Program-made: the position numbers and the translations under genes
Shown: piece by piece, positions 1 to 64,000 of the stretch
Position numbering within the stretch: the first letter of the stretch is position 1
How the letters are laid out: every line of letters begins with the position of its first letter
NCBI RefSeq assembly: GCF_040958095.1
Contig: NC_091152.1
Location: 16,908,041 to 16,972,040, forward strand
Direction of reading: 5' to 3'
Source: Procambarus clarkii
Taxonomy: Eukaryota; Arthropoda; Malacostraca; Decapoda; Cambaridae
DNA length: 64,000 nt
Notes under the pieces: model-generated
What the model saw: the letters and a program-made list of their open reading frames with translations, nothing else
Database searches by the model: none
What the model was told of the DNA's origin: nothing

Positions 1-53
1 AAATAACAACGTACTGGAGTGAACGACATGGAAGAAAATGTAGAATAGAACCA

Positions 54-620
54 GTGAAGAGCAGAGGTGCCATAGGCACAATCAGAGAACACTGTATAAA
101 CATCAGAGGTCCGCAGTTGTTCAACGTCCTCCCAGCGAGCATAAGAAATATTGCCGGAACAACCGTGGACATTTTCAAGAGGAAACTAGATTTATTCCTC
201 CAAGGAGTGCCGGACCAACCGGGCTGTGGTGGGTATGTGGGCCTGCGGGCCGCTCCAAGCAACAGCCTAGTGGACCAAACTCTCACAAGTCGAGCCTGGC
301 CTCGGGCCGGGCTTGGGGAGTAGAAGAACTCCCAGAACCCCATCAACCAGGTATATGTGGGCCTGCGGGCCGCTCCAAGCAACAGCCTGGTGGACCAAAC
401 TCTCACAAGTCGAGCCTGGCCTCGGGCCGGGCTTGGGGAGTAGAAGAACTCCCAGAACCCCATCAACCAGGTATATGTGGGCCTGCGGGCCGCTCCAAGC
501 AACAGCCTAGTGGACCAAACTCTCACAAGTCGAGCCTGGCCTCGGGCCGGGCTTGGGGAGTAGAAGAACTCCCAGAACCCCATCAACCAGGTATCAACCA
601 GGTATCAGCCTTACAGAGCG
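54..620 (+). pseudogene. 3' end of a non-LTR retrotransposon reverse transcriptase ORF
   Basis: The reading frame from about 54 matches the extreme C-terminus of arthropod LINE ORF2 proteins: a segment containing GPQLFNVLP, then IFKRKLDLFLQGVPDQPGC. This end lies beyond the reverse-transcriptase core, so the fragment has no catalytic residues. The rest of the ORF lies outside the window or is lost. It runs into a tandemly triplicated tail (235-594). A related tail lies inverted at about 2015-2225. The match rests on recognition of the family, not on a search. Confidence 0.7.
235..594 (+). repeat. 120-bp unit repeated three times in a LINE 3' tail
   Basis: Three consecutive 120-bp units run from GGGCCTGCGGGCCGCTCC through CATCAACCAGGTAT. 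They are near identical; the only clear difference is AGCCTAGTGG against AGCCTGGTGG. The unit is the coding end plus 3' tail of the LINE fragment at 54-620. A shorter direct repeat (ATCAACCAGGT) ends the array at about 585-606. Confidence 0.9.
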
Positions 621-1439
621 CCTCCACCCAGCGAGACGATAAATATTCATTTATTTCGTGTTTTTTCTTACATTTTGCATACAAAATTAATAATTCTCTA
701 ATAAAAAAATTTTTTAGAATTTGTTTAGTTTTTGTGCATTAGCAGGATGACAATGTCTCATACCTGCAGGTCATACTTGACCTGCTGTCAAGTAAGAGGT
801 AGTTAACAGTATCAAAGGCCTTTCTTGGGTCACTGAAGAGGTCAACTGGGAAACTCCTTTTTGTCAAGGGCTTTGTATATTATATCATAGCAGACAATTA
901 ATGGCATCATTGGTGCTTTTTTTGAATGGAAGCCAAACTGGCAGGGACTTTAATACATTTAATTTTATAAAAAAAAATGTTGAGCTGTTTGTAAATAATT
1001 GTTTCAAATATTTTTTATTGTATCGATAGATTTGATATTGGTCTGTAATTTTTGTCAGCTGTATTGTCTGTTTTATGAACGGGAGTTTTGAGATTTTAAG
1101 GATATCAGGAAAAGTACGACACTAGAGATTTGTTGAATAGCAGAGCTATGTATGGGTGGTACAAGGGCATTAGCTGCACTTTAATATACTGTACCATAGA
1201 TGATATTTCACTAATGTTCTCAGTTTTGGTTTTAAATGAGTAAAATTGATATAATGTCTGTCGGGGTGACTGGTAAAAGGAGTAGAGTTAGGATAACTGC
1301 CGGTGAGATGTGCAGTAACATGTGTCTGGGTCTCGGGAATTTTTCTGGCAAGGTTAGCACCAATTGATAAAAAGAAGCCATTAAACTCGGTTGTCATTTC
1401 TAGGTCTATTGCAGGTGTGTAATTTACCTGAATTTACGC

Positions 1440-1735
1440 GAGGACAAATAATACACTAGTGGCCTTGATGAGGACAGGAAGTCAGCAGCCTGTCAAAGGT
1501 CCCCCTCCCCCCACCCCCCATTTGTCCGAATGATTTTTTCAATTTGAACTTTAATAACCCTGTGGCCCTCAACCTGTCTTAGTACGAGTTGACTTGGCTC
1601 TTGAAATATTATTGTTGCCCGGTGTTTAAATTTCTCCAATGAAGCTATGTCTTTCTGAAGATGAGGTCTCCATACCTTGATGTAATAATCTATGTGGGGC
1701 AACCATCCTTGGAGAGTTTTATCTGCTTGTTATGC
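1440..1735 (-). pseudogene. LINE reverse-transcriptase C-terminal fragment nested in another LINE
   Basis: The minus-strand frame at 1702-1493 contains WRPHLQKDIASLEKFKHRAT. This is the familiar post-RT segment of CR1/Jockey-like ORF2 (upstream in the family: a YC-x-W motif, then KLE-x-VQRRAT). It is out of order relative to the flanking LINE, in which linker and pre-RT segments lie on either side, so it looks like a separate insertion or a rearrangement. Confidence 0.55.
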
Positions 1736-2014
1736 GAGTGTTGTTTAGATCCTAGGATGTTAGAGATGGCTTTCCATCAGCTTTTCATGTGTTTTTGGCT
1801 TCTTTGAATCTACTCTCATAAAATGAAAGTGTAGCTTTTCTTATACTGATAAGCATTGATGAGTATCTTTTAACTAGTTCTTTTATAACTAGGCCAATTC
1901 TGTATTTGTTTGTGTTTCTTGTTAACTACTCACTTGAGAGTAGTTAGCAAGAAACATAAACACAGAGTGAAGAGAGGACTCTGTTGTAGAGGCTTAGAGT
2001 TTAGGAGAGGAAGA

Positions 2015-2225
2015 TATCTGCTTGATTCCTGGTTGACGGGGTTCTGGGAGTTGTTCTACTCCCCAAGCCCGGCCCGAGGCCAGACTTGACTTGTGAGAGT
2101 TTGGTCCACCAGGCTGTTGCTTGGAGCGGCCCGCAGGCCCACATACCCACCACAGCCCGGTTGGTCCGGCACTCTTTGAAGGAAACAATCTAGTTTCATC
2201 TTGAAGACGTCCACGGATATCGATT
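2015..2225 (-). mobile_element. LINE 3' tail, inverted copy of the 120-bp tail
   Basis: The reverse complement carries the same GPAGRSKQQPGGPNSHKSS-type frame and the GGCCTGCGGGCCGCTCC core as the tail at 235-594, preceded by DVFKMKLDCF. It is a single copy and interrupts the antisense LINE between its endonuclease and linker segments. Confidence 0.75.
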
Positions 2226-2965
2226 AATGAATTTACATCCTGTGTATTATTGAATTCAGATTTCCGGTTTATAGTGTGGAGTTAATTTACGAGATTGCCT
2301 AGTGTTACTTTGCTGTGTAGTCTGAAGGAAAGTTTCTTGGTATCCGAAGGCGTTATGTCCATGTTTGCTATGAAGAAGACAGGGCAGTGGTTGGGTGTTC
2401 TGTCAGTGATTATACCAAGAGGTAAGGGGGCTGTTATGTTAGTCCCTATGTGGTCCAAGATTGTAGCAGATGTGCGAGTGATTTAGGTGGGCTTGGTGAT
2501 CGTGGGGATTAACATACAGTAGTTCATGCTGTTTAGGAAGTAGTCAACTTGGGGACTATTTTGTTGACAAAGGTCAATGTTAAAAGTTGTCACCTAGAAT
2601 GATGTGATTTTCGTTGAGTTTGTTGTTTATGATTAGATTCTTTATATTATCTGAGAATATTGTTGTATTAGTACTGTACTGGGATATCTATAAACAGCTT
2701 CATTGGTTAAAGAGGATTTAGGGGATTTGATTGAGAATTGAGCAAAGGTATATTCACAGTTGTTGTATCTATCACTAATGACACTGGTGTAGATAGTTAT
2801 CTAGATAATAAATAGCTATACCTCCCCATTTTTTTCTATCTAGTCTACAGTTGTGAATAACTTTATAACTGGCTACGTTATATAGACGGGTATTGCCTAT
2901 ACTGAGTCATATTTCTGTTAAAATAATGAACAATAGTTAAGTACCTGGTACTTCTAGGTATTACT

Positions 2966-3697
2966 GCAGGTGTCCCCCCACCAGTCAAACCCACAGGTGT
3001 CCCCCCACCACCAGTCAAACCCACAGGTGTCCCCCCCACCACCAGTCAAACCCACAGGTGTCCCCCCCACCACCAGTCAAACCCACAGGTGTCCCCCCAC
3101 CAGTCAAACCCACAGGTGTCCCCCCACCACCAGTCAAACCCACACGTGTCCCCCCCACCACCAGTCAAACCCACAGGTGTCCCTCCACCAGTCAAACCCA
3201 CAGATGTCCCCCCACCAGTCAAACCCACAGGTGTCTCCCCACCAGTCAAACCCACAGATGTCCCCCTCCCCCCACCAGTCAAACCCACAGGTGTCTCCCC
3301 ACAGGTGTCCCCCCCCAGTCAAACCCACTGGTGTCCCCACCACCAGTCAAACCCACAGGTGTCCCCCCACCAGTCAAACCCACAGGTGTCTCCCACCAGT
3401 CAAACCCACAGGTGTCCCCTACACCAGTCAAACCCACAGGTGTCTCCCCACAGGTGTCCCCCCACCAGTCAAACCCACAGGTGTCTCCCCACAGGTGTCC
3501 CCCACCAGTCAAACCCACAGGTGTCTCCCCACAGGTGTCCCCCACCAGTCAAACCCACAGGTGTCTCCCCACAGGTGTCCCCACCAGTCAAACCCACAGG
3601 TGTCTCCCCACAGGTGTCCCCCACCAGTCAAACCCACAGGTGTCTCCCCACAGGTGTCCCCCACCAGTCAAACCCACAGGTGTCCCCCACCAGTCAA
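2966..3697. repeat. C-rich minisatellite, CCACCAGTCAAACCCACAGGTGTCCC
   Basis: About 25 irregular units (roughly 24-36 bp) share CAGTCAAACCCACAGGTGTC, separated by variable C-runs and CCACCA blocks. The second half adds a shorter TCCCCACAGGTGTCC spacer, giving an alternating long/short pattern from 3290 on. All three plus frames and two minus frames stay open for hundreds of bases only because the unit lacks stops; the ORFs are not credible genes. The minus strand is rich in G-runs. Confidence 0.95.
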
Positions 3698-3900
3698 ATC
3701 AAATGTTTATTCAGGTAAAAGTGCATACATACGAGTTACAATGTTGGATTATGAGGATTAGTTGAATTAGTCACACCACTGGTGCCCTCACCAGTCAAAC
3801 CACAGGTGTCCTCACCAGTTACACCACTGGTGTCGTTGCCAGTCACACCACTGGTGTCCTCGCCAGCCCAGCCAGAGGTGTGCACACCAGGCATGCGAGT
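3698..3900. repeat. LINE-tail remnant and degenerate minisatellite edge
   Basis: AAATGTTTATTCAGGTAAAA followed by GTGCATACATACGAG resembles the reversed 3' end of the LINE family at 8085. After it, from 3775 to about 3870, diverged units resume (CACCACTGGTGTC, CACCAGTCAAACCACAGG). The tail therefore probably inserted into the minisatellite edge. Confidence 0.5.
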
Positions 3901-4019
3901 GTGAGGAAGGTAGAGGTGTTCCTACCAAGAAAGCAGCCCGCCACACCACCACCTGACGCCAGCCTCCACATGTAAACACAACCCCACCCCCCCTACAACC
4001 TTCCCTTCAAAATCCACCC

Positions 4020-4155
4020 CCGCCAAATATTTATTTATTGATTTATTTTATTTATTTATATACAGGAAGGTACATTGGGATTGTGAGGATACATAGCATG
4101 GTATTTACAATCTTGTAAAGCAGCCACTAGTACGCGCAGCATTTCGGGTCTTGAA
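4020..4155 (-). mobile_element. LINE2-type 3' tail (solo, inverted)
   Basis: A (TTTA)n run leads into TACAGGAAGGTACATTGGG, GCCACTAGTACGCGCAGC and ATTTCGGG. This is the reverse complement of the 3' UTR that follows the reverse transcriptase at 15966-16945. No coding part remains, so it is a severely 5'-truncated insertion. Confidence 0.8.
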
Positions 4156-4159
4156 TGAA

Positions 4160-6050
4160 TGTTCTTGGCGCGCGGATTGAATGCTCCTGGATGGGCTTTC
4201 TATTCTCACCTCATCCGGAGCTCATCTTTGAATTGTGCTGGATTCTTTGGGGCCAGTGTGTGCTCACTGGAGATACCCAGGAACTCAAAGCACCGGGGGA
4301 GGCCGGAGTCTCCCTAATGGACGACCCCCTGAGCGGGGGCGCCATGTAAGTTCCCAGAGTCCCAGAGCATCAGACAGTAAGTCTCAGAGAGGCAAACGTC
4401 TGTTGGAGAATGAGCTGGATTACGCTGCCCAAGAGCGAGATGCTAAGATGTCTTCGCCTTCAGAAGACCTTCCTCCTGTGGTACCTCATTCCTCGTTTGT
4501 GGTTGTCCTGATCCAGTCAACAACAGGTCATAGTGTGTGTTTGCGAATCCTAGTACCTGCAGTGCAGCAATTGAGGCTTTGGTATTGTGGTCATATTTAT
4601 TGCCTGAGACCGTGCGTACCCTGGGTGGGGGTGCAGCACTGAAGCTACACATCAGGCAGGAGACTCTGTTGCACGTCCGGCTACCCGACATTATTGAGTC
4701 AGGCCAGGGTGACTGGCCTGTCAGGTGCCAACAGGTATTGTTGCAACAGTCGTCGTTGTCTCGGGCCCGAGACAACGACAACAATATTGGCCCAATTGAC
4801 CCGATTGTTGAAGTGAATGACATCCAGGCCCCTCTACAGGTGTCAGGGGGTGCATCAGCGGGATTATTGGAAGTTACCAGAATTCGTGGAACACCAAGGA
4901 CACCCATGGTCCGTGTAAAGTTCGACTGCGGCAAAACAGGTCATACAGATAGTTATTTATATATTTACTTATTTATATATATACAAGAAGATACATTGAG
5001 TGTGTGAGCGTACATAGCATGGTGTTTACATTCTTGTAAAGCCACTAGTACGCGCAGCGTTTCGGGCAGGTCCTTAATCTAAAGGAAGAGGGATTTAGAG
5101 AGTCTGGCCCTTTTAGTTTTTGCAGACCTACGAGCCTCCTTATACTCTGGATACTTGGAGGTTTACACGGATGGGTCCCACAAAGCTTAGCCATCATCCA
5201 CATCTGCGGCAACATACTTTGCTCCTTTTCCCTTCTGTTAGACGTGGAAGCTTTTCCCTCCTCATTCGTGCTTGGCCGGGGAACTGTTTGCAATCTTATT
5301 AGCTTTACGACTCCTTCGACAAGTTTCAGGGCTCTCGGGGGTAGTTTTCTACGTGGACTCAGTTACAGCCCTACATCTGATATCACCTCTGTCCATCCAC
5401 GAGTCCATCGTCATACTGTGTCACAGATCCGTGGAGAACTGCTGTCATACTCTGGTATTCCGGGTTGGTCGATCTATCTCCAATGGGTTCCGTCACATGT
5501 CGGTATTAATGGCAATGAGGTGGCCGACGAAGCAGCAGGGATGGCGCATGGTCTCCATGACTACAAATGTGCCCCTGGAATTTCCGAAATTCTCCCGCAG
5601 CTTTGGGCGGCTTGCCTCGTGAATTGGGAGGCAGTGATGACGCTAGCACTGAGGTCCTCTTCTCTGGCGGATCTCTATTCGTCTCCGGATTGGGCCACTT
5701 GCCTGGCTACACATTTCCATCGTCTACGGCTGGTAGATTCCCCATACTGCCAGTAGTATCCGACCCGGGAGGATACAGTGGAACACCCTTTTCTTCACTG
5801 CCCTCGATTTCATAGCGCTCGCGTCAGGCTACATAGTGCCGTTTGTAGGCTGAATATTCCCCTCCTCACGGTTCCCGTTCTCCTTGACGGGGCAGGTGCG
5901 AGAGACGAAGACGTCCGTCATGATATCCTTCGCCATACTTTCCGCTTCATCCGTCCTGTTCGTGGCCTGAAGAGACTGTAGGGACCCCATCCCTCTTTGC
6001 CATTTCTCAGTATCAGGCATCCGATCCCTTGAGCGTCGTCACCCCTAAAT
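4160..6050 (+). pseudogene. I-group LINE remnant: ORF1 (gag-like) and RNase H, RT missing
   Basis: The frame at 4537-4935 ends in VRVKFDCGKTGH, like the gag-type ORF1 of I/Jockey LINEs that leads into zinc knuckles. After an inserted tail (4945-5090) the frame LEVYTDGSHK at about 5150, then AELFAILLALRLLRQ at 5275 and LQWVPSHVGINGNEVADEAA at about 5480-5540, mark an RNase H domain (TDGS and WVPSHVGI-x-GN-x-x-AD motifs). The C-terminal HPFLHCPRFHS (about 5780) is typical of this clade. Endonuclease and reverse transcriptase are absent, and several frameshifts break the RNase H. Confidence 0.7.
4945..5090 (-). mobile_element. LINE2-type 3' tail inserted in the I-group LINE
   Basis: TTTATATATATACAAGAAG, then ACATTCTTGTAAAGCCACTA and GCGCAGCGTTTCGGGCAGG, match the tail consensus. 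The insertion sits between the ORF1 end and the RNase H part. Confidence 0.85.
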
Positions 6051-6069
6051 CAACAACAAACACCACCCT

Positions 6070-6215
6070 AGCCAAATTATTTTAATTTTATTTTAATTTA
6101 TTTATTTATTTACAAGAAGGTAAAATGGGTTTGTGAGATTACGTAATATTGTTATTTTTATATTTTTGCAAAGCTACTAACACACATTGTGTTTCAGGCA
6201 GAATTAGATATTAAT
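6070..6215 (-). mobile_element. Diverged LINE2-type 3' tail
   Basis: A TTTA-rich start, ACAAGAAGGTAAAATGGGTT and a decayed GTGTTTCAGGCAG core identify an older copy of the same tail. It sits just past the end of the I-group LINE. Confidence 0.65.
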
Positions 6216-6620
6216 TCATATGATCCAATGTCGAAATTTTTTGCACTATATCCATATTCGGTTAATAGAAGATAAATGCAATACATATGGTGCGAGCATA
6301 AGCTATGTAGGCTAAAATCTTAAACAGCAGCTTTATATTATAATAAGAGTCTTGGCGATATAACTTTTTATTAAATGTAATATTAATAATAACATATTTG
6401 CATCTGCAGTTGCTAGTAATTTGCAACAGCGAGTTGCAGCCTATGGTGTGCATGTGCAGGGATACATGTTAAGTGACCTTAATACCTATACTTGTATACA
6501 TATTCTACCTAAGTAAGGGCACTTGTACCTGAACATAGTAGTACATAAATAAAGTATATAAGGGTAGAGATTTCATCTCAAAATTATAAGTGGTGCACTT
6601 AACAATAATAACGAAGGAGA
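6216..6620. other. AT-rich spacer, nothing recognised
   Basis: I see no coding frame, splice-linked exon or repeat core here, only AT-rich sequence between two LINE remnants. Confidence 0.5.
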
Positions 6621-7690
6621 CAAGTTCAAGTTCAAGTTCAAGTATGTTTATTGAGATAAGCAATAAATACATCTCAAAGGGATAGAGTAGCTTAGGCTAT
6701 TTCTACCCCCCCCCCTCTACTTCAAGTCCCTCAAGGGGCGCACAAATTCAGTGAGTACAAATAGACATATAACAGTACAAGAATCCCATTTAACATTGCA
6801 TACAGCAAGTATAGCATATAATTGTTACACTCTTGGGGCAAAATTCTTGTAGCTCCTAAGTATACTGTCTATTATACCATTATCACACATCCAAACAATT
6901 TGATGCGGTACACTATTTATTTCCTTATTTCTATAGTTATCAATAAGTTGACACTCTAATACATAATGTTCTAAGGTGTGGGCGTGCGGCATACTACATA
7001 ATTTACACTCCTTATCTTTTTCACTGACATCTACACCGTATTGCCAGATATATTTGTATCCTAATCGTAATCTCATGTAAATTGAATCCTTCTAAGTAGA
7101 CTTTCCTTTACCATAAGTGAAGGACGAATTTGTATTTATTATTGAATAATTCTTAAGTGTGTTACTACTGTCCACCATTGCCATTCTCTTTATCATTTCT
7201 TCACCCTCCTGAATCACCTTGAGTCTTGTTTTTATTTGTTTCAAGGTTAACTGACATACAACATCAACAAGAGTTTTTTCAGTGGCTCTCTTCGCTATGT
7301 CATCAACTACCTCATTCAACAGTATTCCCACATGTGAAGGGATCCACATGAATCTTACTTTATACCCAATTTTTCTAGTCTCTTAACATTCTCTCTACAA
7401 TCTATCACAATATTCTGATATACTGGGCGTCTGCTATTTAAAGACTCTAACGCTCCTCTGCTGTCAATAAAGAAGCAAGCATTTTTACCACATTTGACTA
7501 CTTCCTGTAATCCTGCTAATACTCCTTGGAGTTCAGCCTGCGTTGAAGAGACATTATCAGTTAAGCGGCGTCCAATAACAGTATCTACAGTGCCGATGTC
7601 AGTGTACTCCCTGATTACGAAGGAGACATATCGCCTATGCACAATTGATCCTAAATAATTAACATTACTAATTACCAATAATTAGCCACT
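6621..7690 (-). pseudogene. I-group LINE remnant: RNase H and C-terminal domain
   Basis: Three minus-strand frames read through an RNase H-like domain. 7678-7355 has LGSIVHRRYVSFVI, TQAELQGVLAGLQEV (the conserved Glu helix) and FFIDSRGALESLNS (Asp strand). 7349-7092 has MWIPSHVGILLNEVVDDIAK (here L replaces the usual G before NE). 7076-6825 has CKLCSMPHAHTLEHYVLEC, the Cys/His motif seen after RNase H in these LINEs. Frameshifts separate the frames. The 3' UTR ends in a (GTTCAA)n run at 6622-6645, typical of LINE tails. This is a different family from the one at 4160-6050. Confidence 0.75.
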
Positions 7691-8084
7691 TACATATGTG
7701 CCTAACATTACATTACATGTGTAAGTCATGAAACAAGCTACAAGTCCCCGCGGCCCGGTCGTCGACCAGGCCTCCTGGTTGCCAGACTGATCAACCAGGC
7801 TGTTGGACGCGGCTTTTCGCAGCCTGACGTATGTCAGGCTGCGTGTTGGTGCTGCTTGTTAAGATTTCTCTGGTGATGGTCTGGTTGTGTGAGGAGATTA
7901 TATGCTCCTTGGTGGAGCCCTGTTGTTTACGCATTGTTAATCGCCCAGAAAGAGACGTTGTTGTCTTGCCTATATACTGAGATCTTTGGGGCTGACAGTC
8001 CCCAAGTGGGCATATGAAGGCATAGACGACGTTGGTTTCTTTCAAGGCGTTCTGTTTGGTGTCTCGAGAGTTCTTCATGAGTAA

Positions 8085-8965
8085 AAAATAAAATAAAATA
8101 AAATAAAATAAAATGTTTATTTAGGTAAGGTACATACATACAATAAATTTTTACAAGGATTGTTTAACTTATAGGTATAGCTAGTACATACAATGCCTAA
8201 AGCCACTATTACGCAAAGCGTTTCGGGCATGATAAACTAAAATGACAAGCTTAATACTAATTGAGCATAATGAGTAGAATGAAAACAAGAAATGAAAACA
8301 TAGATGAAAAAGCAGCACAAATACAATTATGTCGACAAACAGCGCTCTTTAAAAAAGAACAGACATTGGTTGACAATAGAAGGGTAAGGTAGGTTACAGG
8401 GAATTTATTAGGTATAGCTTCGTTTTTAACTTAAACTGGTTGAGAGAGGTACAGTCTTTAACATGGTTGGGAAGGTCATTCCACATTCTGGGCCCCTTGA
8501 TTTGTAGAGCATTTCTAGTTTGATTAAGTCGTACTCTAGGAATATCAAAACTGTATTTATTTCTGGTGTGGTGCTCATGGGTTCTGTTACAACCTTCTAT
8601 GAAGCTTTTGAGATCAGGATTGGCATTATAGTTTAGCGTTTTATATATGTATAATACACATGAGAGAATGTGCAGTGACTTAATGTCTAACATATTCAGA
8701 GATTTGAGTAGGGGTACCGAGTGATGTCTGGGGCCAGAGTTGAATATTGTCCTAATAGCAGCTTTGTGTTGAGTAATTAGAGGACGTAAGTGATTTTGGG
8801 TAGTAGAGCCCCAAGCACAAATACCATAGTTGAGATATGGATAGATAAGGGAGTAATAGAGAGTCACCAGGGCAGGGCGGGGTACATAATATCTGATCTT
8901 AGAAAGAATGCCAACAGTTTTTGAAACTTTTTTGATATATTTAGAATGTGTCCCTGGAAATTCAG
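8085..8965 (-). mobile_element. LINE1-type copy, 5'-truncated, inserted in the Penelope-like element
   Basis: The minus frame at 8867-8394 reads the C-terminal ORF2 segment: LIYPYLNYGICAWGSTTQNH, HTRNKYSFDIPRVRL and IKGPRMWNDLPNHV. The 3' UTR carries GCCCGAAACGCTTTGCGTAA and AGTGGCTTTAGGCATTG and ends in an (AAAAT)n-type tail at 8085-8115. Truncation falls in the frame for KLNFQGHI, near 8962. The open C-terminus suggests a young copy, though it lacks catalytic domains. Confidence 0.85.
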
Positions 8966-9054
8966 CTTGTTGAATTCAGTAGGTTGGCCGTCTTCTTGTT
9001 TTTGTAGTAAATTGTTAATTGTATCTTCTGATTTGTGTCTGTGGGGATAACGTT

Positions 9055-9476
<422 letters not shown>

Positions 9477-9999
9477 TCAGGACACTTTCCTCTGTTTTGT
9501 GAGCCATTGAAAAGAAGTTCCTGTAAAATGGTCTAATACGGGGGGTACAGGTGTTGTGTTAGTTGACTCTTCAGAGATTGCATGGCGTTTCACCTTTCTT
9601 TTGATGACGTCTTCAACATAACCGTTAGAGTCATTGTTGACTAGGACCTGCCATACTCTGCAGACCTGCTTCCAACCAGAGCTGTGGCTGAGAGCCCGGT
9701 CGACGTATGCATCGACGACACTCCTCTTGTACCTGTCTGGGCAGTCACTGTTGGCATTAAGGCACATTCCTCTGTTCGTTTCCTTAGTGTAGACTGCAGT
9801 GTGGAAACCTCCGTTCCTTTCCATGACTGTTACATCTAGGCAGGGCAGCTTCCCATCATTCTCCATCTCGTAAGTGAAACTCAACACCGAATTTTGCTCG
9901 AATGCCTCCTTCAGCTGCTGCAGACGTCTGACATCAGGTACCTGTGTAAAAATGTCATCAACGTATCTGTAGTATATGGCGGGTTTGTGCGAAAATTCT

Positions 10000-11300
10000 A
10001 GGAAAAAACTTGTGGAACATCTGGAGGGAAGGAACTTTGTAACACAGCTTCAACATGGGTTCAGGGATGGCAGGTCCTGCCTCACAGGATTAATTGAATT
10101 CTATGACCAGGCAACAAAAATCAGGCAAGAAAGAGAGGGGTGAACAGACTGCATATTTTTGGATTGCCAGAAAGCCTTTGACACAGTACCACACACGAGG
10201 CTAGAGAAAAAGCTGGAGATGCAGGCTGGAGTGAAAGGGAAGGTACTCCATTGGATAAGGGAGTACCTTAGCAACAGAAGACAATGAGTCACAACAGAAG
10301 ACAATGAGTGAGTCACAATGAGTACAAGACTGGTGAGACGTCACCATTGGAGTCCCGCAGGGTTCAGTCCTTGGACCTATATTGTTTCTGATATATGTAA
10401 ATGATCTCCCAGAGGGTATAGAATCGTTCCTCTCATTGTTTGCTGATGATGCAAAAATTATGAGGAGGATTAAAACAGAGGATGATAATAGGAGGCTACA
10501 ATATGACCTAGACAAACTGAATGAATGGTCCAAGAAATGGCTACTAAAGTTCAACCAGAGTAAATGCAAAGTAATGAAACTAGGCAGTGGAAACAGGAGG
10601 CCAGTCACAGGATACCGAATGGGAGATGAAGTACTTCATGCAACGGACAGAGAAAGATCTAGGAGTTGATATCACGCCAAACCTGTCTCCTGAAGCCCAC
10701 ATAAAAAGAATTACATCTGCGGCATACGTGAGGCTGGCTAACATCACAACAGCGTTCAGGAACCTGTGTAGGGAATCATTCAGAATCTTGTACACCACAT
10801 ATGTAAGACCAATCCTGGAGTATGCGGCCCCATCATGGAGCCCGTACCTTGTCAAGCACAAGACGAAGCTGGAAAAAGTTCAGAGGTATGCTACTAGGCT
10901 AGTCCCAGAACTAAGAGGCATGAGTTACGAGGAATGACTGTGCGAAATGCACCTCACGACACTGGAAGACAGAAGAGTAAGAGGAGACATGATCACTACC
11001 TGCAAAATTCTCAGAGGAATTGACAGGGTAGATAAGGATAATTTTTTTAACACGGGTGGTACGCGAACAAGGGGACACAGGTGGAGACTGAGTACCCAAA
11101 TGAGCCACAGGGACGTTAGAAAGAACTTTTCAGTGTCAGAGTAGTTAACGGATGGAATGCATTTGGCAGTGATGTGGTGGAGGCTGACTTCATACACAGT
11201 TTCAAGTGTAGATATGATAGAGCCCAGTAGGCTCAGGAACCTGTACACCAGTTGATTGACAGTTGAGAGGCGGGACCAAAGAGCCAGAGCTCAACTCCCG
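10000..11300 (+). pseudogene. LINE3 copy 1, frameshifted reverse transcriptase
   Basis: From about 10005 the frame reads KLVEHLEGRNFVTQLQHGFR and then LDCQKAFDTVPHTRL, breaking at a stop within the run before VTTEDNE. The FADD motif lies at about 10439-10450, and further open pieces lie at 10382-10669 and 10587-10937 (SPEAHIKRITSAAYVRLAN; YVRPILEYAAPSWSPYLVKH). Compared with copy 2 it carries stops and frameshifts, including a short tandem duplication at 10275-10320 (ACAGAAGACAATGAGT). The 3' UTR ends with CAAGCACAATTAGGTGAGTA followed by (CA)n. Confidence 0.85.
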
Positions 11301-11316
11301 CAAGCACAATTAGGTG

Positions 11317-14184
<2,868 letters not shown>

Positions 14185-14205
14185 ACACACACACACACAC
14201 ACACA

Positions 14206-14386
14206 GGAAGCAGCCCGTAGCACCTGTCTTACTCCATGGTACCAATTTACTGCTAGGTAACAGGGGCATCAGGGTGAAGGAAACTGCCCAGTTATTTTTC
14301 TGGCAGTGCCGGGGATCGAACCTCGGTCCCTAGGTCTACGAGTCTAGAGCGCTGTCCACTCAGCCACCACCCACCAATCTCACCCA
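14206..14386 (-). mobile_element. tRNA-derived SINE (family B)
   Basis: The reverse complement has a tRNA-like head: A box TGGCTGAGTGGAC (14366-14354) and B box GGTTCGATCCC (14322-14312). A body with TTACCTAGCAGTAAATTGGT and a GGGCTGCTTCCT end follows. The spacing suits an internal Pol III promoter, but the sequence does not fold into a complete tRNA, so it is a SINE. It abuts the (CA)n tail of LINE3 copy 3. Confidence 0.75.
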
Positions 14387-14685
14387 CCACATTGTGCTGT
14401 GGTTGTGGTGACTGCTTGTCTATACAAGATGGTTAGTGTGAGAGCGAGCTTCCCAGAGCGGCAACCTTCACGTATTGTTATGGAGCAGTCACCCCTTTGT
14501 TTGAGTGCCCTGTGTTCGTTCTCTGTATACCAGAGTAATGATGGAGGCCTTCGCTGTCCGTGTTGTCATTTCCTCTCTGGCTGGGATTACCTTCATGCAG
14601 ATTTCACCCTCTCATTATAGCTTATAGAAGTACTGATAACTGAAGGCTAATGGCGAGAGTGACATATGTCAAGGATCTTCTTTTC
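14387..14685. other. Unassigned spacer
   Basis: Moderately GC-balanced sequence with short open frames only; no domain, splice-linked exon or repeat core recognised. Confidence 0.4.
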
Positions 14686-15962
14686 AATACAATACAATTT
14701 TATTTAGGTAAGGTACATACATACAATAAATATTTACAAGGATTGTTTAACTTATAGGTAGAGCTAGTACATACAATGCCTAAAGCCACTATTACGCAAA
14801 GCGTTTCGGGCATGATAAACTTAAATGACAAGCTTAATACTAATTGAGCATAATGAGTAGAATGAAAACAAGAAATGAAAACATAGATGAAAAAGCAGCA
14901 CAAATACAATTATGTCGACAAACAGCGCTCTTTAAAGAAAAAACAGACCTTGGTTGACAATAGAAGGGTAAGGTAGGTTACAGGGAATTTATTAGGTATA
15001 GCTTCGCTTTAACTTAAACTGGTTGAGAGAGGTACAGTCTTTAACATGGTTGGAAGGTCATTCCACATTCTGGGCCCCTTGATTTGTAGAGCATTTCTAG
15101 TTTGATTAAGTCGTACTCTAGGAATATCAAAACTGTATTTATTTCTGGTGTGATGCTCATGGGTTCTGATACAACCTTCTATGAAGCTTTTGAGATCAGG
15201 ATTGGCATTATAGTTTAGCGTTTTATATATGTATAATACACATGAGAGAATGTGCAGTGACTTAATGTCTAACATATTCAGAGATTTGAGTAGGGGTACC
15301 GAGTGATGTCTGGGGCCAGAATTGGATATTGTCCTAATAGCAGCTTTGTGTTGAGTAATTAGAGGACGTAAGTGATTTTGGGTAGTAGAGCCCCAAGCAC
15401 AAATACCATAGTTGAGATATGGATAGATACGGGAGTAATAGAGAGTCCACCAGGGCAGGGCGTGGTACATAATATCTGATCTTAGAAAGAATGCCCACAG
15501 TTTTTGAAACTTTTTTTGTTATGTTTAGAATGTGTCCCTGGAAATTAAGCTTGTGGTCAATGAGAATGCCAAGGAATTTGCCATCTAATTTGTTACAAAT
15601 TTGGGTATTGTTTATTTTGAGATTTATTTGATTAGAGGATTTATTGCCAAACAGAATATAGAAAGTTTTGTCAATGTTAAGGGTGAGTTTGTTGGCAGTT
15701 AGCCACAGATGGACTTTATTTAGCTCAGTATTTACTGTGGCATTTAGAGCAAGGGGATCAGGACTGGAGTAAATGAAGGTTGTGTCGTCAGCAAATAGAA
15801 TTGGTTTGAGGTGTTGGGAGGCATTTGGAAGGTCATTAATGTAGATGAGAAAGAGGAGAGGGCCAAGTATGCTGCCCTGGGGAACACCAATGTTGATGGG
15901 TTTAATGATATTCTGTAACCTTTCCTTGCCACAGTCAACCAACAAACTAATACTAAACATAG
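14686..15962 (-). mobile_element. LINE1-type copy with RT core, one frameshift
   Basis: The minus frame from 15960 shows the RT core: GVPQGSILGPLLFLIYINDL, catalytic FADD at 15795-15784, WLTANKLTLNIDKTFYILFG and KLDGKFLGILIDHKLNFQGH. Near 15450 the frame shifts and resumes as SRIYPYLNYGICAWGSTTQN to about 15009. The 3' UTR carries GCCCGAAACGCTTTGCGTAA and ends at 14686 in ACAATACAATTTTATTTAGG (reversed). The N-terminus and endonuclease are missing. Its truncated end abuts the 3' end of the LINE2 copy. Confidence 0.88.
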
Positions 15963-15965
15963 AAA

Positions 15966-16945
15966 AGACCTACTATTTATTTATTTATTTATATATATAC
16001 AAGAAGGTACATTGGGATTGTGAGGATACATAGCATAGTAATTACATTCTTGTAAAGCCACTAGTACGCGCAGCGTTTCGGGCAGGTCCTTAATCTAAGG
16101 AAATATTAAGTAGGTAAATACTTGCAAAATTTATAAAAATGATAACAGGTACATAGCAAGAAAAAAAATAAAAGATGAGAGAAAATTTGTAGGTATATTA
16201 AAGCACATAGGTAGCTCAGATTGATTGCAATGACAGCTTGAATGGTAGTTAAAAAAAATTAGTAGGCACAATACAGCATATGGCTAGCACATAAAAGAAG
16301 ACAGCAATGAACACAATGATAAGGTTGTTTGGATTAAGTACATTAAGATTGGGAGATTGGGTAACACTAGATACAGAGCAAATTTAAAGCTCAGTGTAGG
16401 AAACTAAATAGATGAAGTTAGGTACGTTTTGGTTTTGGTTTTAAATAAGGCAAAAGTTTTACAGTTTTTCAATTCACTAGGGAGTGAGTTCCATAGACTA
16501 GGTCCCTTAATTTGCATAGTGTGTTTACACAGATTAAGCTTGACCCTGGGGATATCAAAGAGATATTTATTTCTGGTGTTGTGATAATGGGTCCTATTAC
16601 ATCTGTCCAGGGAGAGTTTCAGAGCAGGATTTGCTTTTAAGAACAGGGTTTTGTAAATGTAGTTGACACAAGAGAATGTGTGGAGGGAGTTAATATTTAG
16701 CAAGTTTAGGGATTTAAACAAGGGAGCTGAGTGTTGTCTGAAAGCAGAATTTGTTATTATTCTGATAGCAGATTTTTGCTGGGTGATGATGGGCTTAAGG
16801 TGGTTTGCAGTGGTAGACCCCCATGCACAGATACCATAATTAAGATAGGGGTAGATTAGTGCATAATATAGTGAGAGGAGAGCAGAGTTAGGAACATAAT
16901 ATCTTATTTTAGAGAGTATACCAACTGTTTTAGAGACTTTTAGAG
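15966..16945 (-). mobile_element. LINE2-type copy, 5'-truncated; reference for the tail family
   Basis: The minus frame at 16721-16404 reads HYHNTRNKYLFDIPRVKLNL and MQIKGPSLWNSLPSELKNC, homologous to but distinct from LINE1 (HTRNKYSFDIPRV). Upstream pieces (IYPYLNYGICAWGST at about 16850) extend it to about 16945. Its 3' UTR contains GCCCGAAACGCTGCGCGTAC, AGTGGCTTTACAAGAATGTA and a terminal (TAAA)n. This links the solo tails at 4020, 4945, 6070, 9055 and 17485 to a reverse-transcriptase family. Confidence 0.85.
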
Positions 16946-16959
16946 ACTAGAGGGGTATA

Positions 16960-17130
16960 GTGAGGCGTGACGTCACGGAATGACGTTTGGAGGCAGCCAT
17001 GACGTCACACAGTAATACAGCATGGGAGGCATGACGTAGTACAGCAGCAGACGTAGCGGCAGTAGTACAGCAGACAGAGGTGGCGCGGTGACGTATATAA
17101 GGGTCCCGGAGGCCAGGAGCGCCACACACG
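16960..17130 (+). promoter_or_regulatory. TATA promoter with clustered CRE sites
   Basis: Two full palindromic TGACGTCA sites (16968-16975, 17000-17007) and further TGACGT half-sites (16981, 17032, 17089) precede TATATAA at 17094-17100. The start codon is at 17155, which places transcription start near 17125-17140; CTCAGC at 17134 is a possible initiator. TGACGTCA is the known CREB/ATF binding site; cAMP-type control is an inference. The cluster begins about 20 bp after the truncated end of the LINE2 copy. Confidence 0.7.
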
Positions 17131-17154
17131 GTGCTCAGCTCCCAACACAGGACG

Positions 17155-17175
17155 ATGATGGCCAGCAAGCTCCTG
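17155..17175 (+). CDS. Exon 1 of the tyrosine-rich secreted peptide gene (MMASKLL)
   Basis: ATGATG at 17155 opens seven codons (MMASKLL) ending at a strong donor, CTG|GTGAGT, phase 0. The start follows the TATA box by about 55 bp. Exon 1 supplies only the N-region of the signal peptide; exon 2 at 20674 supplies the hydrophobic core in the same phase. The pairing is inferred from phase, orientation and the fit of the joined signal peptide. The intron (17176-20673) holds a LINE tail, a SINE and two tandem arrays. Confidence 0.75.
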
Positions 17176-17484
17176 GTGAGTCCACAGTTCTCTCTTGCAT
17201 GTCCCCTCCCGCCGGCGGCGACCACTCTCCTGACAAACATTCTAGTGTGATAGGTTTCCCCTGGAGGCTGTCCGGATTCTACAGACTGTTAATGCATGCG
17301 GGCTGCATGTTGACCAGTTGGTTATTTCAAAGAAAGCAGAGAGATAGCATCAATAAAGTCGGGGTGGGAATTCGTTGTAAATGGAATGTCTCAGGCCTCT
17401 GTTATTTAACATATATAATATTTACACTCAGGATTGAGCAGCATTATCGGCAAACGATGACATCTTATTGCTTCATATTTACAA

Positions 17485-17491
17485 TTATTAC

Positions 17492-17538
<47 letters not shown>

Positions 17539-17712
17539 TATATATACAAGAAGGTACATTGGGTTTGTGAGAATACATTGGATAGTACAGTATTTACATT
17601 CTTGTAAAGCCACTAGTACGCGCAGCGTTTCGGGCAGGTCCTTAATCTAGCAGATAATTTTAAGTAGGTAAATTCTACCAGAATTGATAGAACTTATAGA
17701 ATTGATTATAGA
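17485..17712 (-). mobile_element. LINE2-type 3' tail in intron 1
   Basis: A (TTTA)n run at 17488-17540, the ACAAGAAGGTACATTGGG core and GCGCAGCGTTTCGGGCAGG, then 3' UTR sequence (AAGTAGGTAAATTCTACCAG) as at 9298-9330. Confidence 0.85.
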
Positions 17713-17714
17713 TA

Positions 17715-17885
17715 GATAACTTAACCTATCAACGGTATAGGTTAAGTAATAATTGTAATTAAGAAGCAATAAGATGCTTATCTTAACATACTAAGAAGGT
17801 TAGGTAAGGTCGGTGTTTTCTATGAAGCTTTTCAAGGTAAACTAAAATATTCACAATCAATTAGTATATCACATATGCACTTATT
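17715..17885. repeat. Interspersed repeat shared with 53245-53375
   Basis: TATAGGTTAAGTAATAATTG, TAATTAAGAAGCAATA and GGTAAACTAAAATATTCACA recur in the same order within the Tigger-like element near 53245-53375. The family is not identified. Confidence 0.6.
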
Positions 17886-18069
17886 AAATAAGCCAATATT
17901 GACTTAAAGAAAGTGCAAGAACGGGTTGTGGACAAAATGGGACAGACAAAAACCTATATTTTGAAGAGTAATTTAATTAGCTTAATTTACACGACTGAAA
18001 TATATAAATTAATGAAAGGGTGTAATAAAAGGAATATACATAAGGCTGTAAATATATCTATAACGCAAT

Positions 18070-18365
18070 TCTTTTTTTTTTTTTTTTTTTTTTTTTTGAG
18101 ATATATACAAGAGTTGTTACATTCTTGTAGAGCCACTAGTACGCGTAGCGTTTCGGGCAAGTCCTTAATCCTATGGTCCCTGGAATACGATCCCCGCCGC
18201 GAAGAATTGTTGTTACAACCAAGTACACATTTTACTGTTGAGTTAAACAGAGGCTACAGTTAAGGAATTGCGCCCAGTAAATCCTCCCCGGCCAGGATAC
18301 GAACCCAAGACATAGCGCTCGCGGAACGCCAGGCGAGTGTCTTACCACTGCACCACGGAGACTGT
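18070..18365 (-). mobile_element. tRNA-derived SINE (family A) with a LINE2-like tail
   Basis: The reverse complement begins with A box TGGTGCAGTGGTAAGAC (about 18354-18338) and B box GGGTTCGTATCC (18306-18295). A body with GGCCGGGGAGGATTTACTGG and TTCGCGGCGGGGATCG follows. The 3' end, GCCCGAAACGCTACGCGTAC and AGTGGCTCTACAAGAATGTA, is shared with the LINE2 3' UTR, then poly(A) (T-run 18072-18097). The head resembles a tRNA but the body does not. It lies in intron 1 of the tyrosine-rich gene, antisense to it. Confidence 0.85.
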
Positions 18366-18948
18366 TAATATGACACAATAGATATAAATTTAATAAATTT
18401 TGATTCAGTATAGATCTTGATAAATACTGGTTTGGAAATAAATTTTCTATATTGGTTTATGGAATGAATTACCGGGTAACGTGATAGACATGGGATAGTT
18501 GGAGTGTTTCAGTCGTAGGATAGACATACAGTATATATGAAGGAATTTGGATTGATATAAATAAAAGCTGCAGTGAAGGGATCAATAGGCTTTTTGATTC
18601 CTGCATTCTGAAGTTCGTTTGCTATTTTATAGTTTTCTTCTATAGTTTATAGTTTTCTCGCACACCACTTTCCTATATTATGTTAAATCTAATTTCCTTA
18701 TGATCACTGTTCCCAAACTTGCTTCTCATTTCTATATCATTCACTAGAGTTTCTGCTAGAACCTAGTCTAATATTTTGCTTTTCGTGATGGTTCCACGAT
18801 ATATTGTTGAAGAAAGCAGTTCTCCAACATTTCTGAATTTACATTGTCAATGTTATTTATACAGTTTAATGTACTATAATTAGTTGCCAATGATACAAGC
18901 GTTGTCATGACTAGATACCAAGGATACTGCTATACCAAGGATATATCT
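18366..18948. other. Intron 1 sequence without recognised features
   Basis: AT-rich; no coding frame or repeat core identified between the SINE and the 16-bp array. Confidence 0.5.
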
Positions 18949-18950
18949 GC

Positions 18951-19492
18951 GCACACATGTATCTGTGCACACATGTATCTGAGCACACATGTATCTGCGC
19001 ACACATGTATCTGTGCACACATGTATCTGAGCACACATGTATCTGAGCACACATGTATCTGTGCACACATGTATCTGCGCACACATGTATCTGTGCACAC
19101 ATGTATCTGCGCACACATGTATCTGTGCACACATGTATCTGAGCACACATGTATCTGCGCACACATGTATCTGTGCACACATGTATCTGAGCACACATGT
19201 ATCTGAGCACACATGTATCTGTGCACACATGTATCTGAGCACACATGTATCTGTGCACACATGTATCTGAGCACACATGTATCTACGCACACATGTATCT
19301 GTGCACACATGTATCTGCGCACACATGTATCTGTGCACACATGTATCTGAGCACACATGTATCTACGCACACATGTATCTGCGCACACATGTATCTGAGC
19401 ACACATGTATCTGAGCACACATGTATCTACGCACACATGTATCTGTGCACACATGTATCTGCGCACACATGTATCTGAGCACACATTTCCTT
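18951..19492. repeat. 16-bp minisatellite, ACATGTATCTGNGCAC, about 34 copies
   Basis: Units of exactly 16 bp share GCACACATGTATCT and differ at the dinucleotide after TCT, which is GT, GA, GC or AC. Nearly all variation sits at these two bases. Because 16 is not a multiple of 3, each strand has long frames rotating through Thr/His/Cys-rich peptides; these are spurious. It lies inside intron 1 of the tyrosine-rich gene. Confidence 0.97.
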
Positions 19493-19878
19493 CTATCGAG
19501 CTTTGGCGGCCTATATGACACACCTTTCATTAAGCCATCATTATTTTCATGTTATTCATTTCTGACAGCTGTGTGTGGCTCAGTTTTTAACCCCTTGTTG
19601 TCAGAACATCTATTTGCTTTCTGATATATATTGCTGCTCCCCTCCTTCTCTAATCTATCAATGTGTAGCAATTTGTAACTTCAATTTATATTGAGACAAT
19701 AGTTAATTATTTTGCACATTCATACATGATTCTGTTAGAGAAATAATATCTATTAATTCTGTGTAGATAAATAAATGCTAAAAGTCAGCTAACATTTTAA
19801 ATTCAACTGGATAAGATCATTAGGGCAAATGGGGGGGGGGATCTTGACAAGCTGCCGGCTTCCTGTCCTCATCGAGGC
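19493..19878. other. Intron 1 sequence without recognised features
   Basis: Unrecognised sequence with a G-run (19831-19841) before the splice-acceptor array. Confidence 0.45.
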
Positions 19879-20673
19879 CACTGTGCTGGCTCTCCTGACT
19901 GTTGTAACACAATGTTGTCACACTCGCAGGTACTGGTACTGGTGGTGCTGGCTCTCCTGACTGTTGTAACACAGTGTTGTCACACTCGCAGGTACTGGTA
20001 CTGGTGGTGCTGGCTCTCCTGACTGTTGTAACACAGTGTTGTCTCACTCGCAGGTACTGGTACTGGTGGTGCTGGCTCTCCTGACTGTTGTAACACAGTG
20101 TTGTCTCACTCGCAGGTACTGGTACTGGTGGTGCTGGCTCTCCTGACTGTTGTAACACAATGTTGTCTCACTCGCAGGTACTGGTACTGGTGGTGCTGGC
20201 TCTCCTGACTGTTGTAACACAGTGTTGTCTCACTCGCAGGTACTGGTACTGGTGGTGCTGGCTCTACTGACTGTTGTAACACAATGTTGTCTCACTCGCA
20301 GGTACTGGTACTGGTGGTGCTGGCTCTCCTGACTGTTGTAACACAGTGTTGGCTCACTCGCAGGTACTGGTACTGGTGGTGCTGGCTCTCCTGACTGTTG
20401 TAACACAGTGTTGGCTCACTCGCAGGTACTGGTACTGGTGGTGCTGGCTCTCCTGACTGTTGTAACACAGTGTTGGCTCACTCGCAGGTACTGGTACTGG
20501 TGGTGCTGGCTCTCCTGACTGTTGTAACACAGTGTTGGCTCACTCGCAGGTACTGGTACTGGTGGTGCTGGCTCTACTGACTGTTGTAACACAGTGTTGT
20601 CTCACTCGCAGGTACTGGTACTGGTGGTGCTGGCTCTCCTGACTGTTGTAACACAGTGTTGTCTCACTCGCAG
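19879..20673 (+). repeat. 62-bp tandem array of the exon-2 splice acceptor
   Basis: Twelve complete 62-bp units, with GTACTGG starts at 19930, 19992, 20054 and then every 62 bp up to 20612, plus a partial unit from 19879, lead directly into the true exon 2 at 20674. Each unit has about 32 bp identical to the start of exon 2 (GTACTGGTACTGGTGGTGCT, then GGCTCTCCTGAC) and about 30 bp of intron with TTGTAAC (branch-point-like) and TCACTCGCAG. Every unit thus repeats a complete candidate 3' splice site. Using any upstream copy would give a frame that ends at TGA about 30 codons later. Confidence 0.93.
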
Positions 20674-20886
20674 GTACTGGTACTGGTGGTGCTGGCTCTC
20701 CTGACGGTAGCAGTCGTCGGGGCTCCGGACTACGGCTACTACACTTACCCCTACGGCCCTAATCCTCCCTACGTGAGCTACTACTACGGAAATTCCCCGT
20801 ATTACTACTACTACAACTACGGCTATCCGTACTACAACTACGGCTACCCACTCTCCTACAGTTACGTTAATATGATGTCCGGATAG
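20674..20886 (+). CDS. Exon 2: small secreted tyrosine-rich peptide
   Basis: After CTCGCAG|GTACTG the frame gives 70 residues to TAG at 20884-20886. Joined to exon 1 (MMASKLL) the product is 77 residues. Residues 1-23 form a classic signal peptide, with a hydrophobic core VLVLVVLALLTVAVVG and probable cleavage before APDYGYY. The mature part, about 54 residues, has 22 Tyr (41%) with Pro, Gly and Asn in PYY, GYP and NYG motifs and runs of up to five Tyr; there is no Cys. Such composition is known in extracellular structural proteins (cuticle, cement, shell matrix), where Tyr can be cross-linked; that role here is inference. I do not recognise a named family. A frame from upstream of 20674 is also open but would begin in the intronic repeat. 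Confidence 0.8.
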   Translation, partial: VLVLVVLALLTVAVVGAPDYGYYTYPYGPNPPYVSYYYGNSPYYYYYNYGYPYYNYGYPLSYSYVNMMSG

Positions 20887-21335
20887 GTGGACTATCCGGA
20901 TTATCCAGCAGTCCGGATAGGCGGCGACCTGGGCTGCCGGAAGCCCAAGTGAGAGGCTTCAAAATTCTTGGAAAAGTTCCCGGATAAGTTTTTCAAGAAG
21001 TTTCAGAAGACTCCGACAAGCCTCGCAAGCCTAGCATCTCCCAAACATGGTATCAGCCTTATTACACCTTTATTTTGGTAAAAGTGCGTAGTAGTTGAAT
21101 GATGGCGAGTAGTGTAGAGTGCGTGAAGGAGTCCCACGGGGCTTGGGAGCCTACGCACTCAACACGAACATCGTCTGAGTGTGTGAACGCAATTTATTAA
21201 AATCGGTATTTGAGGGTGTCTATACACACACATTATTAGGAAATAAACTCACAATTGTCGATTTCAAAGAACTGAAGATAAAATAAATAATTAGTTTACC
21301 ATTATTTTGTGTTAATATTACGTTCCACGTCGACT
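20887..21335 (+). other. Probable 3' UTR of the tyrosine-rich gene
   Basis: No coding frame. CCGGATA occurs several times in both orientations just after the stop (20877-20920). A canonical AATAAA lies at 21242-21247, the first good polyadenylation signal, suggesting a 3' UTR of about 370-390 bases. Confidence 0.5.
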
Positions 21336-22232
21336 AATAAATAAATAAATAAATATGTTTATTCAGGTAAGGTATATACATACAAGTGATGTTACATTAA
21401 TGGATTGATATATAGATAGAGCTAGTACATACAATGCCTAAAGCCACTATTACGCAATGCGTTTCGGGCAGGAAAAACATTAATATCTAGAACTTAATAC
21501 TAATTGAGCATAAAGAATAAAAAGTGTTGAGAACAAATACAAATAAAGATAAAAAAAGGGGGGGGGGGAACATGACTGAAAAAGCAGCACAAATACAATA
21601 GGTTGACAAAAAGTGATAAAAAAAAAAAAAATAACAGACATGGGTTGACAATAGAGGAGTGAGGTAGGTTACAGGGAATTTATTAGGTAGTGTTTAGTTT
21701 ATATCTTAAACTGGTTGAGAGAGGTACAGTCTTTAACATGGTTGGGAAGGTCATTCCACATTCTGGGTCCCTTGATTTGTAGAGCATTTCTAGTTTGATT
21801 AAGTCGTACTCTAGGAATATCAAAACTGTATTTATTCCTGGTGTGGTGCTCATGGGTTCTGTTACAACCTTCTATGAAGCTTTTGAGGTCAGGATTGGCA
21901 TTACAGTTCAGCGTTTTATATATGTATAATACACATGAGAGAATGTGCAGTGACTTAATATCTAACATATTCAGAGATTTGAGTAAGGGTACCGAGTGAT
22001 GTCTGGGGCCAGAGTTGGATATTGTCCTAATAGCAGCTTTGTGTTGGGTAATTAGAGGACGTAAATGATTTTGGGTAGTAGAACCCCAAGCACAAATACC
22101 ATAGTTGAGATATGGATAGATAAGGGAGTAATAGAGAGTAACCAGGGCAGGGCGTGGTACATAATATCTGATCTTAGAAAGAATGCCAACAGTTTTTGAA
22201 ACTTTTTTTGATATATTTAGAATGTGTCCCTG
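21336..22232 (-). mobile_element. LINE1-type copy, 5'-truncated
   Basis: The minus frame at 22277-21699 reads KKVSKTVGILSKIRYYVPRP, SLIYPYLNYGICAWGSTTQN, HTRNKYSFDIPRVRL and IKGPRMWNDLPNHV. The 3' UTR carries GCCCGAAACGCATTGCGTAA and ends in (TTTA)n at 21338-21355. The RT catalytic core is missing. A G-run and A-runs (21556-21633) in the 3' UTR differ from the other copies. Confidence 0.87.
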
Positions 22233-22360
22233 GACACATTCCCTGTCCCTGGACACTAAGTCGACAGTCCGACACACTAGTGCATAATAATAATCTGTGA
22301 CTACAGCTTCGAACCACCGCCATCAATACAGACTTGTTATTAAAATGTTTGTCATTAGTC

Positions 22361-25300
22361 AACTGTTCCTGGCCTCTGGTAATATTGGGAGAACCGTTCC
22401 TGGCCTCTGGTAATATTGGGAGAACTGTTCCTGGCCTCTGGTAATATTGGGTGAACTGTTCCTGGCCTCTGGTAATATTGGGAGAACTGTTCCTGGCCTC
22501 TGGTAATATTGGGAGAACTGTTCCTGGCCTCTGGTAATATTGGGTTAAGTGTTCCTGGCCTCTGGTAATATTGGGTGAACTGTTCGTGGCCTCTGGTAAT
22601 ATTGGGTGAACTGTTCCTGGCCTCTGGTAATATTGGGAGAACCGTTCCTGGCCTCTGGTAATATTGGAAGAACTGTTCCTGGCCTCTGGTAATATTGGGT
22701 GAACTGTTCCTGGCCTCTGGTAATATTGGGAGAACTGTTCCTGGCCTCTGGTAATATTGGGAGAACTGTTCCTGGCCTCTGGTAATATTGGGTTAAGTGT
22801 TCCTGGCCTCTGGTAATATTGGGTGAACTGTTCCTGGCCTCTGGTAATATTGGGAGAACTGTTCCTGGCCTCTGGTAATATTGGGAGAACTGTTCCTGGC
22901 CTCTGGTAATATTGGGAGAACTGTTCCTGGCCTCTGGTAATATTGGGTGAACTGTTCCTGGCCTCTGGTAATATTGGGAGAACTGTTCCTGGCCTCTGGT
23001 AATATTGGGAGAACTGTTCCTGGCCTCTGGTAATATTGGGTTAAGTGTTCCTGGCCTCTGGTAATATTGGGTGAACTGTTCCTGGCCTCTGGTAATATTG
23101 GGTGAACTGTTCCTGGCCTCTGGTAATATTGGGAGAACCGTTCCTGGCCTCTGGTAATATTGGGAGAACTGTTCCTGGCCTCTGGTAATATTGGGTGAAC
23201 TGTTTCTGGCCTCTGGTAATATTGGGAGAACTGTTCCTGGCCTCTGGTAATATTGGGAGAACTGTTCCTGGCCTCTGGTAATATTGGGTTAAGTGTTCCT
23301 GGCCTCTGGTAATATTGGGTGAACTGTTCCTGGCCTCTGGTAATATTGGGAGAACTGTTCCTGGCCTCTGGTAATATTGGGAGAACTGTTCCTGGCCTCT
23401 GGTAATATTGGGTTAAGTGTTCCTGGCCTCTGGTAATATTGGGTGAACTGTTCCTGGCCTCTGGTAATATTGGGTGAACTGTTCCTGGCCTCTGGTAATA
23501 TTGGGAGAACTGTTCCTGGCCTCTGGTAATATTGGGTTAAGTGTTCCTGGCCTCTGGTAATATTGGGAGAACTGTTCCTGGCCTCTGGTAATATTGGGAG
23601 AACTGTTCCTGGCCTCTGGTAATATTGGGAGAACTGTTCCTGGCCTCTGGTAATATTGGGAGAACTGTTCCTGGCCTCTGGTAATATTGGGAGAACTGTT
23701 CCTGGCCTCTGGTAATATTGGGTGAACCGTTCCTGGCCTCTGGTAATATTGGGTGAACTGTTCCTGGCCTCTGGTAATATTGGGTGAACTGTTCCTGGCC
23801 TCTGGTAATATTGGGAGAACTGTTCCTGGCCTCTGGTAATATTGGGTGAACTGTTCCTGGCCTCTGGTAATATTGGGTGAACTGTTACTGGCCTCTGGTA
23901 ATATTGGGTGAACTGTTCCTGGCCTCTGGTAATATTGGGTGAACTGTTCCTGGCCTCTGGTAATATTGGGAGAACTGTTCCTGGCCTCTGGTAATATTGG
24001 GAGAACTGTTCCTGGCCTCTGGTAATATTGGGAGAACTGTTCCTGGCCTCTGGTAATATTGGGAGAACTGTTCCTGGCCTCTGGTAATATTGGGAGAACT
24101 GTTCCTGGCCTCTGGTAATATTGGGAGAACTGTTCCTGGCCTCTGGTAATATTGGGTGAACTGTTCCTGGCCTCTGGTAATATTGGGTGAACTGTTCCTG
24201 GCCTCTGGTAATATTGGGTGAACTGTTCCTGGCCTCTGGTAATATTGGGTGAACTGTTCCTGGCCTCTGGTAATATTGGGAGAACTGTTCCTGGCCTTTG
24301 GTAATATTGGGAGAACTGTTCCTGGCCTCTGGTAATATTGGGAGAACTGTTCCTGGCCTCTGGTAATATTGAGAGAACTGTTCCTGGCCTCTGGTAATAT
24401 TGGGTGAACTGTTCCTGGCCTCTGGTAATATTGGGAGAACTGTTCCTGGCCTCTGGTAATATTGGGTTAAGTGTTCCTGGCCTTTGGTAATATTGGGAGA
24501 ACTGTTCCTGGCCTCTGGTAATATTGGGTGAACTGTTCCTGGCCTCTGGTAATATTGGGAGAACTGTTCCTGGCCTCTGGTAATATTGGGTTTAAGTGTT
24601 CCTGGCCTCTGGTAATATTGGGAGAACTGTTCCTGGCCTCTGGTAATATTGGGTGAACCGTTCCTGGCCTCTGGTAATATTGGGTGAACTGTTCCTGGCG
24701 TCTGGTAATATTGGGTGAACTGTTCCTGGCCTCTGGTAATATTGGGAGAACTGTTCCTGGCCTCTGGTAATATTGGGTGAACTGTTCCTGGCCTCTGGTA
24801 ATATTGGGTGAACTGTTACTGGCCTCTGGTAATATTGGGAGAACTGTTCCTGGCCTCTGGTAATATTGGGAGAACTGTTCCTGGCCTCTGGTAATATTGG
24901 GAGAACTGTTCCTGGCCTCTGGTAATATTGGGAGAACTGTTCCTGGCCTCTGTAATATTGGATGAACTGTTCCTGGCCTCTGGTAATTGTGGGTGAACTG
25001 TTCCTGGCCTCTGGTAATATTGGGTGAACTGTTCCTGGCCTCTGGTAATATTGGGTGAACTGTTCCTGGCCTCTGGTAATATTGGGAGAACTGTTCCTGG
25101 CCTCTGGTAATATTGGGTTAAGTGTTCCTGGCCTTTGGTAATATTGGGAGAACTGTTCCTGGCCTCTGGTAATATTGGGTGAACTGTTCCTGGCCTCTGG
25201 TAATATTGGGAGAACTGTTCCTGGCCTCTGGTAATATTGGGAGAACTGTTCCTGGCCTCTGGTAATATTGGGAGAACTGTTCCTGGCCTCTGGTAATATT

Positions 25301-28300
25301 GGGTGAACTGTTCCTGGCCTCTGGTAATATTGGGAGAACTGTTCCTGGCCTCTGGTAATATTGGGTGAACTGTTCCTGGCCTCTGGTAATATTGCGTGAA
25401 CTGTTCCTGGCCTCTGGTAATATTGGGAGAACCGTTCCTGGCCTCTGGTAATATTGGGAGAACTGTTCCTGGCCTCTGGTAATATTGGGAGAACTGTTCC
25501 TGGCCTCTGGTAATATTGGGAGAACTGTTCCTGGCCTCTGGTAATATTGGGAGAACTGTTCCTGGCCTCTGTAATATTGGATGAACTGTTCCTGGCCTCT
25601 GGTAATATTGGGTGAACTGTTCCTGGCCTCTGGTAATATTGGGTGAACTGTTCCTGGCCTCTGGTATATTGGGTGAACTGTTCCTGGCCTCTGGTAATAT
25701 TGGGAGAACTGTTCCTGGCCTCTGGTAATATTGGGTTAAGTGTTCCTGGCCTTTGGTAATATTGGGAGAACTGTTCCTGGCCTCTGGTAATATTGGGTGA
25801 ACTGTCCTGGCCTCTGGTAATATTGGGAGAACTGTTCCTGGCCTCTGGTAATATTGGGAGAAACTGTTCCTGGCCTCTGGTAATATTGGGAGAACTGTTC
25901 CTGGCCTCTGGTAATATTGGTGAACTGTTCCTGGCCTCTGGTAATATTGGGAGAACTGTTCCCTGGCCTCTGGTAATATTGGGTGAACTGTTCCTGGCCT
26001 CTGGTAATATTGCGTGAACTGTTCCTGGCCTCTGGTAATATTGGGAGAACCGTTCCTGGCCTCTGGTAATATTGGGAGAACTGTTCCTGGCCTCTGGTAA
26101 TATTGGGTGAACTGTTCCTGGCCTCTGGTAATATTGGGAGAAACTGTTCCTGGCCTCTGGTAATATTGGAGAACTGTTCCTGGCCTCTGGTAATATTGGG
26201 AGAACTGTTCCTGGCCTCTGGTAATATTGGGTGAACTGTTCCTGGCCTCTGGTAATATTGGGTGAACTGTTCCTGGCCTCTGGTAATATTGGGTGAACTG
26301 TTCCTGGCCTCTGGTAATATTGGGTGAACTGTTCCTGGCCTCTGGTAATATTGGGAGAACTGTTCCTGGCCTTTGGTAATATTGGGAGAACTGTTCCTGG
26401 CCTCTGGTAATATTGGGAGAACTGTTCCTGGCCTCTGGTAATATTGGGAGAACTGTTCCTGGCCTCTGGTAATATTGGGTGAACTGTTCCTGGCCTCTGG
26501 TAATATTGGGAGAACTGTTCCTGGCCTCTGGTAATATTGGGTTAAGTGTTCCTGGCCTTTGGTAATATTGGGAGAACTGTTCCTGGCCTCTGGTAATATT
26601 GGGTGAACTGTTCCTGGCCTCTCGTAATATTGGGAGAACTGTTCCTGGCCTCTGGTAATATTGGGTTAAGTGTTCCTGGCCTCTGGTAATATTGGTGTTA
26701 AGTGTTCCTGGCCTTTGGTAATATTGGGTGAACCGTTCCTGGCCTCTGGTAATATTGGGTGAACTGTTCCTGGCCTCTGGTAATATTGGTGAACTGTTCC
26801 TGGCCTCTGGTAAAATTGGGAGACTGTTCCTGGCCTCTGGTAATATTGGGAGAACTGTTCCTGGCCTCTGGTAATATTGGGTGAACCGTTCCTGGCCTCT
26901 GGTAATATTGGGTGAACTGTTCCTGGCCTCTGGTAATATTGGGTGAACTGTTCCTGGCCTCTGGTAATATTGGGAGAACTGTTCCTGGCCTCTGGTAATA
27001 TTGGGTGAACTGTTCCTGGCCTCTGGTAAATATTGGGTGAACTGTTACTGGCCTCTGGTAATATTGGGTGAACTGTTCCTGGCCTCTGGTAATATTGGGT
27101 GAACTGTTCCTGGCCTCTGGTAATATTGGGAGAACTGTTTCCTGGCCTCTGGTAATATTGGGAGAACTGTTCCTGGCCTCTGGTAATATTGGGAGAACTG
27201 TTCCTGGCCTCTGGTAATATTGGATGAACTGTTCCTGGCCTCTGGTAATATTGGGTGAACTGTTCCTGGCCTCTGGTAATATGGGTGAACTGTTCCTGGC
27301 CTCTGGTAATATTGGGTGAAACTGTTCCTGGCCTCTGGTAATATTGGGAGAACTGTTCCTGGCCTCTGGTAATATTGGGTTAAGTGTTCCTGGCCTTTGG
27401 TAATATTGGGAGAACTGTTCCTGGCCTCTGGTAATATTGGGTGAACTGTTCCTGGCCTCTGGTAATATTGGGAGAACTGTTCCTGGCCTCTGGTAATATT
27501 GGAGAACTGTTCCTGGCCTCTGGTAATATTGGGAGAACTGTTCCTGGCCTCTGGTAATATTGGGTGAACTGTTCCTGGCCTCTGGTAATATTGGGAGAAC
27601 TGTTCCTGGCCTCTGGTAATATTGGGTGAACTGTTCCTGGCCTCTGGTAATATTGGGTGAACTGTTCTGGCCTCTGGTAATATTGGGAGAACCGTTCCTG
27701 GCCTCTGGTAATATTGGGAGAACTGTTCCTGGCCTCTGGTAATATTGGGTGAACTGTTCCTGGCCTCTGGTAATATGGGTGAACTGTTCCTGGCCTCTGT
27801 AATATTGGGAGAACCGTTTCCTGGCCTCTGGTAATATTGAGAGAACTGTTCCTGGCCTCGGGTAATATTGGGTGAACTGTTCCTGGCCTCTGGTAATATT
27901 GGGTGAACTGTTCCTGGCCTCTGGTAATATTGGGAGAACCGTTCCTGGCCTCTGGTAATATTGGGAGAACCTGTTCCTGGCCTCTGGTAATATTGGGAGA
28001 ACTGTTCCTGGCCTCTGGTAATATTGGGAGAACTGTTCCTGGCCTCTGGTAATATTGGGAGAACTGTTCCTGGCCTCTGGTAATATTGGGTGAACTGTTC
28101 CTGGCCTCTGGTAATATTGGGTGAACTGTTCCTGGCCTCTGGTAATATTGGGTGAACTGTTCCTGGCCTCTGGTAATATTGGGTGAACTGTTCCTGGCCT
28201 CTGGTAATATTGGGAGAACTGTTCCTGGCCTTCTGGTAATATTGGGAGAAACTGTTCCTGGCCTCTGGTAATATTGGGAGAACTGTTCCTGGCCTCTGGT

Positions 28301-31300
28301 AATATTGGGAGAACTGTTCCTGGCCTCTGGTAATATTGGGTGAACTGTTCCTGGCCTCTGGTAATATTGTGAGAACTGTTCCTGGCCTCTGGTAATATTG
28401 GGTTAAGTGTTCCTGGCCTTTGGTAATATTGGGATGAACTGTTCCTGGCCTCTGGTAATATTGGGTGAACTGTTCCTGGCCTCTGGTAATATTGGGGAGA
28501 ACTGTTCCTGGCCTCTGGTAATATTGGCGTTAAGTGTTCCTGGCCTCTGGTAATATTGGGAGAACTGTTCCTGGCCTCTGGTAATATTGGGAGAACCTGT
28601 TCCTGGCCTCTGGTAATATTGGGTGAACTGTTCCTGGCCTCTGGTAATATTGGGTGAACTGTTCCTGGCCTCTGGTAATATTGGGAGAACTGTTCCTGGC
28701 CTCTGGTATATTGGGTGAACTGTTCCTGGCCTCTGGTAATATTGGGTGAAACTGTTACTGGCCTCTGGTAATATTGGGTGAACTGTTCCTGGCCTCTGGT
28801 AATATTGGGTGAACTGTTCCTGGCCTCTGGTAATATTGGGAGAACTGTTCCTGGCCTTTGGTAATATTGGGAGAACTGTTCCTGGCCTCTGGTAATATTG
28901 GGAGAACTGTTCCTGGCCTCTGGTAATATTGGGAGAACTGTTCCTGGCCTCTGGTAATATTGGGTGAACTGTTCCTGGCCTCTGGTAATATTGGGAGAAC
29001 TGTTTCCTGGCCTCTGGTAATATTGGGTTAAAGTGTTCCTGGCCTTGGTAATATTGGGAGAACTGTTCCTGGCCTCTGGTAATATTGGGTGAACTGTTCC
29101 TGGCCTCTGGTAATATTGGGAGAACTGTTCCTGGCCTCTGGTAATATTGGGTTAAGTGTTCCTGGCCTCTGGTAATATTGGGTTAAGTGTTCCTGGCCTT
29201 TGGTAATATTGGGTGAACGTTCCTGGCCTCTGGTAATATTGGGTGAACTGTTCCTGGCCTCTGGTAATATTGGGTGAAACTGTTCCTGGCCTCTGGTAAT
29301 ATTGGGAGAACTGTTCCTGGCCTCTGGTAATATTGGGAGAACTGTTCCTGGCCTCTGGTAATATTGGTGAACCGTTCCTGGCCTCTGGTAATATTGGGTG
29401 AACTGTTCCTGGCCTCTGGTAATATTGGGTGAACTGTTTCCTGGCCTCTGGTAATATTGGGAGAACTGTTCCTGGCCTCTGGTAATATTGGGTGAACTGT
29501 TCCTGGCCTCTGGTAATATTGGGTGAACTGTTACTGGCCTCTGGTAATATTGGGTGAACTGTTCCTGGCCTCTGGTAATATTGGGTGAACTGTTCCTGGC
29601 CTCTGGTAATATTGGGAGAACTGTTCCTGGCCTCTGGTAATATTGGGTAGAACTGTTCCTGGCCTTCTGGTAATATTGGGAGAACTGTTCCTGGCCTCTG
29701 GTAATATTGGGTGAACTGTTCCTGGCCTCTGGTAATATTGGGAGAACTGTTCCTGGCCTCTGGTATATTGGGGAGAACTGTTCCTGGCCTCTGTAATATT
29801 GGGAGAACTGTTCCTGGCCTCTGGTAATATTGGGAGAACTGTTCCTGGCCTCTGGTAATATTGGGGAGAACTGTTCCTGGCCTTCTGGTAATATTGGGTG
29901 AACTGTTCCTGGCCTCTGGTAATATTGGGTGAACTGTTCCTGCCTCTGGTATATATTGGGAGAACCGTTCCTGGCCTCTGGTAATATTGGGAGAAACTGT
30001 TCCTGGCCTCTGGTAATATTGGGTGAACTGTTTCCTGCCTCTGGTAATATTGGGTGAACTGTCCTGGCCTCTGTTAATATTGGGAGAACCGTTTCCTGGC
30101 CTCTGGTAATATTGGAGAGAACTGTTCCTGGCCTCTGGTAATATTGGGTGAACTGTTCCTGGCCTCTGGTAATATTGGGTGAACTGTTCCTGGCCTCTGG
30201 TAATATTGGGATGCACTGTTCCTGGCCTCTGGTAATATTGGGAAGAACTGTTTCCTGGCCTCTGGTAATATTGGGTGAACTGTTCCTGGCCTCTGGTATA
30301 TTGGGTGAACTGTTCCTGGCCTCTGGTAATATTGGGTGAACTGTTTCCTGGCCTCTGGTAATATTGTGGTTGAACTGTTCCTGGCCTCTGGTAATATTGG
30401 GAGAAAACTGTTCCTGGCCTCTTGGTAATATTGGGAGAACTGTTCCTGCCTCTGGTAATATTGGGTGAACTGTTCCTGGCCTCTGGTAATATTGGGTAGA
30501 ACTGTTCCTGGCCTCTGGTAATATTGGGTGAACTGTTCCTGCCTCTGGTAAATTTGGGAGAACTGTTCCTGGCCTCTGGTAATATTGGTGAAGTGTTTCC
30601 TGGCCTTGGTAATATTTGGGTGAACTGTTCCTGCCTCTGGTAATATGGGTGAACTGTTCCTGGCCTCTGTAATATTGGGAGAACTGTTCCTGGCCTCTGG
30701 TAATATTGGGTTAAGTGTTCCTGGCCTTTGGTAATATTGGGAGAACTGTTCCTGGCCTCTGGTAATATTGGGTGAACTGTTCCTGGCCTCTGGTAATATT
30801 GGGAGAACTGTTCCTGGCCTCTGGTAATATTGGGTTAAGTGTTCCTGGCCTCTGGTAATATTGGGAGAACTGTTCCTGGCCTCTGGTAATATTGGGTGAA
30901 CCGTTCCTGGCCTCTGGTAATATTGGGTGAACTGTTCCTGGCCTCTGGTAATATTGGGTGAACTGTTCCTGGCCTCTGGTAATATTGGGAGAACTGTTCC
31001 TGGCCTCTGGTAATATTGGGTGAACTGTTCCTGGCCTCTGGTAATATTGGGTGAACTGTTACTGGCCTCTGGTAATATTGGGTGAACTGTTCCTGGCCTC
31101 TGGTAATATTGGGTGAACTGTTCCTGGCCTCTGGTAATATTGGGAGAACTGTTCCTGGCCTTTGGTAATATTGGGAGAACTGTTCCTGGCCTCTGGTAAT
31201 ATTGGGAGAACTGTTCCTGGCCTCTGGTAATATTGGGAGAACTGTTCCTGGCCTCTGGTAATATTGGGTTGAACTGTTCCTGGCCTCTGGTAATATTGGG

Positions 31301-34300
31301 AGAACTGTTCCTGGCCTCTGGTAATATTGGGTTAAGTGTTCCTGGCCTTTGGTAATATTGGGAGAACTGTTCCTGGCCTCTGGTAATATTGGGTGAACTG
31401 TTCCTGGCCTCTGGTAATATTGGGAGAACTGTTCCTGGCCTCTGGTAATATTGGGTTAAGTGTTCCTGGCCTCTGGTAATATTGGGTTAAGTGTTCCTGG
31501 CCTTTGGTAATATTGGGTGAACCGTTCCTGGCCTCTGGTAATATTGGGTGAACTGTTCCTGGCCTCTGGTAATATTGGGTGAACTGTTCCTGGCCTCTGG
31601 TAATATTGGGAGAACTGTTCCTGGCCTCTGGTAATATTGGGAGAACTGTTCCTGGCCTCTGGTAATATTGGGTGAACCGTTCCTGGCCTCTGGTAATATT
31701 GGGTGAACTGTTCCTGGCCTCTGGTAATATTGGGTGAACTGTTCCTGGCCTCTGGTAATATTGGGAGAACTGTTCCTGGCCTCTGGTAATATTGGGTGAA
31801 CTGTTCCTGGCCTCTGGTAATATTGGGTGAACTGTTACTGGCCTCTGGTAATATTGGGTGAACTGTTCCTGGCCTCTGGTAATATTGGGTGAACTGTTCC
31901 TGGCCTCTGGTAATATTGGGAGAACTGTTCCTGGCCTCTGGTAATATTGAGAGAACTGTTCCTGGCCTCTGGTAATATTGGGAGAACTGTTCCTGGCCTC
32001 TGGTAATATTGGATGAACTGTTCCTGGCCTCTGGTAATATTGGGTGAACTGTTCCTGGCCTCTGGTAATATTGGGTGAACTGTTCCTGGCCTCTGGTAAT
32101 ATTGGGTGAACTGTTCCTGGCCTCTGGTAATATTGGGAGAACTGTTCCTGGCCTCTGGTAATATTGGGTTAAGTGTTCCTGGCCTTTGGTAATATTGGGA
32201 GAACTGTTCCTGGCCTCTGGTAATATTGGGTGAACTGTTCCTGGCCTCTGGTAATATTGGGAGAACTGTTCCTGGCCTCTGGTAATATTGGGAGAACTGT
32301 TCCTGGCCTCTGGTAATATTGGGAGAACTGTTCCTGGCCTCTGGTAATATTGGGTGAACTGTTCCTGGCCTCTGGTAATATTGGGAGAACTGTTCCTGGC
32401 CTCTGGTAATATTGGGTGAACTGTTCCTGGCCTCTGGTAATATTGGGTGAACTGTTCCTGGCCTCTGGTAATATTGGGAGAACCGTTCCTGGCCTCTGGT
32501 AATATTGGGAGAACTGTTCCTGGCCTCTGGTAATATTGGGTGAACTGTTCCTGGCCTCTGGTAATATTGGGTGAACTGTTCCTGGCCTCTGGTAATATTG
32601 GGAGAACCGTTCCTGGCCTCTGGTAATATTGAGAGAACTGTTCCTGGCCTCTGGTAATATTGGGTGAACTGTTCCTGGCCTCTGGTAATATTGGGTGAAC
32701 TGTTCCTGGCCTCTGGTAATATTGGGAGAACCGTTCCTGGCCTCTGGTAATATTGGGAGAACTGTTCCTGGCCTCTGGTAATATTGGGAGAACTGTTCCT
32801 GGCCTCTGGTAATATTGGGAGAACTGTTCCTGGCCTCTGGTAATATTGGGAGAACTGTTCCTGGCCTCTGGTAATATTGGGTGAACTGTTCCTGGCCTCT
32901 GGTAATATTGGGTGAACTGTTCCTGGCCTCTGGTAATATTGGGTGAACTGTTCCTGGCCTCTGGTAATATTGGGTGAACTGTTCCTGGCCTCTGGTAATA
33001 TTGGGAGAACTGTTCCTGGCCTTTGGTAATATTGGGAGAACTGTTCCTGGCCTCTGGTAATATTGGGAGAACTGTTCCTGGCCTCTGGTAATATTGGGAG
33101 AACTGTTCCTGGCCTCTGGTAATATTGGGTGAACTGTTCCTGGCCTCTGGTAATATTGGGAGAACTGTTCCTGGCCTCTGGTAATATTGGGTTAAGTGTT
33201 CCTGGCCTTTGGTAATATTGGGAGAACTGTTCCTGGCCTCTGGTAATATTGGGTGAACTGTTCCTGGCCTCTGGTAATATTGGGAGAACTGTTCCTGGCC
33301 TCTGGTAATATTGGGTTAAGTGTTCCTGGCCTCTGGTAATATTGGGAGAACTGTTCCTGGCCTCTGGTAATATTGGGTGAACCGTTCCTGGCCTCTGGTA
33401 ATATTGGGTGAACTGTTCCTGGCCTCTGGTAATATTGGGTGAACTGTTCCTGGCCTCTGGTAATATTGGGAGAACTGTTCCTGGCCTCTGGTAATATTGG
33501 GTGAACTGTTCCTGGCCTCTGGTAATATTGGGTGAACTGTTACTGGCCTCTGGTAATATTGGGTGAACTGTTCCTGGCCTCTGGTAATATTGGGTGAACT
33601 GTTCCTGGCCTCTGGTAATATTGGGAGAACTGTTCCTGGCCTCTGGTAATATTGGGAGAACTGTTCCTGGCCTCTGGTAATATTGGGAGAACTGTTCCTG
33701 GCCTCTGGTAATATTGGGAGAACTGTTCCTGGCCTCTGGTAATATTGGGAGAACTGTTCCTGGCCTCTGGTAATATTGGGAAACTGTTCCTGGCCTCTGG
33801 TAATATTGGGAGAACTGTTCCTGGCCTCTGGTAATATTGGATGAACTGTTCCTGGCCTCTGGTAATATTGGGTGAACTGTTCCTGGCCTCTGGTAATATT
33901 GGGTGAACTGTTCCTGGCCTCTGGTAATATTGGGTGAACTGTTCCTGGCCTCTGGTAATATTGGGTGAACTGTTCCTGGCCTCTGGTAATATTGGGTGAA
34001 CTGTTCCTGGCCTCTGGTAATATTGGGTGAACTGTTCCTGGCCTCTGGTAATATTGGGAGAACTGTTCCTGGCCTCTGGTAATATTGGGTGAACTGTTCC
34101 TGGCCTCTGGTAATATTGGGAGAACCGTTCCTGGCCTCTGGTAATATTGGGAGAACTGTTCCTGGCCTCTGGTAATATTGGGAGAACTGTTCCAGGCCTC
34201 TGGTAATATTGGGTGAACCGTTCCTGGCCTCTGGTAATATTGGGAGAACTGTTCCTGGCCTCTGGTAATATTGGGAGAACTGTTCCTGGCCTCTGGTAAT

Positions 34301-34497
34301 ATTGGGAGAACTGTTCCTGGCCTCTGGTAATATTGGGTGAACTGTTCCTGGCCTCTGGTAATATTGGGAGAACTGTTCCTGGCCTCTGGTAATATTGGGT
34401 GAACTGTTCCTGGCCTCTGGTAATATTGGGAGAACCGTTCCTGGCCTCTGGTAATATTGGGAGAACTGTTCCAGGCCTCTGGTAATATTGGGAGAAA
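22361..34497. repeat. 31-bp satellite array of about 390 copies (12.1 kb)
   Basis: The unit is CTGTTCCTGGCCTCTGGTAA followed by TATTGGGAGAA (31 bp). Recurrent variants are GGGTGAA, GGGTTAAGTG, GGGAGAACCG, GGCCTTTGG and GTTACTGG. Variants recur in blocks, indicating higher-order units. The GTTACTGG variant is near 28755, 31058 and 33541 and also near 29531 and 31835, that is, every 2.3-2.5 kb. Units at both ends are nearly all exactly 31 bp, but between about 25.66 and 30.66 kb many carry 1-base indels. Long minus-strand frames (up to about 350 codons) exist because the unit lacks stops on that strand; they are not genes. Confidence 0.98.
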
Positions 34498-34554
34498 AAG
34501 CTTAGCACAGAGCTGTAGTATTCATTCCTGTACTTAGCCAGCTTTAGTTTTTTT

Positions 34555-34818
34555 ATTTTATATATACTGTACAAGAGTTCTTACATTCTTGTAAAGCCAG
34601 TAGCATGCATAGCGTTTCGGGCAGGATCTTAACCTTAATTTTCCCCGGAATGCTATCCGCCAAATCATTTAATAACACCCATTCACCGCTGTGTGAACAG
34701 AGGCGTACAGTTAAGGATTGGCGCCTAATCACTCCTCCTCCGGCCAGGATACAAACCCAAGCCAAATCAGTTACTAAGCGCGGGGCGTGTGTCTTACCAC
34801 TGCGCCACGGGGACTGCT
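34555..34818 (-). mobile_element. tRNA-derived SINE (family A), older copy
   Basis: The reverse complement has a B box GGGTTTGTATCC (34758-34747) and an A-box region GTGGCGCAGTGGTAAGACAC (about 34808-34789). The 3' end shows GCCCGAAACGCTATGCATGC and TACAAGAATGTAAGAACTC. The order is the same as at 18070-18365, with more substitutions and internal differences (CCTCTGTTCACACAGC). Confidence 0.8.
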
Positions 34819-35454
34819 AATGGCTTCTACCATAAAGGGCTGAGGGTTACAGGTCTAACACAATTTCAAGCAATTAGACAAAACAGACTGCATCTCGTTG
34901 ACACTTTAAATATTGGGAATTTCAGAATACAATAATCCAGACCGTTTATTTTAAAAACTAAACTGTTACTTACAAAAATGAGTAACAGATTATTTTTCAT
35001 GAAGCCTCGATTTATCAACGTATAGAATCTCTTATGCATTCAAGACATACATATATAACTGAAAACTCACACATATATTCAGTTACATATATGCCTGGAG
35101 ACTGTTCAGGCTTGTTCGCACATACATATATATGAAGGCAGTACTGTAGTTTAAAATACATTTGGAAAAATGCTCGTGATGAATGAGGCATCTTCCCAAA
35201 GCCTGTCCCTCACAATGTCTGCTAAATAGTGTATATAGATGGATAAAAAGGTGTCTATAGATGGATAATTCTCTGAATACTTAGTCCTTCAACATGCTCA
35301 TTTGACATGCAGTTATTGACCTAGTGTGACCTCATTAGGTTTCTTGCCATGATAATAGGAAGCCTAGCCAACTATAGCATGCTATACTCTTAAATACAAA
35401 AATATAATAGTCAATGATATATTGAAATCTCAATTAGTATTAAGTTTTAGTCTT
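34819..35454. other. AT-rich intergenic sequence, nothing recognised
   Basis: No open frame of note. A short sequence CCTAGTGTGACCTCATTAGG at 35320-35339 recurs with one change near 37278, suggesting a decayed shared repeat. Confidence 0.5.
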
Positions 35455-35595
35455 TAGTGTTTTTCCTGCCCGAAACGCTTTGCGTAATAGTGGCTTTAGG
35501 CATTGTATGTACTAGCTCTATCTATACATTCATCAATATTTGTATCGCACCTTGTATGTATGTACTTTACCTGAATTTGAATTTGAAAATTTTAA
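35455..35595 (+). mobile_element. LINE1-type 3' tail (solo)
   Basis: CCTGCCCGAAACGCTTTGCG, AGTGGCTTTAGGCATTGTAT, TACTTTACCTGAA and a terminal (TTTGAA)n match the LINE1 3' UTR in sense orientation. No coding part remains. Confidence 0.88.
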
Positions 35596-35809
35596 ATGTT
35601 CTTTCTGTAGGGGACGGTATGATGGCTCACCTGTTTTCTGTGGTGCGGGTGCCCCTTTATGTTCAGATGTATTCCTAATTATGAAATAAAAACTGAACTG
35701 CGTTGATCTTATAAACATCTAAGACTACTATAGTTTCAGAAATCATAACTGAGAATACCAGCTGAGTGTGTAATTCAATTGACGCCATAACCCATCACAA
35801 GTGAGCCAG

Positions 35810-36130
35810 ACTCCACAGGATTCTGCTGGACGCCGAACTTGATGGCCACTCCTGACCTTACTGGTTATTGTGGCTTGTGGAAGATCTACGTGCTCACCAT
35901 AGCCCGTGCTACTTCGAACTTTTTGTTCCAAGTAGCAAATCTTAAACAACATTGTGGAAGATGGACAACCAAAAGTTACGGGTTAGCTAAAAACTAATAG
36001 AGCTTCGTCCTCACACGCGTGAGGTCCATGGTTCGAGTCTCCTAGAGCCTTAGATTCCTGTCCAGGACGGAGACGATTAGGCGTGTTTTTCTTACGCTGG
36101 CGGGTTCAGAAGCAGACGAGTCTAAGTTTT
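35810..36130 (+). repeat. Possible SINE with a B-box-like element
   Basis: ATGGTTCGAGTCTCC at 36030-36044 resembles a tRNA B box / T-arm, followed by TCCTGTCCAGGACGGAGACG. Just upstream lies TTGTGGAAGATCTACGTGCT, which I recognise as a dispersed decapod repeat. A clear A box is not visible, so the assignment is tentative. Confidence 0.4.
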
Positions 36131-36229
36131 TTTTTTGGCAGCCTTATACCTATTCCTTCCCGTACCTCATCTTACATCTTATCTTACCAGTTTTCCTAGG
36201 AATACAACCCCTGCCATTCATAATAATTG

Positions 36230-36440
36230 AATGATGTTGACCAGACCACACACTAGAAGGTGAAGGGACGACGACGTTTCGGTCCATCCTGGACCATTCT
36301 CAAGTCGATTGTGAATTGAGAAGTCGACATAATCGACTTGAGAATGGTCCAGGACGGACCGAAACGTCGTCGTCCCTTCACCGTCTAGTGTGTGGTCTGG
36401 TCAACATACTTCAGCCACGTTATTGTGACTCATCACCTGC
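36230..36440. repeat. Palindromic (foldback) element, copy 1
   Basis: The left arm GACCAGACCACACACTAGAA, GGTGAAGGGACGACGACG and TTTCGGTCC is mirrored by a right arm ending CTAGTGTGTGGTCTGGTC. The arms are about 70 bp and separated by an AAGTCGAT-based centre that is itself partly palindromic. A conserved flank CATACTTCAGCCACGTTATT, then GTGACTCATCACCTGC, follows, and recurs in other copies. It carries no coding capacity. Confidence 0.85.
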
Positions 36441-36597
36441 ATAATTGAATGATAATTAAAATAATATATAAATATTATTAAATTATTACAACCAAGTTGC
36501 CAACACTGGGTAAATAATCTCTCGCTGGGCACTGAGCGAGCCTATTGCCACACCACAACACTTTCTTATAGAAATAAATAGGTTCCTGGGAGTTGGG

Positions 36598-37215
36598 CAG
36601 CTGTTGTGATTGTTGCAGCAGCTGTAGCGCCTGATTGTTGCAGCAGCTGTTGTGATTGTTGCAGCAGCTGTTGTGATTGTTGCAGCAGCTGTTGTGATTG
36701 TTCCAGCTGTAGCGCCTGATTGTTGCAGCAGCTGTTGTGATTGTTGCAGCAGCTGTTGTGATTGTTGCAGCTGTAGCGCCTGATTGTTGCAGCAGCTGTT
36801 GTGATTGTTGCAGCTGTAGCGCCTGATTGTTGCAGCAGCTGTTGTGATTGTTGCAGCAGCTGTAGCGCCTGATTGTTGCAGCAGCTGTTGTGATTGTTGC
36901 AGCAGCTGTTGTGATTGTTGCAGCTGTAGCGCCTGATTGTTGCAGCAGCTGTTGTGATTGTTGCAGCTGTAGCGCCTGATTGTTGCAGCAGCTGTTGTGA
37001 TTGTTGCAGCTGTAGCGCCTGATTGTTGCAGCAGCTGTTGTGATTGTTGCAGCAGCTGTAGCGCCTGATTGTTGCAGCAGCTGTTGTGATTGTTGCAGCA
37101 GCTGTTGTGATTGTTGCAGCTGTAGCGCCTGATTGTTGCAGCAGCTGTAGCGCCTGATTGTTGCAGCAGCTGTTGTGATTGTTGCAGCAGCTGTTGTGAT
37201 TGTTGCAGCCATTGT
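36598..37215. repeat. CAGCTG-rich composite tandem array
   Basis: Two related motifs alternate: TGTTGCAGCAGCTGTTGTGAT (21 bp) and variants ending CAGCTGTAGCGCCTGAT. The order is irregular but several multi-unit blocks recur. All minus frames stay open as Asn/His/Ser/Cys or Gln-rich peptides; I regard these as artefacts. It begins about 160 bp past the stop of the protease gene, so part may be in that gene's 3' UTR. Confidence 0.95.
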
Positions 37216-37374
37216 GATTGCTTGTTGCCGTTGTTATGGGTGGTAACAACTGACCTGGGGAGGGTCAGTTGTTGGCCTAGTGTGACCTCAGTAGGCCTAA
37301 GTAGGTTTCTTAGTGTGTTTAGGAGTGCGAGAAGTATCAAGGTGTGTTTGATGTGTGTAGGAGTATGTGACGTG

Positions 37375-37644
37375 TTAATGATCCATCGCTGAAGCGTGTA
37401 TGATAATCCAGTCTCTGAAGTATGCCACCTCAGTATACACGCCCGGGTAAAAAGGGTTGCCACAATCTTCCCCCCACGAGGACAAACCATGCAGGCGTCC
37501 CCAGCAAAGGAGCGGGCCGCCCCTGTCCCCTTGGCAGGCGTCGGCGTGGCCGTCGGACCAACCGGCGCACATCATGCTAGGCTCCACTGCCTCCTGGCCG
37601 TACGACAGCCTACATGTCTCATCCGACACCACGGCGACGTCCAC
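37375..37644 (-). CDS. Serine protease-like, last exon; catalytic Ser replaced by Arg
   Basis: The exon starts after a GTCCTCAG| acceptor (exon start 37644, phase 0) and ends at TAA (37375-37377), giving 89 residues. It holds the C-terminal S1 (trypsin) subdomain: [20 protein letters not shown], then [20 protein letters not shown]. The conserved GDSGGP reads GDRGGP (codon AGG), so the nucleophile Ser195 is missing. Asp189 (the D six before that position) and the Gly residues of a trypsin-type pocket are kept. As annotated the product would be a non-catalytic serine protease homologue; such proteins act in arthropod clotting and prophenoloxidase cascades. With the frameshift in the 39446 exon, a pseudogene is the main alternative. 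Confidence 0.85.
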
Positions 37645-38887
37645 CTGAGGACAAACCGGAGTTATGATTTAGTTACTGTCGGGTTCCCTTCTATAAATTC
37701 ATTGCTATAATTGTTTATGACGGGAAAACAACAAGTTTTAGTTGAGGATTTGTGGGGGTATAGCTTTTTCTTGCTCGTTTTATGTAGATGCATCAACATA
37801 ATGCGCTTTGTATGTTGTGTAGGTATGTACATCAACAGGCTGCCTGCTGTGCTCTCTAAGTACATCAATATGAAGCCTGTTTTATGAGCTTTATTTTGCT
37901 CCTCTAAAATCGAAAAGTTCATCAACGACACACTCACACATCAAGAATGACACACCACTGTGACGCGTTCTCCCTTTCATGCGTCTGAGTCAGGAAAGGA
38001 ACTCCACTTAACTTCCAAAGGCGACCAGGCACCCCTGAGCAGAGTCAAGCCGGGAATATGGAACCCTTTGTTGTCTTGCGTGAGGTACTAAGATTTCCGC
38101 GCCCAGAGACTAATTCTAAGATCTAATTCCAGAGATCTAATTCTCACTTCAACTGAAACTAGAGCATTTACTGTGCACACCGCTAGGGGAGGAGACCAAG
38201 AAGTTGAGTACCCCTTGATATCAATCAGAGCACTATGTCAGGGCTGTTGTGTCTTGCTGTCTGCTGGTGGTGTCAGCGTGGGAATCAATTATACACTCTG
38301 GTCTTCACTTTGCCTGACGTTCTGTGCTCTGATACTTCCAAGGTCTTCCTCCATCTAAGCGTAGCCTCGCCCTTGACAAATTAATAACCTCTCCCCTGCA
38401 TATATCAACTGAACAATCTTTCCCAGTGTTAATTATCTCAATAGTGTAACTCTACATTCAGCTCAACTCATTTGGTAAGTAGTTAAAAATGGAAACTACA
38501 TACGTAAACCCATCAGTAACATAAACAACATTTAATAAATAGAAAAGTTCAAATTCAATTAACTGATATAATTCGGCCACAGGGACTTAAGTACAAATCA
38601 AATTGCAAATTAATACTAGCTCTGTAAATCAGTATACTCATACAGCAAGCCTAAATGCTGTCATAGCCTAATGACGTTCACTTTGTAACAATGGAACAGT
38701 ATAAGAGTGGAAGATGACTGGGCATTCCGTAGAGCATTTTGGCGATAGAGTTGAAAAGTAAGTAAGAAAAGACAATAACTGTACAAAATTTGGGATATAA
38801 TTGCAAATAAAATTAACGATATCACATGAGAGAAAACGGAAATTTAAGCAGTGAAGAAGAGACAACGAGAAAGAACCAACAACTTAC
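37645..38887 (-). other. Intron of the protease-like gene
   Basis: Bounded by AAG|GTAAGT (upstream exon) and a CCTCAG| acceptor, both phase 0. It contains no recognised repeat or exon. Confidence 0.7.
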
Positions 38888-39034
38888 CTTCTGCAGTTTG
38901 TTATTGCTGTTGCCATTGTGGATGGTGGCGCCCCATCCTATCACCGTGCAGACAGTGTCCTCTGGCACCGTCTCCCCACTGGGAGGCAGCCCAAGCGGCT
39001 TCACCAGCTCCCCAAACACCAGCTTCTCCTCCAG
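38888..39034 (-). CDS. Serine protease-like, internal exon (GWG region)
   Basis: A 147-bp phase-0 exon between TTACAG|CTGGAG and AAG|GTAAGTT encodes 49 residues. It includes LVKPLGLPPSGETVPEDTVC and VIGWGATIHNG, the standard S1-family segment after the catalytic Asp (a Pro-rich loop, then C-x(n)-GWG). It joins in frame to the exons on either side. The flanking intron frames, which look open, are not part of the product. Confidence 0.85.
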
Positions 39035-39445
39035 CTGTAACCAAACACATACACTGAGGGTTGGGGAGGCTGCGTGTTGCTTAATGTACATGGACGATGT
39101 TGGGGACTGTACGTAGAATGTTATGGACGCCATTCAGGGGGTACTGATGCAAGAGGAAATATTTCAAGTTGCTGATATTTGGCGACGCATTGCAGGATTG
39201 TTGATAATACTTCATAAATACCAATTAGACACAGGGTATCTACAGTCACTAGTGATGTAGCAGACAGTTGAAGGTGTAGATGATATTTAAAGACACTAAG
39301 AGATAACTTGATATGTCCTAAGAAAAGATTCTACAAATGTCTCCTGCAAGGTGCTACTGACGGAGAGATGAGAGATCCCTCCAGTGAGGTTATCTCCGGA
39401 GCAAGGAACGTATCTACCGAGAGAGAGGCAGCCGGCACCACTGAC
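39035..39445 (-). other. Intron of the protease-like gene
   Basis: Bounded by AAG|GTCAGT and TTACAG|; no other feature seen. Confidence 0.7.
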
Positions 39446-39586
39446 CTTGATAAGGAGGATGTCATTAGCGTTGGTGATGGGGTTGTAGGACTCGTGGGGG
39501 ATGAAGGTCTTGGCATGCGACACCTGCCCGCGGGGTCCTTAAGGTCGATGATGCCTGCCACGATACGCACCGTGTTGGGCTCGAAC
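39446..39586 (-). CDS. Serine protease-like, exon with the catalytic Asp; 1-base frameshift
   Basis: From a GACGCAG| acceptor (proposed) to ATCAAG|GTCAGT the exon encodes FEPNTVRIVAGIIDLKDPAG and then, after a shift of one base near 39527-39530 (GGGCAGG), QVSHAKTFIPHESYNP and NANDILLIK. NDILLIK holds the catalytic Asp102. The two halves are both clearly S1-family but in different frames, so one base is missing or extra. It may be an assembly error or a real lesion. The His57 exon should lie further upstream; I do not see it before the N gap. Confidence 0.75.
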
Positions 39587-39943
39587 CTGCGTCCCTCACC
39601 ACACAGTTCACCGTACCACGAGGAGAAGCGAAGAAAACAGATGAAGATGAGTAAGACGGAAAGAAAGACAAAAATATTGAAATACAATGCAGCATAAAAA
39701 CATCTAAAAGCAGGAAAAGCTGTTGAAATTATAGTTATAGCAACCAGAAATAAATACTTGCACTATTTTGCATGAAGCACTTAATGTTAAGAATAACTCA
39801 GACATTATAGAGGTGATGCAGTGTGACCTTGACACTGTCATACTGCCCAGGAAAACCGAAATAATTAAATCATTTTAGATAATCCATTACACAATTATGA
39901 AAACACAAATATTACACAATAATCGACACTAAAATGTTATGTT

Positions 39944-40443
39944 NNNNNNNNNNNNNNNNNNNNNNNNNNNNNNNNNNNNNNNNNNNNNNNNNNNNNNNNN
40001 NNNNNNNNNNNNNNNNNNNNNNNNNNNNNNNNNNNNNNNNNNNNNNNNNNNNNNNNNNNNNNNNNNNNNNNNNNNNNNNNNNNNNNNNNNNNNNNNNNNN
40101 NNNNNNNNNNNNNNNNNNNNNNNNNNNNNNNNNNNNNNNNNNNNNNNNNNNNNNNNNNNNNNNNNNNNNNNNNNNNNNNNNNNNNNNNNNNNNNNNNNNN
40201 NNNNNNNNNNNNNNNNNNNNNNNNNNNNNNNNNNNNNNNNNNNNNNNNNNNNNNNNNNNNNNNNNNNNNNNNNNNNNNNNNNNNNNNNNNNNNNNNNNNN
40301 NNNNNNNNNNNNNNNNNNNNNNNNNNNNNNNNNNNNNNNNNNNNNNNNNNNNNNNNNNNNNNNNNNNNNNNNNNNNNNNNNNNNNNNNNNNNNNNNNNNN
40401 NNNNNNNNNNNNNNNNNNNNNNNNNNNNNNNNNNNNNNNNNNN
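39944..40443. other. Assembly gap (500 N)
   Basis: Exactly 500 N, a conventional gap of unknown length. It may hide the upstream exons of the protease-like gene. Frames of X residues are meaningless. Confidence 1.
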
Positions 40444-40446
40444 ATG

Positions 40447-40478
40447 TTAGGTTAGGCTGATCTAACCTAACCTAACCG
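40447..40478. repeat. Short TTAGG/CCTAA telomere-like motifs next to the gap
   Basis: GTTAGGTTAGGCTGATCTAA followed by CCTAACCTAACC gives about two TTAGG and three CCTAA pentamers as an inverted pair. TTAGG is the common arthropod telomere repeat, but such short tracts also arise by chance. Confidence 0.4.
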
Positions 40479-40489
40479 ACGCTTGGATC

Positions 40490-42555
40490 CTCGACTTGAT
40501 TTGGCGTCACCAGCTCTTTATTTTCGTCTTTCTTAAAAAAAAAAAAAATACTTTAGATTAAAATTATGTTTTTTCGTGTTGTACATTCAGCACCAACATT
40601 ATAATGAGTAAATATATCATATTTATTCATTACTAACGTATTGCCAGGAAGCTTTGTGAAGCTTGTGGTAATTAGACGGACCGCAACAGGGAAGCTCTTT
40701 CCTGTTGTGACGAATGTTACCTTATCTATAAGAGAACATTTGGCTTAGCGCATATTGTGAATAACTTGTTCGCTTTACTAATTGTGTGAAAGACTAACAA
40801 TTTGTTGATGCAACTTTAATCAAATAAGGGAAAGAAAGTACAAACAGCAGATAAATTCTAATAAATTTATTTTAATAGGTAAAATTCTGTACCTCTACAC
40901 TAAAAAAGAGAGAAATTTCTACAACTGCCTAACTAATTTATAACATTCTTTGTTTTTCTAGTAAACATTTAGTAATGTAATATCACAACTAAATAATAGC
41001 AGTATAGGAACCCTTCAACTTGCGGGTCTGCCGATGGCATCCCACACAGTTTCCGTACAACCAACATTTCACAATGTAGTTTCCAAAATAATAAACCAAT
41101 TTTCACAACTAAATTAAAAAATTTTAATACCAGTATAGTACTGTAGTTTCATAACAAATACTGGCACTGCAAAACTAAAATGCTTCACAGAGCTAAATAA
41201 ACAAATTTAATTAAAATTAGACTTTAATAATATAAGGGCTATGTGCTAACCAAATAAAATTATTTGTCGTCTATAAATAATGAGAAAAAATACCTACTTA
41301 TTTATATTTAAAAAAAAAATTAAAATTTCACAATAGAATGAGAATAAAAATGAATTTGAATAAATAAGTGTTTTTCTTTGGTTTCTAAACCACAACATTA
41401 CAGCCATTTTCAAATTATTGCACAAATTTCAAACCAAAATCAGTATTATTTAAAATGGATTATAAATATACAAGGCCAAGCCTATGTATACAAACATGAC
41501 TGGAGACTGCAAGTAACTCTGCAAGCCTTGAAGACGTAAACACAATAAATGAAAACATTAATACCCATACAGCTATATGGTTCCAATGAACTGAAAACTT
41601 TATTATACCTGTACCAACTAGTAACAAACAGCCTCTTGTGTTTCTTGACCTGAAACAAACATTATACACTGTGGCAGTGATTATTATCACAAGTTATGGC
41701 TTGAAACACACAATATGCATCAGCCACATTATGCTAAAAAATAAAGCAACAGGAAATTAAAATAGCAGAATGATGCAAAATAACATTACATTTCTTCCTT
41801 AAGAAAGAACATTTTAATATGGAATAAGTATAAGTAATTAGAGTAATTACCAGAAGAAGGCACCAAGCTGTAGAGACTACGTAGCACCATCACTGTCGTA
41901 TAATAAATGCTATATCAATTAAAACTTTATAACATTCTACGTATCAAACAATTTCAAGTACAGCTCCATTTTGACTAAAGGTAATTAATGCATAACATTA
42001 CCACTGGAAGCCCCAAGTATTACAGAGAATGGCCAAACACTTTACATTTTCTTGATGTTTGCTGTTACATTACGCGCATCACTCCTAAACTCTTCCAAAG
42101 ATTGTACGTAATCTTGGGAAGCATAAAAGATGTCTGGATGTGATACAAGTATAATTAAGGAGAAATATATAACAGATCACATAGGTGACCTTGTACAACT
42201 AGCAGACAGGGAGACAATTCACAGCTGGTCTAAGGAGTATTTCCATTCATTAGTCACACATTTAACATTTTACTAATACTGAATTAGAAATAACATTCAG
42301 TATTACTTTCCTCAAAATAATAAATGCTTATATTTTTAAAGTCCTATTTAGTTAAAAACTGTGGAAGAATTTAAGTAGAAGTGTTCAGTAGCGACTTGCA
42401 ATGTACAATTCGAGCATATGCAGCATTAAACATAAAAAGGCACAATTTTAATAACTTTCGAAAAATATGTATTATAATACAGTAATCATTTTTTGTATTA
42501 TTAATTCCTATCGCACATTTTCTTTACACAATGTTACCATTTAAATGAGGTATGT
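40490..42555. other. AT-rich sequence, nothing recognised
   Basis: Strongly AT-rich with no conserved frame. It may include the distal 3' UTR of the minus-strand BTB/zinc-finger gene or be intergenic; the sequence does not decide this. Confidence 0.45.
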
Positions 42556-42561
42556 CAAACT

Positions 42562-42885
42562 GAGAATTCCCCGAAGGCCATATGGGGCCACATTTGTGTT
42601 GTCATGAGGGCCATACACCACAACTGAGGGGGGCCCCGAGGGCCATATGGGGCCACATTTGTGTTGTCATGAGGACCACACACCACAACTGAGGGGGGCC
42701 CCCGAGAGCCATATGGGCCACATTTGTGTTGTCATGAGGGCCACACACCACAACTGAGGGGGGCCCCCGAGAGCCATATGGGCCACATTTGTGTTGTCAT
42801 AAGGGCCATACACCACAACTGAGGGTCCCCCAAGGGCCATATGGGCCACATTTGTGTTGTCATAAGGGCCATACACTCCAAACTA
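42562..42885. repeat. About 65-bp tandem repeat, five copies
   Basis: Units contain GCCATATGGGCCACATTTGT, GTTGTCATGAGGGCCA and CACCACAACTGAGGGGGGCC. Variants are CATGAGG against CATAAGG and GGGGCCAC against GGGCCAC. GGGGGGCCCCC and CCATATGG are palindromic. A minus-strand frame reads the repeat as peptide, but there is no supporting gene structure. Confidence 0.92.
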
Positions 42886-43630
42886 ATAAAGTGATTTAAT
42901 ACAAATTATTGCAGAATATTTTTCTATATTATATTATTTATTATATTACATACCAAATTACAGTATCCTTTGTGTGGGCCACAGGTGTGCTTGCAAAACG
43001 CCGCATGTTTGACATGCTTGCTTTAAAACATATATCAACTACTTGTTACAATATCAACTACTAAGGAGTGGACATATCACCTGTATGTTTACTTAACTTT
43101 GTTATATTTTGTATTTAAAACTGAAAAGAAAAAGGTACTGCTTTCAATAAAAGAATAAACATTAATATAACTCTTGCTCTATAAAAAAAAAAGTATTGTT
43201 GAAAAATATGTCAAACAGGTATAAAAAATAAACTCAAAACTAAGACTATAAAATAATCAGCTTTCAGTGCTTGAATCTTAATATAGATCGACAAGGAACA
43301 ATAACTGGAGATGGAGAGCGATCAATTTAACACCCCATTAGGTGCTAGCATATCACAAGTTTCACTCAAGATCATTATCGACCTATCTGGCTTTACCAGG
43401 AATTGAACCCCACAATTTATCCTACTTTCCAACACTGATGAGCATGACATAGTTTATGGACCTGAAGAGGAAGGGTCCAGATACCAACACACACACACAT
43501 GATCTTGACGTTGTTTGACAGAACTGAAGACAAGTCCAGAAACCATTTCGTGCAATATTGCACAAATAATTTTGCAACACTGAGCTTCCCCTCAGTGTCA
43601 TGGATAAGCACCTCCAAAGGATACCTGATC
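42886..43630. other. AT-rich sequence, nothing recognised
   Basis: No gene or repeat family identified. A short (CA)n lies at 43489-43498. Confidence 0.45.
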
Positions 43631-43631
43631 A

Positions 43632-43775
43632 ACCAGGCTGTGACTCATACGTCAGGCTGCGAGCAGCCGCGTCCAACAGCCTGGTTGATCAGTCCGGCAA
43701 CCAGGAGGCCTGGTCGACGACCGGGCCGCGGGGACGCTAAGCCCCGGAAGCACCTCAAGGTAACCTCCCCCGAGT
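43632..43775 (+). mobile_element. Penelope-like element 3' end (solo)
   Basis: ATACGTCAGGCTGCGAGCAG, CCGCGTCCAACAGCCTGGTT and GGCCTGGTCGACGACCGGGC match the end of the GIY-YIG ORF and 3' tail at 7735-7850 (reverse complement there). It continues with GGACGCTAAGCCCCGGAAGC and CACCTCAAGGTAACC. The short frame is only the last codons of the element's ORF. Confidence 0.8.
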
Positions 43776-44560
43776 TACCAACAATTTACTATCAGCACAA
43801 AATAAGACTAAGAAGAAAATTTCTTGGACGCTAATTTTTCATTGGGACTGATATAATAGCATAATCGATGCTGATTATTTAGAGAACAGCCAAATGTAAG
43901 TGATAACGTCACGCTTCTACAGCTAACAGAACATGTAATAAAAATTTTAAGAGAAAAAATTTAAACAGCAGTACAGTACCAAATCCTAATTTAAAAAAAA
44001 AAAAATGCTGCCTCAGGAACATGAAAAAACTTATACAGACAACAATAATAGCAAAACAAATAGTTGCAACCAAGATTAACTTTCTTAAGTAGTAAAACAT
44101 TCCATTACCGTATAGGCTAATATAAGCGAAAGACAACTTTTGTGGATTAAGAATCAAGCTCAACAAATATTTCCCAACTACAAAACTCTCAAATACAATT
44201 TAATGATATTCTGAATTTTCCAAACCTTTATTAGAAACTCTAAAAGATTCCAGTACACTAAAATGCTCCCCCCAAAGTAATTTATAATTAAAATTTCAAC
44301 TACTAGTGTAGCACCACCTAATAAAGAACTACAAAATTCCTTTGGAAGAGAATCACCAGTAAAAGATTTTTCTACAGCAGGTTAAGAGAGAAAATATTAA
44401 CTAAAGCCAACAGGTCCTAGTCGTGTCTTTGTTGACTACTCAATGCCTCTGGTCCCAACTCCTATAAAACTTGTGTTCTGAAAACAAAAAATGAGATCCA
44501 AGCAGTACAATATTAGATCCTATGTGCTGCTTTTTTTTTTTCCTCCTTACCTTTAAGAGT
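43776..44560. other. AT-rich sequence, nothing recognised
   Basis: Homopolymer A/T runs, no conserved coding frame and no repeat core seen. Confidence 0.45.
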
Positions 44561-44562
44561 GA

Positions 44563-44695
44563 AGACCAGACCACGCACTAGAAGAATTTGATCCAGGACG
44601 GACCGAAACGTCGTTGTCCCTTCACCTTCTAGTGTGTGGTCTGGTCAACATACTTCAGCCACGTTATTGTGATTCATCGCCTACATTTAAGAGTG
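44563..44695. repeat. Palindromic element, copy 2 (left arm shortened)
   Basis: GACCAGACCACGCACTAGAA is followed directly by ATCCAGGACGGACCGAAACG and the full right arm ending GTGTGTGGTCTGGTC, then CATACTTCAGCCACGTTATT. Most of the left arm and centre are missing, so the stem is short. Confidence 0.8.
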
Positions 44696-46010
44696 AACTT
44701 ATTGCACGAAATACATCACAACACATGATGAATATACATCAGCATAACCTGACTATACAGCTCTATCTCCCCCCCCCCCCTAGTCTATATCACAGCCTTA
44801 TTTTAAAATTGAAGCTCAATGATTCACCTAAGATGATGAATGATGGTCTGAAAACTCAAAATAAAAACCAACTATAAACCTTACTTTACCCACACCCAAT
44901 GGCCTCGACTCTTTTCTTAAAATTCATTCACTTATGAAAATCATAAAAAAAAATACACTTATAGTTGACACTCTGAACAGGAAAAAAGGAACTGGGTGGC
45001 AGAAATTCCGTGGCAACAGAAGATTTCCATTCTTGTAGCATGATCTTTTATGGTCATTTTAAATGGAAAGCAACGGATGACTTTTGGTGGAGTGAGACCA
45101 AATATTTGTGACAGAATTTGATGGCAAAAATTAAAAAAAAATCAATTAAATATTTATAAATATACCTTTTCCAATTAATATTTGTATCAAAATATACACA
45201 AATGTGTTTTCTATAGTTTTTAATGATAAAATAGAATAATATTAAGCAAAAAAAATAATTACACTAAAATTTGTACTCAAAACCGTTAGTTGTTGGGTAA
45301 CGTTATGAATAGGAACAGTAGGAACGTGCTCAAGCAGCATTACAATATACATCAATATTAAAACAGATCTGGTACACAACTCCTCCCCCCCCCTCCTTTC
45401 CATACTGAATTTCATCCCCCTAGTATCCAACTTTCATCCCCCAACAATCCAACTATATCCCCCTAGTAGGATATCCAACAGAACCTAATTTAATAGTTTT
45501 CAATTTCATCCCAAAATTTCCCCACAGTCCATCCCGAAGCAACCCAAAGAGGCATTTTTACACAACTAAAGATTGTATTTTTGTACTACATAATATTATT
45601 CATACAAATTTGTAAAAACTATTGCATTAACTTAACTGTGTTGTACTGGATAGAGTTAATAAATCTTAATATTTGACTGTCTTGACACCACTTAATTTTC
45701 TAAATAATAAAATTCTTTGTCCTGGAATGCATCTTATTCTCTCACAAAACCCAAAATAAAATACTATGATGTCCAGTGTGACACGAAGTCTCACGTAAGA
45801 GACTCACAAACACATCCCTCACGTAAGAATGGGAGTCTACTGTATGTGAAATTAATGTATAACGGTACTTAAAACATCAGTACTGTGCTGTTTAAAGACT
45901 AAACATCATGCAGATACCACAACATGAGAGACAAGAATGAGTTGACGGCATCCAAAAATTATACTGCAATAGGTATGAAGTGCAAATCATGAATCGCAAT
46001 AATGGGGCTG
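44696..46010. other. AT-rich sequence, nothing recognised
   Basis: Includes a C-run (44769-44780) and a C-rich stretch (45384-45470, repeated ATCCCCC and TCCAAC words). No gene is supported. Confidence 0.45.
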
Positions 46011-46011
46011 A

Positions 46012-46325
46012 AGAATGTTGACCAAACCACTCACGAGAAATTGGAGAGACGACGACGTTTCGCTCCGTCGTGGATCATTATCAAATCGATTGTGATAATG
46101 GTCCAGGACGTCCACAATCGACTTTATAATGATCCAGAACTGACTGAAACGTCGTCGTCTCTTCAATTTCTAGTGTGTGGTTTGGGCAACAGGTATGAAG
46201 ACCAGACCACACACTAGAAGGTGAAGGGACGACGACGTTTCGGTCCGTCCTGAACCATTCACCTCCTAGTGTGTGGTCTGGTCAACATACTTTAGCCACG
46301 TTATTGTGACTCATCACCTGCAACA
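46012..46325. repeat. Two palindromic elements in tandem (copies 3 and 4)
   Basis: Copy 3 (46013-46190) is diverged: ACGACGACGTTTCGCTCCG on the left and GAAACGTCGTCGTCTC on the right, with an AATCGATTGTG centre. Copy 4 (46197-46325) has the consensus left arm (GACCAGACCACACACTAGAA, GACGACGACGTTTCGGTCCG) but a deleted right arm (CACCTCCTAGTGTGTGGTC), followed by the conserved flank. Confidence 0.85.
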
Positions 46326-46685
46326 GGTATAAAGTTTTTATCTTCAAAATAAAACAGGTTTGATGGGCAAGACCCAAATTAATTACAGCAGACACATGAC
46401 AAGCATAGTAAACTAAAGCATATGCATTTAAAACAAAAAAAAAAATGCCCAATTATAAACATTTACATTGTATTATTTCCCTATTAATATAAACACTTTA
46501 TTTTAAGAATACTGTAGCAATGTTGTTTAAAATTAAAATTTGATTTGTAAAAAAAAAAAAGCAACACATGAGTGAAAAAGAAACAAGATATTTCATATTG
46601 TTACTTACATATACGCAGAGTAACCAATGCTTGCTATTAAAACAAAACATTAATTAATAAACATGACATGACATGAAAGAGTGAC
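46326..46685. other. AT-rich sequence, nothing recognised
   Basis: Short A-runs only; no feature supported. Confidence 0.4.
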
Positions 46686-47706
46686 TAGTTATCTTGAAAC
46701 TGAGGCTTTTGAGCACTAAAATTTGAGCTATCTTCCAAGATCAAACTGCTCTATGCATGATATCAGATTTACATTAGAAAGGAGGTACAATTTTTTGAGG
46801 TGATATGGATAATAGTTATCTTGAAACTGAGGCTTTTGAGCACTAAAATTTGAGCTATCTTCCAAGATCAAACTGCTCTATGCATGATATCAGATTTACA
46901 TTAAGAAAGGAGGTACAATTTTTTGAGGTGATATGGATAATAGTTATCTTGAAACTGAGGCTTTTGAGCACTAAAATTTGAGCTATCTTCCAAGATCAAA
47001 CTGCTCTATGCATGATATCAGATTTACATTAAGAAAGGAGGTACAATTTTTTGAGGTGATATGGATAATAGTTATCTTGAAACTGAGGCTTTTGAGCACT
47101 AAAATTTGAGCTATCTTCCAAGATCAAACTGCTCTATGCATGATATCAGATTTACATTAGAAAGGAGGTACAATTTTTTGAGGTGATATGGATAATAGTC
47201 ATCTTGAAACTGAGGCTTTTGAGCACTAAAATTTGAGCTATCTTCCAAGATCAAACTGCTCTATGCATGATATCAGATTTACATTAGAAAGGAGGTACAA
47301 TTTTTTGAGGTGATATGGATAATAGTTATCTTGAAACTGAGGCTTTTGAGCACTAAAATTTGAGCTATCTTCCAAGATCAAACTGCTCTATGCATGATAT
47401 CAGATTTACATTAAGAAAGGAGGTACAATTTTTTGAGGTGATATGGATAATAGTTATCTTGAAATTGAGGCTTTTGAGCACTAAAATTTGAGCTATCTTC
47501 CAAGATCAAACTGCTCTATGCATGATATCAGATTTACATTAGAAAGGAGGTACAATTTTTTGAGGTGATATGGATAATAGTTATCTTGAAACTGAGGCTT
47601 TTGAGCACTAAAATTTGAGCTATCTTCTAAGATCTAACTGCTCTATGCATGATATCAGATTTACATTAGAAAGGAGGTACAATTTTTTGAGGTGATATGG
47701 ATAAGC
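46686..47706. repeat. 127/128-bp tandem repeat, eight copies
   Basis: Starts of TTATCTTGAAACTGAGG lie at 46689, 46816, 46944, 47072, 47199, 47326, 47454 and 47581. Units are almost identical; those with ACATTAAGAAAGG are 128 bp and those with ACATTAGAAAGG 127 bp. The last unit is the most diverged (CTTCTAAGATCTAAC). It lies about 190 bp past the stop codon of the BTB/zinc-finger gene, probably within its 3' UTR, on the strand opposite to that shown. Confidence 0.96.
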
Positions 47707-47893
47707 TACATCAAAGTTTAGCAGTAAAAAATTATACAGTAAAAAAATTAATCTTTATACAGTAAAAAATTAACACTGAAATAATTAAGAAAATATCTCT
47801 TATGATGTTAATATATTTGACTTCTTTAAACCTTAATTTTTTTATGAATGAGCGATGTCATTTACAAATTCGAAACATTTATAAAAATGCAAT

Positions 47894-48946
47894 TCATTTC
47901 TCTCTAGACTGTCTTCTTAATGATTCTGCCTTAGTGCTAGATCTTGTCGTTCGCCGATATTTAGATGGCGGTGAATTTGAAGGACTGCCTCCAGGGCTTC
48001 TGATCGAAGAGCTCGAGCTTGAACTTCTAGAGAAATCTTGTAGCGACGAGGGCGACATGCTCAATCTTATCCCGACTCCTGACGACTGTGAGGAAGATGA
48101 ACTACATCTATTATCACTTGGCACCTCTGGCGTCGGAGATGACAACATAACTGCCTTACCAGATTTAGCCTTAACTGAAGACGAAGAACTAGATCTACGC
48201 CTTTTTAGCTTTCTTGATGGCAATACAGGAGATGTACTATTTCTACTGATTCTTCGAACTTTAGCTGGTGGCGATAAAGAAGAGACGGACTTGGCACGGC
48301 TTGGCAACTCTGGAGGCGGTGATGCTGACAGTTTTATTAATTCGTGAACTTTGGATGATGGTGATGAGGAAGCACTAGATTTTGGACTATTGAGAACTTT
48401 TGCCGTTGGTGAGAGTGAAGGACCACCTCTGTTGCTTATATTACTTTCTCGTGCTGGCAACAGCGAGGAGTCCGAGCGTAAGGATTTGCACATTTTCTTT
48501 GAGAAAGGTGGCGATGCTGCCGAACATTCTTGAACTGACTTGCCCTTTTGAACTTTATCACGCGACTTTAAGGTTGGAACTGAAGATGTGTTAATAACGA
48601 CCTTCTTGTTGGGATGTGTTCGTCTCTGGTGTGTAACATGTTGCTTTTCAAGGCAGTGATGAGCTGGGCAGTAAGGACAAGAGAACAGCTTTGCTTTCAC
48701 ATGTTTTGAAATGTGCTTGTTTAAAGAAACTTTATCTAGTGTTCTGAATGGACACTCAGGGCACGGTAAGAACTGTTTCTCCAGATGACTTAATTCATGT
48801 CTCTCCAATACAATTGATGTATCAAACACTTGTTTACAATATTTACATTGAAAAACTCTACAACTTTTACTTTCATTCATTTCTTCCATTATTTTTACAC
48901 TGTCACTACCTTTGGCATCTTGATCCCTGTTCTTCTTGTGATTACT
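47894..48946 (-). CDS. BTB/zinc-finger gene, last exon: three C2H2 fingers and Ser-rich tail
   Basis: A TTGTTGTCAACAG| acceptor (exon start 48946, phase 0) opens 350 codons to the stop at 47894. Three consecutive C2H2 fingers lie near its start: FQCKYCKQVF...HELSH and LPCPECPFRT...HISKH (both C-x2-C-x12-H-x3-H) and FSCPYCPAHH...HQRRTH (x4 between the histidines). A long, low-complexity Ser/Pro/Lys tail with basic patches (KLKRRR) follows, probably disordered with nuclear localisation signals. C2H2 fingers bind DNA; with the BTB exon this is a probable nuclear transcription regulator. The plus-strand frames here are antisense shadows. Confidence 0.85.
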   Translation of the reverse strand, partial: SNHKKNRDQDAKGSDSVKIMEEMNESKSCRVFQCKYCKQVFDTSIVLERHELSHLEKQFLPCPECPFRTLDKVSLNKHISKHVKAKLFSCPYCPAHHCLEKQHVTHQRRTHPNKKVVINTSSVPTLKSRDKVQKGKSVQECSAASPPFSKKMCKSLRSDSSLLPARESNISNRGGPSLSPTAKVLNSPKSSASSSPSSKVHELIKLSASPPPELPSRAKSVSSLSPPAKVRRISRNSTSPVLPSRKLKRRRSSSSSSVKAKSGKAVMLSSPTPEVPSDNRCSSSSSQSSGVGIRLSMSPSSLQDFSRSSSSSSSIRSPGGSPSNSPPSKYRRTTRSSTKAESLRRQSREK

Positions 48947-49434
48947 CTGTTGACAACAAATAATTAATAATCTGTGATCCTTAATCAAGGAAAAGACATA
49001 AAATACAATTCTCATTAGTTAACAAATAAGATAAATAGATGAGATTTTAAGGAACAAATTAGTGCATGCCCCATTTATTTAACTTACTGGAGCCGTATTA
49101 GCCTTGAAGGACATTTAACATATTAATACCAAATTAAACTAAAAGTTGGAGAATAAAATCCTCAACACATGGCTATATTAACTGGAAATTAAACAATTTC
49201 TATTAACCTGCTTTGCTTGATTATGCTTAGCAAGATGTTATAATTTACTTTTAAATTTTTCCATTTACAAATATTACCATTTAAATTACCAGCAACCTGA
49301 ATGTGTCAAGTGCAAAGCAGAGCAGTTCATGGTTCTAGACAATCTGATTTGTACAGTACAGCCTGAGCTGATATATATCCTGTCCTATTAATTCAAGTCT
49401 AAGCCTTTCCTGACGGACACAAAATGTTGCTAAC
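48947..49434 (-). other. Intron of the BTB/zinc-finger gene
   Basis: From AAG|GTTAGC to CAACAG|, phase 0; nothing else recognised. Confidence 0.6.
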
Positions 49435-49596
49435 CTTTGTCTCCGAGGTGTCATCTGGGTAGTCGTCTGGGTCGTCGTCTGGGTCGTCGTCTGGGTCGTA
49501 ATCTGGGTCGTAATCTGGGTCGTCATCTGGGTCGTCATCTGGGTTATCATCTGGTTTATCCACCGAATGTTTCTGCTCAGCTGAATCCTTGGGTTT
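49435..49596 (-). CDS. BTB/zinc-finger gene, acidic Asp-Pro repeat exon
   Basis: A 162-bp open phase-0 exon between AACTTCACAG|AAACCC and ACAAAG|GTTAGC encodes 54 residues: KPKDSAEQKHSVDKPDD and then about eight PDDD/PDYD tetrapeptides, ending DTSETK. The repeat is a 12-bp tandem (GACGACGACCCA-type) and may vary in copy number. It joins in frame to the zinc-finger exon. Other minus frames across the same bases read as Met/Thr/Gln repeats and are not favoured, because only this frame matches both splice sites in phase. Function unknown; an acidic spacer or activation region is possible. Confidence 0.65.
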
Positions 49597-50555
49597 CTGT
49601 GAAGTTTTTTATAATTACAATTAACACAGTGAAAAATCATTGCTACAAGTAATTTGATTTGTTTTCACAATTACTGCACAAAGGTTCAGCCCGTCCTCCT
49701 GTTTTGGTAGTACTGTACTTATAGTAACGATGAGGACAATAGTACAGTACACACAGAGATATTGCGGATTTGTTCAATAGTACAGTCTTTATACCCAAGT
49801 ACAACAAAATTAGACAGTAGAAATCAGCACTATTGAGTTGGACTAACCGGGAAAACTTTTTTTTTTACTTGTGTTGCAAAGACAAAAACTAACCTAACCT
49901 TCCTAGGCCTAATGTGCAATATCTTAGGCCTAATATAGTACATGTGTACTATACTAGGCCTAGGAATATTTATGTATGTTTTTTTAACTTCATTTATTTT
50001 AAAAGAATTCCTTACTAGTCAGTATACTACTATCTAAAAGCTAAGTACAGCACGTATGAATTCGTGACTATTGATGATCATCACAATAGGTTCTGTCTAA
50101 ACAGGAGGATGGGTTGAAAGATTAGCATTTTAATTGTCAGAAAATGCCACTTGTCCAAAACTCAAATTTTGCCATCAGTCTCTTGTCAGGCAACAATACA
50201 GACCAGGGCAGTCCAATTTGCACAATCATGTGCTAATGCACAACTATTATAAAATCATAATATAGTCAAGTTAAAGCCCTCATAAAGGGACAAGAGGTGA
50301 TACCAACCCTGGATTTTATGGTGTTATCTGGCATGTGCATCGCAACATCGGGTTTTGCTGCATCCTCTCTGCATTTCTGCAAAGATAATTTCTTCTTACA
50401 ATTCCAAATAGCACCTTATTCATATCCAGACACGTATAGTGATTATATTACATTATCTGCGCATGCAAGTTTCAAGGGTGAGCATGACTCCAATCAAGCT
50501 TCGGGATCCCCACCAACCGCAGTCTGAGAAGCAGTGTTTTTTAACCAAAGCCAAA
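49597..50555 (-). other. Intron of the BTB/zinc-finger gene, no repeat recognised
   Basis: AT-rich sequence, with CTAGGCCTAAT-type motifs at 49903-49970. No additional exon is convincing here. Confidence 0.45.
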
Positions 50556-50559
50556 TAAG

Positions 50560-51362
50560 TCAAACGACCCAACCTCTCAACAGGCAATGAAGAGGCACCA
50601 GAAGGTAAACTTGTCCATACCAACTTCTTAACTTCCTCCTCATAGAGCAGCAGTAACTCAACCACCCAGGATCCTCAATAAAACTAGCATTGAATGTTTT
50701 GACACGCCTCTTTCTTGTGGGTCCTTGGCGGCTGCTTGTGCTAGCTACCTGGATAATTCCACCCAATTTAAACTATACCAGCCTCTTGTGAATCTTTGTA
50801 AGTTTACTGGGAACCAGAGGCCAAAACTTGGCCCTCTCCATGCGTGCATGGACCAGGCGGTGTTAGATCACCCCTAACCAAAAAAACACACCAGAAAGGT
50901 AAGCAAGCCAAGCGGTAAACAAGGTATAGAAAATTAAAAAATGAGACCCCCAAACCAAGTGAACCAATCATTCACAAAGCAGTTCACTCGTTACTTACAC
51001 CCGTGTGCTACCAGGTGGCTGCACCTAGCTTGTCAGTCCAATACTCCTGAAAAGGGATGAGTAGGTCCAAGGAGCTATCAAGGACCAACTAGAAAGAAGG
51101 TTTATTACATTCAATGCTGATTTTCTAACAGGGCTCCTAAGATGGCTCCTTATTTTATGTAAACACAAAGAATAAAAGATGTACTCACCAGGATCAGAGG
51201 AGAGCGCAAAAATTAAGCCAAGGTAAGATAAAATTAGCAAAGAGTTAACCACTCCAAAGCCACACAAGCCTGGTGTGGACGAGGAATGTATATCAAGTCT
51301 TGAGCTTGCAGCACTGTTGGACCGCTAAAACCCACACGCCCGAATATCTACCCATGACATAT
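50560..51362 (-). mobile_element. DIRS relic C: recombinase C-terminus and terminal repeat pieces
   Basis: The minus strand at about 51360-51230 reads SWVDIRACGFWRSN, matching the end of the tyrosine recombinase at 61300-61350 in copy B (WADIRARGLWRSN). TTACATTCAATGCTGATTTT at 51107-51126 and its inverted relative ACTAGCATTGAATGTTTTGA at 50683-50702 are the DIRS terminal-repeat motif. It is too decayed to code. Confidence 0.6.
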
Positions 51363-51889
51363 TCACAAAAAACCAGCATTGAATGTAATGAAACGCCTTT
51401 TACTGGGTGACCCCCGGAGGCTCTTTGGAGCTATCGGACTGATAGCTCAGACTATATTAGTCTGGGGTACAAGTCAATGGTGTTCTGCCTACCGGGGACC
51501 ACGAGGCAGAACCTGGCCCTCTCTCAGAGAAGCACAGGGAGCAATGGCCTATGGAATCCCCCATGTGTTTGAGAGCATTCTATGTCTGCCATCGACCGAG
51601 GTTAAGCACCCAGAAAGGTAGGCATAACACAAACCTCACCTGGTAAGAAATTGCAACCGAAGACCAGATAGAGACAGAACTCCCTCAAAAACATTAAGAA
51701 ACAAGCAAACGTCATTCACTGCTGCCGAGTCGCTTGTCCGCACAGCCATTCCCTTCCTTGTAGAGGGAGGGGAAGCCCCAGACCCCTCACGCCGGCTACT
51801 CACACCTTAGTTCGGAGGTTGAGCATCAAAACGAAACCGCCAACCGGAGGGATGGAGGGTGCCAGGGAGCCACCGGGGCTCAAACATAA

Positions 51890-52563
51890 AATGACCCAAG
51901 ACTCAATCCCTGGAACAGGGAATGAGGGAAATCAGGTCAACCCAAAGTGCATCCACAGCCACAGAGGCATAGGCAAGCAGATAACGGCAGAGACCCACAA
52001 CAGGACTCGACACATGATGCACCCCCAGCCTACCCAACCAACCATCAATGACCCAAGGGCCCCTCCGGAAACCTGCCATCTCGTTCTTTGCCAGAAAAGG
52101 AGACAGCTGCAACCAGACAAATAGACCACCAGGACCGAAAGAGCAGAAACCCCTGTGCCGGAGGAGAGCATGAAGCTCATCAACCCAACCTCTAGAGGCC
52201 AATGACAACAGATATAGAGCCTTGGAAAAACACTCTTGAACTGAAGAGGCAACCACAAACTGAGGAAAAGAGCAAGAAAAGAGACCACCCGGTCCAACAA
52301 CTAGGACGGCTCAGGCGTCGCATGAGCAAGCCGTAGGTGAAACAAACGCACAAGATAGCTTGTGGAATGGAGCAGAAGTAACTTCCACCCCGAACTTAAG
52401 TTGAAGCAGCTCCGCCAGCGCCGCACGATACGAGACGACAGTATTCGGCGTAAGACGACGGTTCTAAAATAGCCACGAAAAAGGACAAAACAACCCGATC
52501 AGAAATCGAAGACAACCTACGAAAAGACAAAAAGTGACAAAAGGACTGCCAGGAAACTTCATA
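51890..52563 (-). pseudogene. DIRS copy A tyrosine recombinase, C-terminus deleted
   Basis: The minus frame at 52256-51903 reads VQECFSKALYLLSLASRGWV, DELHALLRHRG and SLIPCSRD, the core of a DIRS-type recombinase (family consensus around the first catalytic Arg: LTSGQRASELHAL). At 51890 it runs straight into the terminal-repeat segment, so the part with the HxxR and the Tyr nucleophile is missing. The N-terminal part lies beyond the Tigger insertion (54300-54215, VSHLRVSSRRQYS). Confidence 0.65.
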
Positions 52564-54211
52564 CAGGGGTACCTCAGTTTAAGAATTTAATCCGTTCCTG
52601 GAGATGGTTCGTAACCCGAAAATTCGTAAACCGAAACGAATTTCCCCATAAAAAATAATGGGAAATGAATTAATCCATTCCTGACTCCCCAAAAACTTCA
52701 CTTCAAAGTAAATTTTATACCTAATTCACCCAAAACTTCACTACAAAAGTATGTACAAGTTATTACTTACCCTTGCTGATGACTCCTGTTGGTGTATGGA
52801 AGATGGTGAGGAGGGGGAAGGAGGAGAGGAGTTACTGTTTGGAAGGGGAGTCCCCTTCCATTATAATATCAGGCAGTGAAGATTTCTCTGGAGTGCACTC
52901 TCTGGCCAACCCATCCTCCGAATTGACAGTACGATTTAATACTAAGTGTAATAAGTACACTTTCTAACTGTCATAACCAGTGCATAATTGCACTTATGGG
53001 GCTGTTACATTTACCCAACTCCCTCCCCCGATTTAATTCTCCTCGTTTTCTGTTAAGACACACAGAATTTTAGGATGAAATTTTCAATTTCAATTTACAA
53101 TACACAAGTTTTAAATATCAAGAATTTTTTTTTCTGGTTTATTAAACAATATAGATTTTATACAAAATTTTAAAATATCCTGAGTTATTTTACAATTTAT
53201 TGATATATTTTAGTTTTGTTTTATTAGTTTTATAAAACTGTAATATCAATATAGCTATAGGTTAAGTACTAATTGTAATTAAGAAGCAATACAATTATTA
53301 TCTTCAAAAACTAAGACGGTTAGGTGAGGTTGTGGTTTTCTATTCAGTTTTTGGGGTAAACTCAAATATTCACAATATATTTGACAGTACGATTTAATAC
53401 TAAGTGAAAATAAGTACAATTCCTAACTGCTATGAATAGTACATAATTGCACTTATTTGTCTCCTTACATTTACCACCCCATTTTTGGAGGACGGGCTGC
53501 TCACACGCACATTTTGCCTGCATACCACTAGTTCCTGGTTGCGTCTCTCTGCTTGATTTTCTCACTTTTTTCACAAGGAAAGGTTCCATTGAAGATTGTT
53601 TTTTCCCTTCTTTGCAACACTTGTCTGTAGTGAGGCATCACGTTGTCATTAAAAAGATCAATGCAACGGCCTACTACAGCTTTATCTGGGTGATTCTTTT
53701 CAGCAAAACTTTGCAGTCCTTCCCATACTGCACACATTTTCTTAATTAATGAGGAAGGGACATTCTCTACTGCCTCCTCTTCCACCCCTGAAGATTTGTT
53801 GTACTGCCTAGCTAGTTCAACAACACGAGTACCATTTTCATGCTTACGAATGATCTCTTGTTTTTCCTCTATGGTCATTCTCACATGCGATTTCTTGTCT
53901 TGAACCTTACAACTGGCTTTCTTGGGACCCCATGGCAAGATATATAATACCAACTTTTATGCTCAAATGGCCAAAAATCCAACAAAAAACTGTAAATTCT
54001 TGTGAAGAATTCAGGCGGGATAGTCACTGGGCGCGAGGCATTGGTAAACTGAGGCGCGATCGCCGTGCCACCACGCACTAGGTCAGCCGTACGCGTATCA
54101 ACAAACTCGCATCCCGATGCAAAGTTTGTATCCCGACAATTTTCTGATCAAATCGAGCTCATAACCCGAAAAGTTCGTAAACAGGGACGTCCGTAACCTG
54201 AGGTACCACTG
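52564..54211 (-). mobile_element. Tigger/pogo-like DNA transposon (Tc1/mariner superfamily) with TA duplication
   Basis: The ends CAGGGGTACCTCAG (52564) and CTGAGGTACCACTG (ending 54211) form terminal inverted repeats continuing imperfectly with TTCGTAACCCGAAAATTCG-type sequence. TA flanks both sides (52562-52563, 54212-54213), as expected for this superfamily. The 1648-bp element splits the DIRS recombinase. Part of the interior (52926-53020 and 53380-53475) is directly duplicated, starting GACAGTACGATTTAATACTA. Confidence 0.85.
53528..53900 (-). pseudogene. Tigger-like transposase, internally deleted
   Basis: The minus frame has the CENP-B/pogo N-terminal helix-turn-helix (MTIEEKQEIIRKHENGTRVV, ELARQYNKSS). 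It then jumps to a C-terminal segment (VENVPSSLIKKMCAVWEGLQ, SFAEKNHPDK, MPHYRQVLQRREK). The DDE catalytic domain that should lie between is absent, so the copy is non-autonomous. Confidence 0.75.
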
Positions 54212-54214
54212 TAC

Positions 54215-55750
54215 TGCCGTCGAGACGAAACACGCAGGTGGGACACTATCAACGAAGCCACCTGATTATCATACAAGTGGTGATAAATCCGCATGAAGAT
54301 AAGAGAAGACCGAACCAGCCACGTACCAGACCGAATCGATCTGCTGAAAGAGGCAGAGCCGCAGAAAGAATCCCGGGTTTGGACACCGAGCAAGCAGCAC
54401 CTGAAACCAAAGCTGGGTTGGCCACCAAGGGAGCAACAGGACAACTCTTCTCTAGTAAGTTTCAAAACAAGCCAGAAGCCAAAACAACAGCTAAACCTGG
54501 GGGAAGAGGTACAGGCAACCCCACCTCGACCAGTCCTGCCGAAAGGCATTAACCCCGGCCTCGCAGTTGCGGAAGGTCGCCACATATACCGAGAGACGCC
54601 TCGACCACGCTGGCACAAAGAGGTCCACCAACGGGCGCCCGTACATCCGGCAGTCAACTGAAGGAGTTGGCGTCGACCGTCTATTCTGTGAACAGGGAAA
54701 TAAACCGAGACAGGGCCATGTACCAGGATGTTGGACACTCCCTAGATAAGAACCGCCCGGAGAGCCAAACCTTGAGAATCCAGCAGACGAGTCACCCGAA
54801 GCGACCAGCCCCAAAGATCCAAGGACCGCGTTGAACCCCCGCAGTTCAGACAATGAACCACTGGGAAGCAGTCCAAATGGAGCCAAACTGACGATCCACG
54901 AGTGACGCGAACCCTCTGAAGCAAAAGCCGCACTGCCGTGAACTCCCGCACCGTGCTGTGAGCCCGACGGAAGGATGGACCCCACCAAACTTGGCTGGCC
55001 TGGTGAGCATTGGTCACAAAGCCTCAGCCGAGAAACGATGCATCTGTGAACACATCGAGCTAGGGCTTGGGTAGGCACCACGGCACTGAATCCCCCAAAA
55101 AAACGAAAAGGAAGCCAGCAACACAGCAGCTGACGCAAGGCCCCCGGCACCTGAACCCAGTGATGGCGAGAGCGGCAGAAGGGACGTCCTCAAAGGAACC
55201 AGAGCAGTCACCGAAGCTAGATCTGACCAGACAGGAGGATCGGCATGACGAAGTTTAGACTCCCGCACAGTTGCTCAAACAACCGACAAGGGATCTGGGT
55301 GCCCTCCAAAAACAGTCAAAGGCGGGACTGCAGTCACAGCAAAGACTCCAGAGGGAGAAACAAGATAGAGGTCATGGGTCACACAAGACCCAGCTAAGTC
55401 CAAACCTGAGAGGGAACCAAATGGGACTTCCTCCAGTTCCCCAAGAACCCGAACCCAGCGAGCAGGGAAAGAACCAAATCCCTGGCGAGCAGAGACATGG
55501 ACCGGCTGGAGGCCCAAACCAGTCAGTCGTTGAGTTAGGCCAGAACCCAAACCCCTAGAAGAGGCAAATGGGCCACCACGATCCAAATAAGGTGTGTGAA
55601 AAGGCGTAGAGCCAGATTCAAGCCGAATGGGAAAACAACGAAAGCTGTAAGCTTGCCGCCCCATGACAAAACCAAGTCAGTCCCTGAACCCTGGATGAAA
55701 AGGGACGTGTCAAAACAGGGTCCCGGAGGTTCAGAGAACACCTCGCGGAG
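54215..55750 (-). pseudogene. DIRS copy A reverse transcriptase and RNase H
   Basis: RT pieces: NLRDPVLTRPFSSRVQG near motif A, then KLTAFVVFPFGLNLALRLFT (motif B, FGL). The catalytic YLDD reads stop-L-N-D at 55537-55526, so the enzyme is dead; NWRKSHLVPSQV-like sequence should follow, seen as LEEVPFGS in another frame. RNase H pieces: STVREFTAVRLLLQRVRVTR (Glu) and VWLHLDCFPVVHCLN (Asp). Then comes the DIRS segment MYGRPLVDLFVPAWSRRLSV and DWSRWGCLYLFP. Frameshifts break every part. Confidence 0.72.
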
Positions 55751-58100
55751 AACCAACAAGGCCAAAATGGGACGGCAACTAGACGAAGCCCCCTGCAGAT
55801 ACTGCACAACCGCAGACTCTGCAAACAGCAACGAGCAAAATGGGGATGAAAATCTAAAACCCAATGCCCAAGCAGATTCCAAAGAGTGAGCGAGTACTGC
55901 CTGTCGGCAAGCGAAGCAAGAAGCAAAGAACAGAGACACCACTTCCTTCAGAATCGGTATAAAGAACTTCAACAAGGCTGCCGACGCACGAACCGCCGAG
56001 GCAAGCACCCAGACGCAGGCCCGGAACCCAGCGCCTCCACAATCTCCGCGAGTAAATCCGAAGACATCTCAAGCAGGGAAAAGAAGTGCAAGACCGAAGC
56101 CAAATGCCCACGGGGACAAAAGTCCTCAGCCACCAAGGATGCCGAAAAGGCAGGAACCTGCACATGAAGCAGTACCTGGCCGATATCTCGAGGAAGAACA
56201 GAGGCAAACAAGCACACATTGAGGCGCTCAAACTCACCCTAGGTAAACCTGAACCACCATAGTAGTTTCCAGCCACTCAAGTGTACAGGTCCGACAGAAC
56301 GCATGCCACGCCCCCAACGAAAAGAAAGGACAGTCTGCCAACCAGGAAGACTCCGGCACCTCATAACGCACCCAGTATGGAAAAGAGGAACCAAATTCAA
56401 ACAAAGAAGGATCCATTAGCGAGGCAAAATCTGGGTCTCACAGGGAGGTACGAAGCAATAGCCTACCGAACCTCCTTATGCAGATGGAGAAGCCGAAAAC
56501 CTCTGGAAAGAGGGAACCGAGGAACCCAAGGGAACCCGGAACCGAACCCGGGGAGGAACTGAACTCATATCAAAATCGTACAGGGACGGGGGTTAAGAAA
56601 ACCCATTCCCCCTGCAACAACAAGCCCCGTGCCTATGGTACCAACACCCAAATGGGATCAAACGGGGCCCAAGTCCCCAAGTCAACTCCACCCCCTGCCT
56701 CTGGATCCTCCACGTCATGACCCAGGGCAGACCCAGGCTCCAAACCCTGTGCCTCTGGAGAAAAAGCAGAGTCCACTGGAAAAGCAGGGAAGAAGGGGGT
56801 CTGCTGGTCCGACCCAAAAGCCCCAGCAGGAGGAACCGGCTTGAATGCCTCCGCCACCGAACTGGAAGGAGCAGCCCCCAAAACCGCCCGAGTCTCACTA
56901 CCATCTAAACCCTGCCCCGACTACGAAACCCTCAGATATTTGGGAGCCAGCAACAGGAGGGGGGTGCAGGGGAGCAGGACGAACAACAGAAGGGGAAGGA
57001 CAAGGGAGGCGTGGATGAAACCAAAGTCGAGGCATCAAACGCCCCCAAGTCCAGGTTCCTATAACCAAAGCTGGGCAGCCTCAGGGCATCTAGAAAGGCA
57101 ACCAACCAAGCACACTGCAGCAACCTAAACTGGGCATGCAATGCTGAAGCTGACTGCACCGAAATATCAATAGCAGTGGACTGGGTGAACTGGAGTACAA
57201 GCAAGGAACACCACTTGCAGGACTCCGGGTCAAAGGTGTCACTGACCCAACAGGCAGCACGGCGAAGGAAAAAAGTTGAATGTCACCCTGAGACAAGGGG
57301 GACAGAGCAATCTTCAAACTCGCACAAAGTGAGATGGGACTCAGAGGATGCATCCGTTGGACCAACGAGCCTTGATGGGGTTTTCCAGGGCTGTTAAGGG
57401 AAGCCCTGGCAAGGTACAACTAACTGGCTATCCCAGAGCTACCAAACGCTGAACCCCTGCGACGTGTACAATTATGGGGTCCTAGTGGAGGGCCACCAAA
57501 ATAATACAAGTGGTCTTGTAACCACACCAAGCAGACCCCCCTCCACCAGGCAACCAAAAGAAAAGAGAGAGAAAAATCCCGCAAAAGTACTACGTCTCCC
57601 AAGAGGAACAGAACCAGCTACTATGCATATTATAGACAACTGCACAGTACCTTGCACCCCTGCCAGGTACGAAACTACCTCCTTCCCAAGGACAAACAGT
57701 GGCAAGAAAGCCTCAGCTGGCCCCAAAGGCGGGCAATCGCAGGGCAGCAAAAGAACTCTGCGGAGATGATCCCCGAACAGTTTGAGGAAGGTAACCCAAA
57801 ACTTCAATGGTATTACTTACAGGGCACCTAGGGAGGATGACCCCTAGGCACATGCAGCCCAAGTACTTCTTGAATTACACCTGGCTCGCACAGCACCACA
57901 CTGCAACACACCTCCACAAGGCACAGCACTGCACAAGGATCGGAGCCAGAGTCGAATGACCGCCACTCAACACATCAGCCTCAGAACTGGGGTCGAGTAG
58001 CTGGTGCAGGGGGTCTGGGGCTCCCCTTCCCCTTCCCAGGAAGGGGGGGGGGGAGGAGCTGCTCAGACAGTGGCACGGCAGCAATGGTGACGTCATGCTT
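55751..58100 (-). pseudogene. DIRS copy A Gag-like region
   Basis: The minus frame at about 56008-55750 includes VRASAALLKFFIPILKEVVS, LAHSLESAWALGFRFSSPFC and ESAVVQYLQGASSS, resembling the end of DIRS Gag proteins. Upstream (56000-58100) is GC-rich with several overlapping open minus frames but no motif I can name; Gag N-terminus is inferred from position. Confidence 0.5.
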
Positions 58101-58420
58101 GTTTGCTTGTTTTTGGTTAGGGGAGTTCCGTTTTCAGTTGCAATTTTTAACCAGCATTAGTTTGTTTTGGGACGCCTACCTTTCTGGGTGCCTAACCCAG
58201 TAGATGGCAGACATAGACTGCTTCCAACCACATGTAGTTTTCTATAGGCCATTGCTCCTTGTGCCTCTCTGAGGGGAGGGGGGGGCCCAGGTTCTGGCTC
58301 GTGGTCCCCGGTAGGCTTAGAACTACTCCAGGACATGGTCAAAAGAGTTGAAACCAGAAGTTCTACTGCACTTACTTGGATCCTGCAGCCTCTCCGAGAC
58401 ACAGATCAGGGTTTTACACA

Positions 58421-58850
58421 ACTCCCCCCCCCCCTCCCATGTGTAAAGCTAAGAACTCTAATCGAATTGACTAATGCCATGGTCTAATACAGTACATACG
58501 TATCAGCCTGGTAAGCTCCAAGGAGCCGGAGGGGCTCTCCACAGAAACACTGTTTTATTGATCTAAGAATATAATGTGTCTCTAAGATGAGGAGAACCAT
58601 ATTTTTTAGCATTGCAATGATCCACACATTTAACTATATAAATTCTTCAAATTACACACTATTGAATAATATTACTGCAAAAGACCAGATAAAAACCATT
58701 CAAAGACATTGAAATAATTATGTAAAAACATCTTTGAAGCAACCCCGCTACACTGCTGGGCTGGAGCAGACCGTCACTGGCGAGTACTCTCTCAACGACT
58801 GAATACTGCCAAACTTCCTCACCTGTCACGGCAATAGTATGTTAGCAAGA
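58421..58850. other. Intron sequence, nothing recognised
   Basis: Between the DIRS end and a SINE; a C-run at 58423-58432. No exon or repeat core identified. Confidence 0.45.
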
Positions 58851-58854
58851 ATGA

Positions 58855-59077
58855 GCGCATTGTCATGGGTTCGTATCCTGGCCGGGGAGGATTTACTGGA
58901 CGCAAATCCTTAACTGTAGCCTCTGTTTAACTCAAGAGTAAAATGTGTACTTGGTTGTAACAACGATTCTTCGCGGCGGGGATCGTATTCCAGGGACCTG
59001 CCCAAAATGCTACACGTACTAGTGGCTGTACAAGAATGTAACAACTCTTGTATATATCTCAATAAAAAAAAAAAAGT
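58855..59077 (+). mobile_element. tRNA-derived SINE (family A), head degraded
   Basis: B box GGGTTCGTATCC at 58867-58878, body GGCCGGGGAGGATTTACTGG and CGCGGCGGGGATCGTATTCC, then GCCCAAAATGCTACACGTAC, AGTGGCTGTACAAGAATGTA and poly(A) at 59064-59075. The A-box part upstream is not recognisable, so the copy is truncated or diverged at its 5' end. It lies in the intron of the BTB gene, antisense to it. Confidence 0.82.
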
Positions 59078-59089
59078 AAATGTTTGTCC

Positions 59090-59782
59090 TTATTTGGAGT
59101 TTTCTTTCAATATAAAACAGTAATTGCAGGTAAAGGTATCTCTCAGAGCATGTATACTATTAATACAGTAAAACAACTCAAATATAACAAAAAAATTGTC
59201 ATGTAAATAATAATTTAAGGGGTTCACAGGACAAAGTACTTGAAAATGTTTTAAAATATCATGTGTGTGTAGCATTTCGTATACAGTACTTTTGAAAGGT
59301 GGTAAAGATCTAGGTGGGGAATATAAAATATGGAGACAAGTTCAGGGGACAGTTTCATCAAACATTTATGTGGCCACTACCGAATCTTATTCATCTCTCT
59401 TTAATCATGGTACCTTTATTTGTATTTATGAAACAGTTTACGAGGACTACGAGGTGTGAGGTTATCTATAACAATAATAACCTTGAATTGTTAAGTGTTG
59501 AAGCTCATAAACTGCATGATAAATACAGACTAGGGCACAACAATCTAGGAAAGATGTACAGGTTTCACAAGGTGATGGGCACACAAATGCTTGCTGTATC
59601 CAGGCCCGAGCTTCCTTGCTTCACCAAAGCAGAGCTGCATCTCTTAGGTTGAGAATGACATTAGCCAACATCACACTACAGCATCCCTACCATAAATTAG
59701 ATTTTACTAACTGCATGACATGAACGTTCTTTAATCCTAACTATTATTAAAAATAGTCATCAGAACTTTGCATTATACATAC
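59090..59782 (-). other. Intron adjacent to the BTB exon
   Basis: AT-rich with short frames on both strands; none shows domain similarity or splice consistency. Confidence 0.45.
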
Positions 59783-60073
59783 TTGTTTGTCTGGATAATC
59801 CTTGGAGCTTATTAATCCTCTAATTCTGAACTCGTGCGCAAGATCAAGAAGTTGATCCAAATTATCCGTTCTAAGATCTGCCTGGCCCAGGTACAAAAAG
59901 TCGAGCATCGCCTCGACAGCTTCAATAGGGGTTTCCGTCAAAACCAACACTGGATGATCACCCGGTGCACAATCGAGTAGCTTCTCTAAATACGAACTAC
60001 AAGTGCATAGTACAAACTTGTGAACGGCATAATGTTTCTCACCACAGATCAATGTAACATCAGCAAACAATTC
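59783..60073 (-). CDS. BTB/zinc-finger gene, BTB (POZ) domain exon
   Basis: A 291-bp phase-0 exon between TTTAATTTCAG|GAATTG and AAACAA|GTATGT encodes 97 residues. ELFADVTLICGEKHYAVHKF is the BTB hallmark (F-x-DV-x-L followed by H-K-x-x-L), then CSSYLEKLL, VEAMLDFLYLGQADL and LLDLAHEFRIRGL. BTB domains mediate dimerisation and corepressor or Cul3 binding. Together with N-terminal KWTDHKQVLTRVMSVLR in the preceding exon this is the arthropod tramtrack/bric-a-brac layout. Linkage to the zinc-finger exon 10.8 kb downstream is inferred from strand, phase and family architecture; unseen exons may intervene. Confidence 0.88.
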
Positions 60074-60411
60074 CTGAAATTAAAGATGGGTTTATGGGTG
60101 GGCCTTGTTTTCCTCATTTAAGGCAAAAACATTTAATAATACTGTAAGTCATTTGTCAGGCAAATATTCCTTATTCTGATTCTTTGACATCTAGATCCAT
60201 CTGGAAACTACTGTACTCCTTTCTTAAAAGAATTACCGTATGTAGAATTGTCACACATTTCAGCTGCTTCCAAAAGCAAGAGATTTTTTATGAAACATTT
60301 TAAATACACCTGTATTTGACATTTATGATACACAAGTAACTTCAAAATAAAGAGAATTCTATAAAAGATATTAAGGTGTTAGATAATCAAAACTTTATAA
60401 CATAACTTTAC

Positions 60412-60521
60412 CTTGTGCCGCAAAACTGACATAACCCGAGTAAGAACTTGCTTATGGTCTGTCCACTTTAATGCTAGAGGAGGTCCATAATCATCATCAT
60501 CCTCTGACATTGTGATGTTCG
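60412..60521 (-). CDS. BTB/zinc-finger gene, start-codon exon
   Basis: After a good acceptor (TTTAACTCTTTTCAG|CGAAC) comes an 11-base leader, then ATG at 60510, giving MSEDDDDYGPPLALKWTDHK and then QVLTRVMSVLRHK before CACAAG|GTAAAG, phase 0 into the BTB exon. Because the exon begins with an acceptor, at least one non-coding 5' exon must lie further upstream, beyond DIRS copy B. No ORF finder with a 60-residue cutoff would report this 33-codon exon. Confidence 0.8.
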
Positions 60522-61164
60522 CTGAAAAGAGTTAAAAAGTAAAACAGTGTGCACTCAAAAACTTAAGCACTGATTGTAATGAAATGCCCATTTTCTAGTT
60601 GGCTCCCAGTAGCTGCCCAAACTTAACACTTTGCCTGGCCTGGCGGGCCACCCGCAGCATACTACAAGGTAGGCCGGGCGTTGCCCATGACCGCACAACC
60701 GAATGTTAAACTCTCTCACTCACAATGTTTATACTTACTAATAAGAATAAGCAAAAAACCAGCATTGAATGTAACGAAAAAGCCATTTTCTGGGCGAGCC
60801 CCCGAAGGCTTCCTGGAGCTTACCAGGCTGATATATATGTATTAGACCGGGTGCCAGACCAGGGTCTGGCACCCAGAAAGGTAGGCATAACAGAACAAAC
60901 CCCACATGGTAAATATCGCTACCAAAACCCTAACAGATAGCCATATTCCCAAATTAATTGTCTGTGCAGCCCCCCCCCTCTCCACCCCCCCCCCATGCCG
61001 GCCGCTATGGCATTCAGTTCTGAGGCTGAGCATCAAAAACAACGCAAAAACTGCCAACTGGAGGGAGGGAGGGTGCCAAGGAGCCTCTGGGGCTCACCCA
61101 GAAAATGGAATTTCATTACATTCAATGCTAGTTTTCTGTGGGGAGCCCCTATGGCTCCCCGAAG

Positions 61165-62110
61165 CTACCTAAACAAAGAAAAGTGACAAGAGGGACTTAT
61201 CCAGGAGGCGGCTGCTACTTGAGTCTCAACTCGAAGTCGAGATAACTGGCTGCAATGTGCGACCCAAACCGACACACACTCAACTAGGGCCACGAACTTT
61301 AACCAAGTAACACTCGGCCAGGAGCCTGTTCGACCTCCATAATCCCCGTGCCCGAATGTCAGCCCAAAACATGTTACCAAAGATGGTAGCCAAAACAGTA
61401 AACTTACGAACATCACGGGCACAAGGATAGACCACAGGCTGGCTTGACCGAATAACCCTGCGAATGACTGGGAGATCCGAGCCCCTGGAACAGGAACAAG
61501 GAAAAACCGGGTCACCCCAAAGCACATCCCCGGCCACAGAGGCCGTGGCAAGCAGGTAATGGAGAAGAACCGCAACCAGACAACACATGATGCACCCCCG
61601 GCCAACTAAGCATCAACGACCCAAGGACCTCTCCGGAGAGCTGCCGACTCATTCTCCACGAGAAAAGAAGGAGACGGCTGCAAAGAAACAAACCTACTGG
61701 CTGGACCGAAAGAGCAGAAACTTCAGCGCAGGATGAAAGCATGAAGCTCCCTGACCCGAAGTCAATGCTAACAGAAAAAAAAAGAGCTTTGGAAAAAACA
61801 ATCCTGTACTGAAGAGCCCACCACAAACCGAGGAGAAGAGAGAGAAAGGAGAACACCCTGTCCAAGGACCAGGATGGCTCAGGCGGTGCATGAGCAGGCC
61901 GTAGGTGAAACAAAGCATGAGAAAGCTTACAGAACGGAGCAGAAGTAACATCCACCCCGAACGCAAGCTGAAGCGGCTCCGCCAGCGCCCCACTATGAGG
62001 CGACAGTATTAGGAATCAAATGACAGTCCTGAAAAAGCCAAGAAAGAGAGGACAAGATAACCCTATCCGAAATCGAGGACAACCTACGAAGAGTGAGAAA
62101 ATGGTGGAAA
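61165..62110 (-). pseudogene. DIRS copy B tyrosine recombinase, catalytic residues altered
   Basis: Frames at 61993-61512 and 61588-61280 together read DRVFSFLSLLLGLWWALQYR, LTSGQGASCFHP, then VIRRVIRSSQPVVYPCARDV, RKFTVLATIFGN and WADIRARGLWRSNRLLAECY. The family's first catalytic Arg (LTSGQRAS) is Gly here, and the HxxR box (HDVRK) reads RDVRK. Frameshifts separate the pieces. The Tyr in LAECYLV fits the nucleophile position. Confidence 0.68.
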
Positions 62111-62149
62111 GAGCGCCAGGAAACTTCATGCTGTCGCCGAGACAAAGCT

Positions 62150-63590
62150 CACAGTTGGGACACCATCAATGAAGCCACCTGATCACCATACAAGTAGTGA
62201 TAGACCCGAAGAGCAGAGAAGACCAAACCAGCTAGGTACCTGACCGGGCTGATCTGCTGATAGAAACGGAGCCGCGGAAATCATCGCAGGTTCGGACACA
62301 GCAATTAGCACCTGAAACCAAGGCTGGGCCAGCCACCAAGGAGCCAACAGGACTACTCTCCTCTGGTAAGTCTCCAACTGAGCCAAGAACTGAAGTAACA
62401 GCTGAACCGGGGAAGAAGAGGTACAGGTAACCCCACCTCGACCAGTCCTGCTGAAAGGCATCTACAAAGACGGCCTTGCAGTTGGGGAAGGGCGCCACAT
62501 ACAGTATACAGAAAGATGCCGGGACCACACAGATGCGAAGTGGTCCACGTCCGGGAGTTCATACATCTGGCAGAGCGAACTGATTGAGATGGTGTCCATT
62601 CCATGGACAGGGGAATGAACCGAAAGAGGCAGTCTGTCAGGACATTGGACACTTCCCGGACATGAACCGCATGGAGAGCCAAACCCCGAGAATCCAGCAA
62701 ATGAGTCACTCGAAGACACTAGCCCTAAAGAGCCAAGGACCGAAGAGAACCCCCACAGTTCAGGCAATGAACCACTGGAGAACAGTCCAAATGGAGCCTG
62801 ATCGTCGAACCCCGAGAGACCCGAACCCTCTGAAGCGTGAGCCAAAACGCCGCGAACTCAAGCACTGTGCTGTAAGCCCGACAATGAACAGAGCCCACCG
62901 CCCCTGGCCAATCTGGTGAGCACTAGTCACAAAGCCCCAGCCAAGAAACGAAGCATCCGTGAACTAATCGAACGTGGGCTTGGGTAGGCACCAAGGCACT
63001 GAATCTCGAAAAACCCGAAGAGGAAGCCGGTGATGCAGCAACCGACGCAAAGCACCCAGGGGCCTAACCAAACGATTGCAAGAGCGGCAGAAGGGAGATC
63101 CCCAAAGGAACCAGAACAGCAGCCGCAGCAACGATTCCGGAGGGAGAGACAAGGAAGCGGTCCGAGAGTCCCCACACAAGACCCAGCCAAGTCCAAACCA
63201 CCAGATGGGACTTCCTCCAGTTCAACTGGAACCTGAAGAGCTGGGAAAGAACCACACCCCTGGCGAGCACACTCATGGACCGGCTGGGAACCCACACCAG
63301 CCAGTCAGGCCATATGGAAGGCAACAAAAATGGAAAGCTTGCCCCACACCACAAAACCTAACCAGTCCCCAAACCCCGGATGAATCAAGACGTGCCAATA
63401 TGCGTCCCAGAGGTCCAGACACCATCCAAGTATCCCGCTCCAAGATGACCCGACAAAGTGCAGGGGAAGAGGGCCCATCCTGCTCGCCCCGAACCCCTTG
63501 GAGGAAGAGGAGCCACCCAATACCACCACAGACCGGAAGAGACGACCTGAAATGCCTAAGAATCGTTGGACCAGGCATAAGCAGGCAGAT
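62150..63590 (-). pseudogene. DIRS copy B reverse transcriptase (partial) and RNase H
   Basis: LDLWDAYWHVLIHPGFGDWL in the 63500-63390 region is RT motif A; WGKLSIFVAF follows, and the YLDD segment is lost in a deletion. NWRKSHL (about 63210), then PSVHSPVHGMDTIS-type sequence, QMYELPDVDHFASVWSRHLS and DWSRWGYLYLF (62600-62430) match the post-RT/RNase H segment of copy A. Many frameshifts. Confidence 0.68.
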
Positions 63591-64000
63591 TACTCAAGGT
63601 GCTCTCTCGGGTTCTACACGTCTCCTCCTTCACTCGATCTGGTCCTGCTACGATGCATGATGGTGGACTTACAGCCTATTGTACATAGTGTATAGTCACC
63701 CCTTGTTGTTTTTCCTAAAGTAACGTAAATATTGAGTCTGTTTATTTTTGTGTGTAAGCCAACTTTTCAGGATTTATTATTTTATGTTTATTTATTATTA
63801 TAAGTAAAGAATTTAATTATTTATGATTATTGTTTACTCATGCAATCATCACACTGCAAAGTACTTTAGCAGTTTTATTTATTTTGTTTAAAGTTTTAAA
63901 CAAACTTTTATATTTACTTTGTTTTAATTTTTTATATAATTTTTTAGATTTTGTATTTTTGTTAAAAAAATTTCCCTTCATGCACCTGAGTGCCAACAGT
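63591..64000. other. AT-rich sequence after the DIRS truncation point
   Basis: The GC-rich DIRS sequence gives way to AT-rich DNA with TTTATTTATT-type words. No exon or repeat is identified. It may be part of the 5' intron of the BTB gene. Confidence 0.45.

Follow-up and report, generated by a model that had tools for sequence, protein, structure and literature searches.

A 62-bp minisatellite spanning the predicted boundary between intron 1 and exon 2 in a small crayfish gene

In the crayfish Procambarus clarkii, a tandem array of 62-bp units straddles the boundary between intron 1 and exon 2 of a predicted two-exon gene and carries thirteen near-identical acceptors at exact spacing. We analysed a window of 64,000 nucleotides (NC_091152.1, positions 16,908,041 to 16,972,040, forward strand); all coordinates below are positions within this window. 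The array is likely a boundary minisatellite and is probably both young and length-variable; on this reading the protein comes from splicing to the last acceptor, and those upstream of it are decoys.

Anatomy of the array and its predicted gene

Repeat finding and pattern placement agree on the structure of the array. TRF placed it at 19883-20705 with a period of 62, 13.3 copies, 98% matches, 0% indels and a score of 1569, and the string CAG|GTACTGGTACTGG occurs 13 times, each exactly 62 bp from the next. All parts lie on the forward strand. A 47-bp partial unit (19883..19929, by TRF and sequence match) ends in acceptor 1, followed by 12 full 62-bp units (19930..20673), each made of 32 exon-like bp and 30 intron-like bp. 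The exon-like starts after putative decoy acceptors 1-12 are at 19930, 19992, 20054, 20116, 20178, 20240, 20302, 20364, 20426, 20488, 20550 and 20612, and acceptor 13 opens the exon at 20674. Each unit holds a branch-like GTAAC, some 22 nt from its end, and then a CTCGCAG acceptor; GTAAC occurs 13 times within 19883-20705. The thirteen acceptors, 62-bp spacing and twelve full units plus a partial one described in a first-pass annotation thus hold in both coordinates and count. The acceptor string given there, TCACTCGCAG, is exact at 11 of 13 sites, whereas acceptors 1 and 2 read ACACTCGCAG.

The units are nearly identical. Shifted by one unit against itself, the array matches at 98.3% over 764 bp, which is far beyond chance. 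Among the 12 units ending at acceptors 2-13, the mean difference is 2.0% and 4 of 62 columns vary.

The surroundings of the array read, from sequence, as a small two-exon gene, with a TATA box, a donor, ATGs and an open exon 2 frame, all on the forward strand. The candidate TATA box (TATATAAG, 17094..17101), a sequence match with a presumed function, lies 64 bp 5' of the ATG at 17158. The coding part of exon 1 (17155..17175) contains ATGs at 17155 and 17158, encodes signal-like first residues and ends in a phase-0 junction; we take the ATG at 17158 to have the better start context of the two. Its donor, GTGAGT (17176..17181), scores 6.66 and outranks 99.8% of the 5506 GT sites counted over both strands with arrays masked. 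Splice scores throughout are approximate, coming from matrices of textbook-type frequencies that are neither MaxEntScan nor crayfish-specific. The exon 1 reading frame continues into that of exon 2, whose coding part after acceptor 13 (20674..20886) supplies the rest of the signal-like start and a Tyr-rich peptide before a TAG stop at 20884-20886. Downstream, AATAAA at 21242..21247 is a candidate poly(A) signal; the stretch from 20881 to 22000 contains seven matches to AATAAA or ATTAAA in all. The TATA box, the strong donor and the open, codon-biased exon 2 frame lend support to the gene model that the first-pass annotation had proposed.

The predicted product is short and rich in tyrosine. 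Translation from the first ATG gives 77 residues and from the second 76; a hydrophobic, signal-like start precedes a tail rich in tyrosine, the whole contains 22 tyrosines, and the peptide is probably secreted. TAC encodes 20 of the 22 tyrosines (p ~2e-6 against a window TAC share of 0.41). In the exon 2 frame, GC at third positions is 0.73, versus 0.47 and 0.36 in the other two forward frames. Among cuticle-type genes of arthropods, many encode short, secreted, tyrosine-rich peptides and begin with a tiny exon.

Database searches returned no relatives within their scope. The 77-residue form matched no Pfam family at the curated cut-off; the best match, Anophelin, reached 17.8 bits where 27 are required and covers residues 2-29, the hydrophobic start. 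Neither PDB chains (E up to 1) nor PHROGs (E up to 0.1) gave a match. Within the window, tblastn found no second copy of the peptide (best other match E = 0.52), and Rfam gave no match at gathering scores over the whole window. Among viral contigs, 32 stretches matched a protein pattern and 0 were confirmed, and the exact DNA pattern found no relatives in viral and prokaryote contig collections. Because these collections are viral and prokaryote, the search for relatives tells little about animals.

Acceptor products, unit turnover and neighbouring repeats

Of the 13 acceptors, only the last opens the long frame. Joining exon 1 (17155) to each of acceptors 1-12 gave, in 12 of 12 cases, 37 residues from the first ATG, with a TGA 90 nt past the junction; the 77-residue frame ending in TAG arises from acceptor 13 (20674) alone. 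The translated joins thus bear out an earlier claim that any upstream choice yields a truncated product of roughly 37 residues. They also agree with the suggestion that the thirteenth acceptor is the functional-looking one, in that 20674 alone would keep the frame. Should no further exon follow exon 2, the TGA would have no junction downstream of it, and the 37-residue transcripts might then escape junction-dependent decay.

We propose that a minisatellite of the 'mirage' type grew here as the boundary between intron 1 and exon 2 was duplicated in tandem. Each duplicated unit would carry a branch-like motif, a pyrimidine tract, an acceptor and the first 32 exon bases. The useful mRNA would join the end of exon 1 at 17175 to the last acceptor at 20674, and the twelve upstream acceptors would act as decoys, leading to the early stop without the mature peptide. 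By analogy with the comparable systems below, the last acceptor is presumably used often enough for a working gene. The array is also probably variable in length and close to neutral. It is probably young, and concerted evolution could likewise keep its units alike.

The distribution of variants among units fits minisatellite turnover. Some variants are found in neighbouring units, with a T-to-G change at acceptors 8-11 and a T-to-A change at acceptors 1 and 2; others do not form blocks, namely a C-to-A change in two units and a G-to-A change before acceptors 1, 5 and 7. Neighbour-shared variants and low divergence appear consistent with such turnover, and the 2.0% divergence may reflect either youth or homogenisation. 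The units show no sign of constraint in a low-power comparison of variable columns (1 of 32 exon-like versus 3 of 30 intron-like; Fisher p = 0.35).

The left flank of the array is a fragment of a dispersed repeat (19797..19885, forward strand) with a second copy at ~1454-1554 on the minus strand. Similarity between the two ends where the 62-bp array begins, with a GTG common at the junction. A pattern search recovered the repeat at both places with 0 mismatches and found 0 in 100 shuffles; blastn of 19600-19960 under other settings returned the self match alone, so the match is settings-dependent. A degenerate extra unit to the left of the array was considered and ruled out, since this flank is the dispersed repeat of ~1454-1554.

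Tandem arrays are common in the window: eleven, hand-picked from 40 overlapping TRF rows and short of a full count, cover 26% of it, mostly through one 12-kb array. A 16-bp minisatellite of 33.9 copies (18944..19486, forward strand, by TRF) also lies within intron 1. The 12-kb minisatellite (22361-34496; 31-bp unit, 391 copies, 95% matches by TRF) begins ~1.5 kb past the gene's stop and has long open frames on the minus strand. Elsewhere, a 120-bp unit is repeated three times at 234-594 (99% matches, three CAGGT) within a 232-codon open stretch, a compound array at 2967-3698 holds 26 CAGGT and leaves three forward frames open, and a 127-bp unit is repeated eight times at 46686-47704 (98% matches, 16 AGGT). 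The window also contains reverse transcriptase fragments at 11318-12619 on the forward strand (Pfam RVT_1, E 2.7e-26) and at 15337-15969 on the minus strand (E 2.8e-11). An open stretch at 47897-49018 on the minus strand has C2H2 zinc-finger-like matches below curated cut-offs, followed by a serine-rich tail.

Comparable boundary arrays

Because similar arrays have been described in amphioxus and human genes, the crayfish array is of a known kind: it is a long, unusually regular case of already described boundary arrays, with many intact acceptors. In excerpts of the amphioxus report, 'mirages' are minisatellite-like duplications of intron-exon boundaries in Adh3 and the globins BflGb6 and BflGb9, and RT-PCR suggested that regular splicing is undisturbed by them (PMC3087553). 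The crayfish repeats likewise span a predicted exon-intron boundary, and the presumed authentic boundary, acceptor 13, sits at one end of the array beside an open gene. As in the BflGb6 array described there, the repeated stretch joins the 3' end of an intron to the first part of exon 2; many units carry AG/GT signals in both animals, and the reported Adh3 units of 10-72 bp bracket the 62 bp found here (PMC3087553). The crayfish array differs in unit number, with 12 full units before the true boundary versus 6 and 3 in the two BflGb6 haplotypes given in those excerpts. It also differs in unit likeness, with one length, ~98% identity and AG|GT throughout versus 81-100% in BflGb6, and its gene is different from the amphioxus Adh3 and globin genes.

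Human CBS provides two further parallels. In 844ins68, as in the crayfish array, an intron/exon junction is tandemly duplicated (68 bp versus 62) and the copies present competing sites, of which, according to excerpts of one paper, the more distal is strongly favoured (PMC2630376). The wording there is 'donor', and the title of the splicing paper it cites concerns 3' splice site selection. Mostly wild-type mRNA is made, with nuclear traces of another transcript, in the excerpted account of a second paper (PMC1334203). 844ins68 has one extra copy and its distal use is reported, whereas distal use in the crayfish array is our reading by analogy; what holds for a single extra copy need not scale to thirteen. 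The other parallel, the CBS 31-bp VNTR (c.1444_1467+7, 16-21 copies; PMC2630376, in part), is likewise a many-copy minisatellite at an exon-intron boundary, but on the donor side, whereas the crayfish array is on the acceptor side. In human paralogues more generally, repeats at exon-intron boundaries are described as altering splicing patterns (PMC2812944, in excerpt).

Tandem duplication can also create introns, as excerpts of another report describe for potato RdRp and fission yeast SPOG_01682 (PMC4974935). The potato duplication crosses intron 1/exon 2, as here, and the yeast locus has several AGGT units, as here. Both cases form a new intron, whereas the crayfish array most likely stays inside an old one.

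Acceptor choice and rival explanations

Acceptor 13 is among the strongest acceptors of the array, and several decoys equal it. By the approximate matrix, acceptors 3, 4, 6, 12 and 13 share the top score of 4.66, followed by acceptors 5 and 7 (4.07), 8-11 (3.36), 2 (2.78) and 1 (2.2). The identical scores of acceptors 3, 4, 6 and 12 count against the reading of the array as a set of decoys before one productive site. Competition by strength alone would leave acceptor 13 with ~12% of splicing, a share that might be costly. In model substrates the upstream of two equal acceptors is preferred, which would favour acceptor 1 here. The weakness of acceptors 1 and 2 might favour later sites, and is at most a hint because it comes from one change common to neighbouring units.

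RNA structure marking the last acceptor was examined and rejected: the 881-nt region has z = 0.78, and 16 of 20 shuffles fold as well or better. In local folding, acceptor 13 is the most unpaired of the thirteen over its AG region (0.42, others 0.27-0.38), and its branch region, at 0.66, is not the top of a range of 0.37-0.69. The difference is small and probably due to the different downstream flank of acceptor 13.

The rival that survives best, though we consider it unlikely, is that upstream acceptors take a large share of transcripts that depends on copy number, so that array length sets the amount of peptide. Somewhat less likely still is its heritable form, in which the number of decoys, changeable by unequal exchange, sets the in-frame fraction and individuals differ in peptide amount. 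In favour of such control, the productive acceptor is preceded by twelve others that score similarly and all have the same effect on the frame, the low strength-only share of acceptor 13 points the same way, and the coordinates of the CBS VNTR, as excerpted, span an exon end together with its donor. The amphioxus data, so far as excerpted, instead suggest no interference with regular splicing (PMC3087553), and the units show no sign of constraint, within the low power of that comparison. The first-pass annotation had posed a choice between a special mechanism for the last acceptor and control of protein output. Amphioxus supplies a third case, regular splicing, for which the excerpted text names no special mechanism (PMC3087553).

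It is improbable that the array is a product of assembly, through a wrong copy number or merged alleles, or that the gene is spliced otherwise than proposed. The window is a scaffold, since a 500-base N run, a scaffold gap, lies inside it at 39944-40443; the amphioxus authors, in the excerpted text, call the draft assembly of one array apparently aberrant; and the exon 1/exon 2 junction here is predicted from sequence alone. Against this, however, the units carry distinct variants, the flanking sequence departs from the unit at once, and exons 1 and 2 form one frame with a signal-like start.

Most improbable of all is a recursive ladder, in which exon 1 joins any acceptor, the next GT then serves again as donor, and the array is removed one unit at a time up to the last acceptor, each unit being a 62-nt GT...AG intron that directly abuts the next. 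The first-pass annotation had likened the junctions to recursive-splicing points, and at the level of dinucleotides the likeness stands: 13 of 13 junctions are CAG|GT, each acceptor being followed directly by GT, and every unit runs GT...AG. CAG|GT at each junction is shared with recursive sites and zero-length exons as excerpted from PMC5126111, where the Drosophila consensus is CAG|GTAAGT and many human recursive sites deviate from it. The donor half, however, is where the likeness fails. By the approximate matrix, in which the exon 1 donor reaches 6.66, CAG|GTACTG scores 0.38 in place and so exceeds 91.3% of the 5506 GTs; joining to exon 1 turns it into CTG|GTACTG, whose score of -1.83 exceeds 79.7% of them. 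GTACTG is not near GTAAGT, lacking the A, G and T of the Drosophila consensus at +4, +5 and +6. Moreover, duplication over any AG|GT junction would look alike, and among nine other arrays in the window CAGGT is present in four, with counts of 26, 3, 2 (minus strand) and 1.

Read as a boundary minisatellite with one productive acceptor, the array offers a clean natural experiment on how acceptors are chosen, in that thirteen near-identical units stand at exact spacing and the last alone is useful. Junction counts for each acceptor would reveal which of several near-equal sites the spliceosome favours: the first, the strongest or the last. The same counts would tell whether boundary minisatellites alter gene output. 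The crayfish array may also extend the 'mirage' class beyond amphioxus.
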